This document shows positions 1-64,000 of a DNA stretch of 64,000 nt, one piece after another. Source of the DNA: a virus; the IMG/VR virus record IMGVR_UViG_3300025759_000082, positions 1 through 64,000 of that record; one strand, 5' to 3'. The position numbers and the translations under genes are program-made. Position 1 is the first letter of the stretch. Each line of letters opens with the position of its first letter. Under the pieces are notes generated by a model that saw only the letters and a list, made by a program, of their open reading frames with translations, did no database searches and was not told where the DNA came from.

Positions 1-17
1 TGTTGGAAAGCTGGTAA

Positions 18-593
18 ATGAAGTTTACTTCGATCCTGCTTGAGTTCGCTTCGGCGCTGAAGATTTGGTTTCCCAAGATGGAAAACCGAGTCGTCGCCGT
101 TCTGGACTCCGATATCACGGGCGACAACGTACCTACGCTTCCGCTGGCCATGCTGGCGCTTATTCGGGAGACGGCAGAACATAACCCGCAGACCAATGCG
201 TCTCCGAAAATCACCGAAGATTTTATCGTCGAATTCTGGATGGAGCCTACAAAGTACCAGATCGAAGGTGGCGCACCGTTCTGGGCTTTCTACGACTATG
301 ACTCGATCAGGAACATGATCCTGTCAAACCTCCCCAATTTTGTGTCGTCACGCCAGCAGCGTCTGAAGTACGTTTCGTTGGAAACCGACAGCACCCAGTT
401 TGCAGCTGTTCTGACATTCCGTTTCACACACACCTACGAATGGTGTCCGGACGACGAGATGGAAGACGACTGCTCGCCTACCCTGGATGGCAAACCGCTG
501 GTGATTACCAGTTGCCTCCAGGTTCCTCCGCAGCCGTACTGCGATGATGAATGCGCAGAATGCAAGGAAAAAGAGAAGGAAACGTGTCCATGA
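18..593 (+). CDS. Probable tail terminator-like protein (Mu gp37 position)
   Basis: 191-residue protein. I do not recognise a strong motif. It lies directly before a gp38-like gene and the sheath gene, which is the place of gp37 in phage Mu, so a tail-completion or head-tail joining role is inferred from synteny. The ATG follows GGAAAG. The C-terminus is rich in Cys, Asp and Glu, a trait shared with other surface proteins of this phage. The stop overlaps the next start (ATGA), indicating translational coupling. Confidence 0.6.
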   Translation: MKFTSILLEFASALKIWFPKMENRVVAVLDSDITGDNVPTLPLAMLALIRETAEHNPQTNASPKITEDFIVEFWMEPTKYQIEGGAPFWAFYDYDSIRNMILSNLPNFVSSRQQRLKYVSLETDSTQFAAVLTFRFTHTYEWCPDDEMEDDCSPTLDGKPLVITSCLQVPPQPYCDDECAECKEKEKETCP

Positions 594-829
594 TCGGTAC
601 CGCCCAGGCCGTGGAAGGTCGGATCGCATTCACGCATCCGGTCGGCGGCAAGCTCATCCCGGTGGGTGCTCCCATCACAGTCGTGGTTTCGCCATGGCTG
701 CAGAAGATGGCAGCTCAGGGCGATATCGTCCTGACCTATGGTAATCCGCACGTGGTCGAGGAAACTCCTCCTCCGCCGCCGGATGATGAAACGACCACCA
801 AGACGAAGCGCACTCGGTCGTCGAACTAA
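590..829 (+). CDS. Mu gp38-like small tail protein (DUF2635-like)
   Basis: 79 residues, starting at the ATG that overlaps the previous stop; a longer in-frame start upstream would lie inside the preceding gene. The pattern 'HPVGGKLIPVGAPITV', then W, then 'GDIV' fits the short DUF2635/gp38 family found before Mu-like sheath genes. The C-terminus is a proline run followed by a Thr/Lys/Arg tail, probably disordered. The family's role in tail assembly is not well defined. Confidence 0.65.
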   Translation: MIGTAQAVEGRIAFTHPVGGKLIPVGAPITVVVSPWLQKMAAQGDIVLTYGNPHVVEETPPPPPDDETTTKTKRTRSSN

Positions 830-850
830 GACTCGAAGAAAGGAAACACA

Positions 851-2365
851 ATGCCACAGGATGTGCTCTCCGACGGCTTCGTGCAGCTCTGCATCGATCC
901 GTCGCTGAACTTCTACGACGGCAAGTGCCGTGTTCTCGTGGAAGGTCAGTTCTATGATCCCGGCGAAGGCTGCACGGTCGTCGCCGACCAGATCGTCCCG
1001 GTCACGAGCCTCCGCGATGTCGACTGCCGCTTCGGCGCTGGTTCGGTTCTCGCTGAGTCGCTGAAGAAGATTTTCTGCGAATGTCCGAAAAACATCGAGG
1101 TCCACGCCCTTCCGCGTGAAGACCCCGCTGCTGGCGTCGCAGCCGTCTACGACCTGACCATTACTGGTCCCGCCACGTCGGCTGGTCTGATCGACCTGTA
1201 TCTGTTCGAAGGCGATTATTCCGTCGCTCTCACCATCGACTCGGGTGATGCGGTCGCGGACATCGCCGCAAAACTCATCGCCGCTCTTCCGGCCAACTTC
1301 CCGTACACTACCGCGGCGACCGCCACCGGTGTGACGTTCACAGCGCGCAACGACGGCGAGGTCGGCAACTATCTGACGATGGTGTTCAACTGGCGCAATC
1401 GCCAGGGTGTCACTCCGGCGGGCGTGACGATGTCGCTGGCTCAGACCACTCCGGGTTCCGGTGATCTGCCCGTGCTCGACCTCCCGAGTGTTCTCGGTGT
1501 CTGCTGCTACAGCTGCATCGCCGTCCTGAGCGGCGACAACGCCCAGCACGAGAACTGGGAGCGTTACCTGAAGACGCAGTGGGACTGTGACGGTCCCCAG
1601 TGCTTCGGTCACGCTTACACCTACGCTCCGGGCACTCCGGCGCAGGTGCTTTCGCGGTTCCACAATTCGGCGGAAATCTCGAAGATCGCCCACTGCCCGG
1701 GTGATACGGCTCCGCCGTGGTTCAAGGTCGCCGCATACGCTGCGAAGTCGTGCTGCACGGCCTGCGACAATCCGGAGCTGTCGATCCAGGGACGCAACTA
1801 CGGTGTGCTCACCTGCATCCGTGTTCCGGGCACCTGCACCAGCTGCTACAGTTACGATGAGCAGTTGCTGCTGCGCGAGAACAACTTCGTCGTCACCGGT
1901 CCTCTGCAGGCCGGCGCAGGCCAGTACACGTCGCCGTATATCTTCAACGACGTGACCAACAACCTGTACGACAACCTCGGTCGTCGTAACGCCACCTTCT
2001 GGGACGTCAGTTCGAAGCGTCTCATCGCCAAGACGGCGATTGAGATCGCGGCGCATCTGCAGACCTACAACGGTCTGGGTCTGTTCACCAAGAACACCAC
2101 GATCAAGGAAGGCGTGTTCGGTACCAATCCGCGTCTGATCCACGCCGGCGTTCGCGCGTGGGCGAAGGATCAGGTCGGCACCCTGTTCTCGGAGTTCGAC
2201 GATATCGACAACGATATCCAGGTCAAGACGGACTTCGAGGTCGCATCGAACTGCCAGGGCAATCCGAACCATCTGCACCTGCTGTTCCGGTACCGCCAGC
2301 CGTCGCGCGTCGACCGGATCATCACCACGCTCCAGCCCGATCTGCTGGACAACTGCGACCGGTAA
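851..2365 (+). CDS. Contractile tail sheath protein
   Basis: 504 residues, in the Mu gpL sheath position and of similar length. The middle has the variable beta domain seen in Mu-type sheaths ('VAVYDLTITGPATSAG', then a repeated Ala-Asp-Ile-Ala-Ala-type helix), and the C-terminal third is the conserved sheath core ending in 'VDRIITTLQPDLLDNC'. A good AAAGGAAAC ribosome site precedes the ATG. It has about 20 cysteines (4%), including CCYSC and SCCTAC clusters, far more than is usual for a sheath. Confidence 0.88.
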   Translation: MPQDVLSDGFVQLCIDPSLNFYDGKCRVLVEGQFYDPGEGCTVVADQIVPVTSLRDVDCRFGAGSVLAESLKKIFCECPKNIEVHALPREDPAAGVAAVYDLTITGPATSAGLIDLYLFEGDYSVALTIDSGDAVADIAAKLIAALPANFPYTTAATATGVTFTARNDGEVGNYLTMVFNWRNRQGVTPAGVTMSLAQTTPGSGDLPVLDLPSVLGVCCYSCIAVLSGDNAQHENWERYLKTQWDCDGPQCFGHAYTYAPGTPAQVLSRFHNSAEISKIAHCPGDTAPPWFKVAAYAAKSCCTACDNPELSIQGRNYGVLTCIRVPGTCTSCYSYDEQLLLRENNFVVTGPLQAGAGQYTSPYIFNDVTNNLYDNLGRRNATFWDVSSKRLIAKTAIEIAAHLQTYNGLGLFTKNTTIKEGVFGTNPRLIHAGVRAWAKDQVGTLFSEFDDIDNDIQVKTDFEVASNCQGNPNHLHLLFRYRQPSRVDRIITTLQPDLLDNCDR

Positions 2366-2382
2366 CCCACGCCTACCAACGG

Positions 2383-2400
2383 CTAGAGCTTCGGCTCTAG
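2383..2400 (+). other. Perfect TTCG-tetraloop hairpin between sheath and tube genes
   Basis: CTAGAGC-TTCG-GCTCTAG, a 7-bp perfect stem capped by the very stable UUCG loop, 17 bases after the sheath stop. No T run follows, so it is more likely an mRNA-stability or partial-attenuation element that sets the sheath:tube ratio than a full terminator. Confidence 0.6.
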
Positions 2401-2433
2401 TCGTCCTCGGCAAACTCTGAAAGGACAGGAACT

Positions 2434-2847
2434 ATGCCTTGCGAAAACTTGGTCGGCGTGAAGAACATCATGCTGTCCTTCTACGACTGTGACACGGAGA
2501 CCCGTGTCGGTCCGATCTCGCACAAGCTCGCCACGGACGAAATCCCGATGTGGAAGGCGTGCGAGTGGAACCCCGAGGCTCTGCCGGGCGGCTATACCAA
2601 GCGCGTCGCCAGCAACGCTTCGGCCGAAATGTCGATCATCCGCGACAAACGCATCCCGCTTTCCTACTATCAGGGCTGCGCTGCTATCGACGTGCAGGTC
2701 GAATACCTCAACGGCATCGTCATGACCGGCCTGGCCGGCGGCGTCATCGGTGAGGAGCGTTCCGACACGCACCAGGTCGATCTGGAACTCTCGTTCCGGA
2801 CCGTCGACGAACTCCTGCCGCCCGGCGCTCTTGCTCAGGCGGCGTAA
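2434..2847 (+). CDS. Tail tube protein
   Basis: 137 residues, immediately downstream of the sheath, matching the size and position of Mu gpM/tube. Composition is beta-rich with alternating hydrophobic residues ('QVDLELSFRTVDELL' near the end). An AAAGGACAGG site precedes the ATG. It contains four Cys. Assignment rests on synteny and size rather than a diagnostic motif. Confidence 0.75.
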   Translation: MPCENLVGVKNIMLSFYDCDTETRVGPISHKLATDEIPMWKACEWNPEALPGGYTKRVASNASAEMSIIRDKRIPLSYYQGCAAIDVQVEYLNGIVMTGLAGGVIGEERSDTHQVDLELSFRTVDELLPPGALAQAA

Positions 2848-2854
2848 CAAAGAA

Positions 2855-2884
2855 TTGTACTTCAGGGTATAACTGGGGTACAAT
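2855..2884 (+). promoter_or_regulatory. Sigma70-like promoter in the tube-chaperone gap
   Basis: TTGTAC, 18 bases, TACAAT. The spacing and -10 are good (5 of 6), and the same -35/-10 pair occurs upstream of the HNH gene on the minus strand (56046-56075). The predicted start, about 2891, falls at the foot of the first hairpin of the candidate RNA. Confidence 0.5.
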
Positions 2885-2888
2885 GGAA

Positions 2889-2980
2889 ATCGAGGTCGGC
2901 TGGCCTCGATAGATCGCGCGGTTTCTCCTTGGTTCTGCTGCGATCCGTGCCGGCGAGCGTGCTGCCTCAGGCTCGCCGGC
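2889..2980 (+). ncRNA. Candidate anti-Shine-Dalgarno small RNA
   Basis: Three hairpins follow the promoter. SL1 pairs ATCGAGG (2889-2895) with CCTCGAT (2904-2910). SL2 pairs GATCGC (2912-2917) with GCGATC (2940-2945). SL3 is a perfect 10-bp GC-rich stem, 2949-2958 with 2971-2980. The SL2 loop carries GTTTCTCCTTGGTTC (2921-2935), the exact 15-base complement of the leaders of minus-strand genes starting at 40480 and 45234, and it matches 8-12 bases of about a dozen others. SL3 has no U tract, so termination or processing there is unproven. CU-rich-loop anti-SD RNAs are known in rhizobia and staphylococci; a phage version aimed at its own early genes is inference. Confidence 0.45.
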
Positions 2981-3020
2981 ATGTCCCTATTCTGAGGCAC
3001 TCTGAGGCAAAGAGGCAGCT
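2949..3020 (+). promoter_or_regulatory. Switchable pseudoknot leader of the tail chaperone
   Basis: The loop of the SL3 hairpin contains GCTGCCTCAG (2961-2970). Downstream are two tandem CTGAGGCA copies (2992-2999, 3002-3009) and then GAGGCAGC (3012-3019), which contains the ribosome site of the gene at 3021. Each can form 8 bp with the loop. The loop could therefore sit on either decoy or on the ribosome site, giving a translational on/off element. Confidence 0.45.
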
Positions 3021-3626
3021 ATGAGAATCGAAACGGATAAGGGTGCAGTTTTCGTCGGCGAAACGCAGATCGATCACTTCACCGTGGAACCTCTGTCGTT
3101 CACCGGCTTCGCAATCTGCGTGAATAAGGCCAACGAAGAAGTCGGACCGAACGAGAACCTTACGAAGTACCTTCAGCGTGAGCGCATCCTGCGTCAGGTC
3201 AAGGCTCACAAGAAGGACGGAACGGTCGTCCCAATGACGGCCGAGCATCTGCTCAACATGCCCCTCGCCTATGGCAAGGTGTTCACAAGTCAGCTGCTGA
3301 AGGACACTTCTCCGGTTGGCGAAATTCTCGAAAGCGGGGATGGTATCTCTGCCCCGCTTCTCTATCGGCTTGGCACGCCGATCAAGACCGGCACCGACGA
3401 CAAGGAGATCACGGAGCTCGAATTCCAAGCCAAGACCTTTGGCGACATCGAAGATATCCTGGCGGCGGAGAACCACGTCGAGAAAACCCTGAAGATGATC
3501 GAACTGCTCGGTCGTCCCGTGGGTGATTTCGATCTCCTGACTCTCCCCTCCTGGGCTCTCGATCAGATCACGATCGTCGACGGCTCAAACCTGATGAACA
3601 GGGTTCTCCCGAGTTTTTTCGAGTAG
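3021..3626 (+). CDS. Tail assembly chaperone, short form
   Basis: 201 residues, between tube and tape measure, where contractile and lambda-like phages encode the chaperone that loads the tape measure. No catalytic motif is expected or seen. It ends right after a slippery heptamer, allowing a longer frameshifted form. The ribosome site AGAGG lies in the predicted pseudoknot-controlled leader. Confidence 0.75.
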   Translation: MRIETDKGAVFVGETQIDHFTVEPLSFTGFAICVNKANEEVGPNENLTKYLQRERILRQVKAHKKDGTVVPMTAEHLLNMPLAYGKVFTSQLLKDTSPVGEILESGDGISAPLLYRLGTPIKTGTDDKEITELEFQAKTFGDIEDILAAENHVEKTLKMIELLGRPVGDFDLLTLPSWALDQITIVDGSNLMNRVLPSFFE

Positions 3627-3793
3627 CCGACAAGGTCTACGAGAAAGTCGAGCAAATTCGATACTACTCGGGGACCTCTGAAAACTTTCGCCCGGTTTCT
3701 ATCCGAGCGTTGGCTTTGCGGATTAAGGCATTCGACAAAATCCACGCTCGCGAAATCAAGAACCGTATCTTGTTGGCTGGAGGTAAAGCTTAG
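3021..3793 (+). CDS. Tail assembly chaperone, frameshifted long form
   Basis: Product of a -1 slip at 3614-3620: residues 1-200 of the short form, then 57 residues read from 3620 to 3790 (starting RVADKVYEKV and ending LLAGGKA), about 257 residues in all. The 167-base interval before the tape measure has no other gene and is completely used by this extension. In the lambda G/GT and Mu gp41 systems the extension contacts the growing tube and is made at a few percent of the short form. Confidence 0.75.
3614..3620 (+). other. -1 programmed frameshift site TTTTTTC
   Basis: In the chaperone frame the codons are AGT TTT TTC GAG TAG, so T-TTT-TTC is a canonical X-XXY-YYZ slippery heptamer six bases before the stop. 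The -1 frame then stays open to a TAG at 3791-3793 that abuts the tape-measure start. Such frameshifts are established for tail chaperone genes of many tailed phages. Confidence 0.8.
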
Positions 3794-6399
3794 TGGGAAC
3801 GTTTACTGAGACCGCGGTTCTTCAGGTATCGGACCAAAGCTCGGGCCAGTTGAAGGCTATCGAGTCGGCTCTCCGTAAACTTAACGCTGAGTCGGCGAAA
3901 GCCAAGTCGGCGTTCTCGGCTATCAAGCCACCGAAGATCGATCCAGGTCTGGCGAAGACCTTGACGACCATTGCGACCGCGATGACCAAGCTGAAAGAAG
4001 CTCAGAAGGGCATGCGGTCGCAAAACATTAACATCTCGGTCAAGGTCCAGGGTACCGCCAAGCTGGAAGCCCTGAATGCAGCTCTCACGAAATACAATAC
4101 GCTTTCCAAGAAAGCTATCCCTCTGAACCTCACGAATAGGGTTCAGAGCGTACCAGCTGCTGTCCAGAGAGTCAACGCCGGTCTTCCGGCGGGAGGTGCT
4201 AGTGGAGGCGGATCAGGAACGGGCGGTGGTGGAGCTACTGCTGCTGTTGGTGGCGGTGGTTCTGGTCGTAGCACTACTAGCAGACCTAACGCTGTAGCCA
4301 GAGGCCTCGGTCACGTCGGTCGTGGCGTTGCCTACACTGCTGGATACGGTTTGGCCTTCCGCGCATATGAGTCCTTCGTCGAAGGCATGTATGGCGTCGA
4401 CGTGAGTAAGACACAGGCTCGCCTTCTCAATATGAAGGAGCGCGAAGACCTTGAGAATTTCGTTCTCGAGCAGGCGAAACTGTTCCCGGAATTGACCGAA
4501 GCGAACATTCGTCAGATGACGTTCGAAAATGCAGCGCTTCTTGGTGATCCGCTTCAGGCTAAGCAGATCATGCCTGCTATCTTCGAGCAGGTTCGTCTGG
4601 CAATGCTTCGTAACCTTACTCGTGAACAGGCTGTTGAGGAAGGCTTTACTCTTTCTCGTATGGCCAACGTATTGTCCGCATTTTCGGATCAGCTCGGCAA
4701 TCTCGATGTTCAGGCACTGAGAGCAACGTTCGATACTGCTCAGCGTGCTCAGATCGTTTCAGGACGCGACCTGGACGAGAAAGCTATGCTGCAGACGGCA
4801 AAGAACCTCCGTGCTTCTGGTCAGGCCCTGACCCCGGCCGCGCTGCTCAAGACGTTCTTGCTGACTGCAGATATGGGTGGCACCGCTGGCGTTGGTATCA
4901 ACCAGCTAATCAAGAACCTTTCAGGTCGTGCCTTCAAAGCTCAAATGCAGGAGCAGGCTCGTCTGGGTCTTGCTGTTCAGAACCCTGAGACTGGTCGGTT
5001 CACGTCGATCAATCCTCAGTTGCTACGCAATGATCCGTTTGAGTTCATTGCGAAGTATATTACCGGACCTGGAGGCGCATTCGATCAGCTTGGTATCGAC
5101 GCAACGAAAATGTCAGCTGATGAATTCAACGCTGCGGTGTCTGAATTCTCTGATACGATTCTGAGTCATCGTACTGCTGCCGACCTGATGACCAAAGCGA
5201 TCTTGCAGCAGCAGGAACTGATCAATCAGGCTCGGACGGCTGAAAACCTCGATCTGTCTCCTGAGAATGTACAGCGCCTCGCTGAGGATAGTACTTGGTT
5301 CCAGATGCAGGCCGCGGGAGCTCGTATTACGAATTCACTGGGTCTCATCGCTGACGGTCTGGAAGACATCATTATTCCGACCTTGGAAGGCATTGGTTCC
5401 GGTATTCAATGGTTTACGAACCAGCTTAAGAATGATCAAGGTGAGATCGGACTCGGAGCTTCGCTGGCGGCATCACTTGGTATTGGTGCCATGGTCACGG
5501 CCATTTTCAATCCGTCTGCTATCGCACTTACCGCTTCGGCATTCGCGCTTAACCGGTCGGCTACGGCTCTGACGGCGGCAGCTCGCGCTCAGGCAGGTGG
5601 CGCAGCACTCGATGGAGCTGGCGGTCCCAAGAAAACCGGCTTCTTCGGAAAGCTTATGAAGCTCGGTGCTGTTGCAGGTATCACCGCAGCTTCTATCGAG
5701 GGAATGCGCTATTCTGTAGAAGAATTGAGCAAAACCAATGCTGACGAAGGTCGGAGACTGGCTACTCCGCGTGATGCTGAACGTCATTCTATGGAGCTTC
5801 TGCGTCGCGATCCAGCGGGAGTTGAGGCGGCCATCGCGGACGGTGCGCGTCGCGGAACGGCGGAAGGCCAGGTCGAAGCTACAAGCGCTCCTGGGATTAT
5901 GAATTCTCCGTTTATGGAGGACGTTCGCGGCATCCTGTCGGGTATCAAGGACGCCATTGAGAAGCAACGTATCGAAGGTCAGCCTGAACCATATCAGGCA
6001 GTTCGTGATCGTACTCCAGGAACTGCTCGTCCTGGTGGCTTCATGAATTCGCCGTTCATGGATGATGTTCGGTCGTTCTTTGGCCTTGAAGTTGCTCCTG
6101 CTGTGGAGGCCATCGACAACTCGACCCAGCAGATTTTCCAGGGTGCTGGACTCGTTGATCAGGGTGCTGCGGCTGTCACTACTTCGGCAGGACAAGCAAC
6201 CCAGGCCGCTGGTCAAGTAACTCAGGCTGCTGGTCAGGCCACCGCCGCCGGCGGAACTATCTTGAGCGCCTTGAACGAAGGCGCCGCAAATGTGGCTGGT
6301 CAGATCAGAGCAGCATTGGCCGCAGGCGTAAGTGTAAACGTGAATACTCCTGCTCCCGCTCGTTCAGTCCCGACTGGCAATATGGGCGTAGCTCCGTAA
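3793..6399 (+). CDS. Tail tape measure protein
   Basis: 868 residues, the longest gene here, starting at a GTG fused to the preceding stop (TAGTG) behind GGAGG. Alpha-helical throughout, with a Gly/Ala/Ser-rich hinge near residues 130-165, hydrophobic segments near 560-590 and 620-640, and an Ala/Gln/Gly-rich tail. The motif MNSPFM(E/D)DVR occurs twice, near residues 703 and 751, an internal duplication. It has no cysteine at all, in contrast to the Cys-rich outer tail proteins. It sets tail length and is ejected into the host envelope. Confidence 0.9.
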   Translation: MGTFTETAVLQVSDQSSGQLKAIESALRKLNAESAKAKSAFSAIKPPKIDPGLAKTLTTIATAMTKLKEAQKGMRSQNINISVKVQGTAKLEALNAALTKYNTLSKKAIPLNLTNRVQSVPAAVQRVNAGLPAGGASGGGSGTGGGGATAAVGGGGSGRSTTSRPNAVARGLGHVGRGVAYTAGYGLAFRAYESFVEGMYGVDVSKTQARLLNMKEREDLENFVLEQAKLFPELTEANIRQMTFENAALLGDPLQAKQIMPAIFEQVRLAMLRNLTREQAVEEGFTLSRMANVLSAFSDQLGNLDVQALRATFDTAQRAQIVSGRDLDEKAMLQTAKNLRASGQALTPAALLKTFLLTADMGGTAGVGINQLIKNLSGRAFKAQMQEQARLGLAVQNPETGRFTSINPQLLRNDPFEFIAKYITGPGGAFDQLGIDATKMSADEFNAAVSEFSDTILSHRTAADLMTKAILQQQELINQARTAENLDLSPENVQRLAEDSTWFQMQAAGARITNSLGLIADGLEDIIIPTLEGIGSGIQWFTNQLKNDQGEIGLGASLAASLGIGAMVTAIFNPSAIALTASAFALNRSATALTAAARAQAGGAALDGAGGPKKTGFFGKLMKLGAVAGITAASIEGMRYSVEELSKTNADEGRRLATPRDAERHSMELLRRDPAGVEAAIADGARRGTAEGQVEATSAPGIMNSPFMEDVRGILSGIKDAIEKQRIEGQPEPYQAVRDRTPGTARPGGFMNSPFMDDVRSFFGLEVAPAVEAIDNSTQQIFQGAGLVDQGAAAVTTSAGQATQAAGQVTQAAGQATAAGGTILSALNEGAANVAGQIRAALAAGVSVNVNTPAPARSVPTGNMGVAP

Positions 6400-6407
6400 G
6401 GTAAGAC

Positions 6408-7589
6408 ATGGCACAGGGTTGCTATACTCCGCTGTACCTTCCGGCTTCCTACAAGGGAGTCCCGTTCCAGGCGATGGAAGTCACCTCGGAACATGGTCGG
6501 CGTGGTGCTGAAGGTGAGTTTCCTTTTGGCGAGGATACGGCATATGCCGACCTCGGACGGCGCATTCGTGTCTACACTCTCGAAGGACGTATTGTCCATA
6601 ACGCGCATCTGGTGAATGCTGCTGCACTCATCGCTGTTTGCGAAACGACCGGCCCCGGTATCCTGATCCATCCGACTCGCGGTCTGGTTCGGGCAGCTTG
6701 CCGGTCTTTGAAGGTGAAGGATGACCCACTAGAGGCTCAGGGTGTCACCTATGTGACCCTTGAAATGGTTGAGGCAGAAGACTGGACTCACGGGTTCAAC
6801 TTCGTTGCTCAGATCATCGGCCTGTCTCTGCTGTCGATCACGTCGGCTTTGCAGGCATCCTTCACGACGAATTTCCGTCCTTCCGACGTTCCTGCTTTTG
6901 AGCAGCCTCCGGTAATTGAAACGGGACGTCGAGCTATTGAAATTATTCGCGATACGTTCGGCGATGTGACAAACGGATCGGAAGACCTGAAGGTCTCCCG
7001 CATCTATGATGATCTGGATACTTTCAGCCTCGACGACCAAAAACTGAAGACGCCGGCTTCCATGTTCAATGGCATGAAGCTGGGCCTTGCTGCGATCGAT
7101 AAGTATTCGGTTGGCGAAACCAAGTACGAAGCGATGCGCCGTATCGTCAATCAGTTTGCTGCTTCGAATGGTGGTACCCGTACGGCGGATATCTCGATCG
7201 ACTCCATTTACGCGGTCATGCGCGTTCTTGGTGCAGGCTACATGGCTCGCGCTGCTTTGGAAGAAACGCCGGATACGCTGGATGCCGCACTACGCCAGTA
7301 CGATCACGTTGTCGCCATCTTGGAAGGAGAAATCGATGTCGCTCGTGCGCATTGTGACAACCTTCTGTTCCTCGCTCTGAGAGAATTCAAAACGCAGGCT
7401 GAGGTGGCACTTCTCAATCGCGCCTATAACCTGCCGAGCTTGATTGTCTACAACTTCTCCGTGGCACAGCATTCGTTGGTGGCAGCTTACGAAATCTACG
7501 GAGATGCGAAGCGGGCTCGTGAACTCGAGGCTCGTAATCCTCACGCATTGGTCCACAACATGGGACCGCAGATCGTGGCAGCATCATGA
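6408..7589 (+). CDS. Mu gpN-like tail/baseplate protein (DNA circularisation N-terminal family)
   Basis: 393 residues. The N-terminal 120 residues match the DNA_circ_N pattern: 'PASYKGVPF', 'EHGRRGAEGEFPF', 'YADLGRRIRVYTLEG', 'GPGILIHPTRGLVRA' and a closing 'EDWTHG'. It occupies the Mu gpN position after the tape measure. In contractile tails this protein is thought to link the tape measure/tube to the baseplate hub; the circularisation name is historical. It overlaps the next gene by ATGA. Confidence 0.88.
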   Translation: MAQGCYTPLYLPASYKGVPFQAMEVTSEHGRRGAEGEFPFGEDTAYADLGRRIRVYTLEGRIVHNAHLVNAAALIAVCETTGPGILIHPTRGLVRAACRSLKVKDDPLEAQGVTYVTLEMVEAEDWTHGFNFVAQIIGLSLLSITSALQASFTTNFRPSDVPAFEQPPVIETGRRAIEIIRDTFGDVTNGSEDLKVSRIYDDLDTFSLDDQKLKTPASMFNGMKLGLAAIDKYSVGETKYEAMRRIVNQFAASNGGTRTADISIDSIYAVMRVLGAGYMARAALEETPDTLDAALRQYDHVVAILEGEIDVARAHCDNLLFLALREFKTQAEVALLNRAYNLPSLIVYNFSVAQHSLVAAYEIYGDAKRARELEARNPHALVHNMGPQIVAAS

Positions 7590-8938
7590 CGTTCAAACCC
7601 GTAAATGTTTTCATCGAGGGAGAACTTGTCGAGGGGTGGACCGACCTCACGCTTACCCGTTCCAAGGAGGACTTGACTGGGAAGCTGGATATGTCGTTCT
7701 TCTTCACGTATGTCCCGCCTCGTCCGGTCATGGTCAACGCAGCACGTGGCCGTAGGATCGCTGTCTACATTTACGGAAACCTCGCATTTCGTGGCATCTT
7801 GGATAGCCGCACGGGCTCTGGAGTCAAGGAAGGAGAACCTGGCAGTTCCAAGAATTCTAGCAGCGCTGGTGAAACAACCCGCACGGTCAACATCGGACCC
7901 GATGAATATACCGTGAAGCTGTCGGCTCGGGGTATGACCAAGACGCTGATCGACTCGTCGCAGCAGCATCCGACGGGCAATATGATGCAGCCGACGACGA
8001 GGCAGGTCGTAGATAAACTGCTGAGCGGTTTTCAGATCGAGGTGGAGTGGCTTGGCGTTGAGATCAAGCTCGACAAGATGCGGTTCCGTGACGGCGCTCG
8101 TGTGGTTAATGAGCTTCGTCGCATCAGTTCCGAAAACGGATACTTCATCTACGAGACTCGCGAGGGCAAGTTGCGTGTCACCGATGGAGTAGGCATTGGT
8201 GAAGGTCCTCCGCTTATTCTCGGTCAGAATATACTGCGGTTCAGCGCTGATCAGAGCGAGGATGCCGCCAAGTCAGAGATCAAGGTCAAGGGTCAGATTA
8301 CCAAGAAGGATGTATGGGGAGAGGAAGCAGTACTGAACACGATTGCGACAGCGAGAGACCAGCTCATCAACTCCGTACGTCCGCTGATCATCCAGCACTA
8401 CGGCAATGGTGATCAGGACTCGCTGAAGCGTCGTGCTCAGTTCGAGGCTAACAAGCGGTCTTCTGCTAGCAAGAAGATCACGATTGAAGTATTCCATGTC
8501 TCACCACCAGATGGCAATGATTTCTACGACATCGGCAAGATGCATTACGTGGAAATCCCGCCGGAAGGTGTGTTCGACATGTTCGAATGCACTGGACTCA
8601 CGTACAGTGTTCAGGCGAAGGGAGAGCTGAAGACGACTCTTGAGCTTTCGCCTCCGCCCACCACTCAGTTCGCTGATGGTGAAGCAGGCCTCAGCAGCGT
8701 GGCCTCGGAGTACGGTGACCTGCAGGCAGCAGGTAACCAGCGTAGACTGCAAGCGGGTGTCTCCTTTGCTCCGGGGAACTATCCCGCTCCGTGGTCGGGT
8801 CCGAGCCTCATCGAGGTTGCGGAGTCGGCCGTTCAAGAATTCGCAGCACTCGGCGACGAAATCCTGTATTCCGTTGAGACAGCAGTGGAAGACGCGATGC
8901 CGCTGAGGCTGCCAGATACGTTTAGGATCGACCTATGA
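7586..8938 (+). CDS. Baseplate hub protein (Mu gpP-like)
   Basis: 450 residues in the Mu gpP position. The first 150 residues have the two-lobed beta structure typical of phage late-control/gpD-gp27-like hubs ('NVFIEGELVEGWTDLTLTRS', 'RGRRIAVYIYG'). The middle has 'ELRRISSENGYFIYETREG', a recurring hub motif. A short acidic tail follows. Hubs connect the tube to the spike. Synteny with gpN upstream and a gp45-like spike downstream supports the call. Confidence 0.85.
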   Translation: MTFKPVNVFIEGELVEGWTDLTLTRSKEDLTGKLDMSFFFTYVPPRPVMVNAARGRRIAVYIYGNLAFRGILDSRTGSGVKEGEPGSSKNSSSAGETTRTVNIGPDEYTVKLSARGMTKTLIDSSQQHPTGNMMQPTTRQVVDKLLSGFQIEVEWLGVEIKLDKMRFRDGARVVNELRRISSENGYFIYETREGKLRVTDGVGIGEGPPLILGQNILRFSADQSEDAAKSEIKVKGQITKKDVWGEEAVLNTIATARDQLINSVRPLIIQHYGNGDQDSLKRRAQFEANKRSSASKKITIEVFHVSPPDGNDFYDIGKMHYVEIPPEGVFDMFECTGLTYSVQAKGELKTTLELSPPPTTQFADGEAGLSSVASEYGDLQAAGNQRRLQAGVSFAPGNYPAPWSGPSLIEVAESAVQEFAALGDEILYSVETAVEDAMPLRLPDTFRIDL

Positions 8939-9459
8939 CCACTCAGATGGAATTCTCTGATCGGAATTTCGATCTCCAGGACGGCGTGGAACGCGGCGTC
9001 TGGGGCAAGCTCGAATATATCGAAGGCGCAGGCGCCACCATCACGGTCCGCGGCACCGGGACGGTGGACGAGGAAGCTGTCGTCCTGAATATCGGTCAGG
9101 CGATGAACCTGCCGGAAGACTCGAATACCGAGGTGTTTCTTCTCGTCAGTGGATCGGACACCACGCAGAAATACGCCCTGCTCACGATCCCTCGTGACAA
9201 GCAGCGTCAGTGGAAGGAGAACACTGGAGGCATCCAGAACCCGACCGATCCTGAGAAAGCTGTGGAGTTCAACGAGAAGCGGACTCACGTTACCGAGGAC
9301 AATTTCGCTGTCGGTCCCAAAGGCACCATTGAGGTCAAGGACGGCGTGACGTACATTCGTGGTGATCTAGTGGTTGCAGGGGTTGCAACCGTAAATGGAC
9401 GTGTGATAACACCAGACGTAGACCCCGGGACTTCTCCCGTTCCTCCATTCGAGGCATAA
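8935..9459 (+). CDS. Baseplate spike/assembly protein V (Mu gp45-like)
   Basis: 174 residues, overlapping the hub stop by ATGA. The N-terminal OB-like region has 'NTEVFLLVSGSDTTQKYALL', matching Mu gp45 and P2 gpV family spikes that pierce the outer membrane. The C-terminus has short repeating turns ('GTIEVKDGVTYIRGDLVVAG') expected of a trimeric beta-helix tip. No HxH iron-binding apex motif is visible; the end is acidic and proline-rich. Confidence 0.8.
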   Translation: MTTQMEFSDRNFDLQDGVERGVWGKLEYIEGAGATITVRGTGTVDEEAVVLNIGQAMNLPEDSNTEVFLLVSGSDTTQKYALLTIPRDKQRQWKENTGGIQNPTDPEKAVEFNEKRTHVTEDNFAVGPKGTIEVKDGVTYIRGDLVVAGVATVNGRVITPDVDPGTSPVPPFEA

Positions 9460-9460
9460 C

Positions 9461-10078
9461 ATGGACTCGTGCCTGTCTCCTCTCGACTCTCGGCGCCGGA
9501 TTTTCTGGACCACCCAGCCTGAAGCCTGTGGTGTATCAGTCTCCGGCTCGCCTTGTTATGTGAGTTGCGGCCAGCCCGGTCTGGAATTGGTCACTGAGGA
9601 ATGTGGAACTTACGCTCGGTGTGATCCGCTTCAGCAGCCCAACTGCCGTATTGATCCTCGTTCGATACCCAAGACCTTCGCAACCAACGACTGGGTTCGG
9701 AGCTTGATGATCAACATCCTGATGACGGATGGTCGTCGCCCTGAAACGGAATGTGGCTATCGCCCAGGCGCCAAGAACGGACATTGGTCTGAGTCGTTCA
9801 TGGAACCAGGCGACGCTAACCGAGGCGTCGGTACGTTGCTTCGCTATATCGAACCGACGGGTTCCGTTCGTGAGTCCATGCTCCTGATCAAGGAATACGC
9901 CCGCGACTCTCTCCAGAAGCTCGTTCACTACGGTGTCGCTGTGTCCGTAGACGTCGAGGCAGAGTATGCTGGCAACAACAACGTGAACCTCATCGCCAGG
10001 GTGGTTGGTCACGCGGGTGAAACGTCTCAGATCGGCGTCAGCGGAACCCGGTCCAAGAACGCTTGGGTGTGGAAATGA
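9461..10078 (+). CDS. Baseplate protein (Mu gp46-like)
   Basis: 205 residues. 'TDGRRPETECGYRPGAKNGHWSESF' is the gp46/W-like core (phage gp46 family: short acidic segment, D-R-R, then G-x-W-G-D/E-S/T). A C-terminal beta strand pair with 'VNLIARVVG' follows. It encodes about ten Cys, mostly in the first 60 residues. It ends overlapping the gpJ-like gene by ATGA. Confidence 0.78.
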   Translation: MDSCLSPLDSRRRIFWTTQPEACGVSVSGSPCYVSCGQPGLELVTEECGTYARCDPLQQPNCRIDPRSIPKTFATNDWVRSLMINILMTDGRRPETECGYRPGAKNGHWSESFMEPGDANRGVGTLLRYIEPTGSVRESMLLIKEYARDSLQKLVHYGVAVSVDVEAEYAGNNNVNLIARVVGHAGETSQIGVSGTRSKNAWVWK

Positions 10079-11283
10079 CTTGTAGCTTGGAACGTCCCAG
10101 CCTCCAGAATATCTTCAACCGCCAGCGGGACATGTTCTCGACGACGGTGCTCAACGGTTCTCCGATCATTCCGGAGTCCAACGAATGGTACGTCGTGGCT
10201 TTGAACGCCGCGATGGTAGAAGAATTCTATGCCATCACCGAGCAGCAGTGGAAAGAGCGTGATCCGCGCTACGCTTGCTGCGACAACCTGTACAAGTTGG
10301 CGGCAGCAGAAGGCATCTACCCTCGCACATCCAAACGCGCTGAGGGTTACGTCAAACTGCTCGGTACCGCCGGCTCGGTTCTTCCTTCCACTATCGAGGT
10401 CATTCTTGGAACGCGGAACTATCGGTCGATTGGCGTGGTTCCCACGACCATGCCCCAGGCTGGTGAGATTATCATCAACGTCCGCGCTGTGGAGGGCGGC
10501 GTTGAAGGCAACAGCGATGGCGTAGTTACAACCGGCACGTTGGCTAGCGCTATCGCTGGCGTGGACCGTACGGTCGAGGTCTGCGGCGGTATGCTCTGCG
10601 GCGGCGAACCGGCTGAAGATTGCGAGGCTTTCCGTCGTCGCTATCTGGATCGGAAGACGTATCAGCCGCGTGCTACCGCGACCTGGCTCAAGAACAAAAT
10701 CCTCGAATGGCCATGCGCCACGCGAGTCCTCGACCGTGCTGGGTCATGCTGTGGCTGTGGTGACGACTGCCTCGATCCTGAATGCAAATGCGTTTCGTGC
10801 GGCGACAATATGGAATTCTACGTGATGTTCGACAATTCCTTCCCTTGCGGTATTCCGCCGGAGTCGGTTGTCGCTCAGCTGAACCAGTGGGTGTTTGGCG
10901 AACACGCTGGATACGGCGAGGGTCTCGTGGAAATCGGAGTATGCGGTCGGATCGTTCAGCCTATCGCTGACATGGTCAACATTCGCGTCGATATCGAGGA
11001 CTGTCCGACTGCTGGTCAGCAGAACCAGATCGAGAACGACATCATCGCTTTCATGAAGACCATCGCTCCGTCGCAGCCGATCCGGATGCAGCAGATCGAA
11101 CTCATTGTCGCCAATGTCATGGGCGGCGCCGTCAACACGTCGGCTCGTATGGAGCAGGTAACTCCGAACCGCGAAGCCGGATACATCAATGACTGCGGTG
11201 ATTATTATCCGGAATGCGACTACCTGCCGTGCCTCAATGAGGTGACGTTCACGAAGCTCGAAGGCGGATTGGGGTGTGCCTAA
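10075..11283 (+). CDS. Baseplate J-like wedge protein (Mu gp47-like)
   Basis: 402 residues from the ATG overlapping the previous stop; a GTG 12 bases upstream is an alternative. The family signature is present: 'LYKLAAAEGIYPRTSKRAEGYVKLLGTAGSVLP', a linker, then 'RRRYLDRKTYQPRATATWLKNKILEWP'. It carries an unusual insertion with seven cysteines in about 20 residues near residue 225 (SCCGC, then DPECKCVSCGD), which looks like a metal-binding knuckle, plus a Cys-rich C-terminus; 21 Cys in total. Wedge protein of the baseplate. Confidence 0.88.
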   Translation: MTCSLERPSLQNIFNRQRDMFSTTVLNGSPIIPESNEWYVVALNAAMVEEFYAITEQQWKERDPRYACCDNLYKLAAAEGIYPRTSKRAEGYVKLLGTAGSVLPSTIEVILGTRNYRSIGVVPTTMPQAGEIIINVRAVEGGVEGNSDGVVTTGTLASAIAGVDRTVEVCGGMLCGGEPAEDCEAFRRRYLDRKTYQPRATATWLKNKILEWPCATRVLDRAGSCCGCGDDCLDPECKCVSCGDNMEFYVMFDNSFPCGIPPESVVAQLNQWVFGEHAGYGEGLVEIGVCGRIVQPIADMVNIRVDIEDCPTAGQQNQIENDIIAFMKTIAPSQPIRMQQIELIVANVMGGAVNTSARMEQVTPNREAGYINDCGDYYPECDYLPCLNEVTFTKLEGGLGCA

Positions 11284-12177
11284 ATGGTTCTTCGACTCGG
11301 CATTGACGGCGTAGAAGATACGACCAGATGGTCGGCAGACTCGTGCTGCCCGACGATCTGCCTCGATCTATGCGGCATTATGTGCGCATACATCGGTCTG
11401 CTTCCGAATGGTCCGCTGTGGGATTACCACAAGCAAACGGCTATGGAGAAGCTGGAGTCCAACAACGGTATGGACCCCTGTGAGGCGGCCTGCCTTCCTG
11501 ATGTATCGGACTGTCGCAGCCTGGTTCACTACGCAATGTATCTGGGTCAGACTTTCCACAGCCTGATCCACAATGTTCTGTGGCCCGCGCTCCGCGAGTC
11601 TTCGCCTGAGACGGCCGTGACCACGCTGGATAGCTGGTTGGAACGTCTCGCATGGGAAGACTGCTATAAGACGCTGTGCCGCAAACCGATGTATAACGCT
11701 CTGTCGCAGTTCGAAATTCCAGGAACCGACGGTTGTCTACCGATTTACTGTGATTTCGACCTGCCAGAAGACCTCGACTGTGCAGTTAAGCGCGGCATCG
11801 TTCGCACCCTTGCCCGCATCAACCGAGGCTTTATCAAGAACCAGGACGGGTTCAACTTCGTCCTGGAACCATTGGGCGTGAAACTGGACGGCATTCACCA
11901 GGAACCGTGTCCTATGGATTACGAAGTTCCGGTGACTTGCTGCCCACCCACGATCCGTCTGTCGAACATCGACGGTATGATCGAGGCGTGCCCGCCAAGA
12001 ACGATGCAGTGCGACAGCTCGGAGCCAACCCGCATCTCAGCTGCGTTCAACACGGGGTGCAACGTACCGGCCGGACTACCGGCTCAGATTTTCCCAAATC
12101 TGGCAGCAGCGGAATGCATCGTACGCTCGCTGCTTCATAAATCGTGCCCCAACATCCTCGTTGTGGATTACTGTTAG
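11284..12177 (+). CDS. Baseplate protein (Mu gp48-like)
   Basis: 297 residues, starting two bases after the gp47-like stop. 'YIGLLPNGPLWD' is the gp48/P2 gpI-type start motif (LLP-x-G-x-x-W). Later parts are Cys-rich ('CCPTICLDLCGIMC' near the N-terminus, several pairs near the end). In Mu the protein joins baseplate wedges to tail fibres, consistent with fibre genes directly downstream. Confidence 0.8.
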   Translation: MVLRLGIDGVEDTTRWSADSCCPTICLDLCGIMCAYIGLLPNGPLWDYHKQTAMEKLESNNGMDPCEAACLPDVSDCRSLVHYAMYLGQTFHSLIHNVLWPALRESSPETAVTTLDSWLERLAWEDCYKTLCRKPMYNALSQFEIPGTDGCLPIYCDFDLPEDLDCAVKRGIVRTLARINRGFIKNQDGFNFVLEPLGVKLDGIHQEPCPMDYEVPVTCCPPTIRLSNIDGMIEACPPRTMQCDSSEPTRISAAFNTGCNVPAGLPAQIFPNLAAAECIVRSLLHKSCPNILVVDYC

Positions 12178-12186
12178 GAGATAAAC

Positions 12187-13083
12187 ATGGCTGGTATCTT
12201 TACCGATGCGGGCGTAGCTGCGGCTTCGGCTCGTAATGCTCAGGCCAACCCTTCGCTGGTCGGCGACTGCACGGCCCTGTACTATTCGACGAGCCGCTGT
12301 CAGTCGCGGTTTGATCCGGCCCAGGCCAATGCGGTCATGTCCGAGATCGTGAACCTCGTGAACTGCGGAGGAACGCCGTACGACTGCACCCGGCTCGACA
12401 ACCTTTGCACCGCCGTCCGCGACCTCGCCGAAGACGTTCTGTTCGGTTGCTTCACTCGAGCAATCCCGGACCAGGGTGCTGCCTGTACGGTTCGCCAGCT
12501 CGTTCTGTCGACCGACGCTTCCGGCTGTACGCGCCTTGCGACGTATAACGAGCAGAGCGCGCAGGTTGCCAGCGTCAGCAATGCTTCCGTCGCCGGCACG
12601 AACTATCCGTTCGAGTTCCGTCCGACCGATCCCGGGAACAATCTCAGTTACTACAACCGCGATGATCTGGTCACGGACATCCAGAACAATGCGGTGAACA
12701 ACGGCAAGCTCGGCCCCAACCACCTGTTCTCTGCGTCGTTCAACATCGACTGCGCCGGCACGTTCGACATCGAGATCGAAACCCAAGTCGGGTTCAATCC
12801 TCCGACGAACAGCGGCAACGGCGCCGAAGCCGAAATCGCAATCCGTGTCGATGGCGTGTGGCAGATTTACTCGAACGGTATTCCGCTCATCACGCAGTCG
12901 TTCACCAACTTCGTGGCTCGTGCGACTCTGTCGGGTCTCACGTTCCAGTTCGCAGCCGGCCCACATACGCTGGATGCGTTCGTCATCGCGCGTTCCAACG
13001 CGAAGCCTCCGGCTCAGGTCGGCTTCGTCGGTTCCGCAACCACCACCGGCGGCATCATGACCGTTCGTCGGTCCATCGGCTAA
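12187..13083 (+). CDS. Tail-tip/fibre protein with TNF-C1q-like end
   Basis: 298 residues after a strong TTAGGAGATAA site. The first ~85 residues contain a Cys-spaced helix (DPAQANAVMSEIVNLVNC, then DNLCTAV) also found in the next gene, so this is likely the baseplate-docking segment. The last ~140 residues are beta-rich ('IAIRVDGVWQIYSNG', 'LTFQFAAGPHTLDAFVI'), resembling a jelly-roll receptor-binding head. Function as adhesin is inferred. Confidence 0.65.
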   Translation: MAGIFTDAGVAAASARNAQANPSLVGDCTALYYSTSRCQSRFDPAQANAVMSEIVNLVNCGGTPYDCTRLDNLCTAVRDLAEDVLFGCFTRAIPDQGAACTVRQLVLSTDASGCTRLATYNEQSAQVASVSNASVAGTNYPFEFRPTDPGNNLSYYNRDDLVTDIQNNAVNNGKLGPNHLFSASFNIDCAGTFDIEIETQVGFNPPTNSGNGAEAEIAIRVDGVWQIYSNGIPLITQSFTNFVARATLSGLTFQFAAGPHTLDAFVIARSNAKPPAQVGFVGSATTTGGIMTVRRSIG

Positions 13084-13093
13084 GGAGAACTCA

Positions 13094-14299
13094 ATGGCCT
13101 CGATCTTCCCCGACGTCGCGGCTGGCGGCGTCACCGTTCGCGATGGCGCAGGCGTTTGTCAGAACCCGGCAAACGTCTCCTATGCGTATTGCCCGCCGGC
13201 TACGTTCAACGTCACGTGCATCCCGACCGCGCTGCCGAACGACTGTACCGCTCGTATCGTCGGCGCCCAGATCAATGCAATCGCTTCGGAAATTCTGTCG
13301 TTCGCGGTTTGCCTCGATCCTGAGGGCTCCTGGAACTGCGCCAGCGTTACGAACCTCTGCTCGGCATTTACGAATTGGTTCGACCGCAATCGCGCCCATG
13401 CCGACCAGGATACGATCATCGGGACGGGCACGGAAGCTGATCCGTTCATGACGGCACCGCGTGGTGTCGCCAGCCAGATGTGCAACGACCTGGTCGCACT
13501 TCAGACGCTCGGTCCCTGCCTCCTGTCGAGTGACTCGATCCAGGTTCTGACGCTCGGTACCGACGGACGTATCGTTCTTCGTCCGGGCGACATCGTTTCC
13601 GCAGTGTGCTCTGATCCGCATGGCGACAACCTCGCCAACTGCTTGCGGTCGACAGATGCCGGCAACGCTCTCGGTATCGGTACCGATGGTCGTCTTCTCG
13701 TGAACGCCAATACGTTCCCGAATGCGACTAATACGCAGGCTGGTATCGTCCAGCTCGCTGTCGGCTCCAACTTTCCGGCCGACGCCAATAACAACAACGA
13801 TCAGGATGCGACCACCCCGCTTTACATCAAGAATGCGCTCGCTCCTCGCGTTGCACATATGCAGGCGAATGCAGGCGATCAGGCTTTGGCGGTTGGCGTC
13901 GGCACGGAAGTGTCGCTTCCGGTTCAGTCGCAGCAGGGTACGTCGTTCGGTAATTTCGTCGGCAATACCTTCCAGATCACGGTCGCCGGCACGTACATCG
14001 TCGCTCCTTACGCGACGGTCGTTGCGGAAGGTTTCACCGGAGCGGGCAACCAGGCGTCGGCTAGCTTGGACCTGGTCGTCAACAGCATTCCGATGCGTGT
14101 CGGTACCGAACTCGGATATGGTTTGACCGGCGAACCGCATCCCGGCCTGACTGTCTCTTCCGGTCAGTCCACTCGCATTGTTCAGCTGAATGCTGGCGAT
14201 ATCGTTTCCCTACGTGCTACCGTCCAGAATACGGACGTTGGTCGTATCGGCAACGGCACCCAGCCCGCGACGCTGAGCATTGCCAAGCTCGGGAGCTAA
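13094..14299 (+). CDS. Tail-tip/fibre protein, paralogue of the preceding gene
   Basis: 401 residues. The N-terminus repeats the docking segment of the preceding protein (GAQINAIASEILSFAVC, then SVTNLCSAF). A 100-residue insert with turns such as 'LGTDGRIVLRPGDIV' and 'IGTDGRLLVNAN' follows. The last ~140 residues form a C1q/TNF-like sandwich ('GNTFQITVAGTYIVAPYATV', 'IVQLNAGDIVSLRATV'). The two genes look like a duplicated adhesin pair that may widen host range. Confidence 0.65.
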   Translation: MASIFPDVAAGGVTVRDGAGVCQNPANVSYAYCPPATFNVTCIPTALPNDCTARIVGAQINAIASEILSFAVCLDPEGSWNCASVTNLCSAFTNWFDRNRAHADQDTIIGTGTEADPFMTAPRGVASQMCNDLVALQTLGPCLLSSDSIQVLTLGTDGRIVLRPGDIVSAVCSDPHGDNLANCLRSTDAGNALGIGTDGRLLVNANTFPNATNTQAGIVQLAVGSNFPADANNNNDQDATTPLYIKNALAPRVAHMQANAGDQALAVGVGTEVSLPVQSQQGTSFGNFVGNTFQITVAGTYIVAPYATVVAEGFTGAGNQASASLDLVVNSIPMRVGTELGYGLTGEPHPGLTVSSGQSTRIVQLNAGDIVSLRATVQNTDVGRIGNGTQPATLSIAKLGS

Positions 14300-14302
14300 C
14301 CG

Positions 14303-14566
14303 ATGCAGTATCAGTACGTAGAACGTGGGGGCATCTTGTATGCCCTCGACAACGGAGTCGAGGTTCTCTGGGGCGAGCAGGCGGTGGCCAGCTTGCAGCG
14401 TGAGAAGGAAGCAGAAGCTGCTGCTCTCGAAGAACTGCTGTCGGCGAACAAGGCTCGCCGGAAGCTCGCCAAGCTGACCGAGGAAGAGGCGCAGCAGGTT
14501 CTCGCCACGGCCGGTATCCCACTGGATGAGAACGGGGTTCCGATCCCGCAGGAAGAAGGCGAATAA
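14303..14566 (+). CDS. Small coiled-coil protein in the fibre cluster
   Basis: 87 residues. After a short N-terminal strand ('YVERGGILYALDNGVEVLW') it is a charged helix rich in Glu, Lys and Ala. Wedged between fibre and tailspike genes, it could be a fibre-assembly chaperone or a linker. No family recognised. Confidence 0.55.
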   Translation: MQYQYVERGGILYALDNGVEVLWGEQAVASLQREKEAEAAALEELLSANKARRKLAKLTEEEAQQVLATAGIPLDENGVPIPQEEGE

Positions 14567-14567
14567 C

Positions 14568-16430
14568 ATGGAAAACATGTTTGGCAACCGCAGTTATGCC
14601 ATCTATGAAGGGCTCTGGCATGCCTATGAAGATGGCACGCTGATCGACACTGGCACCGGAGCCGAGACGCTCTACAACGACGATATCCAGGCATATCGGG
14701 ACGGTCTCGACGACAACCTTCGTGATCGTCCTCCGATCCATGCCTTCGCACTGGGCGACCAGATCAAGAACCTGTACGTGCATCACGGCCAACGTCTGCT
14801 CACGACCCTCGGTTACTACGAGCCGAACGACGGAGGGTGGGGAGTCTACGAAAGATCGGATACCCAGCCGGCTGAACCCGGATGGGAACAATCGCTCGAT
14901 GGTTCCTACTGGCGCTTGACCGGCGATACGGTCTATATCGAGCAGTTCGGCGGACGCCCCAACGCTGGTTACGCGACCGCTGCAGTCGACGCGGCAACGG
15001 AGTATCTGCGCCAGAAGGGCGGCGGCACCCTGATGCTGCTCCATGGTCAGTACGCCTACAAGAATACTCAGTACGAGCGCACTCAGGGCATCAAGATCAG
15101 GGGCAAGGGCACCTTCCTGTCGATCCTGGCTCAGGACACGGGTGGCCATGGCATCGTGGTCGAAGGCGATCAGTCCGGAACGAAGGCTTCTTACGGTTTC
15201 GTGATGGATGATCTGTCGATGACGGCGGTGTCGTCGCAGCCGACGGGCGGTGCTCACGTCATCGCTGTCGCGGTCCAGGAAATGTCGATCAGGAACGTCT
15301 GCTTCCTGAACTACTACCGCGCCATCCAGATGTCCAACTGCCAGGGACCGCTGGTCAAGCAAATCCACAACGTGAGCTTCATCTCTCCGACCGGTACGTC
15401 GCCGATCGGCGGCTCGGCCTGTATCTATCTGCAGGGCATTCTCGGAGCTCCCGGCACCGGCTTGACCGAGACGGTACATATCTCCGATTGTCGCGGTGGT
15501 GGCACCGGAACGCAGTACTGCGTCATCGCCGACGGTATCGACCAGGTCCATGTTTCCAACTCCCATTTCTGGGCGTCGCAGGAAGCTGTCCTGAAGATTT
15601 CGTCGACGCAGTGCAACGTCTACAACTTCATGTCGTCGAACTCCACCTGGGAAGCCATCAACGGCCACGCCCAGTACGCGGTTCTGATCGACCTGGTCGG
15701 CGTGACTGCGCACAGTATCCAGTTCAATGGGGATCAGTTCCTCAATGGTGCGCAGTCGGCGGTCTGCGTTCGTGGTGCGGCTTCGAAGTATATCACGTTC
15801 TCGAACTGCCACACGATCCAGGCGATGTTCATCGGCTACCAAATCCACGGCGGAAGCCACATCATCATCGACACGCCGTCGTTTATCGATGGCAATATCT
15901 CGGAGAACGGCAGTGGTTTCTCTGCCCACATCGAGATTGGTGATGGTGTTACGGCTGGCCCGGACGAGGTCCAGATCATCGCTCCGCAGTCATCCCAGGA
16001 GTTCTTCGCTTCGTTGGTGAGCTTCGGCTTGAACGTTCGCAGTGGAACGAACCTTTCACTCTTGGGCGGTCGGTTCAAGGATGTCGTCACGGAACTCAAC
16101 TCCAACGTTCCGGGTTCGGCTCTCCGCGTTACCGGCTACAATGCCGTCAACGACAACGTGTCGTCCAACAGTGTGGCGACCATCAATGTTCCGCTTTCGG
16201 CGGAGCGTCTGTCCATCACCGGAAACGGGGCAGTCAGCACGATCAACGGCATGTACAAGGGGCGCAAGCTCCAGGTATATATCGCGGATGGCTGCACTCT
16301 GAACAACGGCGCCGGGAACCTTCTCCTGGACGGCGCCGCCAATTGGGCTGCCCCGGCTGGCTCGTATCTCTTCCTCGAGTACGACCATATCGCGAACAAG
16401 CTCATTGAACGCGGCCGTCGCGCCGCATAA
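14568..16430 (+). CDS. Tailspike with pectate-lyase-like beta-helix
   Basis: 620 residues; start chosen at the ATG behind GGAAGAAGG. 'VYIEQFGGRPNAGYATAAVDAATEYLRQKGGGTL' is the classic entry to a right-handed beta-helix (pectate-lyase superfamily: F-G-x-x-x-D/N-G...T-A-A). Long runs of beta-helix rungs with 'ISIRNVCF', 'VHISDCRGG' and 'VHVSNSHF' fill residues 180-480. Such spikes bind or depolymerise surface polysaccharide. The C-terminal ~80 residues form a separate beta cap. No catalytic triad can be fixed by eye. Confidence 0.82.
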   Translation: MENMFGNRSYAIYEGLWHAYEDGTLIDTGTGAETLYNDDIQAYRDGLDDNLRDRPPIHAFALGDQIKNLYVHHGQRLLTTLGYYEPNDGGWGVYERSDTQPAEPGWEQSLDGSYWRLTGDTVYIEQFGGRPNAGYATAAVDAATEYLRQKGGGTLMLLHGQYAYKNTQYERTQGIKIRGKGTFLSILAQDTGGHGIVVEGDQSGTKASYGFVMDDLSMTAVSSQPTGGAHVIAVAVQEMSIRNVCFLNYYRAIQMSNCQGPLVKQIHNVSFISPTGTSPIGGSACIYLQGILGAPGTGLTETVHISDCRGGGTGTQYCVIADGIDQVHVSNSHFWASQEAVLKISSTQCNVYNFMSSNSTWEAINGHAQYAVLIDLVGVTAHSIQFNGDQFLNGAQSAVCVRGAASKYITFSNCHTIQAMFIGYQIHGGSHIIIDTPSFIDGNISENGSGFSAHIEIGDGVTAGPDEVQIIAPQSSQEFFASLVSFGLNVRSGTNLSLLGGRFKDVVTELNSNVPGSALRVTGYNAVNDNVSSNSVATINVPLSAERLSITGNGAVSTINGMYKGRKLQVYIADGCTLNNGAGNLLLDGAANWAAPAGSYLFLEYDHIANKLIERGRRAA

Positions 16431-16445
16431 CACAAGGAGGCTGAA

Positions 16446-17171
16446 ATGCCAGCTGATCCAGCAGTACGGAGCTTGCAGCAGCAGCTCAACAAGTACGGCT
16501 ATGATGCTGGACCGAACGATGGCTTCTGGGGTCCTCGCACTGCGGGAGCCCTGAAGGAGTTCCAGAAGGCGAACTTCATTCCGGTTACCGGAGTCATCGA
16601 CCAGGACACCCGCGGCGTTCTGTATGGTGGAAAGATCATACGCAACGACGAAGGTATCCCGGACCGGTCCAAGGATACGGCTCCAATCAAGGTCAAGACC
16701 GCGTTCCCGCCGTATCGCGACGTGCAGAAGGTGTTCGGCGTACCGGGAAGTCCGGCAGCGACGGCCGGGAAGTGTCGTCTTCCCATTCCGTTCCGCATCG
16801 CCTGGGATATGACCCAGACGGTGAACCGGTTCAGCTGCCACATCCTGGTCCAGGACACGTTCACCGAAATGTTCAAGGAGGCGGTTACCTATTATGGGCC
16901 CGCCCGGTACCGTGAACTCGGCCTCGACATTTTCGGTGGATGTTACAACAACCGGCCCATGCGCGGCGGCTCCAAGCCCTCGACCCATGCGTTCGGTATC
17001 GCAGTCGACCTCTGGCCACAGAAGAACCTGCTCCGCGAGACTCACGTCACGGCGCGGTTCGCTCGGCCCGAATACATTCCCTTCTGGGAAATCGTCGAGC
17101 GGTACGGCCTGGTATCCCTGGGCCGGGAGCGGGACTTCGACTGGATGCACTTCCAGGCGTGTGGTCTCTAA
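16446..17171 (+). CDS. Endolysin: peptidoglycan-binding domain plus M15 peptidase
   Basis: 241 residues behind a strong AAGGAGG. Residues 5-60 are a PG_binding_1 domain ('VRSLQQQLNKYGYDAGPNDG', 'GALKEFQ'). The C-terminal half is an M15 (VanY-like) zinc peptidase with 'SKPSTHAFGIAVDLWP' (S-x-H-x-x-G-x-A-x-D) and 'DWMHFQ' supplying the second His. Cleaves stem peptides. No signal peptide is seen, so it needs a holin. It overlaps the spanin gene by TAATG. Confidence 0.9.
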   Translation: MPADPAVRSLQQQLNKYGYDAGPNDGFWGPRTAGALKEFQKANFIPVTGVIDQDTRGVLYGGKIIRNDEGIPDRSKDTAPIKVKTAFPPYRDVQKVFGVPGSPAATAGKCRLPIPFRIAWDMTQTVNRFSCHILVQDTFTEMFKEAVTYYGPARYRELGLDIFGGCYNNRPMRGGSKPSTHAFGIAVDLWPQKNLLRETHVTARFARPEYIPFWEIVERYGLVSLGRERDFDWMHFQACGL

Positions 17172-17533
17172 TGCTGGGGTTTCTCCTCGGCTATCTGAAG
17201 GCGTGGCCATATCACTTGGCCACGCTTGCCATCGTCATGACCTACGACGCGTGGGTCGACGACCCTTCAGTCGCAAGTGAAGCACGCTCCGGTTACGTGA
17301 CCGAGGTACGTCTTCACGCCAAGGACGCAGAGTTGCGGGAAATGAAGCGGCAGGCAACCGCGGCCCGTGACGCAGCGGATACGTTCGAACGGGCGTTGAA
17401 AGCTGCGAACGAAGAACAGGAGGCAAGGCAGCAGATTATGGAAAAGGAGATCGAGGCTTATGTCAAGGAACTCAAGGACGCTGGCAGGGCTTGCCCTCTC
17501 AGTGACTCTGATATTGAGTGGTTGCGGAAATGA
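17171..17533 (+). CDS. Rz: Inner-membrane spanin (Rz-like)
   Basis: 120 residues. An N-terminal membrane segment ('LGFLLGYLKAWPYHLATLAIVM') is followed by a long coiled coil of Lys, Glu and Arg, the i-spanin architecture. The o-spanin gene starts inside it in another frame, which is the typical Rz/Rz1 layout. Together they fuse inner and outer membranes in the last step of lysis. Confidence 0.85.
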   Translation: MLGFLLGYLKAWPYHLATLAIVMTYDAWVDDPSVASEARSGYVTEVRLHAKDAELREMKRQATAARDAADTFERALKAANEEQEARQQIMEKEIEAYVKELKDAGRACPLSDSDIEWLRK

Positions 17534-17780
17534 CTGGCGGCGACTTCGAGAAGCTGGAGAAGCTCAGGGAACAGCAGCTGCGCCAATCCAGATTCCTCCC
17601 CTCCCACGTGAGTGCGAAAAGCAATATGCCCACGCACCGCTCCGTCCGGGAGACGACGTCCGGGTTGTCCTCAAAAGAGAACGTGGAGTCGTCAATCAAG
17701 CCAACTCCACGATCCGACTCTGTGCGGACAACTACCGAAAGGTAGCTGACGGTCTTAGATCACGCCCGTCTCAAAACTGA
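17460..17780 (+). CDS. Rz1: Outer-membrane lipoprotein spanin (Rz1-like), nested in Rz
   Basis: 106 residues with a lipoprotein signal 'GLALSVTLILSGC' placing the lipidated Cys at residue 22. The mature part is Pro-rich at first ('APIQIPPLPREC'). It starts 74 bases before the Rz stop, in a different frame, with AAGGAG upstream. Its 3' end runs 26 bases into the convergent minus-strand gene. Confidence 0.85.
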   Translation: MSRNSRTLAGLALSVTLILSGCGNDWRRLREAGEAQGTAAAPIQIPPLPRECEKQYAHAPLRPGDDVRVVLKRERGVVNQANSTIRLCADNYRKVADGLRSRPSQN

Positions 17781-18225
17781 AGGGCGGCGCGCCGTCCTTG
17801 GGCTTGTCATCGTTATTCTCCGGGGATTTGGTGATATTCACCTTCACCTCATCGCCCGGGGAATTTGTCGCCGCCTGAATGGCGTCTTCCAGGCCGGCGA
17901 GTCCGTCGGAGTTCTGGTAGGACTCGATCATCGCGTCGTACTTGCCGACGACCTCGTTGATCTTCTTGTCGCAATCGATCGCGTACTGGCGGTTGTCGTC
18001 GGACAGGCGCTTGATGTGCTCGGCGACTTCCTCGCCTTCACGCCGAAGTTCCGACAGCCGCTGCTGCAGGTAGTTGATGTTGCGCTCGGTCTCGACCTTC
18101 GACTCCATGTAGGTGTTGAAGATTTCATTCCGCGCGCTGTCCTTGAAAGCACGGAGCCGATGAATGCGCTCCATGTTCAGGGACTTCTCTGCCTCGAGAA
18201 CGCGATCCGGATCAAACTCGCTCAT
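17755..18225 (-). CDS. Coiled-coil protein of unknown function
   Basis: 156 residues. Residues 15-110 are strongly helical and charged, a likely coiled coil; the C-terminus is acidic and disordered. Last gene of the minus-strand block, directly after the ligase. The leader is GGAAAGGA. No family recognised. Confidence 0.65.
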   Translation of the reverse strand: MSEFDPDRVLEAEKSLNMERIHRLRAFKDSARNEIFNTYMESKVETERNINYLQQRLSELRREGEEVAEHIKRLSDDNRQYAIDCDKKINEVVGKYDAMIESYQNSDGLAGLEDAIQAATNSPGDEVKVNITKSPENNDDKPKDGAPPFSFETGVI

Positions 18226-18251
18226 GTGTTGGTCCTTTCCATTGACCGTGG

Positions 18252-19130
18252 TTACGCTCCCTCAGGCCGTAGCCCGAGGAAGATCGGATGGCGCGGCTTG
18301 CCGTTGGGCCCCACGCCAAAGTACTTGAACTTTACAGGGTGTCCCCGCAGCTCCTCCCTGCGGTTCCAATACTCGGTGCGATGGCCGAAGTTCATGCCGG
18401 AACCCAGATCAAAGGTCACGCCATTCCATTCGACCTCGAATGCGCCGAGCCGTCCCTTGGGAACCATGCCATCCTTGTGGCTGCTCCGGCGCATATGCCC
18501 GAGGTAATCTTCTTCCTGCTCGTTCGTGTTCTCCATTTCCTCCTTGAAGTCGACGACCGTACCTTCGGTATCGGTGAACCGCTTCACCTTCAGGAGAATT
18601 CCTTCGCGAGCCGTGGACCGGCCGTACTTGTAGTGACCACCGGGATCACGAAGCATCAGACCTTCCCAGCCCCCGGCGATGGCTTCTTCTTCCATCGAGG
18701 TAACTTCTTCTTCCGTACACAGAAGACGTTGCTCCACTATATGAAGGTACTTGGAGTTGGCCGCATGGACCTTCTCCTGAGCCATGTAATACCGATCGTC
18801 GAACGACCAGTTCGGGTGAGTGAAGTCGTCAAAAACGTGGAGCTGGAAGTCCGGCATCCCCGACCGCGACATGACCCGGGATTGGACAGTGTTGAAGTTG
18901 TCCATCTTCCCATTGGTGTACGTCACGATCTCGCCGTCGAGGTTCTTACAACCAGTCTCGCGAAGTTTCCCGCGAATGAACGCGTTGGGGATCAGCTTCA
19001 GATTGCGCGAGTACACGTCGTCCGACATGATGTGTGCGCGGATGCCGTCTATCTTGAATGAGCCACTCTTGGGATACGTCATGGTATCCATCTTGGCTTC
19101 AGATGCAAGCAGCGGTTTGAAGTCGGCCAT
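18252..19130 (-). CDS. ATP-dependent DNA ligase
   Basis: 292 residues. Motif I 'FKIDGIRAH' (K-x-D-G, the adenylated lysine) lies near residue 27, 'NLDGEIV' is motif III-like and 'WEGLMLRDP' is motif IV; 'GILLKVK' is motif V. Compact phage-type ligase with a short OB domain. It seals nicks during replication. Four bases from the helicase stop, so co-translated with it. Confidence 0.88.
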   Translation of the reverse strand: MADFKPLLASEAKMDTMTYPKSGSFKIDGIRAHIMSDDVYSRNLKLIPNAFIRGKLRETGCKNLDGEIVTYTNGKMDNFNTVQSRVMSRSGMPDFQLHVFDDFTHPNWSFDDRYYMAQEKVHAANSKYLHIVEQRLLCTEEEVTSMEEEAIAGGWEGLMLRDPGGHYKYGRSTAREGILLKVKRFTDTEGTVVDFKEEMENTNEQEEDYLGHMRRSSHKDGMVPKGRLGAFEVEWNGVTFDLGSGMNFGHRTEYWNRREELRGHPVKFKYFGVGPNGKPRHPIFLGLRPEGA

Positions 19131-19133
19131 TTC

Positions 19134-20597
19134 TCAAATCCAATCGGTGATGCGAGTTCCCATCACTTCGTGCCCGATAACCTTCTTAAGTCTCAGACAG
19201 TCGATGATACGTTCCTCGACGGTTCCAGCACAGTAGTAGTCGTTGTACAGAACAGAACCCGTCTGTCCGATACGCATGTTGCGATCCTCCGACTGAAGGC
19301 GATGCTCCAGGTTGTGGCTGTTCGCGAAATACTCAGTAATCCGAGCTATGGTCATGGTGAGACCGTAACCGCCGGACTGTGGGTTTGAGATGAAGAAGCG
19401 AACTTGGCTATCCGGGTTCTTGAATTCCTTCAGGCCCCACTGACGCTCCTCATCATCGACGCCGCCGTAATACCGGGCGACGCAACCTGCTCCGAACCTC
19501 TGCTCCGCCTCTGCGACGAGACGATCGAGCGAGTCGCGATAGTGGCACCAGATGATTGCCTTATCATCGAGGTCTTCGTACTTCTCGAACATGTAGTCGA
19601 AGCGGTTCGACTCCAGCCGCTTCGGCGGAAGACCTTCGCCCATCTTGAGCTGGCCAATCGCGATCTGATGCAGGGACATAAACAGACCCATGACCGAGGT
19701 CACGTCCTTGATCTGCCCGTCGCCGAACTGCGTCATAGCGAACTCCGCCATCTCGGAATACGCTTTCTGCTGCTCCGCCGTCATCGGCACCCGGATGCGG
19801 CGATAAACCTTGGGCGGAAGATCGAGACATTCCTCTGCGGTACGAACCGACGAGAACCCACGAATACGATGCTTGAGCTTGTCGAGGTTCTTGTAGCCGG
19901 TGATAACGTCGAACGAAATCCGCTTGCCGGCGCGAACGATGTACTGCTTCTCCTCGATGCAGTATGCACCCTTGAAGCTGTAGAAGGAGTTGTGGCCGAG
20001 CAGACCCGGCTTCAGAGCCTGGCACTCTCCCCAGATATCGGTAGGAGAACGTGTGATCGGCGTACCCGTCATGATACGACGATAGGTCGCCATCTGCGAT
20101 AGAGCGTAAACCTTCTTGGACCGCTTGGCCTTCGGGTTCTTGATGCACGTAGCTTCATCGGTAATGAACATGACTCCGTGTTCAGCGGATGCCATGAACT
20201 TCTTGATGACCTCAGCGCCCTGGTATGGGATACTCTCGACATTGACGGAGAGAATTCTGAGGGTTGGTTCCTTCTTCGCCTTCAGGATGTTGTCGAGAAG
20301 CCATTGCTCCTCCTTATTGCGAACCGACTTGAAATCTTCGCCGAGCCACGCGATACCGTCCCACAGATGCTGGGGAACCTGGTCCTCGATGAAGTTGCCG
20401 TACTCGCCTTTCTTGGCGATGTAGACCACGCAGTCGATCTTCTTCGTGACGAACAGGTAGGAAATGTTGTCGATGGCAGCTTTGGATTTGCCGAGCCCCG
20501 GCGCCCAGAACAGAGCCCAATCATCGAAGTCGCGGCACTCACGATAGTACTCGCGCTGATGATCAAGTGGTTCCAGCCTAAAGGAGTATTTAGCCAC
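19134..20597 (-). CDS. SNF2-like superfamily II helicase
   Basis: 487 residues; GTG start. Q-like 'PLDHQREY', Walker A 'APGLGKSKA', motif II 'DEATCIKN' (D-E-A-T), motif III 'MTGTPI', and C-terminal motifs V-VI around 'GGYGLTMTIARITEYF' and 'EDRNMRIGQ' (the R-x-x-R-x-G-Q of SNF2 enzymes). Likely unwinds or remodels forks in replication or recombination; no nuclease domain is attached. Its leader carries repeat element C. Confidence 0.88.
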   Translation of the reverse strand: MAKYSFRLEPLDHQREYYRECRDFDDWALFWAPGLGKSKAAIDNISYLFVTKKIDCVVYIAKKGEYGNFIEDQVPQHLWDGIAWLGEDFKSVRNKEEQWLLDNILKAKKEPTLRILSVNVESIPYQGAEVIKKFMASAEHGVMFITDEATCIKNPKAKRSKKVYALSQMATYRRIMTGTPITRSPTDIWGECQALKPGLLGHNSFYSFKGAYCIEEKQYIVRAGKRISFDVITGYKNLDKLKHRIRGFSSVRTAEECLDLPPKVYRRIRVPMTAEQQKAYSEMAEFAMTQFGDGQIKDVTSVMGLFMSLHQIAIGQLKMGEGLPPKRLESNRFDYMFEKYEDLDDKAIIWCHYRDSLDRLVAEAEQRFGAGCVARYYGGVDDEERQWGLKEFKNPDSQVRFFISNPQSGGYGLTMTIARITEYFANSHNLEHRLQSEDRNMRIGQTGSVLYNDYYCAGTVEERIIDCLRLKKVIGHEVMGTRITDWI

Positions 20598-20619
20598 TGG
20601 TCATTCCCTATGCATCATT

Positions 20620-20680
20620 GGCGTAAATCGGGGGTATTCCTATTAAACACCCGGGGCCCTTGGTGTATGGATAGTCACTA
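20620..20680 (-). repeat. Repeat element C in the helicase leader
   Basis: Read on the minus strand it begins ACACCAAGGGCCCCGGGTG and continues TTTAATAGG. About 47 bases are some 80% identical to elements A (31475-31560) and B (55421-55510). It lies between the upstream terminator and the helicase start. Role unknown. Confidence 0.6.
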
Positions 20681-20710
20681 TAGCGTCCGGGAGTTTAATC
20701 GAAGCACCAT

Positions 20711-20740
20711 AAAAGCCTCCCTCCCTTTCGGGAGAGAGGC
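20711..20740 (-). terminator. Rho-independent terminator of the SSB-like operon
   Basis: On the minus strand an 11-bp stem, GCCTCTCTCCC-GAAA-GGGAGGGAGGC, capped by a GNRA tetraloop and followed by TTTT, 17 bases after the stop at 20757. One G-U pair. Confidence 0.9.
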
Positions 20741-20756
20741 TCTTGGTCCGCCGTGA

Positions 20757-21626
20757 TCAGAACGGGATTTCGTCGTCGCCGCCCGCGTAGTCCGGGCCCT
20801 TGACGTTCTTCGACTGACCACCATCACCCGCATCACCGGCGGCGCCGGCGACAGCGGTTTCATCGCCCTTCACGACCAGTCCGCGATCGAACAGGTCGGC
20901 GAAGGCCTTGCACTGCATGTACATTTCCATCGAGACCGGCTCGCCGATCCGTTCGAGATCGACGTTGGAATAGGTGTCGTTGCCCTTCTGCTCCTTCACC
21001 GACTTGAGCTGGTAGGGGAACAGCCACCGCGGCGCCGTCTTCTGCGTACCGGGGATCAGCGTCGACATCAGCGACTTGTTCCACCGGCGGCTCTTCTTGA
21101 GCTGGGTGGACTTCATCGGGATGATGATCTGACCCCAGGTCCCCGTCTCCGGGTGCTGGAAGTAGACGTAGTGGTAGGCCGTCTCGACGATGATGTTGCC
21201 GTTCTCGAGATGGGGCCGGCCCTTCTCGTCGGGCTTGGTCAGCGACATGATGTTGGAATTGATGTCGTGATCACGGACGTAACCACCGCCCGAGTCACGG
21301 TCGACCCATTCGACGTACCGCCGCTCGTAAGCGCACGGGATCACCCGCAGACCGACGTTCCGACCTTCATAGACTTCTTCTTCGACGTTGTTGTAGAACA
21401 TGCCGGGAAGCGCGCCCTCGATGTAGGCGTCGCTGTCCGGGTTCACCTGCGGAGAACCGCTCTGCAGGAGATAGAGGTAGGGAACCGCGACATCATCCAT
21501 GCCGAGTTCGTTGGTGCCCTGGCCGGAGTCCTGCATGGCCATAGCCAGGAGGTCTTCATTGAAGGCGGAGACGGCAGTATTTTCAGCTTCGGCTGTCGCT
21601 ACTTCAGCCTTGGTTTTCGTAGCCAT
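20757..21626 (-). CDS. Single-stranded-DNA-binding-like protein
   Basis: 289 residues from the ATG behind GGAGAA; a longer reading frame upstream is not supported. The core is beta-rich ('GRNVGLRVIPCAYERRYVEW', 'AYHYVYFQHPETG', 'WLFPYQLKSV'). The C-terminus is Gly/Asp-rich and ends GGDDEIPF, the acidic hydrophobic tip by which bacterial SSB recruits partners. Position in the replication module agrees. The fold cannot be confirmed by eye. Confidence 0.7.
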   Translation of the reverse strand: MATKTKAEVATAEAENTAVSAFNEDLLAMAMQDSGQGTNELGMDDVAVPYLYLLQSGSPQVNPDSDAYIEGALPGMFYNNVEEEVYEGRNVGLRVIPCAYERRYVEWVDRDSGGGYVRDHDINSNIMSLTKPDEKGRPHLENGNIIVETAYHYVYFQHPETGTWGQIIIPMKSTQLKKSRRWNKSLMSTLIPGTQKTAPRWLFPYQLKSVKEQKGNDTYSNVDLERIGEPVSMEMYMQCKAFADLFDRGLVVKGDETAVAGAAGDAGDGGQSKNVKGPDYAGGDDEIPF

Positions 21627-21702
21627 TTGCTGTATTCTCCAGTTGATCCTGTACAGGTTGTAAAAGTCGCCGAGTTTCGCCGACTTATCTCGCTTCGGCT
21701 TG

Positions 21703-22287
21703 TTAACGCGTTTTGGAAGCCGCGAGCGTGATCTTGGTCTTCCGGCCCACGAAGACGCCAAACATGTCGATCGGGAGCGAGTGACCCCCTTCGACCTGCT
21801 CTTTGACCCAGGCACGGAGTGTCTGCCAGTGGACCGTCTGGTTGAGGTCCATGGCGATTTCGGGGTGGTTCTCGTTGATTTCCGCAATGAGAGCTTTCGC
21901 TGCCTCCAGTTCACCACGGCCGAAGTTCGTCTTCACTTCGGTCTTGATCATGCCCCCATGCCCGTTGTCGTCGAGCCACTGGTACGCTTCTTCCTTCCGA
22001 TCCGGCGGGATGGAAGCGTTATAGAACGTCGACACCTTGATCTTGAAGCCGGTGTCGAGCGTGAACTCGGACATACCGACCGAGTCAAGGGCCTCGGGCA
22101 GGGACTGCTCGGAAATGCGACGGAATTCCTCCTTCTTCTCCTTGAGAGTCGCCTCGAGGTTGGCGATCTCGGTGTCGAGGGCCAGCTGCTGCCGAGCCAG
22201 CTCTGCGATTTCCGACAAACTATCGTCGGTGACAGGCGCTTCTTCTTCCGCGGCTGCCAGCGCGAAAACGTCGTTTGGATCAGACAT
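21703..22287 (-). CDS. Conserved replication-module protein of unknown function
   Basis: 194 residues. The N-terminus is an acidic tail and a coiled coil (residues 25-60). The remainder ('FKIKVSTFYNASIPPDRKEEA', 'NGHGGMIKTEV', 'LPIDMFGVFVG') follows a pattern I associate with phage proteins encoded beside SSB and polymerase genes, without known function. First gene after a strong class I promoter, so an early product. Confidence 0.7.
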   Translation of the reverse strand: MSDPNDVFALAAAEEEAPVTDDSLSEIAELARQQLALDTEIANLEATLKEKKEEFRRISEQSLPEALDSVGMSEFTLDTGFKIKVSTFYNASIPPDRKEEAYQWLDDNGHGGMIKTEVKTNFGRGELEAAKALIAEINENHPEIAMDLNQTVHWQTLRAWVKEQVEGGHSLPIDMFGVFVGRKTKITLAASKTR

Positions 22288-22325
22288 ATCTACCTCTAAG
22301 TTATCAGCAACTCGCTGACGGTTTC

Positions 22326-22360
22326 ATTGTATCACGCAAATTATCTGCTGTACATCCCGG
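22326..22360 (-). promoter_or_regulatory. Class I promoter for the 22287-20757 operon
   Basis: Minus strand: CCGGGATG, 18 bases, TGATACAAT (extended -10). An A/T-rich stretch (AAGTAAAACTAG) lies upstream. The leader to the ATG at 22287 is about 35 bases. Confidence 0.8.
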
Positions 22361-22375
22361 TTTGTTCGGCTAGTT

Positions 22376-22786
22376 TTACTTCAACAAAGCCGTCAGCAGC
22401 TTCATCCGCATGTCAAGGTCCCCCGGCTTGCACAAGGGGGTTAGGTCGCCCAACTTGACCACTGTCCATTTCTGCTTCTTGGTCTTGGGAGCATTCACGA
22501 ACTCGGAGGCGTGATACAGAGAAAACACATCCTTGCGGTCATGAGCGACAGCCACGAACACGCGATAGAAGCCTGTCCGCAACATCTGAGCCATGAACGG
22601 GAGCTGGAAGAACTCGAAGAAAGCCTCTCCGCTATGTTCGACCTTCGCCTCGATCATGCCCATGATTTCGAGTCGATGATAGAGCAGATCAGGGAATCCG
22701 TTCCCAATGAGGTTTTCGATCTGCTTGAAGTGTACGTCGGGTTCCAGCACGCTCATGAAGTGCTTTACGAAGGTATCTTCCTTCAT
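22376..22786 (-). CDS. PD-(D/E)XK (VRR-NUC/HJR-like) nuclease
   Basis: 136 residues from the ATG overlapping the polymerase stop (ATGA). 'GNGFPDLLYHRLEIMGMIEAKVE' gives the G-x-P-D ... E-x-K core, followed by 'FQLPFMAQMLRTGFYRVFVAV', a VRR-NUC/archaeal-resolvase pattern. Probably a structure-specific nuclease acting on branched replication intermediates. C-terminus basic. Confidence 0.8.
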   Translation of the reverse strand: MKEDTFVKHFMSVLEPDVHFKQIENLIGNGFPDLLYHRLEIMGMIEAKVEHSGEAFFEFFQLPFMAQMLRTGFYRVFVAVAHDRKDVFSLYHASEFVNAPKTKKQKWTVVKLGDLTPLCKPGDLDMRMKLLTALLK

Positions 22787-24753
22787 GCTGCTACCCTTTC
22801 GAGTTCCACCACGTCGCCCCACGACGTACCGACGTCAGGCTTTGCTGAAAACGGGATTTCAAGCGGGCATATAGTTTCGAGGATTTTCTGCATTTGAAAA
22901 GCCGTTTCGTCGTCGTAGATGGTGGTGTTGATCTCATCGTAAACCTGAATGTGAGGAAGAATTCCCTGCCGATCCATCTCCACAATAGCCATCTTAATCT
23001 GATCAGCAGCAGAACCCTGGATTTTCGCGTTCATGGCTTTGTGGATTAATGCCCGCGTCACGTTGCCCCAACGATCTACGGCTGCCTCATAATCTTTCAT
23101 CGGGTAACCATCACGGTCTTCCCACCGCGCAGGTTCCCAGCTGTTGAACCGACGTTTCCTGCCTGAATACGTCCTGATGAACCCGTTGGCCTGCGCTAGC
23201 TCCATGCAGTAGTCAGCCAGCTTCTTGACGTATGGCACGCCTTGGTGATACGCTTTCAAGAGCTTGGTAGCTTCTTCAACATCCACACCGAGCTGCTGAG
23301 CTAGCTTCCACTTACCCATTCCGTATGCAGAACCGAGATTGATGCCCTTCGCCTTGCCGCGACCGATGTCCATGCCCACCATATCGCGAATCATGAACTG
23401 TACCATCTCGTGGTAATCGATGTCGGGATTCTCTAGATACTTGCGACGAGCTTCAGCTGCCCCCGGATAGTTCTTAATGAACGCGTAGTGGAGGGACCAT
23501 CTTGGTTCCTGCTGAGAGTAGTCAAGCTTGCACCAACGTCCGCCATAGTCTGCGACGAACAGACGCCGTATTGGCTTACCCCATTTAGGAGACCGCGTAG
23601 GAATCTGCGTGAGGTTAACCTTACTAGAAGCAATTCGTCCAGTCTTGGTTCCATTCTGCTTGTCCTCATCATCCGTACGAAGCTGGTGCCAATTCGGATG
23701 CAGGCGACCGTTGACGTTCTTCGCGAGGATAAGACCCTCGATGAAGTCACGTCGCATCTTGTTCATCTGCCGGAATTCGAGAACCGGACCGAGCTCCTGA
23801 TACTGCTCTCCCAGCTGGAGCAGGTATTCGTTTGTGAAGGAGTCGTTGCCCTTGGCAGTTTTATTGATGGCATGTTCGAGACCGAGAGCCTCGAAAACTT
23901 TACGCAAGCTAACAGGAGACCATGGATCGACGAAGAAGCCAAGCTGGTTCTTCATCATCCGAATGAGCTGGTTTTCCTGCTCTTGGATATCCCTCGAGAG
24001 TGCCTCCGCAGCATCGAGATCGATCCGAACTCCGCGCTTGCGCATCTTCCAGAGACACGGCTGCAGGTCTGACTCGAGCTTCATGACCTCAAGCAGCTTC
24101 TCTTTCTCGAGCCGAGCATGCTGCTGCTTCATGATCAGGATCGGATTGAGCGCGTCGTCCTCGGCGTATGGGCCGACGTACTTGCTGTGGAGCTTCCACA
24201 TTTCCGACTTGGGATCGATACCGGACGCGTCCGCTGCCTCACGAAGCAGCCTCTCCGTCTTGCCTTGACCGAGGTAGTCGCGAGATAGAACCTCGAGCGA
24301 ATACCCGTCAGCCTTCTCCTCGTCCAGGAGCGGCTCTGCATTCTGAATATCCCACAGCGGCCCAACAATAGGAATGCCAAGCGAGTCAAGTGCCTCGAGC
24401 TCGTACATCAGGTTGGCGCCGGCCTTCGTCTGGTGCGGACGGCTAAGCTGCACCTTGACGTAGTCTACGACCTTGTCTTTGTCCATGTTCCCGCCGTCAA
24501 GGTGACCGAACGGGAGATACATTTTCGGCCCATCTTCAACAGCGAGACTGATGCCTACAACTCGAGCATCGCCTCGAATGAAGCCTGGGCCTTCTTCATT
24601 AAGATACGGATCGCGTGACTCGACGTCGATACCGATCGCCTTGGCAGCGGACAGATCAGGAAGGGACTCGGGCGGCGTCCAATCAGATGCCGGAGCAAAC
24701 AGCCCGAGTTGGAGTTCGCTGCTGAGCTTCTTGGATTTACTTCTTTTCGCCAA
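22783..24753 (-). CDS. DNA polymerase, family A
   Basis: 656 residues if started at the TTG at 24753; no ATG lies near the conserved N-terminus. 3'-5' exonuclease: 'IGIDVESRD' (Exo I, D-x-E), 'GANLMYELEAL' (Exo II, with Glu in the usual Asp place) and 'YAEDDALN' (Exo III). Polymerase: motif A 'DYSQQEPR', motif B 'KGINLGSAYGMG', motif C 'VYDEIN' (Tyr where His is usual). Replicative polymerase. It overlaps the deaminase gene by 17 bases. Confidence 0.92.
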   Translation of the reverse strand: MAKRSKSKKLSSELQLGLFAPASDWTPPESLPDLSAAKAIGIDVESRDPYLNEEGPGFIRGDARVVGISLAVEDGPKMYLPFGHLDGGNMDKDKVVDYVKVQLSRPHQTKAGANLMYELEALDSLGIPIVGPLWDIQNAEPLLDEEKADGYSLEVLSRDYLGQGKTERLLREAADASGIDPKSEMWKLHSKYVGPYAEDDALNPILIMKQQHARLEKEKLLEVMKLESDLQPCLWKMRKRGVRIDLDAAEALSRDIQEQENQLIRMMKNQLGFFVDPWSPVSLRKVFEALGLEHAINKTAKGNDSFTNEYLLQLGEQYQELGPVLEFRQMNKMRRDFIEGLILAKNVNGRLHPNWHQLRTDDEDKQNGTKTGRIASSKVNLTQIPTRSPKWGKPIRRLFVADYGGRWCKLDYSQQEPRWSLHYAFIKNYPGAAEARRKYLENPDIDYHEMVQFMIRDMVGMDIGRGKAKGINLGSAYGMGKWKLAQQLGVDVEEATKLLKAYHQGVPYVKKLADYCMELAQANGFIRTYSGRKRRFNSWEPARWEDRDGYPMKDYEAAVDRWGNVTRALIHKAMNAKIQGSAADQIKMAIVEMDRQGILPHIQVYDEINTTIYDDETAFQMQKILETICPLEIPFSAKPDVGTSWGDVVELERVAA

Positions 24754-25174
24754 GATGAACCCACTCTCTGCCGGCGCGACGCCACAAGTTCTCGGAGTCG
24801 CTGTGCGGATATTCATGACGGAATACGATGCGTTTGCACGACGTATTCAGGATGAGCTTCGTGCAGTGGATGCACGGAGAAGCGGTACAGAACAGGGAGT
24901 GGATTTCTTCCACATCCTTGCACTGAAGAAGAGCATTGGCCTCAGCATGAACTGCTTCGCACTTCTCCAATCCCTGCCCGGACGGATAGTGCGCACCGGC
25001 ACACGGCTCGTGAGTACAGTGAGCGAACCCACGCGGCGTGCCGTTGTAGCCCGTCGCGATGACGTGGCGATGGTGGTTGATGATAACGCAACCGACTTGG
25101 CGACGCGGGCAGGTGCCACGCGTCGCCGTCAGTTCCGCCATCTGAAGAAAGAATTCGTCAGATGACGGGCGCAT
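24737..25174 (-). CDS. dCMP deaminase
   Basis: 145 residues starting at the ATG fused with the previous stop (TGATG). The Zn site is clear: 'CEAVHAEANALLQC' (H-A-E) and 'SPCIHCTKLIL' (P-C-x-x-C). An extra N-terminal Cys/His set ('GTCPRRQVGCVI', 'HCTHEPC') matches the T4-type second zinc. Converts dCMP to dUMP for thymidylate synthesis. Confidence 0.92.
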   Translation of the reverse strand: MRPSSDEFFLQMAELTATRGTCPRRQVGCVIINHHRHVIATGYNGTPRGFAHCTHEPCAGAHYPSGQGLEKCEAVHAEANALLQCKDVEEIHSLFCTASPCIHCTKLILNTSCKRIVFRHEYPHSDSENLWRRAGREWVHLGEKK

Positions 25175-25968
25175 CAGATCATTTCCTGCTTGTGCAGGTC
25201 GCCGGTGACGGCGTATTCCCACAGCGCCGAGACAATGTCCGAGCTGTGCTCGAACCGCTGAACCACCAGCTGGGGGCCGCGGTCCGAGGGAGAAAGCCGC
25301 CGGTACAGGACGTCCTTGACGTTCTCGTAGTTGCGCTCGTAGATATGCTGGGATGTCGCACTGAGGCTGAACGTCCCCGGCTCGATGTACTCGGAAGTAC
25401 GCATCCAGTACTCGACCGCGATCATCGCCGACAGCATTGAGAAGTTGAATACGTCGTAGGGCCACCCGAGCCAGGCGTCAGATGAACGCATCTTGTCGAG
25501 ACAGTGGAGCTTGCCTTCCCGGATCACCCACTGCACCGACACGGTACACGGCACGTCCTTCGTTATACGCGGATTGGGCCGCCAGATCGTCATCACCGCC
25601 TGCCGCGAGTCGGGGTCCTTGACCAGCGTGTCGACGACGTACGAGAGTTGATCCACGATCCGGGGGCCGTACGCGCCGAAGAAGCGGATACCATCGTCGG
25701 AGAATTCCTTGATCCGCTTGGCGTAGGGAAGGATGGTCTCGACCCTGTTGTCGCCCGACAGAATCCAAGCCGCTTCGGCCGCCATGAACTTGTAGCCCAG
25801 GTTACGGGCCGGATGTGTGATCACCGGATACGTCATATCGAAACGCATCGTGTAATCCAGAATTTCCTTCGTCTCCATGCCCCGAGGACTGCTGATTTCG
25901 CCGTCCTGGTAAACGTCCTGAAGAAGGCGTTCCCAGGCATTGTTGGCGCAGTCAAAGAATTGGGTCAA
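25174..25968 (-). CDS. Thymidylate-synthase-fold dCMP-type (hydroxy)methyltransferase
   Basis: 264 residues from a TTG (25968) that overlaps the kinase stop and has GGAGG five bases upstream; a GTG at 25980 is the alternative. Catalytic Cys in 'DVPCTVSVQW', phosphate-binding 'KMRSSDAWLGWPYD', then 'SQHIYERN' (His/Tyr of TS). The spacing from Cys to Arg is 20, as in E. coli TS. The residue equivalent to Asn177, which reads uracil, is Asp ('WPYD'). Asp there is the known switch to dCMP in T4 dCMP hydroxymethylase, so the substrate is probably dCMP and the phage DNA may contain modified cytosine. Confidence 0.82.
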   Translation of the reverse strand: MTQFFDCANNAWERLLQDVYQDGEISSPRGMETKEILDYTMRFDMTYPVITHPARNLGYKFMAAEAAWILSGDNRVETILPYAKRIKEFSDDGIRFFGAYGPRIVDQLSYVVDTLVKDPDSRQAVMTIWRPNPRITKDVPCTVSVQWVIREGKLHCLDKMRSSDAWLGWPYDVFNFSMLSAMIAVEYWMRTSEYIEPGTFSLSATSQHIYERNYENVKDVLYRRLSPSDRGPQLVVQRFEHSSDIVSALWEYAVTGDLHKQEMI

Positions 25969-26771
25969 AAGAACCTCCACTCGATTTCGGGCCGCATATG
26001 GCGGTATTCCCGGAATTCCGGGCTTGCCACATGATGGATATTCACAGCCACATAGTTGGGTCTGCTGAGGTGCGCGTACTCCGCGAACTTCAACGATTTG
26101 GGAGTCGCCTCGGACAGCACAGGGCGCTTCGACAACGGCTCGTCGATGATGAAACCCTCATCCGGGTTCCACCTGTTTCCTACGAGGCAGCTCGGATATT
26201 CCTGCTTCGAGCACACATTGAGTCGAAGGGCGACCGAATTGATCATCCATTCGATCCACCGAGTCATGCTGATCGCCCCGTCCACGACGCTGAATACGTC
26301 ATAGCGGAAGTGGAGACGGGAGCCCCTGTCCATCTTCCGCATCAGTACGTCGAAGGCATCGTACACACGAAGCATTCCTTCGCTGTACATTTCTTCGCGT
26401 TTATCCTTGAGCTGGGCGAAGTTTGTACCCACACGCTCGCGGTCATGTGGCATACACCAGATGTACACGATATCATGGGTCAGTGCCATCGTATCCAGAA
26501 GGACCGAAATGTACGGGCACTTCGTTCCGCCGCGATACGCCTTAGCATACGCGACTTCGCTCGGCCACCAGCGATCCAGGATCACGTGCTGGTTCTTGGC
26601 CTTCTTGAGGCACCACTCGATGGCGGCTCGGTGGTACCCGAACATATTGTCCGGGTACCGATAGGTCAGATGCAGATACCGACCATTGAGCCGTTCGACG
26701 AGCGCCTTGCCGAGTGTCGTCTTGCCGACCCCATCGGGGCCTTCCAAGACGAAGATCGTATGGCGTGTCAT
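25965..26771 (-). CDS. Thymidylate-kinase-like nucleotide kinase with C-terminal extension
   Basis: 268 residues. Walker A 'EGPDGVGKTTLGKAL' near residue 10, 'ILDRWWPSEVAYAKAYRG' carries the D-R-x-x-x-S/Y motif of TMP kinases, and a lid-like segment follows ('MPHDRERVGTNFAQLKDKREEMY'). Residues ~185-268 are an extra domain I do not recognise ('CLVGNRWNPDEGFIIDEPL'). Beside a dCMP-type TS homologue it may phosphorylate the modified dCMP. Confidence 0.8.
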   Translation of the reverse strand: MTRHTIFVLEGPDGVGKTTLGKALVERLNGRYLHLTYRYPDNMFGYHRAAIEWCLKKAKNQHVILDRWWPSEVAYAKAYRGGTKCPYISVLLDTMALTHDIVYIWCMPHDRERVGTNFAQLKDKREEMYSEGMLRVYDAFDVLMRKMDRGSRLHFRYDVFSVVDGAISMTRWIEWMINSVALRLNVCSKQEYPSCLVGNRWNPDEGFIIDEPLSKRPVLSEATPKSLKFAEYAHLSRPNYVAVNIHHVASPEFREYRHMRPEIEWRFF

Positions 26772-26779
26772 GACAGCTC

Positions 26780-27385
26780 CTAGTTTGGAAAGACGAGGTC
26801 GGTCAGCTTCGCTGGCACCCAGCCTTCCGGCTTCACGATGTCGAATTGGGTGTCCCTGTGGCCACGCGTGTCGTCACGCTCGGCGCGCACCTTCTTCATG
26901 TTGGCGGAGTGGACGCGCAACCAGCCGAGGTTGAACGCGAACCCGTGCGCTGCCGCCGTTTCCAGCACGCACTGACCGAGCTCCTGGAGCGCGTCGAGCT
27001 TGCCGTCGAGATACCCAGCATCCGTCGCCGACTCGTACTTCTTGATGTACAGAGCCATCTGGCGCATGTGATACTGGGCCAGCGTGTCGTCCAGCTCGCG
27101 AGGAGGACCGAAGTATCCCGTCACGATGCTGCGCTCTCTATACGCCTGACCATGAAGGTAGAGCGTGCCGACCGTTACGTACATGAGGTCGATCAGGCCG
27201 TCGAACTGCTTCTCGAGGTCGCGCTTGGAATATGCTTCGACGTACTCGTCGAATTCCTCGTTCAGGAACTTGATGCGGAAGTCCCTGAGTTCGGCGTCGA
27301 GATGGCGTTCGACCTCGCCGCTGTAGCCGATGCCGAACTTCTCGTGGAACGCGGCGATGCAATTATGGAAGTAGTATTCCATCAT
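26780..27385 (-). CDS. MazG/PRA-PH-like nucleotide pyrophosphohydrolase
   Basis: 201 residues; ATG-ATG start, either usable. All-alpha NTP-PPase pattern: 'FLNEEFDEYVEAY' (E-E-x-x-E), then 'FDGLIDLMYVTVGTLYLHG' (D-x-x-D), and 'RVHSANMKKV' near the end, typical of phage PRA-PH-like proteins. In T4 a dCTPase removes unmodified dCTP; this enzyme could play that part here (inference). Confidence 0.82.
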   Translation of the reverse strand: MMEYYFHNCIAAFHEKFGIGYSGEVERHLDAELRDFRIKFLNEEFDEYVEAYSKRDLEKQFDGLIDLMYVTVGTLYLHGQAYRERSIVTGYFGPPRELDDTLAQYHMRQMALYIKKYESATDAGYLDGKLDALQELGQCVLETAAAHGFAFNLGWLRVHSANMKKVRAERDDTRGHRDTQFDIVKPEGWVPAKLTDLVFPN

Positions 27386-27386
27386 C

Positions 27387-27500
27387 CTACCTGTATTGGA
27401 AAGGTATCAGCAGCTGCCTATATGTATAACGGCCGATACCGGTTGTGAACCACGAAGAGGACAGCATGGAGCTGTTCCTCAACGCTGCGATCTTCGCCAT
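27387..27500 (-). CDS. Possible 37-residue coupled peptide
   Basis: ATG overlaps the methyltransferase stop (TGATG) and the frame runs to a TAG just before the next gene. No motif or membrane segment. It fills an otherwise empty 114-base gap in a tightly packed operon, the main argument for it. Confidence 0.3.
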   Translation of the reverse strand: MAKIAALRNSSMLSSSWFTTGIGRYTYRQLLIPFQYR

Positions 27501-28486
27501 CAGACGACGCCGGTGGCCGGATTGTAGGCGTCAGCGAAGCCCTCGAACATGTGACGCCAGTTCTCGCTGGAAGACCACGGCGCGCCGTCGGTCTGCAGCA
27601 TCGGGTATTTCCGCTCGTACCCTTCCTTCGTGGGCCCGAGGGTCCACATGCAGTTCCTCGCGTCGGCCGGATACAGCGGAGCGAAAATCGTCGCGAGGTA
27701 GTTGGAGTCGTAGACGTCGGCGAGGGCCTGGTAGACCTTGTCGGCGCCCGGGAAATCGGCGTACAGCTTGTGCACGTAGTCACGCTGCGAAGCGAACGTG
27801 CCGATCTCGCGCTTGATCGTGAGACCGCATTCCTCGATCAGCCAGCCCAGGGCGTTGTGATCCATCTCGTTCACGTGGTTGGCGGCGTGACCGACATTGG
27901 AGTCGTAGTTGGGCGTCGACATATAGAAGATGGGGTCCTGCCCCTCCGCCGCCGCCAGGTTCATGATGGTACGAACCTTGGTAAGAACGGCACGCACGTG
28001 CGCCGGCTCGATGTGCTCGAGCATCTCAAAGCAGGTGATGACGTTGGGCAGATAGAAGAAGTCTTCGTTGGGCTTGTTGCCATCGGCGTTCTCGCCGACG
28101 ATGTTGATGCCCATGCGACCGTCGGCCGTTTCCTCGATCGTGACCTGGTTCGACGCAAAGTCGACGCGACCGAACACATCCACAGGAAACTTACCAGTGT
28201 GAAATGGAGTGATGTCCAGCTTAGCACCGTGGTTCCAGTCCATGCCGATGTAGTGTTCGACGATGTAGCGGGACGAGTAGAGAGTTTTGGCGAGCGGGAC
28301 GTCGACGCCGCAGCCGATATCCAGGATGCGCGAAGTCTTGTAGACCTGCTTGCGCGCCATCTCCTTCATGACGTACGTCCAGCGCAGACAGTGTGCGACG
28401 TAGTCACGGTGAATGAAGCCCCGAGCGAGGGCGGTGTCTACCGACAAGTGGGTATTGTCGATGCTCTTTCCACGAGCGTTTGCCAA
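27500..28486 (-). CDS. Class I SAM-dependent methyltransferase
   Basis: 328 residues, TTG start behind CCAAGGAGAA. Motif I 'ILDIGCGVDVPLA' near residue 53, acidic loop 'YIGMDWN', and 'CFEMLEHIEP' (post-motif of the Methyltransf_23/11 group). 'FYMSTPNYD' is motif-IV-like. The substrate is unknown. First gene of the nucleotide/polymerase operon, so a DNA-base or nucleotide modification role is a fair guess. Confidence 0.8.
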   Translation of the reverse strand: MANARGKSIDNTHLSVDTALARGFIHRDYVAHCLRWTYVMKEMARKQVYKTSRILDIGCGVDVPLAKTLYSSRYIVEHYIGMDWNHGAKLDITPFHTGKFPVDVFGRVDFASNQVTIEETADGRMGINIVGENADGNKPNEDFFYLPNVITCFEMLEHIEPAHVRAVLTKVRTIMNLAAAEGQDPIFYMSTPNYDSNVGHAANHVNEMDHNALGWLIEECGLTIKREIGTFASQRDYVHKLYADFPGADKVYQALADVYDSNYLATIFAPLYPADARNCMWTLGPTKEGYERKYPMLQTDGAPWSSSENWRHMFEGFADAYNPATGVV

Positions 28487-28591
28487 TTCTGTTCTCCTTG
28501 GCTATGATAAAAGAAAACCCGCCACAGAATACTGAGACGGGTGCGATGGCGATTGGATTACATGGTCGTTTCCTTTTGGCTGCCTGTCATT

Positions 28592-28620
28592 ATAGTATCA
28601 CGATTTTCACGCCAAGTAAA
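28592..28620 (-). promoter_or_regulatory. Class II promoter for the methyltransferase-polymerase operon
   Basis: Minus strand TTTACT, 17 bases, TACTAT preceded by TGA. The -35 and spacing match those at 35140, 32101 and the + strand late promoters. It drives eight or more overlapping genes down to 22376. Confidence 0.65.
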
Positions 28621-28626
28621 CGACTA

Positions 28627-28644
28627 TTTTACGGATGACGTAAA
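28627..28644 (-). terminator. Small hairpin after the 28650 gene
   Basis: Minus strand TTTACG-TCATC-CGTAAA plus flanking A-T pairs, a few bases past the stop. Weak as a terminator (AT-rich stem, no U run); it may only be a stability element. Confidence 0.35.
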
Positions 28645-28649
28645 GTGTC

Positions 28650-28934
28650 CTACGTGATCTTGTCACCCTTCTGGTGGATCATCATACAGAAGTTGGCGAC
28701 GTCGACGGGATCGCCCTTGTCGATGTGGTCGCGGAGCATGGTGCTGAGATCGGTGCTCAGGCACGACTTCAGATACCAACCACCACGGCCGTCACGCCGC
28801 TTCTTGGCCAGCTTCTCCTTCATCGCAGCTGCGAAACGATCCACAGCTTCCTCGTCGATACGGCGGTTTTCTTCCTCGATTATCCGACGCTCAATCTGCA
28901 TTGGCGTCAAACCCAGGTCTGTAATATCAGCCAT
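28650..28934 (-). CDS. Conserved hypothetical protein
   Basis: 94 residues. Charged N-terminal helix, then 'DGRGGWYLKSCLSTDLSTMLRDHIDKGDPVDVANFCMMIHQKG', a pattern common in phage accessory proteins of unknown function. The ATG follows AGGAGC. Confidence 0.7.
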   Translation of the reverse strand: MADITDLGLTPMQIERRIIEEENRRIDEEAVDRFAAAMKEKLAKKRRDGRGGWYLKSCLSTDLSTMLRDHIDKGDPVDVANFCMMIHQKGDKIT

Positions 28935-28943
28935 AGCTTGCTC

Positions 28944-29279
28944 CTATTCTGGGATGACACAGCCTTCCTCGCGTGCGATCTTACACATCATCGTGCGAGT
29001 CATGATTGACTCACATTCCAAAAATCCCATGATGTAGGCCAGCTCGAACATCCGACCTTCGTCGGTCATCTTGAGCGCAGCATCCTCGCGATAGCGAAGA
29101 TGCGTCCACATGACCGACTTCTGCCAGTCGTTGAGCTCCAGGTATTGCGTTCCCCAGAGTATGCAATGGATCGCCCGCTGAACGGGCGACTCATGATTGC
29201 TGATGACAAGACGCTCGGGCTTCTTCTGAGTAGCGACGAGCGTATTCACCTCGACGAAATCGAACCCGAGTTGTGTCAT
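28944..29279 (-). CDS. Hypothetical protein
   Basis: 111 residues from the ATG overlapping the exonuclease stop (ATGA). Mostly helical, with two Met/Cys-rich segments near the end ('ESIMTRTMMCKIAREEGC'). No family recognised. Co-translated with the exonuclease. Confidence 0.6.
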   Translation of the reverse strand: MTQLGFDFVEVNTLVATQKKPERLVISNHESPVQRAIHCILWGTQYLELNDWQKSVMWTHLRYREDAALKMTDEGRMFELAYIMGFLECESIMTRTMMCKIAREEGCVIPE

Positions 29280-29956
29280 GCGTAGTGCCTCGCCGTGTAC
29301 ATCACGTCCTCGTCGAAGCCGCCCGTCTTGAGTATCCAGGCGAGATACGACTTCGGAACCTCGTCCCAGCGCATGCCGGCGTGCTTCCCGAACATACACT
29401 TGCGGAGAAGGACCGGACGCTGGCTGATCTTGGCCATAGCTTCAAGCGGATTGTCGACGCTGGTCAAGCCCAGGATATGGAGGAACAACATCGCCGTCAC
29501 CTGCGCGTCATACAGAGCGCGATGAGCATGGAGTCCCGACTCGGGGGCCGGGAGTCCGAGTTCGTACCGAAGACACTGGTTGGAATGACAGTCGAAATCG
29601 GGGAACAGACGTGACGCCATCTTGTAGGTGCAAATCCAGGGAATGTCTCCCAGATCGATTACCTCGCTGTCGAACTTCGCATTGTGTGCGACAGCGTACT
29701 CGAACGAGTATTCGAGGATCGGCATCATGGCGTCGTCGTATGCGGGAGCGTCGGCCACCTCACGATCTGTGATATGGTGGATGGCCGACGCCCGAGCCGT
29801 AATGGACTTGGTGGGTTTGACCAAGGAGCTGTACTGATGCACGACTTCCTTGGTGTCGCAGTCCACGAAAACCGCCGCTACCTCGACGACTTCCTTCGGC
29901 TCGTTCTGATCTGGTGGGACAGTGGTCTCACTGTCGATGACCGCTACCACCGTCAT
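29276..29956 (-). CDS. DnaQ/ExoX-like 3'-5' exonuclease
   Basis: 226 residues. DEDDh signature: 'VAVIDSETT' (D-x-E), 'AVAHNAKFDSEVI' (N-x-x-F-D), 'HAHRALYDAQVTAML' (H-x-x-x-x-D). The C-terminal 55 residues ('CMFGKHAGMRWDEVPKSYLAWIL') are the DUF3820-type module often fused to ExoX. DNA repair or proofreading. The start overlaps the previous stop (TAATG). Confidence 0.9.
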   Translation of the reverse strand: MTVVAVIDSETTVPPDQNEPKEVVEVAAVFVDCDTKEVVHQYSSLVKPTKSITARASAIHHITDREVADAPAYDDAMMPILEYSFEYAVAHNAKFDSEVIDLGDIPWICTYKMASRLFPDFDCHSNQCLRYELGLPAPESGLHAHRALYDAQVTAMLFLHILGLTSVDNPLEAMAKISQRPVLLRKCMFGKHAGMRWDEVPKSYLAWILKTGGFDEDVMYTARHYA

Positions 29957-30546
29957 TAGCGGGCACCCATGTGGTCGACGAACGCCATGCGGTCGATCAT
30001 GAAGTCCCGCACCACGTTTTTCTCGATGTCGAGACCCCGGATGAACCACTCAGCATGACGGTACTTCGGGTACCATTCGCTGTTGCCGTACCAGGGATAG
30101 AGCGGGACGATCCTGCGCTTCCCGCGCTTGTTTTCGTGGTTGACGTACTCGAACTCGATGACGCCGATCTTGCCGTCTTCTTCCGGCGCTTCGTAGTTGG
30201 GAAGCTTGAGCGCCGATTTCGCGGCAATCCGGTTCCGCACTTCCATCGGCTGGACGCGGTTCCATTCGTTCGCGTAAGCGGTATCGACATCGACGTCGCC
30301 CGACTCGCACAGAGCGAGGAACGTGATCAACACACCACCGACTTCCTGATCGAGCTCGCCGACCGGCTTCGTCATCTTGTCATGGATGATCGCGACCATC
30401 TCGGCCACGGTCATGCCGCGAACCTGCATGAGCTCGACGACTTCCTCGAAGAAACGCGCATTGCGTTCCTGCTTGTCGGCGAGTACCTCGTAGCCGAACG
30501 TGCCGGCGACCCAGTCTCCGATCTTCTCCTGGAGTTGCTTGAACAT
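29956..30546 (-). CDS. MazG-like protein with C-terminal beta domain
   Basis: 196 residues. Residues 15-90 have an NTP-PPase look ('NARFFEEVVELMQVRGMTV', 'ELDQEVGGVLITFLALC'). The C-terminal part ('GVIEFEYVNHENKRGKRRIV', 'WYPKYRHAEWFIRGLD') resembles a WYL-like or kinked beta fold; its role is unknown. Second MazG-like gene of the phage, in another operon. Confidence 0.65.
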   Translation of the reverse strand: MFKQLQEKIGDWVAGTFGYEVLADKQERNARFFEEVVELMQVRGMTVAEMVAIIHDKMTKPVGELDQEVGGVLITFLALCESGDVDVDTAYANEWNRVQPMEVRNRIAAKSALKLPNYEAPEEDGKIGVIEFEYVNHENKRGKRRIVPLYPWYGNSEWYPKYRHAEWFIRGLDIEKNVVRDFMIDRMAFVDHMGAR

Positions 30547-30959
30547 CAGCCGGCATCCTTCAGAATGACCTGCCCGAGGAAATCCTCGTGCTCGCGGTTG
30601 TCGACGGGTTTGAAGTCCGTAAACTTCGTACCATCGTGACAGAGCTCATCCCACACGAACATCGTGTCACGGTAGAAGAACCGCTTGTCGGGACCCCACT
30701 GGCTGATGAGCGTCTCGACGACGTGCTCCGCCTGATTTGTGACCGACGCGAACCCAGGGAGTCCGTCATCGGAGATGTAGACGAAGTTGCCCTCGACCTT
30801 CACCAGCGAGAAAGAAACTTGCCTCATGTTTTCCTCATTGATTAACGGAGGCCAGATAATGATCTCGGCTCCGTCCTTGAATTGATCCAGCCAGTTCGGA
30901 GAAGTGCTGCGGTTCCGAATGGCCTCACGTGAACACCTACGCGAAGTGGATGTGATCAT
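30546..30959 (-). CDS. Hypothetical protein, start uncertain
   Basis: 137 residues if started at 30959. A better ribosome site (GAGGAAAAC) precedes an internal ATG at 30827, giving 93 residues. The core is beta-strand-like ('QVSFSLVKVEGNFVYISDDG', 'WGPDKRFFYRDTMFVWDEL'). First gene after a class I promoter. Confidence 0.6.
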   Translation of the reverse strand: MITSTSRRCSREAIRNRSTSPNWLDQFKDGAEIIIWPPLINEENMRQVSFSLVKVEGNFVYISDDGLPGFASVTNQAEHVVETLISQWGPDKRFFYRDTMFVWDELCHDGTKFTDFKPVDNREHEDFLGQVILKDAG

Positions 30960-30979
30960 TGCGTACTCTCGGCATGTTG

Positions 30980-30997
30980 GTAGAGAACATTCTCTAC
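30980..30997 (-). promoter_or_regulatory. Perfect inverted repeat downstream of a promoter
   Basis: GTAGAGA-ACAT-TCTCTAC, 7-bp arms, just after the predicted start from promoter 31005-31039. Position suits an operator or 5' mRNA hairpin controlling the 30959-28650 operon. Confidence 0.5.
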
Positions 30998-31004
30998 TGT
31001 ATTC

Positions 31005-31039
31005 ATAATATCACACAATTTATCGGTAGGTCACCCCGG
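31005..31039 (-). promoter_or_regulatory. Class I promoter for the 30959-28650 operon
   Basis: Minus strand CCGGGGTG, 18 bases, TGATATTAT. Upstream A/T tract AAAATAATTTT is the same UP-like sequence found at 53119 and 54154. Confidence 0.8.
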
Positions 31040-31474
31040 TAAAATTATTTTGCTCTGAGGGTGTACATGTGAAACAAGATGCACTATATTCAGTCCTATC
31101 GAGTGGCTGAGCTGATCCGTACTGAGCGCGATACCTCCGTCGAAAGAGGACTTCGCCCAGTGATCCGCCGAGGAGTCTAGAGAACGTAGGCCTCTAGAAG
31201 CTCTGACCATTCGCTGATCCCCCATAATCTAGAGTCTTGGGCCGGGGGCCGAGCTGTATCCAATTCTGGATACTAAAACGCGCGCGCCAGCCCGGAGAAA
31301 CGACCAAGAAACCACGGTCCAGCGCGCGCGAGTGTAATCGGTGGGAGTCTCAGGGGGGAGGAGGTCCGGAGTTCCGATCACCCTTACAATATAACATAAG
31401 AAGATTCGAAAGTACAATTCTTTTTTTCGAGTCGGTGAAAATGACCGACGCTTGGCATTGATCATAAAATTTCC

Positions 31475-31560
31475 CGGGTGGTCCAGTGTAATTGTCCACA
31501 CCAAAGGCCCCGGATGTTTAATAGGGATGCCACCGTTTTCCACTAAATGGTACTTGAAGG
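31475..31560 (+). repeat. Repeat element A
   Basis: About 70 bases from 31491 align without gaps to 55441 onwards (element B) at about 74%. The inner dyad has changed on both sides: TATCA/TGATA in B, TGCCA/TGGTA in A. Non-coding, no gene on its strand downstream. Confidence 0.65.
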
Positions 31561-31603
31561 TGGTCATTTGACCACGAGAGACACCCACCAAAGTCATCCG
31601 AAT

Positions 31604-31636
31604 ACTACAACGCCTGCAGGAGTTACCCTACAGGCG
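31604..31636 (-). terminator. Terminator after the 32041-31664 gene
   Basis: Minus strand stem CGCCTGTAGG-GTAACT-CCTGCAGGCG (10 bp, one G-U), followed by TTGTAGTATT, 28 bases after the stop. The sequence after the stem resembles that at 51077-51106. Confidence 0.75.
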
Positions 31637-31663
31637 CTATAGATGCTCGCCGAAATCCAGGTA

Positions 31664-32041
31664 TTAAGCCGCCGGGGTTGCCGGCTTCGCCGGGGAAGCG
31701 GGCTGGGCGGCGCCGGCCGGAGTGGGCTTGCCGGGCTTCGCGACCTGCGGGGCGTCGCCCGCCTTGGCAGCCTTGTCGGCCTTCGGCTTCGGAGCGGCGG
31801 CGACCTTCTCGACCTCGACGAAATCCAGCTCGCTGATCGGCTTCGTGTAGTAGCCGACGATGCGCTCCGGCGGCTGCCGGGTCACGAGCTTGCCGGAGTC
31901 GACGACCGCCTTGGTCAGCTCTTCGGTGGTGACTTCCTTGTTGATGCCGATGCCGGCGAGGGTCTGGAGGATCAGAAGCATCTGGGGCGCGGCCTTGAAA
32001 TCGGCCGGGATCGCCTTCGTCATCTTGAACTTGTTCGACAT
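31664..32041 (-). CDS. Small protein with Lys/Ala/Pro-rich tail
   Basis: 125 residues from the ATG behind AACCAAGGAGAACGAC. The first ~75 residues are a compact helical domain ('MLLILQTLAGIGINKEVTTEEL') with a winged-helix look. The last ~45 residues are histone-H1-like (AKPGKPTPAGAA, then PAKPATPAA). A DNA-binding or chromatin-like role is possible but unproven. Monocistronic, with its own promoter and terminator. Confidence 0.7.
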   Translation of the reverse strand: MSNKFKMTKAIPADFKAAPQMLLILQTLAGIGINKEVTTEELTKAVVDSGKLVTRQPPERIVGYYTKPISELDFVEVEKVAAAPKPKADKAAKAGDAPQVAKPGKPTPAGAAQPASPAKPATPAA

Positions 32042-32100
32042 GTCGTTCTCCTTGGTTAGGTTTCTCATTTTCCAAAGTGATCTTTTCGATCAACAAGAAC

Positions 32101-32129
32101 AGAATATCATATGTTTCATTTCATGTAAA
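32101..32129 (-). promoter_or_regulatory. Class II promoter of the 32041 gene
   Basis: Minus strand TTTACA, 17 bases, TATTCT preceded by TGA. Similar to 28592 and 35140. Confidence 0.6.
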
Positions 32130-32168
32130 CAACTTTTTTACCGAAAATGAAAACTAGCCTAGTCTGCC

Positions 32169-34478
32169 CTAGAAGGGAATTTCCTCCTCTGCCTTCGGCT
32201 CCCTAGTACGCTCTTGGCGGTCATGTTCGATCAGCAGAGGATCGTCGTACCAATCGATGTCGAGACCCAGCTTGTTGCAGAAGGCGATACGGCATGACCG
32301 CAGATCATCGAACTTGAGGCTCAGCCCTCTCGGCTTGCGTACGACCGACGTCCTATGCTGCAGCACATCCTGCATCTTGATCTGGAACGTGGATATGTCG
32401 TCAGGGAACCTGTCTCCGCGATCCTTGACGTACTTCAGGTATGCCTGATACAGCTCGTAGATCGTGTAGACCTCACCGCCACCGTTAAGCGACACATCAT
32501 CGTACCGACCGTTCAGCAGCAGCGACTGCAGGAAGGAGTTGAACGGCGAAAGCGACATTGCCTTCTGAGTTCTCAGAGCTTCGGTTTCCGGCACCTTCGC
32601 TGGATCAGCGATACTGAAGTCGAAGTTCAGCAGATCGTACAGCAGACGCTCGTAACCACCAGCCAAGAGTTCGTCTTCCATCGCTTGGAAGAAGGCATGA
32701 TCGCGCTGGTTCTCTTGGGAGACAAGGAAGACGCCGTACCGACGTTCGTTGCCCGACGCGTTGATCACATGGTCGTCGTTGGACGTCATGTACATGTGAA
32801 CCATGTTCGGACACGTGATGATATTGAAGCCCTTGTTCTCGATTTGGAGTTCCTCACCCGTGACCAGGCCTTTGAGTCTGTTGGCGATTTTCTTGTTGCC
32901 AGTGAAGATCGCTTCATCCGCCTGCAACAGAACCACGTCTCGCAAGTGGAAGTTGAAATTGGTAAAGATCGTGTGTTCATCGCTCGTGGACAGATAATGC
33001 TTGCCCAACAGCTTGCCCATGTGTTCTCCCACCACGGACTTGCCTGTGCCTTGATCGCCGATGACGGCCATCGCAGTACCAAGACGACGGAACGTGCCTG
33101 GAACCTTCTTGTTGGGCCGACCTCTGGGATACTTCATCAGATGGGCAAACCAAGCGATGATCCAGTTCCCGTGATCCTCATTATCTCGAGCCAGGTTACG
33201 ATAAATGTGGTCGCGCAGGATCGACCAATCGCCTCGCTCAGTCGCTGTGTACATGTACCCAGCCCAACGATTCAGGAACAGACCATCTTCTGTCTCGACG
33301 TCTCGTCCTTTCTCGGTGTCGAAGCAATAGCCATCGTACTGACGTCTGTCAGGATGGTTGAACCAATACTCCGGAGCGGGGATTTCCTTCTTATCAACCA
33401 CCACATCTGCATATTCTTTGATGGCGTCGAAGAACGCGGTTTTCTTGAACGCGCCATCGAGAAGGTTACCGTCTTTGTCGAACTGTACGACTGAGACGTT
33501 GCCCTGCTCTACCATTACAGCATACTTCTTGTTGAAGATGCTGATGATTTCCTCGGTCGGATTGACGTACTTCTGGGCGCTGATAATCCGCTCGAAGATA
33601 TCGAGTTGGATGCCACCCGGTATCTCGTCAGCGATGTCCCATCCACGTGGGAGTCCCTGTGGCAACGTCACCAACCGAACGTCGTTCGTGATCGTCCCAG
33701 GCTCTTGGGTCAAGAGAGCGCCGAGATTGATCATCGCCTTCATACCGGGATCGTCGGCATCGGGCCACATGATAACGGTACGGCCGTTCAGCACAGTGAA
33801 GTCCGACTTCGCAAAGCCGTTACCACCGCCTGACCAGCACATGAAGATGAACTTATCTCCGAAGTGCTTGTTACCGTAGTCAGCGCACTTCTCTCCTTCG
33901 ACCATGACCACCGGATCATCGGGTCTGAGTGGGAGCAGATGCGCGTTGTAGAGGGTGAGCTTCACCTTGTCATAAGGCGCGCCCTTGGGTTTCCAGTATT
34001 CGTTGCCCTTGTCATCCTTGACGTAGCAATACGGAAACATTTCTTTCTTGCGCTTGCCTTCTTCGTCGACGTAATCGAAGCGGGCGCAGCAGAAGATCAG
34101 TTCGTTGTATATGTTCCGGTATTCCCACACCTTGGTGGGTTTGCCGAATTTACGATTGACGATGGTTTGCGGATCAGGGGCGTGTTCAGGAACAGGAATG
34201 AGTACGGTAACCGTATCCTGCTTCTTCGCCTTGTCCGACTTCTTTCTTTCCGTATCAGGCAGGAGTTTCTGATCCTTCAGAGCATCCTTAACCTGATCGA
34301 ATGTACACCCGCTGTGGCATTTACATAGCATCTTGCCACCAGCCCCGAGGCTGATGACAAGCGATGGCTGAGAGTCAACATGAGCGGGGCAGAGAGTCTT
34401 CCAACCTGTCGAGGTCTTCGATTCTTTGCCACCGCCTAGAGACCTGGCAATGCTCTCGATATCTGCAGCGGTGACCAT
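32169..34478 (-). CDS. Primase-helicase
   Basis: 769 residues. Zinc domain 'LCPAHVDSQPSLVIS' plus 'LCKCHSGCTFDQV' (residues 30-65). TOPRIM 'VMVEGEKCADYG' and 'VIMWPDADDPG' (about 190-250). C-terminal SF3-like helicase (DUF5906 type) with Walker A 'AVIGDQGTGKSVV' and acidic 'VVLLQADEAIF'. It ends AEEEIPF, the same kind of SSB-tip as the SSB-like protein. Primes and unwinds at the fork. Overlaps the previous stop by TAATG. Confidence 0.9.
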   Translation of the reverse strand: MVTAADIESIARSLGGGKESKTSTGWKTLCPAHVDSQPSLVISLGAGGKMLCKCHSGCTFDQVKDALKDQKLLPDTERKKSDKAKKQDTVTVLIPVPEHAPDPQTIVNRKFGKPTKVWEYRNIYNELIFCCARFDYVDEEGKRKKEMFPYCYVKDDKGNEYWKPKGAPYDKVKLTLYNAHLLPLRPDDPVVMVEGEKCADYGNKHFGDKFIFMCWSGGGNGFAKSDFTVLNGRTVIMWPDADDPGMKAMINLGALLTQEPGTITNDVRLVTLPQGLPRGWDIADEIPGGIQLDIFERIISAQKYVNPTEEIISIFNKKYAVMVEQGNVSVVQFDKDGNLLDGAFKKTAFFDAIKEYADVVVDKKEIPAPEYWFNHPDRRQYDGYCFDTEKGRDVETEDGLFLNRWAGYMYTATERGDWSILRDHIYRNLARDNEDHGNWIIAWFAHLMKYPRGRPNKKVPGTFRRLGTAMAVIGDQGTGKSVVGEHMGKLLGKHYLSTSDEHTIFTNFNFHLRDVVLLQADEAIFTGNKKIANRLKGLVTGEELQIENKGFNIITCPNMVHMYMTSNDDHVINASGNERRYGVFLVSQENQRDHAFFQAMEDELLAGGYERLLYDLLNFDFSIADPAKVPETEALRTQKAMSLSPFNSFLQSLLLNGRYDDVSLNGGGEVYTIYELYQAYLKYVKDRGDRFPDDISTFQIKMQDVLQHRTSVVRKPRGLSLKFDDLRSCRIAFCNKLGLDIDWYDDPLLIEHDRQERTREPKAEEEIPF

Positions 34479-35110
34479 TACTGACCACCACGAGACACGA
34501 TACCGTAGTCAATGAAGGTCGGACGGTAGTACTGGAAGATGAGGAAGGGGTCCTGCTTCGTCTTCAGTGTTCTTGTGGCCACCAACTCGTTCATCATCAG
34601 CCGGAATTCCTCTTCCTCGTAGTAGCGCTTGCCACGTTTAACGAGTTCGCTGAGGATCGTCCGCGCCTGCCGATTGAACGTTGCCTTAAACACAGCAATG
34701 TTTTCTGCGAGCGGCCGCAGGTATTCCAGGTTGATCTCGTAAAACGTCTTACGCCGTACCTCGGAACCCATGGGTCCCAGAACTCGATCGCACCGACGTT
34801 GGATCATATCCCACATACGATCCAGCAGTTCTTCCGTACCGCAGTCGGGTGCGTACTGATCAGTCTCGAGGAAGGGGCCGAGGGCCGTGCGAGGGTGGCG
34901 CCATTCCGTAAACTGATAGATAAGAACCCAGAGAACTTCGAGGTCCATATGGGACCAAGCTCTCAAGGCATTCTTGTTCTTGAAGATGTAGTTCGGCCAG
35001 GACCGCCACGAAATCGTTTGCTGCGCCGACTCGACGTCCCGATGCAGACGGACTGCCCCCGTCTGCGGATAAATCACTGCTACCCAGTCATGGTCTGGAT
35101 TGTCGTACAT
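34478..35110 (-). CDS. Hypothetical protein upstream of the primase-helicase
   Basis: 210 residues from the ATG behind AAGGAAACGACC. Helical and Trp/Arg-rich, with 'MDLEVLWVLIYQF' and 'RRCDRVLGPMGSEVRRKTFYEI'. No family recognised. Translationally coupled to the primase-helicase, so a replication accessory role is plausible. Confidence 0.65.
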   Translation of the reverse strand: MYDNPDHDWVAVIYPQTGAVRLHRDVESAQQTISWRSWPNYIFKNKNALRAWSHMDLEVLWVLIYQFTEWRHPRTALGPFLETDQYAPDCGTEELLDRMWDMIQRRCDRVLGPMGSEVRRKTFYEINLEYLRPLAENIAVFKATFNRQARTILSELVKRGKRYYEEEEFRLMMNELVATRTLKTKQDPFLIFQYYRPTFIDYGIVSRGGQ

Positions 35111-35139
35111 GGTCGTTTCCTTCACAAACGCGAATTCTC

Positions 35140-35168
35140 ATTATATCCCAAAATTTTCCGGAAGTAAA
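35140..35168 (-). promoter_or_regulatory. Class II promoter of the primase-helicase operon
   Basis: Minus strand TTTACT, 17 bases, perfect TATAAT. Confidence 0.75.
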
Positions 35169-35183
35169 TACCCCCGAAAAACC

Positions 35184-35441
35184 TTACCCTCGTGCAGCAA
35201 GAGTCTCGGATATGAGGTCACGTATCCGCTGAGGCAGGCCGCCGCGATAGTACTTCTTCTGGTAGCACCACTTGTTCGCACTCGGCCACCAGTCGATCTT
35301 CCCGCCCGGAAGCTGAAGCCAGAAATGCGTGTCGGCGTACCGGTTCCAGCCGTCGGTCTCGGCATTGGCTAAACGTTGGCGACGCCGCTCTTTACGCTCT
35401 GCCTCGCGGTCCTTGAATATCTCGAAATCTTCCCTTGACAT
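35184..35441 (-). CDS. Small basic protein
   Basis: 85 residues. N-terminal 'FEIFKDREAERKERRRQRLAN' is a charged helix; the rest ('WLQLPGGKIDWWPSANKWCYQKK') is aromatic and basic, a nucleic-acid-binding look. Overlaps the preceding gene by 50 bases. Confidence 0.6.
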   Translation of the reverse strand: MSREDFEIFKDREAERKERRRQRLANAETDGWNRYADTHFWLQLPGGKIDWWPSANKWCYQKKYYRGGLPQRIRDLISETLAARG

Positions 35442-35739
35442 GGTCCTCGAGTATCCCTTTGATTTCGATGTGAGTTTTCTTCTTGCCGTGTTTCTTTTCC
35501 ATCTCTTCCGGGAGTAGGAAGTCCACGTTTCCGTTGCCACGACGAGCGTGGAATAGGTTTCCTTTCTGCCGGTATTTGAACCCGACTTCTTTCGCGACCG
35601 CAGGGAAATCTGCCACCATCTCCTTCTGACTTTCGGGAGTATGGCAGATGATACAACAGCGCCGACCATCCCTGGCCGACGCTGCTGCAGACATCATGGT
35701 GTTTGTCTGCTTACCTTCTTTAAGAACTGGGCGCGGCAT
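35392..35739 (-). CDS. Tandem paralogue of the 35720-36031 protein
   Basis: 115 residues; start chosen at 35739. 'MMSAAASARDGRRCCIICHT', 'VAKEVGFKYRQKGNLFHARRGNGNVDFLLP' aligns with the neighbour's 'LLAAIHEAKRGHKMTIMCIS', 'LAKEHDFEYRIKCNEFHAVEGEGVVYFVIP'. A basic tail (KKHGKKKTH) is extra. Function unknown. Confidence 0.65.
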   Translation of the reverse strand: MPRPVLKEGKQTNTMMSAAASARDGRRCCIICHTPESQKEMVADFPAVAKEVGFKYRQKGNLFHARRGNGNVDFLLPEEMEKKHGKKKTHIEIKGILEDHVKGRFRDIQGPRGRA

Positions 35740-36031
35740 CTGGCAGTCCCCGGGTATGCATTTCGGTGCGGTTGTCGACGTCCTTGGGAATGACGAAGTA
35801 AACCACGCCCTCGCCTTCGACCGCATGGAACTCGTTGCATTTGATCCGGTACTCGAAGTCGTGCTCCTTTGCGAGTTGCCGGAATTGCTCGAACAAGCGC
35901 TGGCGCGACTCGTTCGAGATGCACATGATGGTCATCTTGTGACCGCGCTTCGCTTCGTGGATCGCGGCCAGCAACGAGATCACCGACTTCCTGTGCTGGC
36001 GAGTCCGGTGTCTGAGCTCATGCTGTTCCAT
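35720..36031 (-). CDS. Hypothetical protein, member of a tandem pair
   Basis: 103 residues behind GAGGAGA. See the paralogue at 35392-35739. The shared core looks like a small alpha/beta Rossmann-like unit, resembling a piece of a P-loop or toprim-like domain without its motif. Confidence 0.65.
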   Translation of the reverse strand: MEQHELRHRTRQHRKSVISLLAAIHEAKRGHKMTIMCISNESRQRLFEQFRQLAKEHDFEYRIKCNEFHAVEGEGVVYFVIPKDVDNRTEMHTRGLPDAAPSS

Positions 36032-36443
36032 TGAGCAGTCTCCTCATGTTCGAAATGGTCTTGTCGAGAACGGACGTGACCTGGTCGGGTGCACCTGTGG
36101 CTTCTTTGAACAGGGCGCTGATGCGTTCGAGGTCCTGCAGATCGCCGATCATCTCGATACGATCAGACATGGTCATGGGTTCCGCACCCTTGCTCGGGCT
36201 CTTGCTGCTGTCGACCCACATCGCAATCGGCGGAGGCGTCCTGCCCAGGATACGGAGCACGAGGCTCTTGCCTTCCTTGAGACCCTCGATCTCCTTGGGA
36301 GTGGGCTCGAACGCGATCTCCATGGCCGGCGTGTTCGGACCGTTGACCGAGCAGTTGATGAGCACGTCACGGAGAGGAAGACCCAGGTATCCCTGGGATT
36401 TGCCAACGATCCGGGTGCAGCCTTCAATAACCTTGACGAGCAT
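36018..36443 (-). CDS. Hypothetical protein
   Basis: 141 residues, start overlapping the previous stop (TAATG). N-terminal beta part ('LVLRILGRTPPPIAMWVDSS'), C-terminal helix pair. No family recognised. Confidence 0.6.
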   Translation of the reverse strand: MLVKVIEGCTRIVGKSQGYLGLPLRDVLINCSVNGPNTPAMEIAFEPTPKEIEGLKEGKSLVLRILGRTPPPIAMWVDSSKSPSKGAEPMTMSDRIEMIGDLQDLERISALFKEATGAPDQVTSVLDKTISNMRRLLNGTA

Positions 36444-36880
36444 TACGGTGTCTTTCTTGAGTTGAGGAACCGAAGGGAAGCTTCGAGTCGATGCCGCTGT
36501 TCAGCGTTCATATGACGATCGTACACGTCATGATCGACGTCGTAGCCCGAGATGAAGCGACCTTGACCATAATCCCAGACTTCGTTGGGAAGGAGAACCA
36601 TGATGTCCTCCCGCCCAATATGTTTCTGCAGACGTTTGCAGTAGTCCTTCTCCTCGCGGTGGGCTACTACATATACGCCGCCCATGGGGAGTGCCTTCAT
36701 CTGGCTCGTGGTACGACCAGAACCCTTGCCCTCGTCACCGTACATGGGTGTCTCCAGTGCTTCAACACGTTTGAGGAGGGCGCGCGTATTGCGCCCGAGT
36801 ACCGTTGTCGCTTCAGTCTTCTGACTCAGAGACGTCAAAGCGATCTTTATCAAGGCGAGCTCGGTGCCGGTCAAGGTCAT
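36443..36880 (-). CDS. Hypothetical protein, start uncertain
   Basis: 145 residues from 36880. Starts at 36967 or 36982 would overlap the next gene by about 155-170 bases, and none has a strong ribosome site. C-terminal 'VYVVAHREEKDYCKRLQKHIGREDIMVLLP' suggests a small alpha/beta fold. Confidence 0.5.
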   Translation of the reverse strand: MTLTGTELALIKIALTSLSQKTEATTVLGRNTRALLKRVEALETPMYGDEGKGSGRTTSQMKALPMGGVYVVAHREEKDYCKRLQKHIGREDIMVLLPNEVWDYGQGRFISGYDVDHDVYDRHMNAEQRHRLEASLRFLNSRKTP

Positions 36881-37139
36881 TGTCGTCTCGATAGAGGTCG
36901 TTGGTGCGGGCAAGATTTTCTCCCAGTTTACTTCCGCGAGCAGTGAGCCGAACGTGCGAGCTGCCATCGTAATCTTCCGCATAGCCCTGCACTTTCAGAC
37001 CGGAAATGGTGGTTGGTTCGAACGACCCACGTTCACCGCGAGCTATGATGCGGCGTTTCTTGTCATAGATACCGTCTCCTCCGCGGCGATAAAACCACTC
37101 GAGGAGACGGTTCTGGGCGACGGTGAGGCTCTTGGTCAT
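36813..37139 (-). CDS. Winged-helix-like hypothetical protein
   Basis: 108 residues. 'SLTVAQNRLLEWFYRRGGDG', 'TTISGLKVQGYAED', 'HVRLTARGSKL' has the order of a MarR/winged-helix reader, but short. Highly charged C-terminus. Start overlaps the membrane protein stop (ATGA). Confidence 0.55.
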   Translation of the reverse strand: MTKSLTVAQNRLLEWFYRRGGDGIYDKKRRIIARGERGSFEPTTISGLKVQGYAEDYDGSSHVRLTARGSKLGENLARTNDLYRDDNDLDRHRARLDKDRFDVSESED

Positions 37140-37351
37140 AGCGACTTTTCGAGGCCGACGAGACCGACCGAGCCGATGGCTATCGTTGCAATCGCCACCA
37201 TGATTGACAGAACGAAAACCGACAGGGCCACCCGTTTGTTGTATTTGCGCCATTGGAGCAGACCGATGGCCCAAAGCTCTGCTGATATCCAAGCGAATAC
37301 CAGCGAAAGAATGAACAGTAAGGCTGCGGCGACTCCTGTAAATCCGTCCAT
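37136..37351 (-). CDS. Small membrane protein, two TM helices
   Basis: 71 residues. TM1 about residues 5-32 ('GVAAALLFILSLVFAWIS'), basic turn 'QWRKYNKR', TM2 about 41-66 ('VALSVFVLSIMVAIATIAIG'). A superinfection-exclusion or holin-like role is possible; nothing decides it. Confidence 0.65.
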   Translation of the reverse strand: MDGFTGVAAALLFILSLVFAWISAELWAIGLLQWRKYNKRVALSVFVLSIMVAIATIAIGSVGLVGLEKSL

Positions 37352-37352
37352 G

Positions 37353-37670
37353 TTATACTCCTGCGTCCGGCTTGTAGAAGCACAGCAACCGCTTCGTGTA
37401 CTGGGAGATGCAGATGTGGTATCCCCAGTCCTCGCTCGGCTTGACGCGTTGGTCGCTAGTCGAGAAGGTAAATTGCATAGGTTGGTCCACCATCGGGTGG
37501 TCGCCAGGCATAAGTGTGACAGTATACTGCCCCGGCGTGATCTTGACGTGCTTGACATCGATCTTGGCGCAGTCTTTTCCAGAGCAGCACTTAGCACTGT
37601 ACCAGCTATGACTGTCGGCTTCGCTAGCAAAGCCAAGCATTAAGCTCGCCACGAGTAAAAGTCGGCGCAT
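37353..37670 (-). CDS. Exported Cys-rich protein
   Basis: 105 residues starting behind GGGGG. Signal peptide 'RRLLLVASLMLGFASEADS'. The mature protein begins 'HSWYSAKCCSGKDCAKI', a motif I associate with small exported alphaproteobacterial proteins, supporting the host guess. Likely periplasmic. Confidence 0.7.
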   Translation of the reverse strand: MRRLLLVASLMLGFASEADSHSWYSAKCCSGKDCAKIDVKHVKITPGQYTVTLMPGDHPMVDQPMQFTFSTSDQRVKPSEDWGYHICISQYTKRLLCFYKPDAGV

Positions 37671-37681
37671 AGAAACCCCCG

Positions 37682-37831
37682 TTAAAAAGCGAAGTGGACA
37701 AAGAATCCGATAGCGCAGACCACGATTGCGGCTGATGCGATTACGATTGCCCATCCAAGAATATTGGTTTTGAGTGTCGGAAGGGCTTCGGTTTCCCGCA
37801 TCATTTTCTCGAACTCATCCTCGTGGTTCAT
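37682..37831 (-). CDS. 49-residue single-TM protein
   Basis: ATG behind GGAGAG, first gene after the class I promoter at 37860. Charged N-terminus (NHEDEFEKMMRE) and one TM segment ('ILGWAIVIASAAIVVCAIGF'). Confidence 0.65.
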   Translation of the reverse strand: MNHEDEFEKMMRETEALPTLKTNILGWAIVIASAAIVVCAIGFFVHFAF

Positions 37832-37859
37832 GGTTCTCTCCATTTCTACTGACGGTTCG

Positions 37860-37894
37860 ATTGTATCACGAAAAAAACCGCCCGTACATCTCGG
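37860..37894 (-). promoter_or_regulatory. Class I promoter overlapping a terminator
   Basis: Minus strand CCGAGATG, 18 bases, TGATACAAT. The CCGAGATG lies in the loop of the terminator that ends the upstream operon, and the T7 tract falls in the spacer. Confidence 0.8.
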
Positions 37895-37903
37895 TACGAG
37901 CGG
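37871..37903 (-). terminator. Rho-independent terminator fused to a promoter
   Basis: Minus strand CCGCTCGTAC-CGAGAT-GTACGGGCGG (10 bp, one G-U) then TTTTTTT. It ends the 39755-37909 operon. Confidence 0.9.
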
Positions 37904-37908
37904 CTAGT

Positions 37909-38079
37909 TTATCGTTTGGGGAAGCAGATAGCTTCGCGCCAGCCCGGAGCGTTGTGCCGTTTAGACCTGAAGGCCTCCGCGACTTCCTCGCAACGCTCCT
38001 TGGTAGCATAGCTACTGACCGTGTGCATCTCCGCCATGTCCGACGTAAACATCATGATGACGAGAATCCACGCGTTCAT
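37909..38079 (-). CDS. 56-residue protein with N-terminal signal or TM
   Basis: ATG behind GGGAGAAG. N-terminus 'AWILVIMMFTSDMAE', then 'YATKERCEEVAEAFRSKRHN' and 'WREAICFPKR'. The two Cys and the signal suggest a small periplasmic protein. ATGA overlap with the previous gene. Confidence 0.6.
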   Translation of the reverse strand: MNAWILVIMMFTSDMAEMHTVSSYATKERCEEVAEAFRSKRHNAPGWREAICFPKR

Positions 38080-38261
38080 ACGTCTTCTCCCATGAGAAGC
38101 ATGACCTGCTCCACGGTGAAGTGGTGCCCACGATTGAGCATGTATGCTTCTTCCTCGGAGCCGACCATGTCAGCCTTCACGATCGCGCCCTGGTCCTCGA
38201 GCCGATCGATCTTTTCCCGGGGGAACTCGTAAGCACACCCGTTGACGTAAACGTTTACCAC
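38076..38261 (-). CDS. Small hypothetical protein
   Basis: 61 residues, GTG start with AAGGAGGAA upstream. 'VNVYVNGCAYEFPREKIDRLEDQGAIVKAD' looks like a beta hairpin plus helix. Unknown. Confidence 0.55.
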   Translation of the reverse strand: MVNVYVNGCAYEFPREKIDRLEDQGAIVKADMVGSEEEAYMLNRGHHFTVEQVMLLMGEDV

Positions 38262-38450
38262 CTATTCCTCCTTCTTGGCCATCCATGCCATCCGTTCTTC
38301 GGTGGACATGGTCTCGTCTTCCGCGAACAGGGCGTAGCGAGTAGCGTCACCCATGTCACGGATCAACTCCTTGTCGCGCTCATCGAGTTCGACGGCGATG
38401 GGGTAGCCCTTCTTAGGACGGAACCACATGTCTCCGATGCGTATGCGCAT
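38262..38450 (-). CDS. Small hypothetical protein
   Basis: 62 residues. 'IRIGDMWFRPKKGYPIAVELDERDKELI' then an acidic helix. Co-operonic with neighbours; unknown. Confidence 0.55.
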   Translation of the reverse strand: MRIRIGDMWFRPKKGYPIAVELDERDKELIRDMGDATRYALFAEDETMSTEERMAWMAKKEE

Positions 38451-38453
38451 GCC

Positions 38454-39056
38454 TCATTCCTTCAGCAGATACCTCGTCTTGAGGCGGTGTTGGACCTCGC
38501 CGGGATTGGCGATGTCGAATTCGCATTGAATGCCGAGGTTCTTCTCGAGTTCCCTCGCCATCTGGTCCATGTCCCCGGGCAGAGACAGGTCCAGCAAGTT
38601 CCCACCCCGGTGGTCTTGCCACCGTATACCGTCCGATACGAGACTGAGCGTGACGCCGGCGTAGGACAGACGGTACTGGATACGCCGTTGGAGAACGGCG
38701 AGACCAGGCGACGGTGTATTCGCGATGATGATCGAGATCAGCAGGCGAATGCGATTGGGATCACGGGGCGCGGGATCGGCAGCGGCTTCAGCCTCCATCG
38801 ACTTTTCATCGCGGCGACGTAACCCGATATAGATCCCGTTGTCGCCATCGGACTTCGTGTCCTGGAGCAGCCAGTTGTGATCGAAGTTCTGGCAGGCGAG
38901 GTGCGGCGACGAACCGTATCCATGCACGTCGCCATAGACGGCGACCCACCGGCCGTCTTCCTTGAACACCTTCGGCCGCATCAGGATGTGCGGCCAGCTG
39001 AAGATGCTGTTGAAGATATCGTTGAAGTTCGGGCTCATCTCAGTCATGATCTTCAT
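38454..39056 (-). CDS. Hypothetical protein
   Basis: 200 residues behind GGAGG. 'FSWPHILMRPKVFKEDGRWVAVYG' and 'LLISIIIANTPSPGLAVLQRRI' stand out; mixed alpha/beta. No family recognised. Confidence 0.6.
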   Translation of the reverse strand: MKIMTEMSPNFNDIFNSIFSWPHILMRPKVFKEDGRWVAVYGDVHGYGSSPHLACQNFDHNWLLQDTKSDGDNGIYIGLRRRDEKSMEAEAAADPAPRDPNRIRLLISIIIANTPSPGLAVLQRRIQYRLSYAGVTLSLVSDGIRWQDHRGGNLLDLSLPGDMDQMARELEKNLGIQCEFDIANPGEVQHRLKTRYLLKE

Positions 39057-39261
39057 AGACCTCCGTGGTCGTAGCTACAGCACCGCTGACCACAGCGTGC
39101 CGGCTTAAGCCGTCAGACCGGGCCTCGTACTGGATCGAAGTGTTCTGCGGAAGACCGTAATGGCTCACGATCGCGTCATGGATATCCTCCAAGGTCAGAG
39201 AATACGTCGTGACGGTCGTGCTCCGTACGTTCTTGCTCAGTCTGTCTTTCGGCGTGCCCAT
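39040..39261 (-). CDS. Hypothetical protein
   Basis: 73 residues behind GGAGA. Ser/Thr-rich with 'SLTLEDIHDAIVSHYGLPQ'. Overlaps both neighbours. Unknown. Confidence 0.55.
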   Translation of the reverse strand: MGTPKDRLSKNVRSTTVTTYSLTLEDIHDAIVSHYGLPQNTSIQYEARSDGLSRHAVVSGAVATTTEVYEDHD

Positions 39262-39755
39262 CAGGGAGTCTCCGTAGCATAAATGTCCGTGCAGAAGATG
39301 GCGATGTAGTCCTCCTTGGTGAAGGCCATGTACCTCGCCGGACTGGCAGACAGTTGAACGATGAAGTCGCCGACCTTCGCCTCGGTTTCCATCCAGTCTC
39401 CGCCTCCGTGGAGCTGGACGACGCGATCCTCGGGATCAAGAGACATTCCCTTGACCGATCCGCCGGACCAGGTAGCTGCAGCCTCCATGTTCTCGACACT
39501 GACCATCATGGTCATGAACGTCTTCTTCACAGCCGGCTTGAGGAGGACCGGCTTGGGAGCATCTGACCACCAATGCTTAGTGAAATCCTCGACGAGCTTC
39601 TTGCCACCGTCGATGTTACGCGCCGCGAGGTTGATGCGCCTGGCCTCGTCCGCACCACGATCATAGACACTTTGATCGTCGCTCATCATGTGCGACCAAT
39701 CATGGCCCTCAAGAGCATTGTACAGCTCCTCGAGAGTAGTCAGTGGAGACTTCAT
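39261..39755 (-). CDS. Hypothetical protein
   Basis: 164 residues, ATG behind CCCAGGAGAACGGAC, a variant of the common early leader. Acidic helical N-terminus, then beta strands ('KVGDFIVQLSASPARYMAF'). Unknown. Confidence 0.6.
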   Translation of the reverse strand: MKSPLTTLEELYNALEGHDWSHMMSDDQSVYDRGADEARRINLAARNIDGGKKLVEDFTKHWWSDAPKPVLLKPAVKKTFMTMMVSVENMEAAATWSGGSVKGMSLDPEDRVVQLHGGGDWMETEAKVGDFIVQLSASPARYMAFTKEDYIAIFCTDIYATETP

Positions 39756-39794
39756 TGTCCGTTCTCCTGGGTTCCAAAAATTATCCGGTCATCA

Positions 39795-39823
39795 CAGTGT
39801 ACTATCCTTAGGATAATACACTG
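39795..39823. repeat. Near-perfect inverted repeat
   Basis: CAGTGTACTATCC-TTA-GGATAATACACTG, 13-base arms with one mismatch, in the leader of the 39755 operon. The preceding AATTATCCGGTC also occurs in element B. A likely operator or hairpin; no clear class I promoter is visible here. Confidence 0.6.
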
Positions 39824-39842
39824 GGACAACCATACGAATGCC

Positions 39843-40010
39843 TTATTCGTCCTTAAACCGCTTCGCGATTTGACCAAGGCGGTCGATGTCACCTGAGTCT
39901 ACACCGTGCATGACGGGTACGTACATCAGGCGGTTAGCGAGATCGAGCAGATACTTCCGATCGCTCTCGATATACGGACGACCTTCGTCGTCCTCATCGA
40001 TCTCGGCCAT
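39843..40010 (-). CDS. 55-residue acidic protein
   Basis: ATG overlaps the previous stop (TGATG). 'MAEIDEDDEGRPYIES' then 'KYLLDLANRLMYVP' and a basic end. Unknown, but tightly coupled. Confidence 0.6.
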   Translation of the reverse strand: MAEIDEDDEGRPYIESDRKYLLDLANRLMYVPVMHGVDSGDIDRLGQIAKRFKDE

Positions 40011-40480
40011 CAGTTCGGCCGATAGTTGAGATGGTCCATGTCGAAGTCCATGCGGGACAGGTCGATCAGGAAGAAGCCGCTCTCGCTAGGAATGTTGCCC
40101 TTCAGATGAAGGTCTTCAGCGAAGTTCGCCATGGAAGGCATCGTGTCCAGGAAGTGCGGGATCGAACCCATGCCCTTCGTCGACTGGCCGACCATCTCGA
40201 TGCGCTGGATCACCTCGTAGTGGTAATGCTTCGACAGGATCGAGAGGAAGAACCGAGCGTTCTCGGAAATGGCGACGATCGCGCCAAGCGGCGTGATGAT
40301 GGTGTTGGCCTTCATCTCTTCCCACACGTACTTGGAGGCGAGCAGCCAGTAGACCTCGGCGTTTGGACCCAGGTCCTCGGTCACGGGGATTTCCTTTCGG
40401 TTCTCCGAGTGTTCGAGGATGAGACCCGCGATGTACAGTCCCTGGGACTCGGACAGGCAGACATCGTAGTGTGCACGCAT
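40010..40480 (-). CDS. Hypothetical protein with the full early leader
   Basis: 156 residues. The leader GAACCAAGGAGAAAC (40485-40499) is fully complementary to the candidate RNA at 2921-2935. Helical core 'YWLLASKYVWEEMKANTII', 'ARFFLSILSKHYHYEVIQRI'. Unknown. Confidence 0.65.
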   Translation of the reverse strand: MRAHYDVCLSESQGLYIAGLILEHSENRKEIPVTEDLGPNAEVYWLLASKYVWEEMKANTIITPLGAIVAISENARFFLSILSKHYHYEVIQRIEMVGQSTKGMGSIPHFLDTMPSMANFAEDLHLKGNIPSESGFFLIDLSRMDFDMDHLNYRPN

Positions 40481-40519
40481 AGTCGTTTCTCCTTGGTTCG
40501 TAGATCATTCTACGTGACT

Positions 40520-40554
40520 ACAATATCACGAATTCATTTTGGAGGTAATCTCGG
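40520..40554 (-). promoter_or_regulatory. Class I promoter for 40480-39843
   Basis: Minus strand CCGAGATT, 18 bases, TGATATTGT. Its upstream half is the last codons of the preceding gene (PDRPRLPPK), so coding and promoter functions overlap. Confidence 0.75.
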
Positions 40555-40791
40555 TCGATCAGGCAAGTTTACTACGTCGGCCGGCTTACGAGTAGGGCAG
40601 TACGCTTCGCTCTTGGCTGCACGCCCGGCGAACCTCACAATGTCCAACACATAGAACCGGTCACGCTTATCAGGGAAATACTCATTCAGCCGCCACGCGA
40701 TATACTCGTAGCTAACACCGGTCTTGAGCATCTCCATGGCCCACCAGTCCCAATACCGATTGGCCGAAGCCTGATCCCATCTTACTCGCAT
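40534..40791 (-). CDS. Hypothetical protein
   Basis: 85 residues. 'WDWWAMEMLKTGVSYEYIAWRLNEYF' resembles a short helix-turn-helix-like unit, then a Pro/Arg tail. Overlaps the upstream gene by 10 bases. Confidence 0.55.
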   Translation of the reverse strand: MRVRWDQASANRYWDWWAMEMLKTGVSYEYIAWRLNEYFPDKRDRFYVLDIVRFAGRAAKSEAYCPTRKPADVVNLPDRPRLPPK

Positions 40792-41153
40792 GCAGCGTCG
40801 ATACGCTCCTGGTAATGCTTCTGCGCGGCGGCTCGAGCCTCGGACTGGGATAGGTACCTGTCGATGAAGGTCGCGCCCATCCAATACAGGTAGTACCACT
40901 CCTGGACACTCGTATGCGTGTCCGGAATATACCTCATCCTGTACTCACCCCAAGGCGTGGGAGCCTCCCAGTTGTGCGGACTATCCGAGGTCCACTCCAA
41001 GGGGGCAGCGAGCCGGCGCCGGAATAGCAACCGACCCAAACACCCGACGAGGTGAATGAGCTGGTTGCCGTCCATGTAGTTGTAGCGCATGCCATGGACC
41101 TTGCACAGGCTGCCTGCCTCGAACTCAAGGTCCTCGTACTTAATGTGTCGCAT
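40782..41153 (-). CDS. Hypothetical protein
   Basis: 123 residues. Aromatic-rich ('EYRMRYIPDTHTSVQEWYYLYW'). No family recognised. Overlaps the next upstream gene by 14 bases. Confidence 0.55.
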   Translation of the reverse strand: MRHIKYEDLEFEAGSLCKVHGMRYNYMDGNQLIHLVGCLGRLLFRRRLAAPLEWTSDSPHNWEAPTPWGEYRMRYIPDTHTSVQEWYYLYWMGATFIDRYLSQSEARAAAQKHYQERIDAACE

Positions 41154-41643
41154 CGTCCGCGATCTCCTCCGGGTAGTGGCTCAGCGGAACGAAGAACGAC
41201 CGCAAGCCACCCTCGATATGCGCTTCGAGAATGTCGGCGATCTGAGCCGGAGTCGCATCGGACTTGTCGTTCAGCTCGGACAGAGAAGTAAAGCACCTTC
41301 CCGCGAACTGGAAATTGCCGCCGCCAGCCAGAGCACCGGTGTTGAAGTGCAGGCCGACGGCCTGCATCAGCTCCTTCGGAGCGTACGTGTACTCCGGGGA
41401 AATGTTCCCGTACTTGGTGGCGACGACGCGAACCTTCGCGGAGGAGTTGACGTAGGGCTTTACACTCGCCGCCCTCTTGCCGGTCTCCGGAACGCCCAAG
41501 GCCACGCAACCATGACCCAAGCAGCACCGTGCTTCACCGACTTCGAGGACGCCGACCTGCTTCTTCAGGCCAGGCGTGCGGAGAAACGCGATCCACATTT
41601 CGCGGTTTTCGCGGATTTGCTTCCGCGTGTACTCACCAGCCAT
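41140..41643 (-). CDS. CCLGxxC-family phage protein
   Basis: 167 residues. 'WIAFLRTPGLKKQ', 'ARCCLGHGCVALG', 'SLSELNDKSDATPAQIADILE' follow a pattern I associate with phage proteins (L-R-x-G, C-C-L-G, L-N-D, I-A-D-x-I/L-E) of unknown function. Distantly like the proteins at 45940 and 46688. Confidence 0.65.
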   Translation of the reverse strand: MAGEYTRKQIRENREMWIAFLRTPGLKKQVGVLEVGEARCCLGHGCVALGVPETGKRAASVKPYVNSSAKVRVVATKYGNISPEYTYAPKELMQAVGLHFNTGALAGGGNFQFAGRCFTSLSELNDKSDATPAQIADILEAHIEGGLRSFFVPLSHYPEEIADDATH

Positions 41644-41861
41644 GGTTTCATCCTTATCATGAACTGACCCAGGTACTCGGACTTGGGATAGGGTTTTCGG
41701 GAAAGGTGATTTGTGATGGGCGTAGTGAAGAACACACGCCCATCACGAAGTCGATACATACGCACACGAACCCAACCATGCTCCAACACATGGTCAATGT
41801 TCTCCTTCAGGCACAGAGCGTACCTGCTTCTCTCGAGGTCCCCGAACTTGATATTACTCAT
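41565..41861 (-). CDS. Hypothetical protein overlapping its neighbour
   Basis: 98 residues. Its 3' 79 bases overlap the downstream gene. The overlap codes 'STRGSKSAKTAKCGSRF', a basic low-complexity tail, consistent with a frame forced by the other gene. Unknown. Confidence 0.5.
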   Translation of the reverse strand: MSNIKFGDLERSRYALCLKENIDHVLEHGWVRVRMYRLRDGRVFFTTPITNHLSRKPYPKSEYLGQFMIRMKPWLVSTRGSKSAKTAKCGSRFSARLA

Positions 41862-41870
41862 CGTTCAGCA

Positions 41871-42086
41871 CTACTTCGTGAGTTCGTCGAAGGATGCCTT
41901 CGTCAGCATCAGGTCGCTATCGGCCTGAGTAAGCTCCTCCTTGATCATCGTCATGAGGATGCCTGGAGCCTCGTACCTTTCGAATTCCACGACGCGGCGA
42001 CGGAGTCTTGCAACGCGAGCAACTGCTCGCGACAGCTCTGCACCCATCTTCGCGGCGCCCGAATAGTCGATGTTCTCATTGGCCAT
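41871..42086 (-). CDS. Small helical protein
   Basis: 71 residues from the ATG at 42086; a GTG at 42104 is an alternative. 'LSRAVARVARLRRRVVEFERYEA' is a basic helix. Unknown. Confidence 0.5.
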   Translation of the reverse strand: MANENIDYSGAAKMGAELSRAVARVARLRRRVVEFERYEAPGILMTMIKEELTQADSDLMLTKASFDELTK

Positions 42087-42200
42087 TTCTCTGATCCTCG
42101 CCACGGAACCTCATCAGTACCTGCATACGTGGCCTATCAAGTAGACGCACAAGCGGGCGGACTCACTCCAGATAGGGTGTCCCGCTTGCACGTTTCGGCG

Positions 42201-42386
42201 CTAGATGCGCTGAACTTTGACGTCCATCTCCTTCCAGTCCATGATGGACACGCCATCTTCGCGGTCCGGAAGTTCTTCGAACGCCTTCACCAAGCGATCG
42301 CCGATGTCCTTGACCATCGGACACTCGAAGGTCTTGGTGCCGTAGAAGCCCTTCTTCGAGCTCACAACGAGTGTTACTCGTAGCAT
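42201..42386 (-). CDS. Small hypothetical protein
   Basis: 61 residues. 'LRVTLVVSSKKGFYGTKTFECP' beta pair, then a helix. The 115 bases downstream hold a CAAGCGGG/CCCGCTTG stem-loop but no gene. Confidence 0.55.
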   Translation of the reverse strand: MLRVTLVVSSKKGFYGTKTFECPMVKDIGDRLVKAFEELPDREDGVSIMDWKEMDVKVQRI

Positions 42387-42387
42387 G

Positions 42388-42537
42388 TTAGCCCTCGATG
42401 ATCTGCACGGGGATGAGCTTGTTCATCTCCGTGACCTGGGAAATGGGGCGGATGAGATCGTGCGGAGAAAGGGTAATCGTCCTCTCCCCGCACTTCACAT
42501 CGTAGTTGCTGCCGTTCTGCTTGTACGTGATGACCAT
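42388..42537 (-). CDS. Possible independent 49-residue product
   Basis: In-frame internal start behind GAAGGAGG. 'MVITYKQNGSNYDVKCGERTITLSP' is a compact beta unit able to stand alone. May represent an ancestral gene fused in frame to the upstream one. Confidence 0.45.
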   Translation of the reverse strand: MVITYKQNGSNYDVKCGERTITLSPHDLIRPISQVTEMNKLIPVQIIEG

Positions 42538-43140
42538 GTCGCCTCCTTCGGTAGTTGACACGTTCATCATATCACGTGAAATTTCTTCCGGTGACTTCGG
42601 CGCGTTCAGGATAGTTTCCAGATACTGGCGATATTCCATCAGCGACGAGTGCATCATCCCATGCACGTCGACCAGGAGCTTCTCGTACTCCAGGTGGAGG
42701 CCAGCCAGATCGTTCCGCCCGGACATGGTCGCCGACCTGACGTTGGCATGGGCGTTATTGACGGCCCGCGACACCCGACCCATGGCCCTCGACATCGTGC
42801 GTTCGATCACATCGTCGGGACCGTGGTACTCGTGAACGCGTCCGCGGTCGGTGTGATCCTGCCCCGGGGTCCACGCCGTATCGCTGATGTGTACCTCCGC
42901 ACTGGACGGGGGAATTCCCATGAGAGCCGCGCGCCGAGCTTGTGCACCATTTGCCATGTTACGTTCCTTGTTTGCCAGAAGGGATTTGATGTGGCGATCC
43001 AGCTCTTCGTAGTCGAGGTGGAAGACGACGCCGTGTGTTACGATGTCGACGGCTGGACTGCCGCCGCGATGGAGTTTGCCGTATCGACCCATGTTTTCCA
43101 AGTCCATGCCGGTCAGGTCGGGACGTGGGAATCTAGCCAT
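42388..43140 (-). CDS. Hypothetical protein with internal promoter and start
   Basis: 250 residues. Helical middle ('RTMSRAMGRVSRAVNNAHANV') and a C-terminal 49-residue beta domain. A class I-like promoter (42566-42600) and a strong GAAGGAGGCGAC site sit inside it in frame with an ATG at 42537, so the last domain may also be made alone. Confidence 0.6.
   Translation of the reverse strand: MARFPRPDLTGMDLENMGRYGKLHRGGSPAVDIVTHGVVFHLDYEELDRHIKSLLANKERNMANGAQARRAALMGIPPSSAEVHISDTAWTPGQDHTDRGRVHEYHGPDDVIERTMSRAMGRVSRAVNNAHANVRSATMSGRNDLAGLHLEYEKLLVDVHGMMHSSLMEYRQYLETILNAPKSPEEISRDMMNVSTTEGGDMVITYKQNGSNYDVKCGERTITLSPHDLIRPISQVTEMNKLIPVQIIEG
42566..42600 (-). promoter_or_regulatory. Class I-like promoter inside a coding region
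   Basis: Minus strand CCGAAGTC, 18 bases starting ACCGG, TGATATGAT. -10 and spacing fit; the upstream half deviates. Confidence 0.5.
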
Positions 43141-43534
43141 ACGGATACCCGTCCCGCACGAATTGGTTGTTGTCCTTGTGGAACCGATCGTGCCACTCGA
43201 TGAGACGAGTGCTGGTCTCGACGAACACCTTCAGGAGCTCGTCGCGGTTGTTGGTGTTGTGGTTCTCGGGCCAGGTGTCGGCGATCACCTCGAGACGCTC
43301 CAAGTCCTGGGTCACGGAGATCATCATCGACTTGAGTTTCGCCGACAACGTCACGTCCTCGAACAGGTGGGACGGAGCCTTCATGATCGCGCCGCTTATC
43401 TCCATCAGGACGCGCGACGACATGATCTGACCCTGGCGGAAGGCCGTGCTCAGGAGGCGTTGCGTGACCTGCTCGGGGAAGGTCTTGATCTTGTAGGAAC
43501 CTTCCCCGAGTTCGGCGCGGCTCAAATCATCCAT
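43133..43534 (-). CDS. Helical hypothetical protein
   Basis: 133 residues from the ATG behind GGAGAAACGAC. Long helices ('LSAKLKSMMISVTQDLERLEVI', 'LLKVFVETSTRLIEWHDRF'). Unknown. Confidence 0.6.
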   Translation of the reverse strand: MDDLSRAELGEGSYKIKTFPEQVTQRLLSTAFRQGQIMSSRVLMEISGAIMKAPSHLFEDVTLSAKLKSMMISVTQDLERLEVIADTWPENHNTNNRDELLKVFVETSTRLIEWHDRFHKDNNQFVRDGYPYG

Positions 43535-43793
43535 GTCGTTTCTCCAACTCCTTGCGGATACGTTCCTCCGCGCCCTTGCGTACTGCGATGGCTTGGCCAC
43601 GCGTGGCATAGTATCCGAGATGCTGGTACTTGCCGTCATGCCGGATGTACGCCTTCCAGCACTTGTCGTTCCCAGCGCGAACTCGGTCTTGGCACAGACG
43701 TACACCCGTGTAGCCGCTGCCGTTATCCCAACGGCGTGACCAGTCGAGCCTAATTCGCTTCGACTGCTTCTTCGTTTTCGATGGTGAAGTCAT
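43527..43793 (-). CDS. AP2-like DNA-binding protein
   Basis: 88 residues. 'SGYTGVRLCQDR', 'CWKAYIRHDGKYQHLGYYATRGQAIAVR' is the three-strand-plus-helix AP2/ERF pattern (G-x-x-G-V, W-x-A-x-I, H-L-G-Y-Y/F). Standing alone without an HNH domain, it could be a regulator or a homing-endonuclease remnant. Basic N-terminus. Confidence 0.75.
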   Translation of the reverse strand: MTSPSKTKKQSKRIRLDWSRRWDNGSGYTGVRLCQDRVRAGNDKCWKAYIRHDGKYQHLGYYATRGQAIAVRKGAEERIRKELEKRHG

Positions 43794-43801
43794 GGCTTCC
43801 T

Positions 43802-43876
43802 CTATGTGAAAGCGATTACGGAACAGATCACCACGAGTGCGATGATCAGCAGCACGACGTACAGGGACTCGCCCAC
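43802..43876 (-). CDS. 24-residue membrane peptide
   Basis: GTG start one base after the previous stop. Almost all one TM helix ('YVVLLIIALVVICSVIAF'). Small-membrane-protein genes of this kind recur in the phage. Confidence 0.5.
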   Translation of the reverse strand: MGESLYVVLLIIALVVICSVIAFT

Positions 43877-43877
43877 G

Positions 43878-44009
43878 TTATCTCCCCATTTCGTAGAGGA
43901 CGAAGATCGTGGCAAGCCCCATGAGGATGGCAAGCGGCACCTCGCCGATTAGGAGGTTCACGCCGACGCTGAACGCTCCTATGACAGCAACCTTCAGCCT
44001 CTCGGTCAT
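43878..44009 (-). CDS. 43-residue membrane protein
   Basis: ATG overlaps the previous stop (ATGA). One or two TM segments ('VAVIGAFSVGVNLLIGEVPL', 'AILMGLATIFVLYEM'). Confidence 0.6.
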   Translation of the reverse strand: MTERLKVAVIGAFSVGVNLLIGEVPLAILMGLATIFVLYEMGR

Positions 44010-44452
44010 GCTTCGTCGTCCGGCGTAACCGTCGAGTCCTCGCGCTGCTGGACCAGCTCCTCCATGCCGAGAACCAGGCTGCGGTTCTCTGTGGTCAGCT
44101 CCTCGACCGCCTGATTGAGGCGTTTGTTCTCGGAGTTCAGGATGTCGTTCACCTCGAGGTATTCGTTGGCTCGCTGCTTGTAGAAGTCAGCTTCGCCACG
44201 ATGCTTCTTGATGTCCTCGGAGTAGCGACTGATGGCCGCATAATGATCGAGAACATCGCGCCGAGCCTGCGACAGAGATTCATCCAGTCTCTGGATGGTC
44301 CGTTCCATTTGAGCGTGATTGGAGTCAGAGCCGACGAGCTGATACGAACGGCTGATCTTGTTGTACTCCGCGACGTAGAAGCTCTTGGTCTCGAGCCACG
44401 GCATGGGCCAGTATCGTCTCCAGCCCGGGCTCGGGGGTCCGAATATACTCAT
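44006..44452 (-). CDS. Coiled-coil protein
   Basis: 148 residues behind CAAGGAGAAACGACT (11-base match to the candidate RNA). Residues 45-140 are a continuous coiled coil. A short aromatic N-terminus ('GPPSPGWRRYWPMPW') could anchor it to a partner or membrane. Confidence 0.65.
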   Translation of the reverse strand: MSIFGPPSPGWRRYWPMPWLETKSFYVAEYNKISRSYQLVGSDSNHAQMERTIQRLDESLSQARRDVLDHYAAISRYSEDIKKHRGEADFYKQRANEYLEVNDILNSENKRLNQAVEELTTENRSLVLGMEELVQQREDSTVTPDDEA

Positions 44453-44473
44453 AGTCGTTTCTCCTTGTTGGTC

Positions 44474-44668
44474 CTACCGGCGGTTCGAAGGGAACCGTGC
44501 GAGGAACTGTTCCATGTAGGCCACGAAGCCCTTCTCGCTCTGGTCGAGGATGCGCCTCAACGTCTTCGCATCTTCGTCCGTGATGGCGATGGTCGTGGCA
44601 ATGTGCCCCATCGACGCGGCGCTCACCGTCATTTCGCGGACAACGCCATCTTTTCCTGTGACGAGCAT
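44474..44668 (-). CDS. Small hypothetical protein
   Basis: 64 residues behind AAGGAG. 'IAITDEDAKTLRRILDQSEKGFVAYMEQFL' is an amphipathic helix. Unknown. Confidence 0.55.
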   Translation of the reverse strand: MLVTGKDGVVREMTVSAASMGHIATTIAITDEDAKTLRRILDQSEKGFVAYMEQFLARFPSNRR

Positions 44669-44702
44669 CTCATCTCCTTGTTCGGTGTCTTCGTAGCACT
44701 GA

Positions 44703-44729
44703 AATAGAACCCCGACCCAAGGGCCGGGG
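44703..44729 (-). terminator. Rho-independent terminator after 44737
   Basis: Minus strand CCCCGGCCC-TT-GGGTCGGGG (9 bp, one G-U) then TTCTATTT. It includes the repeated 13-mer GGGCCGGGGGCCG on the other strand. Confidence 0.75.
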
Positions 44730-44736
44730 GCCGATG

Positions 44737-45234
44737 TTAGTTGTGGAAGTTCTTCCAGCCGATGATGATGAAGCCGGCCGCCGCGTTGCAGAACGTATCC
44801 TGGGACCAGGACCAGCCGCAGACGTTCCATGTCTCCGAATGGTTGTTGGGATTCGGTAACTCGTCGGTGCGCTGCCAGCCGATCGTCCAGTACGGATCGT
44901 ACGAGTCATCGAACGAGGTGTTGCCGGCGGTGATATCCTGGTTGGGGAGGACGAAGAGCCGAAGCATCCTGTCGTCCTTCGGTGCCGTCTCGAGCGCCTT
45001 GAAACCGTATTCCGGAACATAGGCGCGGAACAGCGCCTCGCGCTTCGCCGTATCGATCTCGCTGGTCGCGAACGGTCCCGCCATGTATTCGATACCGGGG
45101 CCGAACGTACAGACGTTGGCTTCTTCGTTCTCGATCATCACGCCGTACTGATTGTTGGGCGTCACGTAGACCATGCCTTCCATGCCCAACAAAGCGTTGC
45201 GCAAATGTGCACGGGACAGATTTCCTGTCGTCAC
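44737..45234 (-). CDS. Hypothetical protein with the full early leader
   Basis: 165 residues from a GTG immediately after GAACCAAGGAGAAACGAC, the second leader with a full 15-base match to the candidate RNA; an upstream in-frame ATG lacks a site. 'LETAPKDDRMLRLFVLPNQD' and 'WTIGWQR', 'NVCGWSWSQDTF' resemble small phage proteins of unknown function. Confidence 0.65.
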   Translation of the reverse strand: MTTGNLSRAHLRNALLGMEGMVYVTPNNQYGVMIENEEANVCTFGPGIEYMAGPFATSEIDTAKREALFRAYVPEYGFKALETAPKDDRMLRLFVLPNQDITAGNTSFDDSYDPYWTIGWQRTDELPNPNNHSETWNVCGWSWSQDTFCNAAAGFIIIGWKNFHN

Positions 45235-45284
45235 GTCGTTTCTCCTTGGTTCGCGGGCCATGACCTGTGTGGTCTGGCAATTCT

Positions 45285-45319
45285 ATTATATCACGAATTT
45301 TTGAAGCCGGTCATCTCGG
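45285..45319 (-). promoter_or_regulatory. Class I promoter of the 45234 gene
   Basis: Minus strand CCGAGATG, 18 bases, perfect TGATATAAT. Confidence 0.85.
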
Positions 45320-45323
45320 TTGA

Positions 45324-45710
45324 TTAACTATCCGACGCGCCATGCTTTTCACAGTTCAGCCGACACGCCTCAACCACACCAGGATGATCATGCTGCACGA
45401 AGTCCATCCGATACCCATCCGGGTAGTGTTTCTGGAAGGTCTCGTGACGGTCGGGGCGTGCGCCTTCGTTGATGCCGAGATCATAAGGCATGTAGCACTC
45501 GGCCGAGCACACGTGCTGACCCAGGACCGTACCATCTTGTGAGATAGCGACGGCTGCGTACCAGCCCGGACGTCCGCCGTTGTTGAAGCCGTAGATCACC
45601 GGCAATTCTTCAATCGGCTTCTCGTGCGGGTTGTACACAGCATAGCCCTTGTCCGCCCATTCGCGGAGATGCTCAGCTGCATACTTCTCGGCTGCTTCTG
45701 GCGTGGTCAT
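45324..45710 (-). CDS. Hypothetical protein
   Basis: 128 residues. Glu/His-rich, with 'NNGGRPGWYAAVAISQDGTV' and three Cys in the second half. Unknown. Confidence 0.55.
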   Translation of the reverse strand: MTTPEAAEKYAAEHLREWADKGYAVYNPHEKPIEELPVIYGFNNGGRPGWYAAVAISQDGTVLGQHVCSAECYMPYDLGINEGARPDRHETFQKHYPDGYRMDFVQHDHPGVVEACRLNCEKHGASDS

Positions 45711-45943
45711 TCCTGGTCTCCTCTGTTGAACCGCAGCTTGATCGTGCGGAACATCGCCCTGAGCATGTTGTCAGGGCCCTTGCTGTACTCGCCGCGCGAA
45801 CAGTAGTATTCCAACGCGACCTGGTCGTCGCGCTCGAGCTTCTCGAACTCGGTTATACAGATGCGCTCGAACCGATCCTCGCCACCATCAAGGCGGCGAG
45901 CACCGTACCAATATCGGAAATTCTCGAGGACGTCGTTGTTCAA
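45707..45943 (-). CDS. Small hypothetical protein, TTG start
   Basis: 78 residues. The TTG overlaps the upstream stop (TTGA) with GAGGGAGGG upstream, the same coupling trick as the TS-like gene. 'VALEYYCSRGEYSKGPDNMLRAMFR' is its main feature. Unknown. Confidence 0.55.
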   Translation of the reverse strand: MNNDVLENFRYWYGARRLDGGEDRFERICITEFEKLERDDQVALEYYCSRGEYSKGPDNMLRAMFRTIKLRFNRGDQE

Positions 45944-46437
45944 CGGACGAACCCTCCCTCGCGGGCCAGGAGCAGGAAGTTCTTGATCCGCTGGCCGGCG
46001 CCTTGTGGGGTGTTGTCGAACTCGTGCCACGAGCCGGTGAAGCAGTAGTCCCACATCACGCCCATGCTGTACGAGTTTTGTCCAACGGGGTCCATGTTCA
46101 GGCCAAGCTCGCGCTGTCCCATCTGCGTCCAGTACTCGTCCTTTTTGTAGGGGACGCCGGCCGCCGGAGCATGACCCAACGCGCATGCAACCGCGCCACA
46201 CTCAGGCAACTCCTCCACGAAGTCACGCGCGTTCATCTCGTCGAGGTAGAACATGAGGTAGCTCATGTTGAACTTGTCGTAGTCCTCGGGAAGAGCCAGC
46301 AGGTAGTCCGCGAGCTTCTCGAGGTTGCCGGCCTGGTACTCCGTGATGGCGTCGATATCACGGAATTCCTCGAGGGTGAGACCCTCTTTGTGGTACCGGA
46401 GCATCATGCGGTGATGCATCGTAAAATCGTTAGTCAT
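45940..46437 (-). CDS. Duplicated Cys/His-motif protein, copy 2
   Basis: 165 residues. 'ITEYQAGNLEKLADYLLALP', 'ECGAVACALGHAPAAGVPY', 'YCFTGSWHEFDNTPQGAGQRI' align throughout with the protein at 46688-47191. Even the leader GATAACGAACATGACT is duplicated. Function unknown. Confidence 0.7.
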   Translation of the reverse strand: MTNDFTMHHRMMLRYHKEGLTLEEFRDIDAITEYQAGNLEKLADYLLALPEDYDKFNMSYLMFYLDEMNARDFVEELPECGAVACALGHAPAAGVPYKKDEYWTQMGQRELGLNMDPVGQNSYSMGVMWDYCFTGSWHEFDNTPQGAGQRIKNFLLLAREGGFVR

Positions 46438-46442
46438 GTTCG

Positions 46443-46682
46443 TTATCCCTGGTAGGTGTGAATGATGGTTGTCTTCTTCCGGTTCTTGCGAACCTCGTCG
46501 ATGAACGCCCGGGCCTCGGCCAAGGTGCTGAACCGTTCCGGTGACTCCGGCATTGGACCGTCGAAGTTCATCCAGATGGTAAAGCCGAACAGGCGCTGCT
46601 CAAACTCGGGATAGAAGCGCCCGCCAGACTCGGTGATCCGATAATTGTCCGGCGTACCGAATAACATGGAGTAAAGAGTCAT
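46443..46682 (-). CDS. Small protein between two paralogues
   Basis: 79 residues. 'RLFGFTIWMNFDGPMPESPERFSTLAEARAFI' resembles a DUF1653/RNA-binding-like small fold, not certain. Leader ACGAAC as in its neighbours. Confidence 0.55.
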   Translation of the reverse strand: MTLYSMLFGTPDNYRITESGGRFYPEFEQRLFGFTIWMNFDGPMPESPERFSTLAEARAFIDEVRKNRKKTTIIHTYQG

Positions 46683-46687
46683 GTTCG

Positions 46688-47191
46688 TTACTCCGTGATG
46701 CGGCCGTGCTTCTCGGCCATTATGAGGAACTCCTTGATGCGCTTGCCGGCACCGCCCGGAGTGTTGTCGTATTCGTGCCACGCACCCTTGAAACAGTAGT
46801 TCCACAGCAAACCGTGGATGCGTACGCCATCGGACACGTCCACTTCGATACCCAACTCGCGCTGTCCCATGGTGTGCCAGAAATCATCTGACTCGTACGG
46901 GATACCTGCCGATGGTGCGTGACCCAATGCGCAGCCGACAGCGTTGCATTCAGGCATCGGTTTTGGTCTCGTGTCTGGGTAGTTATGAGCCAAGTCCAGC
47001 ATGATATACCTCATGCTGAACCTATTGTCCTTTTCCGAGGGCAGGGCCAGCAAGTAGTCCGCAAGCCGGTCAAGGTTCCCAGCCTGGTACTTGCTGATGG
47101 TAGCGTCGCTTGCCGCGAAGTCTTCATCCCGAAGCCCCAATCGGTGGTACCGGTCGACCATGTGATCCAGGAGGAAAGATACGCTAGTCAT
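46688..47191 (-). CDS. Duplicated Cys/His-motif protein, copy 1
   Basis: 167 residues; see copy 2. The motif 'ECNAVGCALGHAPSAGIPY' (C-x4-C-x3-H) could bind a metal. Confidence 0.7.
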   Translation of the reverse strand: MTSVSFLLDHMVDRYHRLGLRDEDFAASDATISKYQAGNLDRLADYLLALPSEKDNRFSMRYIMLDLAHNYPDTRPKPMPECNAVGCALGHAPSAGIPYESDDFWHTMGQRELGIEVDVSDGVRIHGLLWNYCFKGAWHEYDNTPGGAGKRIKEFLIMAEKHGRITE

Positions 47192-47196
47192 GTTCG

Positions 47197-47643
47197 TTAT
47201 CCCTTGATCGGATGGTTGGGTGTCTTCGTTGTAACCGGCTCATGGATTTGGATGGCATTCACGATCTCGTATTTGATCGCGGGCACATCACCGGTATGCG
47301 CGATGCTCTCCGACGTGTACCGCATCTCCTCGATCTCGGCGTCGGTCAAGCACCGGTGCATCTCGTGAGTCGCCATAAGCGCCTTGTTTAGCCACGCCAC
47401 AAGAGCGGCGGTGCACTCGATCCTCGCGCGATGGGTCCGGAAGGTGGCGACCCAGTAGACGCCTGGTCGGCAGTACACCTCACGATAGATGCCACCGTAC
47501 CGAGTGATCATGCGCCTCACGAATTGTATCTCGTGCGGCTCCATGCAGTGGAAGACGAATGTTCGCGTCGTGGGAAACATTCGCAGGTACCTCGAGCGTT
47601 CGGCCTTGGGCAGGTCGAGCAGTTCTGAGACGTTCATCGGCAT
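47197..47643 (-). CDS. Hypothetical protein
   Basis: 148 residues behind GGAGAGAG. 'LLDLPKAERSRYLRMFPTTRTFVFHC' and 'RCLTDAEIEEMRYTSESIA' are notable; alpha/beta. It shares 164 bases with the P-loop frame, in another register. Confidence 0.6.
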   Translation of the reverse strand: MPMNVSELLDLPKAERSRYLRMFPTTRTFVFHCMEPHEIQFVRRMITRYGGIYREVYCRPGVYWVATFRTHRARIECTAALVAWLNKALMATHEMHRCLTDAEIEEMRYTSESIAHTGDVPAIKYEIVNAIQIHEPVTTKTPNHPIKG

Positions 47644-47782
47644 TTCTCTCTCCATACATATAGAGGAATTCCATGAGGGCTTGCGTCTTCCCGTGTCCGC
47701 GACCACCGCCAACAGCCATGACCCTTGATCTGGGGATGTCTATCGCGGTAGAGGACAGGAGTTTCGACGTAAGCTTGCTCAT
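47480..47782 (-). CDS. Truncated P-loop protein, possibly a remnant
   Basis: Up to 100 residues behind AAGGGAA. 'VMAVGGGRGHGKTQALMEFLYMYG' has a good Walker A, but no Walker B follows; the last ~55 residues overlap the next gene and look unconstrained. First gene after promoter 47826. Probably the head of a lost ATPase. Confidence 0.45.
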   Translation of the reverse strand: MSKLTSKLLSSTAIDIPRSRVMAVGGGRGHGKTQALMEFLYMYGERNADERLRTARPAQGRTLEVPANVSHDANIRLPLHGAARDTIREAHDHSVRWHLS

Positions 47783-47825
47783 GGACTTCCCTTTTGCCAT
47801 GACCGGTGTTTGATCCGGTACGATT

Positions 47826-47860
47826 ATTGTATCATGAATTTTTCGGGTCGGTCATCGCGG
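47826..47860 (-). promoter_or_regulatory. Class I promoter for the 47782-45324 operon
   Basis: Minus strand CCGCGATG, 18 bases, TGATACAAT. It overlaps the 3' end of the 47832 gene. Confidence 0.8.
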
Positions 47861-48176
47861 ATTTGTATATACCCCACGAGTCCATAGCCTCGAGCCAATT
47901 CACGATGTCCTGCTTCATGGCTGCGCAGACGTTTGGGTCATCCAACGCGGCCGACATCCATGACCCCAGCGATACGGAGGTTTTAGCGATCCTCCTGAGC
48001 TGATCCGTGCTGGTCACGAACTTGTTGAACGGCTGCTCCACCATGAGGAACTTGCCGGTGCTGAGAGCCATCAACGACCTCCCACGCTCGGCCGGCTGGA
48101 TGTCGACGATGTGATCGCGGTTGATGATGCGCTCACCATTCTCGGTAGGAACGCGGATAAATCTGCTCATGGTCAT
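47832..48176 (-). CDS. Hypothetical protein
   Basis: 114 residues behind GGAGGCG. Starts 'RFIRVPTENGERIINRDHIVDIQPAERGRS', similar to the small YlzI/FlbEa-like beta barrel (PTENGE..IN..HI..I), then a helical tail. Tentative. Confidence 0.55.
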   Translation of the reverse strand: MTMSRFIRVPTENGERIINRDHIVDIQPAERGRSLMALSTGKFLMVEQPFNKFVTSTDQLRRIAKTSVSLGSWMSAALDDPNVCAAMKQDIVNWLEAMDSWGIYKSAMTDPKNS

Positions 48177-48751
48177 CTGATATCGCCTCCGTAGGGAACA
48201 ATGGAGTCCACGACTCCGTTTCGATAATTTACCCAGGATATTTCATGGATAGTAGGATAGACAAAAGGCCGGACGGACCTCTTGATGTCCAATGCATGCT
48301 TGCTGTGGTGATAGGCTGGGTTCCCTTCCACCTCGAAGTCATAGCTCTCCACCTTCAGGCCCATCTGGCGTAGCATGAGCCTGAGCGGTGCCTCATGCCA
48401 CTTGTTCGGGGATATCGCTACCCCGACATGGTTCGCCCACGCTGCGGTCGTGGCCAGCACTAGCTTGCTATACGTCACGGTCCGCGATGGGTCGTCCATG
48501 CCGCCATCGAGAGCGGTCTGGATCATCGATAAGGCGAGCGTGACCGTTGGGTCTGGGTGCGCCACGATAGTGTCCCGGGCCGGGATTATCTCAGGCCGGA
48601 ACTTCAGCGCATAGTAGTCCATCCCGACGTACACGTACAGGTCCTTGCCTCGTAGAAACCCGAACCCGTCAAGGTCGTTCTCGCGCTGGCTAATGCGCTT
48701 TTCGATCAGGTCATGTCGGCGAGCCTTGAATTCCTCACTCGGGGTAGTCAT
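48173..48751 (-). CDS. Hypothetical protein
   Basis: 192 residues. 'KLVLATTAAWANHVGVAISP' and a beta C-terminus. No family recognised. Overlaps both neighbours. Confidence 0.6.
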   Translation of the reverse strand: MTTPSEEFKARRHDLIEKRISQRENDLDGFGFLRGKDLYVYVGMDYYALKFRPEIIPARDTIVAHPDPTVTLALSMIQTALDGGMDDPSRTVTYSKLVLATTAAWANHVGVAISPNKWHEAPLRLMLRQMGLKVESYDFEVEGNPAYHHSKHALDIKRSVRPFVYPTIHEISWVNYRNGVVDSIVPYGGDIR

Positions 48752-49529
48752 CGTCGTCGCTGTCCTCGTCAGGGCGGATGAAGCCGGTCGTGTACTTCTC
48801 GAGTATGTCGTAGTGGTGGGAGTAGACCCACTCCTCCGTGACCGTGGCGATGGTGTCAGTGTCGGTGAACTCCACGTTGGTCACGTAATCGAGGAAGTCT
48901 TCCTCAGCGACGAACCCGGCGACCGCCACCTCACCAACACGCTTCGTTGTCGATGGCGTAAGGATAACGACAGTAGAACTAAGGCGACGCCATATCTCAG
49001 TCACCACGTCCTGAAACTCCCTCTCCCATTTAACGCGTTCGTTGTACCGATCCGTGTAGTCCCTCATCCACGTCAAGTAGTGCTGGAACAACTGACCCAT
49101 CGTGGTCTTCATTCCGAGTTCCTGGAAGATGGTACCGTCCGAGCCGGTGAACACGTTCCACAGCCACCACAATCCGATGGTCTGTCTCGACGCGCCTCGC
49201 CGTCCCTTCACGTCCTTCCCCCGGTACCCGTACATAGAATACAACGCGGCCCAATCAAAATCGAGCTGCGTCTTTCCGGGAAGGAACTGACATGCGAACG
49301 CGACCTCCTCCAAGGCCGGTCCCGCGTAGGTAACCATCATCTGGAACCCTGGTCTCAGCTCATGTCGGTACATGTAGCCTTCGACGATCGAGTTCGCCCT
49401 CATGATGTCCTTGCAGTCGTGGATGACCGCGCGGTATCCGGGCGGGATGAGGTCCCACTTGACCTGCAGCAGTGGGTATTGAAGGAGCGAGTCGACTTGC
49501 GTCTGCATCCACAGGTTTTTCTTCTGCAT
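48735..49529 (-). CDS. Hypothetical protein
   Basis: 264 residues, Trp/Tyr-rich ('TIGLWWLWNVFTG', 'QLFQHYLTWMRDYTDRYNERV'), acidic end DSDDDDYPE. Unknown. Confidence 0.6.
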   Translation of the reverse strand: MQKKNLWMQTQVDSLLQYPLLQVKWDLIPPGYRAVIHDCKDIMRANSIVEGYMYRHELRPGFQMMVTYAGPALEEVAFACQFLPGKTQLDFDWAALYSMYGYRGKDVKGRRGASRQTIGLWWLWNVFTGSDGTIFQELGMKTTMGQLFQHYLTWMRDYTDRYNERVKWEREFQDVVTEIWRRLSSTVVILTPSTTKRVGEVAVAGFVAEEDFLDYVTNVEFTDTDTIATVTEEWVYSHHYDILEKYTTGFIRPDEDSDDDDYPE

Positions 49530-50098
49530 CAGTACAGCCCTCTCGTGATAACCTGGAGATGAGTCTCTGCTTCTTCACGCGGCGGTATCGTCTTCGACCA
49601 ACGATTCCCGAGGTCCCGAGTCCGCACGCCGTAGCTGGGTGGAATGATGTCGGCCCACGCCATCAACATTTCCCGATGTGCCCTCGCGTGGAGTCCTACC
49701 TCGGTGCAGTACGAGTTATACGAGGCGTACATACTCTCGTTGGCCATGACGTGTGGCCATGGTGTTCCGCCGCCACCCACGATCCAACCCCGATCCAAAC
49801 ACTCCTTCCACCAGAAGCAGACGGAGTGGCCCTTGGATGGATTGTTTCCAGTGTCTTCCAAACACCGGATACCGATCTTGCCATCCTTGGTGGAAATGGC
49901 GGCGAATACGATCCCGATCCGTGGCTCCGTGTGGTTCCTGTTCTTCACGAGGAGTTCCACATGGGCTCGACTTCTCTGCTTCGCTGGGAAGAAGATTTGG
50001 CCGGGCCGCAACATGGTCCACGGATACTTCTCATACGTATTGCCATCGTCGATCTCGACATCTGCCGCATCAACGATAATCCCGGACGATGGTGGCAC
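49529..50098 (-). CDS. Hypothetical protein
   Basis: 189 residues from a GTG behind CTAGGAGAAACC. 'PWTMLRPGQIFFPAKQRSRAHVELL' then 'GKIGIRCLEDTGNN'. Unknown. First gene of its operon. Confidence 0.6.
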   Translation of the reverse strand: MPPSSGIIVDAADVEIDDGNTYEKYPWTMLRPGQIFFPAKQRSRAHVELLVKNRNHTEPRIGIVFAAISTKDGKIGIRCLEDTGNNPSKGHSVCFWWKECLDRGWIVGGGGTPWPHVMANESMYASYNSYCTEVGLHARAHREMLMAWADIIPPSYGVRTRDLGNRWSKTIPPREEAETHLQVITRGLY

Positions 50099-50130
50099 AG
50101 TGGTTTCTCCTAGATTGTTGGTACCACACT

Positions 50131-50165
50131 ATTATATCACGAGAAAATGGAGTCGGTAATCTCGG
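50131..50165 (-). promoter_or_regulatory. Class I promoter for the 50098-47832 operon
   Basis: Minus strand CCGAGATT, 18 bases, perfect TGATATAAT; A/T-rich UP-like tract (AATAAATTATCC) upstream. Confidence 0.85.
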
Positions 50166-51076
50166 TTTTACGGCCATGGATAATTTATTTTACCTGCAAT
50201 TTCCGAGCCCAGAATCTAGTATTGAAATATTCGGTTATCACCATATTATTAGCAGTCCGGGCATGTGTGGACTATTGGTCTTGCTCATCCGGCCGGGGTC
50301 GGGCGGCTTAAGTGATTGATCTGGTTTATACAACCGACGACCTAGGGTTTTGTGGAATGAGTCGGGGGTCGGGGGCCGGATGGACAATATAAGAGCAGTA
50401 CACCGTTGACATAAAAATACCTATAACCCTAAGGTTACCATAGTAACATGGTATTCTTATATCCACTTATCATAGTAAATTATAGAGGGTCGACATGACA
50501 CCAGAGTGTTGGGACTGTATTATTCATCTGTCTTAAGCTTAAAAAGATATAAGAAAGTATACTAAGTTCAGACCGAGAGGGTAAAACTTGTTTAATCCGA
50601 TCAATAGGTTAAGTACAGGACAGACAAGTCCTCATGCTTACACTGCCGGTCTTGACACTCCCGGAAGGATTGTCTCTTCTTGCCCCCGCCGTCCGGATTT
50701 GCCTCGCCAGTGACACTGTTGTCACTTCGGTGTCCCATAGATGGCCGGATGTTAGTGCGACATCCAATTTTCAAAGTGCCGCTGTTTCCAGCTACCGGCC
50801 CCAGGACCTCACCCCGTAAAAATCGCCTCGCTACCAGCCAATCCTGGTCAGAATGCGGCAGAACTTGGTCAACTTTGGGAAATCCGGGGATCGCGGCCCT
50901 CGGTCCACCCCTCGTCATGCCCGGCCCCAGGCCCGAGCACGGCTGCGAGTGGATAGTGGAGCAAAGACCGCGAAACTTGGGCTAGGTGCAGTGAGCCGAG
51001 ACCTGCTATCGTCTGACAGTGCTACGAAGACACCCACATTGGGCAAGGCAGGGCACGGCAAGACAGAATACGACAA
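50166..51076. other. Longest non-coding region; candidate origin
   Basis: No credible gene on either strand. 50380-50640 is strongly A/T-rich, with a perfect TTGACA (50406-50411, + strand), GTTAC-CATA-GTAAC (50434-50447) nested in ATACC/GGTAT, and the palindrome TTAAGCTTAA (50533-50542). AGTGAC/GTCACT lies at 50710-50727. The rest is GC-rich and featureless. A/T-rich DNA with nested dyads in a GC-rich genome suits a replication origin or phage control region; no perfect DnaA box is seen. Confidence 0.45.
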
Positions 51077-51106
51077 CGCGCCTGGGGGAGAGAGAACCCA
51101 GGCGCG
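51077..51106 (-). terminator. Terminator of the 52074-51143 operon
   Basis: Perfect 10-bp stem CGCGCCTGGG/CCCAGGCGCG around ten bases, then (minus strand) TTGTCGTATTCTG, closely like the sequence after the stem at 31604-31636. Confidence 0.7.
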
Positions 51107-51142
51107 CTGTGCTCGTACTGTGGTCTGGCTAACGCGCCTCCT

Positions 51143-51262
51143 TCACAGCAGAGAGAAAGCGAAGTCCCACACCTTGGCTACGAAAACCAAGATGAACGGG
51201 GCTGCGCACAAGGCAAGGGTGACTGCCAACACCCTGCCGAAGATATCGATGAACGGCTTCAC
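51143..51262 (-). CDS. 39-residue membrane protein
   Basis: GTG overlapping the previous stop (GTGA). One long TM ('VLAVTLALCAAPFILVFVA'). Confidence 0.55.
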   Translation of the reverse strand: MKPFIDIFGRVLAVTLALCAAPFILVFVAKVWDFAFSLL

Positions 51263-51507
51263 CGTGCGGCAGCCGCATCAACCAGCTTGCGCAGCTCTTG
51301 GTGAACCGCGTCGAACTCAGCCCGCTCGTCGACCAGGCCCTCCCAGACCTTCCGCCACTGGTCCTTGGTCGTGGCGTCGGTGCACCGGCCCATGGCCCGG
51401 GACGCGTTGTCCACGCGTGCGTCGAATTGGGTAGCCTTGTCCCGCGCAAGGAACAGGAGATGGTTGCGCAAGCTAGCGAAGCCATCCACAATCTCTGCAT
51501 CAGTCAT
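51259..51507 (-). CDS. Small helical protein
   Basis: 82 residues from the second ATG, which has proper spacing from ACCAAGGAGA. Helix-rich, ends DAAAAR. Unknown. Confidence 0.6.
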   Translation of the reverse strand: MTDAEIVDGFASLRNHLLFLARDKATQFDARVDNASRAMGRCTDATTKDQWRKVWEGLVDERAEFDAVHQELRKLVDAAAAR

Positions 51508-51582
51508 GGTCATCTCTCCTTGGTCTCATCAGCTGCCGCATTACGGCAGGACGCGGCCGACCGTAGCCAGCCGCGTTTCGAC

Positions 51583-52074
51583 CTACTCCTCGCCGTCGTC
51601 GCCGTCTTCATCAGCCTCGGGCGGCGCCGTGTAGCCCTCGACGTGCGTCAGGCCGAACTCTTCCATCTTCTTGCGGTAGTAGGCGAAGAGGGAAGCCGGT
51701 GCGATCCGCGACACGACGTAGGAGTCGGCGATCGCATGTTCCTGGATGAACGGCCCGGTGTACGCGATGCCCGGTTCCATCTTGTCGCGCATCCAGAAGA
51801 GGGTGCGCTGGGCCTGGTTGGGCAGCTTGCCGATGCTCTTGTCCTTGACCGCCGCGTCGAACACCTCGCGGTTCAGAGCGTAGAACTTCCGACGCCACGG
51901 GACGTTCCCGCTTCGGCCGACCCGCCGGATGGGCTGGGGGATCATGAGACCGTTGTCGGCCTGGACGCGCTCGACGCCGAGATCATCGACCACCTTGGTC
52001 GGGGCCGGCGGCGTCTCCATGACGACGGGAGGGGTGGCAATCATCGCTTTGCGGTTCTGATTTCGGGATGCCAT
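51583..52074 (-). CDS. Hypothetical protein, ordinary-composition paralogue
   Basis: 163 residues behind GAAGGAGAAAC. Core 'RSGNVPWRRKFYALNREVFD', 'VKDKSIGKLP', 'LFAYYRKKMEEFGLTHVE' is shared with the gene at 54535-54933. Ala-rich, normal phage codon use, disordered N-terminus and acidic C-terminus. Function unknown. Confidence 0.7.
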   Translation of the reverse strand: MASRNQNRKAMIATPPVVMETPPAPTKVVDDLGVERVQADNGLMIPQPIRRVGRSGNVPWRRKFYALNREVFDAAVKDKSIGKLPNQAQRTLFWMRDKMEPGIAYTGPFIQEHAIADSYVVSRIAPASLFAYYRKKMEEFGLTHVEGYTAPPEADEDGDDGEE

Positions 52075-52125
52075 GGTCGTGTTTCTCCTTCGTTGAACCA
52101 GATCACCAATTGATCTGATAGGTAC

Positions 52126-52160
52126 AGTATATCATATTTTCGTTTTGTGGTACATCCCGG
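52126..52160 (-). promoter_or_regulatory. Class I promoter for 52074-51143
   Basis: Minus strand CCGGGATG, 18 bases, TGATATACT. Confidence 0.8.
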
Positions 52161-52188
52161 ATTTGAAAATATTTTGCCGGGATGTACC
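52149..52188. repeat. Perfect 12-bp inverted repeat spanning a promoter's upstream half
   Basis: GGTACATCCCGG (52149-52160) and CCGGGATGTACC (52177-52188) flank an A/T loop holding the palindrome AAAATATTTT. It could be the hairpin ending the upstream gene or a dyad operator. Confidence 0.7.
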
Positions 52189-52198
52189 GAGACCCGCC

Positions 52199-52375
52199 TT
52201 ATTCGGCCGGCGCCCACTGAGCCGGCGTGATGGCGAATTGGAAGTCCTTGTCCGAGTCGTCTTCGATCTCGCGGATCATGCGGTCGACCAAGACCGACAC
52301 GTGCTCGTGCTCCGCCGTGAGAATGGTGACGGCTTCGTCATCCCGGATGTTCAGTGCGGTAAGAGCAAGCTTCAT
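52199..52375 (-). CDS. Small acidic protein
   Basis: 58 residues behind TAGGAGAG. 'LTALNIRDDEAVTILTAEHEHVSVLVDRMIREI'. Unknown. Confidence 0.55.
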   Translation of the reverse strand: MKLALTALNIRDDEAVTILTAEHEHVSVLVDRMIREIEDDSDKDFQFAITPAQWAPAE

Positions 52376-52452
52376 TGTTCTCTCTCCTAAGCTCATCAGC
52401 ATGGGCCTCACCCATGGACGCGGTGTCGCCGCAGCACCGCGTTTCGCTTTGG

Positions 52453-52806
52453 CTATGCGGCGTTCCACTTGTCGCGGAGGTCGAAGGTGTAGATCGCCGC
52501 CTGCTCGATCAGCTGCCGTGGTATGCCCTGACTCTCATACCACGTCGAGATGGTCACGGTCTGTCCGACCGCCAACGCTTCCTGGACGTCCGCCGCCTTG
52601 TCGTGGTGCGACGCCGTCGCTTTCCTCAGGTAGCTGATGCGGCGCCGAAGGTCGTTGCTGATTCCGCAGTAGACGGGATCGCCGTCGGCATACACGATGT
52701 AGACGCCGGCCTTGGGAAGGGGACCGATCTTCATGATGTCGTACTGAGGCGTGAAATCCACGGACGCCAAGAGGTCCGAGGCCGCCGCCTTTGCTGTGTT
52801 TCGCAT
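52453..52806 (-). CDS. GIY-YIG endonuclease-like protein
   Basis: 117 residues. 'GVYIVYADGDPVYCGISNDLRRRI' carries G-V-Y and Y-C-G with R, and 'LIEQAAIY' the Glu. Single-domain; may be a homing-type or repair nuclease. Confidence 0.75.
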   Translation of the reverse strand: MRNTAKAAASDLLASVDFTPQYDIMKIGPLPKAGVYIVYADGDPVYCGISNDLRRRISYLRKATASHHDKAADVQEALAVGQTVTISTWYESQGIPRQLIEQAAIYTFDLRDKWNAA

Positions 52807-52883
52807 TGTTCTCTCCTTGATCTCATCAGTGCGGAACCAATCCGCAGACGCGGTGCCACGAAGACACCGCGTTTCGATCTGTT

Positions 52884-53087
52884 TCAGAGAGGACGGAATT
52901 CCTCCATTCCCAATTTCTCCCGCAACATCCCCGCGATGACCGACGCTTCCGTGTATCGATCCACGATCTCATTCGTGAGGGGATTGAGATTGCGGCAGTC
53001 CCCGCACGCGCGGGACGCCGCGTCCTCCAACACGGTGAGGAATTCCCGGACGTAATCCTCGGCCGTCATCTTTTCCACATCGATCAT
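52884..53087 (-). CDS. Small protein with Cys pair
   Basis: 67 residues behind CGGAGAG. 'DYVREFLTVLEDAASRACGDCRNLNPLTNEIVDRY' is helical with C-G-D-C. Unknown. Confidence 0.55.
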   Translation of the reverse strand: MIDVEKMTAEDYVREFLTVLEDAASRACGDCRNLNPLTNEIVDRYTEASVIAGMLREKLGMEEFRPL

Positions 53088-53118
53088 GATATCTCTCCGT
53101 TGTTCGTATTACGGGATC

Positions 53119-53182
53119 ATTATATCATGAGATCGATCAATGGGACATCCCGGCGGTAGGATTTATTTTGCCGGGATGCGCC
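53119..53182 (-). promoter_or_regulatory. Class I promoter on an inverted repeat
   Basis: Minus strand CCGGGATG, 18 bases, perfect TGATATAAT (53119-53153). Arms 53142-53154 and 53170-53182 pair at 12 of 13 positions (one G-U), with an AAAATAAATCC tract between. Serves 53087 and downstream. Confidence 0.8.
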
Positions 53183-53192
53183 GTGACTCGCC

Positions 53193-53471
53193 TTATTCGG
53201 TACTGAGTACCTCCAGGCAGATGCTGCGCTCTGCCGCCTCGTACTCGGCGTCGCCGCCCTCGACCTTGTCGAAGGCCATGATGAACTTCTCCTCGAGGCG
53301 ATCGACCTCGTCGAGATACTCCATGCTGGGCCGTTCCGGCATCGGCATCGGCTCCTGACCCACGCCGCAGCGGTACTGGATCACGTCGTCCCATGCCGCG
53401 TCGGCGTCGTTCCCCGGGCCGGCCGGACCTCCCACCATGATAGCGGTGGCGAGGGCGATGGTGGTAAACAT
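53193..53471 (-). CDS. Exported small protein
   Basis: 92 residues behind ACCAAGGAGA. Signal peptide-like 'MFTTIALATAIMVGGPAG', cleavage likely before 'NDADAAWDD'; two Cys. Unknown. Confidence 0.6.
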   Translation of the reverse strand: MFTTIALATAIMVGGPAGPGNDADAAWDDVIQYRCGVGQEPMPMPERPSMEYLDEVDRLEEKFIMAFDKVEGGDAEYEAAERSICLEVLSTE

Positions 53472-53550
53472 TGGTCGTCTCTCCTTGGTCTCATCAGCGT
53501 GGACCTCATCCACGGACGCGGTGCCACGAAGACACCGCGTTTCGACCTGC

Positions 53551-53880
53551 TTAGATCATATCTTCCGGCTTGCGCAGGTCGGGTATCCACGTGGCCTTTT
53601 CATCGTCCTTGCCCGACCAGCAGGCGAGCGGCCCCTTGCACGTGACCAGCAGGTGGCTGCCGTCGCCCATGAGGAAGCTTCCGTAGACTCCGGCTCCTCG
53701 TGGCTCACCGAGCTCGTCCGAGAGACGGTCGGCCGGGATGTACTTGTGGGTGCCGAAACCCTTGTGGTCGAACACATCCACGTAGCCGCCTCTCAGCGCA
53801 GTCGACTCCATCCCTGCCGGGTCCTTGAATGTCGTGGCGCAGTGCGCCTTGACGTACATACCTGCGATCTTGGCGTACAC
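53551..53880 (-). CDS. Hypothetical beta-rich protein
   Basis: 109 residues, GTG behind ACCAAGGAGAGACGACC. 'VDVFDHKGFGTHKYIPADRL' and 'GSHLLVTCKGPLACW'. Unknown. Confidence 0.55.
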   Translation of the reverse strand: MYAKIAGMYVKAHCATTFKDPAGMESTALRGGYVDVFDHKGFGTHKYIPADRLSDELGEPRGAGVYGSFLMGDGSHLLVTCKGPLACWSGKDDEKATWIPDLRKPEDMI

Positions 53881-53954
53881 GGTCGTCTCTCCTTGGTCTC
53901 GTCAGCGTGGACCTCATCCACGGACGAGGGAGGTTTCCCTCCCTCGTTTCGACC

Positions 53955-54122
53955 TTAGTCGTCGACCCCGACCTCTTCCTTGATGTCCTCGAGGAAGTCG
54001 ACCGTCTCCTGGAGGAGGGTACGGGTCGGTCCGTGTTCCTCCCTCTTCACCTCGTTCTTCACCGACTCGAGGAGACGTCCGTGGTGGAGTTGGATCAAAC
54101 CACACAGTTCTTCCATCGTCAT
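53955..54122 (-). CDS. 55-residue alanine-free protein
   Basis: ATG behind GAACCAAGGAGAGTAC (12-base match to the candidate RNA). 'MEELCGLIQLHHGRLLESVKNEVKREE', then an acidic end. Has no alanine, as its DNA lacks GpC. Unknown. Confidence 0.6.
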   Translation of the reverse strand: MTMEELCGLIQLHHGRLLESVKNEVKREEHGPTRTLLQETVDFLEDIKEEVGVDD

Positions 54123-54153
54123 TGTACTCTCCTTGGTTCGTGTTAACCCTTAC

Positions 54154-54215
54154 ATCATATCACATTTCAGGTTTGTGGTACACCCCGGTTTCGAAATTAT
54201 TTTACCGGGGTGTAC
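54154..54215 (-). promoter_or_regulatory. Class I promoter on a perfect inverted repeat
   Basis: Minus strand CCGGGGTG, 18 bases, TGATATGAT (54154-54188). GTACACCCCGGT (54178-54189) and ACCGGGGTGTAC (54204-54215) form a perfect 12-bp dyad around an A/T loop. Confidence 0.8.
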
Positions 54216-54225
54216 CGTGACCCGC

Positions 54226-54429
54226 TCAGTCCCGACCGAAGCACTCCCGCGTCTGCCAGTAGTACAGGGCCGCCGAGTCCTGCCACGTTCTGGCCTCCGC
54301 CTCCCAGAAGGCCCGGTTGTCCGGGTCCGTGGCCTCGAGGGCCTGGTCCAGCGCGTGGCGGGCATAGGCCGACTCACGGGCGTCGTGGCGTTGAAGGACC
54401 GTGGCTCGGTCGTGCTCGTATGTGGTCAT
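54226..54429 (-). CDS. Small Ala/Arg-rich helical protein
   Basis: 67 residues behind CCAGGAGAG. 'ARESAYARHALDQALEA' type helix. Ordinary GpC content, between the two GpC-free tracts. Unknown. Confidence 0.6.
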   Translation of the reverse strand: MTTYEHDRATVLQRHDARESAYARHALDQALEATDPDNRAFWEAEARTWQDSAALYYWQTRECFGRD

Positions 54430-54485
54430 GGCTTCTCTCTCCTGGACTCATCAGCACGGGCTCGACCCGTGGACGCGGCGGACCG

Positions 54486-55178
54486 CGTTTCGTCCTCAGG
54501 GAAGAGGGGGAGGGGATTTCCCTCCCCCCGATCCTCATTCCTCCTCTTCGTCCGTGATCCCGAGGATCATCGTGGGATCATATTCCACGTGGATCAATCC
54601 GAATTCCTCCATCTTCTTCCGATAATACGCGAAGAGGACGGGGGGATCGATTTTGGATCGGACGTATCCCTCCTCGATCGATCGGGATTGGATCATCGAT
54701 CCCGTTCCCATCTCTCCCTCCTTCATCCGATCATACATCCACATTAACGTGGATTGTCCCTGAGGAGGAAGAATTCCGATGGATTTATCCTTGACGGATT
54801 CCTCATATTTCTTCCGATCGAGGGAATAGAATTTCTTCCTCCACGGAACATTCCCCGATTTATTCCCCCGACGGACGATCCGAGAGGAAACATCCATGAT
54901 ATCCCGATCGATATTCTTCTCAATTTTTTTCATCTTCTCTCTCCTTGATGATCGGATATTCATTCATCCGATAGATATGAATATATATCGTTGGGAGGGA
55001 AAAGAAACCCCTTTCGGGATAAAAATCCCCCCAAAAAATCATGAAAAAGGGGAGGAAATCTCTCTTCTGGAGGAAAATTCTCATAAAAGTGAGATTTTTG
55101 GAGGGATTTTCTGATAAATGATTGATTATTGGTGGGAATCTCTCCAAATGGATCGTTTTTTGGAGAAAAAATTCTACT
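54486..55178. other. GpC-depleted, GATC-rich tract 2
   Basis: 693 bp with a single GpC (54629-54630), spanning a gene and about 245 bases of non-coding DNA. Sixteen GATC sites between 54530 and 54953, eleven of them in 170 bases; about two would be expected by chance. Boundaries are abrupt: normal GpC-rich DNA resumes at 55179. Confidence 0.85.
54535..54933 (-). CDS. GpC-depleted paralogue of the 51583-52074 protein
   Basis: 132 residues behind CAAGGAGAGAAG. 'SGNVPWRKKFYSLDRKK', 'VKDKSIGILPP', 'LFAYYRKKMEEFGLIHVE' match the paralogue. It has one alanine against about 18 in the paralogue: YAL has become YSL, DAA has become EES. Codons favour GGA, GAT, TCC, ATC and CGG. Function unknown. Confidence 0.75.
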   Translation of the reverse strand: MKKIEKNIDRDIMDVSSRIVRRGNKSGNVPWRKKFYSLDRKKYEESVKDKSIGILPPQGQSTLMWMYDRMKEGEMGTGSMIQSRSIEEGYVRSKIDPPVLFAYYRKKMEEFGLIHVEYDPTMILGITDEEEE

Positions 55179-55420
55179 GCAGGGCCCCTGGGGCCGCGGG
55201 ACAGTTGTGAGTCCGTGCCCCGGGTACTTTTCGAACTCTGCATGAATTTAACAATATATGTACACGGCCCCCGGCCCTGGGCCAACCACCCTCAGCCCAC
55301 TGCCCTAGGCCCTCAGCCCATAAAACGCGGCCAACAAACATCGCAAAAAGCTCATTCACATCTCGGCCCTCACCCAAAGCCTCGGGGAGCCCGGGGCAAT
55401 TTTCAAAGCCTTCGGGTAAT
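55179..55420. other. Non-coding GC-rich region with short repeats
   Basis: GGCC/GGGCCC-rich, includes the 13-mer GGGCCGGGGGCCG on the minus strand (55265-55277) and two direct CCTCAGCCCA copies near 55290 and 55312. No gene. Confidence 0.5.
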
Positions 55421-55510
55421 TATCCGGTCGACATAGTGTAATTGTCTACACCATTGACACCGGATGTTAACGAGGGATATCACCGATCTCCACTAAGTGA
55501 TATTCGGGGT
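55421..55510 (+). repeat. Repeat element B
   Basis: See element A. It contains a perfect ATATCAC/GTGATAT dyad around 13 bases and an imperfect GTGTAATTGTCTACAC dyad. It lies just 3' of the HNH gene. Confidence 0.65.
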
Positions 55511-55521
55511 ATATAGGCCTA

Positions 55522-56019
55522 TCACTTTGACCCTTGGTCCATCTTGCTCAATTCTTGGACCGAGGGCAGGGCTTTCCAGGTCTTTCCGTAGTATGCATTT
55601 CTAATAGCCCGGATCGAGGCCCCAAGCCCAAGAAACTTCTTAAAGTCTCCAGTACGTCTGAGCTCGATCACTGTTTCACGGGTGAATTCGTATTTGTAGT
55701 GTGGCTTGCCTGCGAGACTAGTGCCGTGGGCCTGCTTATCCTGCATATTCTCTTTATGGGTTTTCCAACTTACATGTCTCTTGTTTACGCAAGCCGATTG
55801 TCCGCAACTGTGAGCCACTTCATGATCAGGACTTGGCTTAGACCCTACGTACTCCAAGCATACAGCAACGTGAGCAAGTATCTGTCTTCCTTCATAGATT
55901 ACAAAACCAGGATACCCTTCTCTTAGAGTAAACGGCCAGATCAAGCACTCATCAGACTCATGCTTCGATACTACGTTCTTGACGAAGGCCAAACCCTCAC
56001 CTTTAGCTGCTCTACGCAT
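55522..56019 (-). CDS. HNH endonuclease
   Basis: 165 residues. 'HEVAHSCGQSACVNKRHVSWKTHKENMQDKQAHGT' is the HNH core (H, C-x4-C, N, H, T-x-x-E-N-x-x-D), with a C-terminal helix-turn-helix-like end ('SIRAIRNAYYG'). Alone with its own promoter beside the terminase: a likely homing gene. Confidence 0.85.
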   Translation of the reverse strand: MRRAAKGEGLAFVKNVVSKHESDECLIWPFTLREGYPGFVIYEGRQILAHVAVCLEYVGSKPSPDHEVAHSCGQSACVNKRHVSWKTHKENMQDKQAHGTSLAGKPHYKYEFTRETVIELRRTGDFKKFLGLGASIRAIRNAYYGKTWKALPSVQELSKMDQGSK

Positions 56020-56045
56020 AGTGTTCTCCTATTTTCGGTAATCCT

Positions 56046-56075
56046 ATTGTATTACGCTAAAAATAGGACGTACAA
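56046..56075 (-). promoter_or_regulatory. Promoter of the HNH gene
   Basis: Minus strand TTGTAC, 18 bases, TACAAT, the same hexamers as 2855-2884. Divergent from the terminase promoter 24 bases away. Confidence 0.65.
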
Positions 56076-56098
56076 CCCTATTTTACGTAAAAAAGAAC

Positions 56099-56127
56099 TT
56101 TACTTGCGGTCCAATATGTGATAGACT
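56099..56127 (+). promoter_or_regulatory. Class II promoter for the terminase operon
   Basis: TTTACT, 17 bases, TAGACT with TGTGA before it. Transcribes the small terminase and following genes. Confidence 0.6.
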
Positions 56128-56154
56128 TGAACCAACACCAGCAAAGGCCTTTTC

Positions 56155-56709
56155 ATGGGCGACCAGACGGTATTCATCTCTGGCCCTGCCTCACCCCATG
56201 CTCCTACGCGTGGGAATACCGAGCTGAACCGTATTGGCAATTACAACTATGCGGAAGAACGCCTCAAGAAACTGAACCATGACGCTCTCTACCTGGAAGA
56301 ACAGGAGAAGCAGCGTGTGATGGAACTCTGCTTGAGCTTCATCGCTCAAGGTAAAACCGTATCCGCAGTGGTCAAGGAGCTGCGTGCGCAGTTTCACTGG
56401 TTCTCACCAGGGTATCTGTACAAGTGGCGGACGGAAGATGCTGACTTCTGCCAGGCATGGGATGAAGCCTATGCTGCAGGTACGGATATGCTGGAAGACA
56501 AGGCGATTGATCTCGCGTTGGAAGGCAATGCGTCGCTTCTGCAGTTCCTGTTGAAGTCGCGTAACATTGAGCGGTACGGTACGACTCGTGTGGAAAACAC
56601 GGGTAAGGATGGCCGCGATTTGATCCCATCAAGCATCCAGGTCCGTGTGCTTCCCCGTGGTCAGTCCATCGCTGACGTCAAGGAACCAACCAATGATACG
56701 GAATCGTGA
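56155..56709 (+). CDS. terS: Small terminase subunit
   Basis: 184 residues. N-terminal HTH region ('VSAVVKELRAQFHWFSPGYLYKWRTED') and 'FCQAWDEAYAAGTDMLEDKAIDLALEGN' plus 'LLQFLLKSRNIERYG', a typical end of small terminases. Recognises the packaging site and recruits the large subunit encoded downstream. Confidence 0.82.
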   Translation: MGDQTVFISGPASPHAPTRGNTELNRIGNYNYAEERLKKLNHDALYLEEQEKQRVMELCLSFIAQGKTVSAVVKELRAQFHWFSPGYLYKWRTEDADFCQAWDEAYAAGTDMLEDKAIDLALEGNASLLQFLLKSRNIERYGTTRVENTGKDGRDLIPSSIQVRVLPRGQSIADVKEPTNDTES

Positions 56710-56718
56710 GGACTCATC

Positions 56719-57033
56719 ATGGTAACTGCTAATTGCATACCTCCGTGCGATCCAAATGATCCCGTCGCACTGCCTTCGAATACTCCATCTCCGTTTGCAA
56801 TCTTTTCTGGGCCGCCTGCATCGTCGTTCATTGCACCAGTCGTTAAGGCTGATGCTGATCTTCCGGATGGCTTGGCAAAAGGTTTGCTTGTTGGCACCGC
56901 CGGCACAATAACCCTGATGGACGAAAGCGGGAACATTCATGTCGATGTCCCGATACAGCAAGGTTATAACTACATCTCAGTGCGCCAGGTTCGGCTTGGA
57001 GGTACCGCCGACAACATCTGGGCATTGTACTGA
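56719..57033 (+). CDS. Small probable structural protein
   Basis: 104 residues. 'GTAGTITLMDESGNIHVDVPIQQGYNYISVRQVRLGGT' is a beta motif I associate with small phage virion proteins. Pro/Ser-rich N-terminus. Confidence 0.6.
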   Translation: MVTANCIPPCDPNDPVALPSNTPSPFAIFSGPPASSFIAPVVKADADLPDGLAKGLLVGTAGTITLMDESGNIHVDVPIQQGYNYISVRQVRLGGTADNIWALY

Positions 57034-57114
57034 TTTATGAGGGAAGAATAGCAGACGAACATATGGGGATTGCGCTTGGGGGCGCGATTAACCGAAATCA
57101 CCATAGGTGCTGCT

Positions 57115-57240
57115 ATGTATACTCAAACTTCGACGCTTCAGACGAAACTCGATCATCTGGCGACAAATAAGTTTATGCGCATACTCGGTTGCGATACCGT
57201 ATTCTTTTTGTCGATAGCGCTACTTTTTATGAGTTTTTGA
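57115..57240 (+). CDS. 41-residue membrane protein
   Basis: One C-terminal TM ('VFFLSIALLFMSF'). The ATG is behind AGGTG; the stop overlaps the next start (TGATG). Confidence 0.5.
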   Translation: MYTQTSTLQTKLDHLATNKFMRILGCDTVFFLSIALLFMSF

Positions 57241-57794
57241 TGATCCATTTCGTGAAGAAGAATGTCAGACTGCTACAAGCAACTGCAGCGGTGGTAGCTA
57301 TCCTTGCTGCCTTTTGGAGTTTCGCAGGCCCGGTCTACAAGAATTCGACTCGTAAGAAGCCTATCGAGAATACTTTTCTGATCCCTACGCTTCACAGGTT
57401 TGAGGCGCTGCAGATTATTCGCCAGCTTGGCGGACCAAACGATCCGATAGTGAAGCCTGAACTTTTTGAAGCATCCACAGAATGGCCGAGAGGCCGCGAT
57501 GGCGCAGTTTTGGTTTTCTATACAAAGAACCACGACGAATGTGTGTTGATCAAATCGGGTGTGCAGATCATCAACGACGATGGCCTGGTCATTCCGATCG
57601 TGCAAAACGAAGTCAACAGCATCAAGGCACCTGTCGGATACAACGTGACTGTAATTCCGGTTATCGTTCCAAGTTACACTCCACTTGGAGAATACAAAAT
57701 CGTTCTTACCGCGACCTATAGCTGCGGAATATGGATCGAAGATATCGAGTTCAACAGACCCACCCTTATGGTCACGGAGGAAACTGTTGAGTGA
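57240..57794 (+). CDS. Membrane-anchored protein
   Basis: 184 residues. TM near the N-terminus ('ATAAVVAILAAFWSFAGPVY'), then a beta-rich periplasmic domain ('NVTVIPVIVPSYTPLGEYKIVLTATYSC'). Unknown; in a membrane-gene cluster that may hold the missing holin. Confidence 0.6.
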   Translation: MIHFVKKNVRLLQATAAVVAILAAFWSFAGPVYKNSTRKKPIENTFLIPTLHRFEALQIIRQLGGPNDPIVKPELFEASTEWPRGRDGAVLVFYTKNHDECVLIKSGVQIINDDGLVIPIVQNEVNSIKAPVGYNVTVIPVIVPSYTPLGEYKIVLTATYSCGIWIEDIEFNRPTLMVTEETVE

Positions 57795-57888
57795 AATCAT
57801 ACTCGATTCTAACAATTTCGCCAAGCTCATCATCATAGCTGTGATCGCTGGAGGACTACTCGCTACGTGGATTATTGGGAGAACGTGA
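57787..57888 (+). CDS. 33-residue TM peptide
   Basis: TTG start overlapping the previous stop; TM 'LIIIAVIAGGLLATWIIG'. The stop overlaps the next ATG (TGATG). Confidence 0.5.
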   Translation: MSEIILDSNNFAKLIIIAVIAGGLLATWIIGRT

Positions 57889-58226
57889 TGAAGCACAACA
57901 GCGCTCCGTTTCGCGAGTATGCTGGAGCGATGGTCGCCGTGATGATCGTTCTGTCTTACGTCGTCTCCGGCTTCGTCATCGTTATCTGTGGCGTTCTTCT
58001 TGGCGTCGACGTGAAGTTCCCAGGTGACTGGAACGCAGCAATGCTGTCGCTATCTTCAGCATCCCTGGGCTATCTTATCGGAAAACAGGTCGATCCAAAG
58101 CCTACCAATGTGCCAGTCTCAGCTGATTTTCCTGAATACGCAGCAGAACGGGAATATCAGCATACGGAGAAAAACAATGCAAAACCCTTTCAAGTACCGC
58201 CCGCAGGACCCAGCGATCGGGGATGA
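57888..58226 (+). CDS. Two-TM protein, holin candidate
   Basis: 112 residues. TM1 'VAVMIVLSYVVSGFVIVICGVLLG', TM2-like 'AAMLSLSSASLGYLIG', polar C-terminus. The endolysin has no signal peptide and no holin lies beside it, so this or the next gene may serve. Confidence 0.55.
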   Translation: MKHNSAPFREYAGAMVAVMIVLSYVVSGFVIVICGVLLGVDVKFPGDWNAAMLSLSSASLGYLIGKQVDPKPTNVPVSADFPEYAAEREYQHTEKNNAKPFQVPPAGPSDRG

Positions 58227-58452
58227 TACGGAGCCTGATTTCTGGGAAGATAATTGGCTGTCGAACTTCATGGCCGCCGCTTCCCAGGTCGTGACTCCCA
58301 ACTGGTGTGAAACCGAAGAACACTGGACGTCCAAGGTTACGGAGTATCTGTTCACCACCTGCCCGTGCTGCTTGATCTGGCGCGGACTGTTTCTGGGTTT
58401 CATTTCCGGGTCCTTGATCACCACCTTGGTTAGCTGGGTCATTTTTCGCTAG
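58177..58452 (+). CDS. Small protein with C-terminal TM
   Basis: 91 residues. TM 'LFLGFISGSLITTLVSWVIF' at the end, and C-P-C-C just before it. Overlaps the preceding gene by 50 bases in another frame, an arrangement seen in lysis gene pairs. Confidence 0.5.
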   Translation: MQNPFKYRPQDPAIGDDTEPDFWEDNWLSNFMAAASQVVTPNWCETEEHWTSKVTEYLFTTCPCCLIWRGLFLGFISGSLITTLVSWVIFR

Positions 58453-58465
58453 GGCAAATAAGTAC

Positions 58466-58494
58466 TTTACTTGTTGGTCCTAGCGTGCTATTAT
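58466..58494 (+). promoter_or_regulatory. Class II promoter for the head operon
   Basis: TTTACT, 17 bases, TATTAT, 35 bases before the next ATG. Confidence 0.7.
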
Positions 58495-58528
58495 GGCCTA
58501 GAAGGTCGAAATCGATTAGGAGGCAGAG

Positions 58529-58729
58529 ATGGGTTGCGGTTGTGGAAAGAGCAGTTTCAGCTCTCCCAGGAACGGTGCTCGTACGTCGGCAATGCCTAAT
58601 ACTCGGACCGCGCAGGGTCCAGTCACTTCCACGGCGTCCACGAGTTACGGCACGATGTCGGTCGTTCGTTCGATGGGCGTTTCCGGCTCGGGCGTCAACC
58701 AGTCGCCGGTGACACGCCGCCAGGTCTAA
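58529..58729 (+). CDS. Small Ser/Thr-rich protein
   Basis: 66 residues behind TAGGAGG. Starts MGCGCGKS, then Ser/Thr/Pro-rich and disordered. Unknown, directly before terL. Confidence 0.6.
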   Translation: MGCGCGKSSFSSPRNGARTSAMPNTRTAQGPVTSTASTSYGTMSVVRSMGVSGSGVNQSPVTRRQV

Positions 58730-58732
58730 ACC

Positions 58733-59965
58733 ATGGTACCCGCTGCAGCACCGGGTCCTGGTGAAGTTGTATTCTCGGAGAAGTACGCTCGCCTCTTCGA
58801 GAAAGCCCGCTACAAGGCATACTACGGTGGCCGAGGCGGAGGTAAATCTCACGCGATTGCGATGGCAATTGCTCTGATTTGCGCTAACAAAGAGACGCGT
58901 GTGGTTTGCGCGCGTCAGTTTCAGAATTCAATCAAGGACTCCGTGAAGGAGTTGCTTGAGCAGAAAATCAAAGCTCTTGGACTCGAATCCATCTTCGAGT
59001 TCCTTCGGACTGAGATTGTTTGTAAGAAAAACGGAAGTCGCATTACTTTCACTGGTCTGGACCGTAACCCAGACTCAGTGAAGTCGTTGGAAGGCGCAGA
59101 TATCTGCTGGATCGAGGAAGCGAGGAACGTTTCCCAGAAGGCGTTGGACCTGCTCATTCCAACTATTCGTAAGCCTGGCTCGGAAATCTGGTGTTCCTGG
59201 AACCCAGTTAATCCGGATGATCCGATCGACGAGTACTTCAGAGGGCCGTTCCCGCCTGAAGATGCTATCATTGAGGAAGTTTCTTTCGAGGACAACCCGT
59301 GGTTCTGGATCACGGAAATGCCCGCCGAAATGGAACTGATGAAGAAGAAGGATAAGCAGCGGTACGAGCATATCTGGTTGGGTCATTACGATCAGCAGGT
59401 TGAAGCTCGTATCTTCAAGAATTGGCGTATTGATCGCATAAAGATTTCTGATTCTGAAACGCCAAGGTTTGGCATGGACTTCGGATTTCAGAATGATCCG
59501 AATGCTCTGATCAAAATGTACATTCTGGAAGAAGAGAAGATCATTTATATCGCGGCGGAGGCAGTCGCCCCGAAATTGCCCATCGATCAGCTTCCTGCTC
59601 TGATGGGTACAGTATCAGAGTCCCGGCTGTTCACCATCATGGCGGACAGTTCCAGACCAGAGACGATTGACTACCTGAATGGCCATGGCTATCAGGTATT
59701 GGCAGCTAAGAAAGGTCCAGGTTCTGTTCGTGAGGGCATTACCTGGTTGCAGGGATATGAGATCGTCATCGACCCAGAGTGTGTGGTCACGGCGAACGAA
59801 ATTCGGCTTTATTCATGGAAGACGGAGCAGCCTTCAGGTAAGATACTTCCGATTCCTGAAGATGAAGATAACCACTGTATCGACGCAATCCGTTATGGTA
59901 GTGAGCCGGTTCGGACAGGCGGTGTGAAGATACGTAGGTTCAAAATGTTAGGTCGCCGTCGATGA
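58733..59965 (+). CDS. terL: Large terminase subunit
   Basis: 410 residues. Walker A 'GGRGGGKSHA', Walker B 'ICWIEEARN', coupling 'SWNPVNPDDP'. Nuclease acidic residues in 'FGMDFGFQNDP', 'MADSSRPETIDYL' and 'DNHCIDAIRYG'. Terminase_3 (PBSX-like) family. Cuts and packages DNA into the prohead. Confidence 0.95.
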   Translation: MVPAAAPGPGEVVFSEKYARLFEKARYKAYYGGRGGGKSHAIAMAIALICANKETRVVCARQFQNSIKDSVKELLEQKIKALGLESIFEFLRTEIVCKKNGSRITFTGLDRNPDSVKSLEGADICWIEEARNVSQKALDLLIPTIRKPGSEIWCSWNPVNPDDPIDEYFRGPFPPEDAIIEEVSFEDNPWFWITEMPAEMELMKKKDKQRYEHIWLGHYDQQVEARIFKNWRIDRIKISDSETPRFGMDFGFQNDPNALIKMYILEEEKIIYIAAEAVAPKLPIDQLPALMGTVSESRLFTIMADSSRPETIDYLNGHGYQVLAAKKGPGSVREGITWLQGYEIVIDPECVVTANEIRLYSWKTEQPSGKILPIPEDEDNHCIDAIRYGSEPVRTGGVKIRRFKMLGRRR

Positions 59966-61263
59966 GAATTGGCAGCTTTGAGCTGAAGCGCAGAAGGAAG
60001 ACGGACCGTAATCCTACGGATGATCCGACTCGTCTCCTTTCGACTTCGCTCGGACGGCAAACGATCAAGGGAATTTCGTACACACAGTCCCTTGCTGCAG
60101 AACAGGCAATGATACACCCAGTGGTGTTTCGTTGCATCGATAAGATCGCCACGTCTGTCGCAGCCGTCGACTGGTATGTGCGTAAGAAAGAAGGAACTGG
60201 CCGCGACAAGGCCTTGACTTCCAAGATTTCCGATGTTCTTGAAAGCCCGAATGGATACATGACGGCTGGTGAGCTTCGGTACTGGCTTGCAATGACCCGC
60301 GCTGTGTTCGGCCGCGTACCGTTCAAGGTAGGTGTGGGTACAGAAGGAAAGCCGAATGCTTTGTACCCACTCAAAGCATCGTTCTTTGAAACAGTGTTGA
60401 CGGATCGCGGTCTGATCAAACACTACAAATATGGTACTGCTTCGAACCACGAAATTCTGTCAACGCGTGAAAACGCAACTGACGGCACCAATGGTCAAGG
60501 ACGGATGACCAAGTCCTATGCTTGGGAGATCATCAAGCCGAACTTGTCCGGTTCTCCGACGGCAAAAGGGTTCAATACTCCGCTCGATGCAATCGGATAT
60601 CCTGCTGAGATCATCGCTCTGCTTCTGAAGCGGGCAATTGACTCTGCCGCTGGTCAGCCGAATTCGAAGTACATTGTTGGGTCGGAAAAGACTCTGACTG
60701 AAGACCAGGAGAAGTTTATCCAAGACTTTTTGGAAGATACGACTCCTGGGGGAGACGAGGGCGGCGCTGTTCTCGTGATCTCGAACACCAAGATCGATGT
60801 TCATGAACTGGACAACAATCTAAGTGACATCCATTCGAAGCTTCCGATGGATGATATGGCCCGCCACATCGCGGGTTCCTTTGGCATTCCGATCTCGCTC
60901 TTGGGCTTGAGCGCGCAAGACGGTGCCAAATTTGCCGGCAACTATCTCGAAAGTCGTCGGTCTTTCTGGGAAGATACGATCATCCCAGGTTATCTCGTAC
61001 CGATCCAGCAGGGTCTTTCCCAGGCTCTCTGTGACGAAGGTCACGAGATCGTCTTCGATCTGGACACCATCCCGGCTCTCGAAGAAGTAAAAGCTGACCG
61101 CGCCGTGAAGCTCAACAAGGTCGAATTCTTGACCGAGGATGAGAAACGGCAAATGTGCGGTTTCCCACCCCTGACGCCTGAGCAGAAGGCAGCACTGCGG
61201 GCGCAGAATGCGAGCAGGAAGCCCAACTCGCAGGCCAGCACGGAACCCAACAACGATGGATAG
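59962..61263 (+). CDS. Portal protein, HK97 family
   Basis: 433 residues, ATGA overlap with terL. 'EQAMIHPVVFRCIDKIATSVAAVDWYV', 'HIAGSFGIPISLLGL', 'AGNYLESRRSFWEDTIIP' and a charged C-terminal tail match Phage_portal. Forms the dodecameric DNA gate. Confidence 0.92.
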   Translation: MRIGSFELKRRRKTDRNPTDDPTRLLSTSLGRQTIKGISYTQSLAAEQAMIHPVVFRCIDKIATSVAAVDWYVRKKEGTGRDKALTSKISDVLESPNGYMTAGELRYWLAMTRAVFGRVPFKVGVGTEGKPNALYPLKASFFETVLTDRGLIKHYKYGTASNHEILSTRENATDGTNGQGRMTKSYAWEIIKPNLSGSPTAKGFNTPLDAIGYPAEIIALLLKRAIDSAAGQPNSKYIVGSEKTLTEDQEKFIQDFLEDTTPGGDEGGAVLVISNTKIDVHELDNNLSDIHSKLPMDDMARHIAGSFGIPISLLGLSAQDGAKFAGNYLESRRSFWEDTIIPGYLVPIQQGLSQALCDEGHEIVFDLDTIPALEEVKADRAVKLNKVEFLTEDEKRQMCGFPPLTPEQKAALRAQNASRKPNSQASTEPNNDG

Positions 61264-62071
61264 GGCCATGAACCTCTACCTCACGAAGAACGCCAAGCGC
61301 CCGCTGGTGAGGAAAGAACATCCGAACTTCGCGATGATGAAGTTCATGCCGGCGAACGATACCGAGCTGAAAGCTCTCGGCGAAGACCTCCCGGATGGCT
61401 ACATCGCAGGCTGGGCGTCCACGCCGGACCTCGACTCCTACCGTCACGTCGTCCAGAAGGGTGCGTTCGACGATGCCATTTCAGCCAAGGGCTTGTCTGG
61501 ACCGAAGTCCATCAAGCTCTTGATCGGTCACGACTGGAACAAGGTCGCTGGCGTCATCAAGGTTCTCGAGACCCGCGGCGAACGCCTCTGGATCGAGGCC
61601 GAACTCAATCTCAATATCAGCTACGTGCGCGACGCGTACGAAGCTTCGAAGATGGCTGGCGGCCTGAATTTCTCCGTCGGCTTCTCCCTCCAGGACTACG
61701 AGTTCAAGGAGGACAGCTCTGGCTTCGAATACCTTCTCATCAAGAAGGGCGATCTGTTCGAAGTCTCTGTGGTTCCGTTCCCCGGCAACGAGGAATGCAC
61801 CATGGATTTCGTGAAGAATTCCCAGCCCGGACCCGCGACTACGGTGGCGGACTTCGAGAAACTCCTCGTTGCACGTGGGCTGGTCAAGAGCAGGAATGAT
61901 GCCCGCAGCATCACTCAGGAGGTGAAGTCTGCGCTGCATATATTCCAAAAGGGGCCGGGAACAGCTCCTGCAGCACCCCCGGCCCCCGATACACAGCCCG
62001 TGTTGGCTGCCGATCAACTGAAGACTCTGTCGAACATGGTCGCCGAACTGAAGACCATGCTCACTCGTTGA
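61256..62071 (+). CDS. Prohead protease (HK97 S78 family)
   Basis: 271 residues from the ATG overlapping the portal stop; 61268 is an alternative. 'GYIAGWASTPDLDSYRHVVQKGAF', 'LLIGHDWNKVAGVI' (catalytic His), 'GLNFSVGFSL' (Ser). The C-terminal Ala/Pro linker and helix may act as a scaffold. Confidence 0.88.
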   Translation: MDRAMNLYLTKNAKRPLVRKEHPNFAMMKFMPANDTELKALGEDLPDGYIAGWASTPDLDSYRHVVQKGAFDDAISAKGLSGPKSIKLLIGHDWNKVAGVIKVLETRGERLWIEAELNLNISYVRDAYEASKMAGGLNFSVGFSLQDYEFKEDSSGFEYLLIKKGDLFEVSVVPFPGNEECTMDFVKNSQPGPATTVADFEKLLVARGLVKSRNDARSITQEVKSALHIFQKGPGTAPAAPPAPDTQPVLAADQLKTLSNMVAELKTMLTR

Positions 62072-62107
62072 GTGAGTCGGCAGTCCAACAAACGGAAGGA
62101 TGAAACC

Positions 62108-63568
62108 GTGACGAAACTGGCACTGATGGGCGCTGCCGCCCTGCTGGCGTACCCCGGCATGTATATCACGAAGGACGCCCCGCCGGCCGAGGCCTCGGTC
62201 GAGGCTCTGTCGAAGGAGCTGAGCGAGGTCACCCAGCTGCTGAAGACGGCGAAGGATACCGCCGACCAGCACTACAAGGACCTCCACAACCACTACAATG
62301 GGGTCAAGTCCGACAACGAGGACCTGAAGAAGACCGTCGAACAGCACGCGAAGGAATACGCCGAACTCACGGCGCTGACCCAGCAGCTGACCTCGACCGT
62401 CGACATGGTCAAGAAGCAGCTCGACGCGCCGATCAACAAGGGCGGCTCCGAGCTCGCCGACGTCGACCGGAAGAACGCGATCGAACTGCAGCGCCGGCTT
62501 TTCATCAGCAAGGGCGGTGAACCGAAGGAGTTCAAGGCGGACCTGGACAACCTGGTCGACATGAACGTCTATCGCCGCGTCGCCCAGAAGATGACGGCCA
62601 TCGGTCTCGAGACGCCGGAGCGCGTGATCCGCTCGTTCGACGAGTCGGAGAAGAAGGCCTTCGAAGCCGCCGGCCTCGACAACGCCTTCTTCATGCCGGA
62701 ACTGCTCGGCCTGGAGATCGACTGCAACGTCGAATGCGGATACCTGCTCGACATGTACGGCCAGGTGTCGGTCACGAAGTCGTCCTATCTCTACCCGCGG
62801 GTCGAGTCCTACGGCGATATCGGCAAGTACGACTGCGACGCCAAGTGCGACGCCGAATACGGTCCGGAAGGGAACATTCGCTGGCTCAACGGCCAGACGT
62901 ACGACTGGCGCGGCGTGTTCTGCCTGAACAAGAAGGTGCTCGCCGAGTCGAACTACGACTTCCTCGACTTCATGATCCGCTCGATCCAGCGTTCCTACCG
63001 CATCAACCGGAACCGTGCGCTCATCGTCGGCGACGGCGTCAACGAGCCCCAGGGCTGGCTGACGGCCGACTGCTTCAAGCGGATTTCGACGCCGCAGCGT
63101 GTTCTGAGCGAAGGTGGTTCGGCTGCGCCGAGCTTCAACCACGTCGACTTCCGTCGCTTCCTGTCGACGGCGCCGATCGAGTACGGCCAGGTCCTCGCGA
63201 CCATGCACCAGAACATGTTCGCCTACCTGGCGGCATCGACGGACAACAACGGCCGCTTCATCTTCGGCGACGGCGAAATGACCTTCTCGCCGGATGATAC
63301 GCGCGAGCGCATCCGCATCTCGAACTGTCTCCCGGATGCCACGGAAGACAATACCCGCGGTTCCGCCGCCAATCCGTTCGTGCCCGGCGCCTTCCTCGCT
63401 GCCGCTGCGAACTGGGACATGGCCTACAAGGCCGTCAACAAGAAACCGATGTTCATGGAGCAGTACATCGGCGGTTCGTCGGCCTGGTGCGTCAAGTACC
63501 AGTTCGGTGCGGAAGACGGCTCCTTCATCGGCTGCTGCGAAGCAGGCCGCGTCCTCGAGGTCGGCTAA
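62108..63568 (+). CDS. Major capsid protein, HK97 fold
   Basis: 486 residues from the GTG behind GGAAGGA; a GTG at 62072 is less likely. Residues ~30-110 are a coiled-coil delta domain likely removed by the protease. The mature part has N-arm, E-loop and 'FDFMIRSI'-type spine features ('YDFLDFMIRSIQRSYRINRN', 'GDGVNEPQGW'). About 11 Cys, several in C-N-V-E-C and C-D-A-K-C-D pairs. Confidence 0.9.
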   Translation: MTKLALMGAAALLAYPGMYITKDAPPAEASVEALSKELSEVTQLLKTAKDTADQHYKDLHNHYNGVKSDNEDLKKTVEQHAKEYAELTALTQQLTSTVDMVKKQLDAPINKGGSELADVDRKNAIELQRRLFISKGGEPKEFKADLDNLVDMNVYRRVAQKMTAIGLETPERVIRSFDESEKKAFEAAGLDNAFFMPELLGLEIDCNVECGYLLDMYGQVSVTKSSYLYPRVESYGDIGKYDCDAKCDAEYGPEGNIRWLNGQTYDWRGVFCLNKKVLAESNYDFLDFMIRSIQRSYRINRNRALIVGDGVNEPQGWLTADCFKRISTPQRVLSEGGSAAPSFNHVDFRRFLSTAPIEYGQVLATMHQNMFAYLAASTDNNGRFIFGDGEMTFSPDDTRERIRISNCLPDATEDNTRGSAANPFVPGAFLAAAANWDMAYKAVNKKPMFMEQYIGGSSAWCVKYQFGAEDGSFIGCCEAGRVLEVG

Positions 63569-63592
63569 TCCCAGCCGGCTGAAACGTAACCG

Positions 63593-63612
63593 CTTAGGCC
63601 ATCCGGCCTAGG
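63593..63612 (+). other. Hairpin between capsid and decoration genes
   Basis: CTTAGGCC-ATCC-GGCCTAGG, 8 bp with one G-U, 24 bases after the capsid stop. No U run; likely mRNA stabiliser. Confidence 0.55.
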
Positions 63613-63632
63613 CATTCAGAAGGAAAGAGAGT

Positions 63633-64000
63633 ATGCAGAACAATCCTGCAATCTCGACGACCGGCCTGGTGGCGTGGGATGGGACGACGGCTCGTACGCT
63701 GCCGATCTACAACCACATCCAGTTTGGCTGGACGTTCGAGGTCAAGACGACCCTGGCGGCCGACGCGATCTTCCGTTTCCAGGCGGCTCCCGGCTCGGAC
63801 GCCGATCACTGCGTTCCGGGCGATCTCGCTCCCGTCGAAGCAATCCCGACCTGCGTCGGCGAGGTCATCGCCGATGGCACTCCGGCCGAGATCGTGATCC
63901 CGTCGGGTACCGAAGCCGGCTCCTTCTGTTCGGTGGCTCTGCCCTGCCGTAACGGACGGTTCGTCGCTCTGCAGCATATTTCCGGCGGCGAAAACGTCAA
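63633..64000 (+). CDS. Probable head decoration protein, partial
   Basis: At least 122 residues, open at the window end; ATG behind GGAAAGAGAG. Beta-rich ('YNHIQFGWTFEVKTTLAADAIFRF', 'SFCSVALPCRNGRFVAL'). It follows the capsid gene, where decoration proteins are usual. Three or more Cys. Confidence 0.65.
   Translation, partial: MQNNPAISTTGLVAWDGTTARTLPIYNHIQFGWTFEVKTTLAADAIFRFQAAPGSDADHCVPGDLAPVEAIPTCVGEVIADGTPAEIVIPSGTEAGSFCSVALPCRNGRFVALQHISGGENV

Follow-up and report, generated by a model that had tools for sequence, protein, structure and literature searches.

An uncultured tailed phage carries a 317-bp tract (tract 2) from which the dinucleotide GpC is completely absent, and this tract appears to be the leading segment of one unit in an array of small genes separated by predicted hammerhead ribozymes. 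Our leading explanation is that tract 2 was purged of GpC by local selection within the phage lineage, most likely at the RNA level, and we give it a probability of roughly one in three. The window referred to below is the whole 64,000-nt stretch of DNA that was analysed, which belongs to a 67,412-bp (67.4-kb) uncultured tailed-phage virus contig.

GpC is absent from a 317-bp tract

Two neighbouring stretches of the window are free, or nearly free, of GpC.

54486..55178, unstranded: GpC-poor tract 1; 1 GpC, with ApC/GpT also depleted (0.34)
53907..54223, unstranded: GpC-free tract 2; 0 GpC against 23 expected, null minimum 7

An earlier note on this DNA had described tract 2 as having no GpC over its 317 bp, and the count confirmed it: the tract contains 76 G and 96 C, so that 23.1 GpC are expected, and the flanking GpCs start at 53905 and 54224. 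CpG occurred at a normal level (24), and ApC/GpT was in excess (1.40). The minimum GpC count among 5,000 mononucleotide shuffles of the tract was 12. As a null set, we used all 317-bp windows with at least 50% G+C from other viral loci (44,160 overlapping, ~2,786 independent). The smallest GpC count in these ~2,786 independent windows was 7, in loci that were chosen for their hammerheads or terminase and are not a random viral sample.

Among the GpC-free runs of the window, the run at 54630-55179 was the longest and tract 2 the second longest. When runs were ranked by expected GpC, the two tracts came out on top (25.1 and 23.4); with the rest of tract 1 set aside, they were followed by a (CCCCTGGACCGA)n repeat and an ETPTEE-type stretch at 64636-64779. 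The next-best GpC-free runs (64636-64779 of the record, and one in locus L108) are low-complexity sequence, and a search of tract 2 for a tandem repeat found none. Within the window, only tract 1 matches tract 2, and the segment between the two tracts (54224-54485) is not depleted, as it holds 26 GpC; on both points the earlier note stands.

Both the coding and the non-coding parts of tract 2 lack GpC

The tract contains one small gene with its predicted promoter and a hairpin, and an Ala-rich gene lies between it and tract 1.

53955..54122, minus strand: g55, gene for a 55-aa acidic protein (14 D/E, 6 K/R) with no Ala; predicted two-helix hairpin
54153..54162, minus strand: TGATATGATG, extended -10 promoter predicted for unit 2; conserved in all three copies, by consensus only
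54177..54216, minus strand: perfect 13-bp terminator-like hairpin immediately behind the stop codon of the gene before it; belongs to a covarying set of three
54226..54429, minus strand: g67mid, Ala-rich, situated between the two tracts; GpC at an ordinary level (20 against 22.2)

The small alanine-less gene of the earlier note was recovered (0 Ala against 4.9 expected in the g55 protein), and the promoter assigned to it is a prediction from consensus. The Ala-rich gene with ordinary GpC was found as described; g67mid encodes 67 aa, of which 12 are Ala. Given the g55 protein and the codon usage of the phage, 9.0 GpC are expected in the coding sequence and none was present (z -4.4). Shuffling of the synonymous codons of g55 left a mean of 4.9 GpC, with 0 reached in only 0.04% of shuffles (p 0.0004), and G|C codon junctions numbered 0 against 6.0 expected. 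GpC was likewise missing from the non-coding DNA (0 of 5.1 expected upstream of g55 and 0 of 4.6 after its stop), indicating that it is absent in every codon phase and outside the gene as well.

These results bear on whether chance, protein composition or low complexity could have produced the tract, which we regard as scarcely credible. Ala-poor proteins do reduce GpC, and two other long GpC-free runs are low-complexity; however, z was -4.4 with the protein taken into account, the absence extends to non-coding DNA, none of the ~2,786 null windows is comparable, and tract 2 has no tandem repeat. We therefore rejected this explanation on the shuffles, the codon-aware expectation and the null windows.

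Apart from GpC, the dinucleotides of g55 are near the expectation from phage codon usage (among the others, ApC deviates most, z +3.2), and for this reason the gene does not look foreign. The structure model of its protein (pLDDT 90) is a plain helical hairpin of two acidic helices, for which no significant viral structural match was found; as modelled, the fold is too generic to suggest a function. Searches of domain, defence and structure libraries with the tract genes gave no matches, and no homologues of g55, g142/g163 or g109 were found in IMG/VR, GenBank phages, or bacterial and archaeal genomes.

The tracts lie in an array of small genes and predicted hammerheads

The terminase of the phage is nearest to those of Agrobacterium phages 7-7-1, OLIVR4 and Milano and Synechococcus phages Ssp-JY38 and Yong-L2-223 (46-49% identity), and a primase search of IMG/VR for closer relatives yielded none. 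Late genes run rightward from 56155 and early genes leftward from ~55 kb, and small genes, most of them orphans, form a leftward array at 51.2-55.2 kb. The array divides into four units, in which promoters and termination are predicted.

Unit 1: promoter, g142, HHR6, g67mid, hairpin
Unit 2: promoter, g55, HHR5, g109, HHR4, g90, hairpin
Unit 3: promoter, g67, HHR3, g117, HHR2, g68, hairpin
Unit 4: promoter, g163, HHR1, g84

Six sequences that fit type II hammerhead ribozymes separate the genes.

51525..51580, minus strand: HHR1, type II hammerhead; core and covariation
52392..52446, minus strand: HHR2, type II hammerhead; core and covariation
52822..52876, minus strand: HHR3, type II hammerhead; core and covariation, sub-threshold Rfam match
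53490..53544, minus strand: HHR4, type II hammerhead; repeat 96% identical to HHR5 over 49 nt
53898..53951, minus strand: HHR5, type II hammerhead; predicted cleavage between 53923 and 53922, stem III C-G to A-U
54447..54492, minus strand: HHR6, type II hammerhead, between g142 and g67mid; predicted cleavage at 54472
53551..53880, minus strand: g109, gene after HHR5; ordinary GpC (31 against 25.4)

The core CUGANGAG plus CGAAA with an NUH cleavage site was present in all six copies. Stems I and III are loop-closed and stem II is open, and 98.2% of the cells in the covariation analysis were paired. Two-sided changes were seen in 11 of 19 hammerhead pairs, and none of 500 shuffles was equally good. 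The type II assignment is based on these core sequences and the covariation, since no Rfam hammerhead model scored above gathering; the one sub-threshold hit, Hammerhead_3 for HHR3, reached 26.3 bits against a gathering score of 48.5, which is a database convention and not a structural requirement. Self-cleavage is predicted from sequence. A possible seventh hammerhead-like match with long stems was seen at 42110-42197 (minus strand), away from the array. Type II hammerhead arrays between small genes were also seen in other uncultured phages, with nine (L037, 2913-6754), eight (L046) and seven (L058) copies; there was no GpC depletion near these arrays. The flanks of 184 other viral hammerheads showed no depletion either (mean 1.07, minimum 0.56), which rules out GpC loss as a general trait of hammerhead arrays.

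A second repeat family, at 52123, 53118 and 54151, consists of a hairpin that immediately follows a stop codon and, behind it, a conserved TGATATnnTG promoter-like box. Other TGATAT promoter-like boxes had GpC ratios of 0.66-1.22 in the 300 bp downstream, against 0.13 for tract 2, and a general promoter-proximal rule was discarded. Elsewhere in the window, a 68-bp non-coding repeat was observed at 55435-55502 and 31485-31552 (79% identical), with an operator- or promoter-like inverted repeat, GTGTAATTGTCyACACC. Two long, apparently non-coding stretches, 50100-51100 and 31200-31620, have reduced GpC and GC-rich clusters and are perhaps structured or regulatory.

Judged from these elements, tract 2 would correspond to the segment of unit 2 from the hairpin and promoter to just past the predicted HHR5 cleavage site, and tract 1 to the equivalent stretch of unit 1, as far as stem III of HHR6. 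The GpC z values of the first genes were -5.5 for g142 (unit 1), -4.4 for g55 (unit 2), -1.8 for g67 (unit 3) and +2.4 for g163 (unit 4); those of the six genes behind the first ribozymes were ordinary (-1.0 to +2.1). The affected set is thus the first gene of the first two units and not every first gene.

Repeats at the limits of tract 2 have their GpCs replaced

Tract 2 starts inside a member of the hammerhead repeats and ends at the edge of the hairpin/promoter repeat family, and these repeats could have acted as recombination joints. In both families, the copy in tract 2 differs from its sisters at GpC. One stem III pair, C-G in the five sister hammerheads, is A-U in HHR5; this swap removes one GpC from each arm (two in total) and retains the helix. 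The hairpin element reads CCGGC in its two other copies and CCGGT in tract 2.

The same repeats make import worth weighing, namely that donor genomes lacking GpC supplied tracts 1 and 2 through recombination at the hammerhead and hairpin repeats. Consistent with import, the limits of the tracts lie in or at dispersed repeats, the two cassettes are unlike in G+C and other dinucleotides, and the tract genes have no homologue in the collections searched. However, the codon usage of g55 is native save for GpC, g142 is a paralogue of the array's own g163, the opposite ApC/GpT bias of the tracts would need two different GpC-free donors, and the other viral loci fetched contained no GpC-free stretch of such kind. 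On balance, we hold import to be possible but unlikely. The earlier note had suggested mosaic cassettes of different origin or different exposure to an avoiding force. The discrete cassettes held up, with limits at repeats. Different origin found no support for tract 2, which has codon usage that is phage-like apart from GpC and repeats of its own array with the GpCs replaced; different exposure is the better fit, as the effect is confined to the first genes of units 1 and 2.

A single contig covers both tracts. Another locus (L007, 1-8774) is 100% identical to 55227-64000 and starts 49 bp outside tract 1; perhaps the early array varies between strains.

Tract 1 differs from tract 2 in its other dinucleotides

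The leading gene of unit 1 has a paralogue in the same array.

54535..54963, minus strand: g142, first gene of unit 1; 1 Ala against 12.5 expected, paralogue of g163
51583..52074, minus strand: g163, first gene of unit 4; paralogue of g142, ordinary GpC (48 against 39.6)

The two genes share 53% identity, and g163 is GpC-rich. The lone GpC of tract 1 sits in the only Ala codon of g142, at a conserved Ala in LFAYYRKKMEEFGL; 12 of the 13 aligned alanines of g163 are lost in g142. At sites encoding the same amino acid, CGC of g163 corresponds to CGG or AGA in g142, GGC to GGA or GGG, and AGC to TCG or TCC. The z of -5.5 for g142 was obtained given its protein and phage codon usage; in codon usage or composition g142 deviates from the phage, in contrast to g55, which is native except for GpC. 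The structure model of the g142 protein is of low quality (pLDDT 58).

Tract 1 is low in both ApC and GpT (z -4.4 and -4.5) and has an ApT excess (1.64). Of its 311 cytosines, just 31 come after a purine (window mean ~47%) and 90% after a pyrimidine. The tract extends for ~170 bp more upstream of the putative -10, with 0 GpC against 5.4 expected. Two further observations concern this region: GATC occurs 17 times in tract 1 against 2.6 expected, and an HNH endonuclease gene (55522-56019, minus strand; PHROG 1872, E 5.5e-17) lies directly upstream.

Cytosine deamination in a GpC/RpC context could have stripped GpC from exposed segments as a local mutational process. The ApC/GpT excess of 1.40 in tract 2, together with the ApT excess and the post-pyrimidine cytosines of tract 1, gives the pattern that successive C-to-T changes at RpC should leave. 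The individual substitutions, however, are of other kinds: the changes in HHR5 stem III are C-to-A and G-to-T transversions, no same-amino-acid codon changed C-to-T (no CGC-CGT, GGC-GGT or AGC-AGT), and the Ala positions lost in g142 became S, E, M, D and others, not V/T. Moreover, the tracts have sharp limits and the gene between them is unaffected. Deamination is already disfavoured, and we rate it as quite improbable.

The opposite ApC/GpT bias of the tracts is the main obstacle to one single explanation; the tracts are shaped either by two forces or by one force in two stages.

Genome-wide site avoidance in the phage is strong and does not extend to GpC

RGATCY was found once in 51 kb against ~44 expected, at the sole site in the record (38831), and neither GGATCC nor AGATCT occurs in the whole record. 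GAWTC numbered 27 in the record against 115 expected. RGATCY was also nearly absent from those parts of the Agrobacterium phages 7-7-1, Milano and OLIVR4 that were analysed. The GpC odds over the whole genome were 0.94, that is, depletion of a GpC core was not seen genome-wide. Simple restriction of genomic DNA at GpC sites is disfavoured, because a GpC-core nuclease would deplete the whole genome and GpC there is normal while RGATCY is nearly absent.

A more restricted form is DNA-level selection on the leading segments, in which GpC sites would let a binding, modifying or cutting factor block first transcription. The early-expressed anti-restriction genes of phages and plasmids provide a functional analogy. 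The upstream non-coding DNA is likewise GpC-free, the ApC/GpT depletion of tract 1 is strand-symmetric, and the phage is under strong general site avoidance (RGATCY, GAWTC), all of which speak for such selection. Nevertheless, a GpC-site nuclease should have left the same genome-wide mark as for RGATCY, and GGCC, GCGC and TGCA are only mildly low. We consider this explanation unlikely.

Local purging at the RNA level is the preferred explanation

Local purging within the lineage is favoured over foreign import, low complexity, deamination and genome-wide restriction avoidance because GpC is gone in all codon phases and in non-coding DNA, because HHR5 carries a compensatory pair, and because codon usage is otherwise native. 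As to its cause, we ranked the RNA level first, since the purged stretches match predicted RNA units that run from a promoter to a hammerhead cut; import came second, DNA-level early expression third and deamination fourth. Under RNA-level purging, the RNA that precedes the first ribozyme of units 1 and 2 would have to be translated early in infection, while a GpC-directed activity, e.g. a host mRNA interferase with a GC-core site, may be operating. The hammerhead cut would then free a GpC-free message from the GpC-containing genes behind it. In keeping with this, the predicted 5' product of HHR5 is GpC-free, and the first GpC (53905) lies in the 3' product. A stronger version, in which the leading gene of each early unit is recoded GpC-free as a 'GpC-immune' first message, released by its hammerhead and expressed while a GpC-directed host defence destroys other messages, seems doubtful to us.

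Several results count against an RNA-level account. The purge spares units 3 and 4 (z of their first genes -1.8 and +2.4), and in tract 1 it runs ~170 bp upstream of the putative -10. The joint depletion of ApC and GpT in tract 1 suggests a double-strand-symmetric cause, and this symmetry argues for a DNA-level component. Weak RNA structure was rejected as the selected trait: the RNA of g55 is about as structured as expected from its codons (z +0.5), and that of g142 exceeds its codon shuffles in structure (z -4.8).

Comparison with known systems

The hammerhead array is of a known kind, and for the GpC purge we found no precedent; a literature search on GpC avoidance or GpC-free tracts in phages returned nothing relevant. 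Motif avoidance in phages is normally genome-wide and concerns motifs of restriction-site length, whereas here the loss of one dinucleotide is complete and limited to cassettes, at a cost in alanine and ribozyme base pairs. It points either to an unrecognised pressure on first-expressed phage genes or to a GpC-free DNA donor, and either would be new.

Restriction-site avoidance (Rusinov et al. 2018, PMC6286503) resembles the present case in that base and codon changes have removed a short motif almost completely, as for RGATCY and GAWTC in this phage. It differs in that the known cases concern recognition sites across the viral genome, whereas here a 2-bp motif is lost from two cassettes only and GpC is normal elsewhere. 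The toxin MqsR cuts only single-stranded GCU, and E. coli mRNAs without this site, e.g. ghoT, survive (PMC4905990). By analogy, a sequence-specific RNase would spare a message that lacks its cleavage motif; MqsR is, however, GCU-specific and not GpC-wide, so that the likeness is an analogy only.

Clustered hammerheads flank single small genes in (pro)phage operons, including ardA in an A. tumefaciens example; their proposed role is to divide long transcripts into mRNAs of gene length (Perreault et al. 2011, PMC3088659). The present array shares with them the type II architecture and the placement of several hammerheads around single small genes, and offers a clear case from a phage in which to ask what role such clusters play in operons. 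It differs in that six hammerheads lie in an uncultured tailed-phage record, where two of the inter-ribozyme segments are GpC-free.
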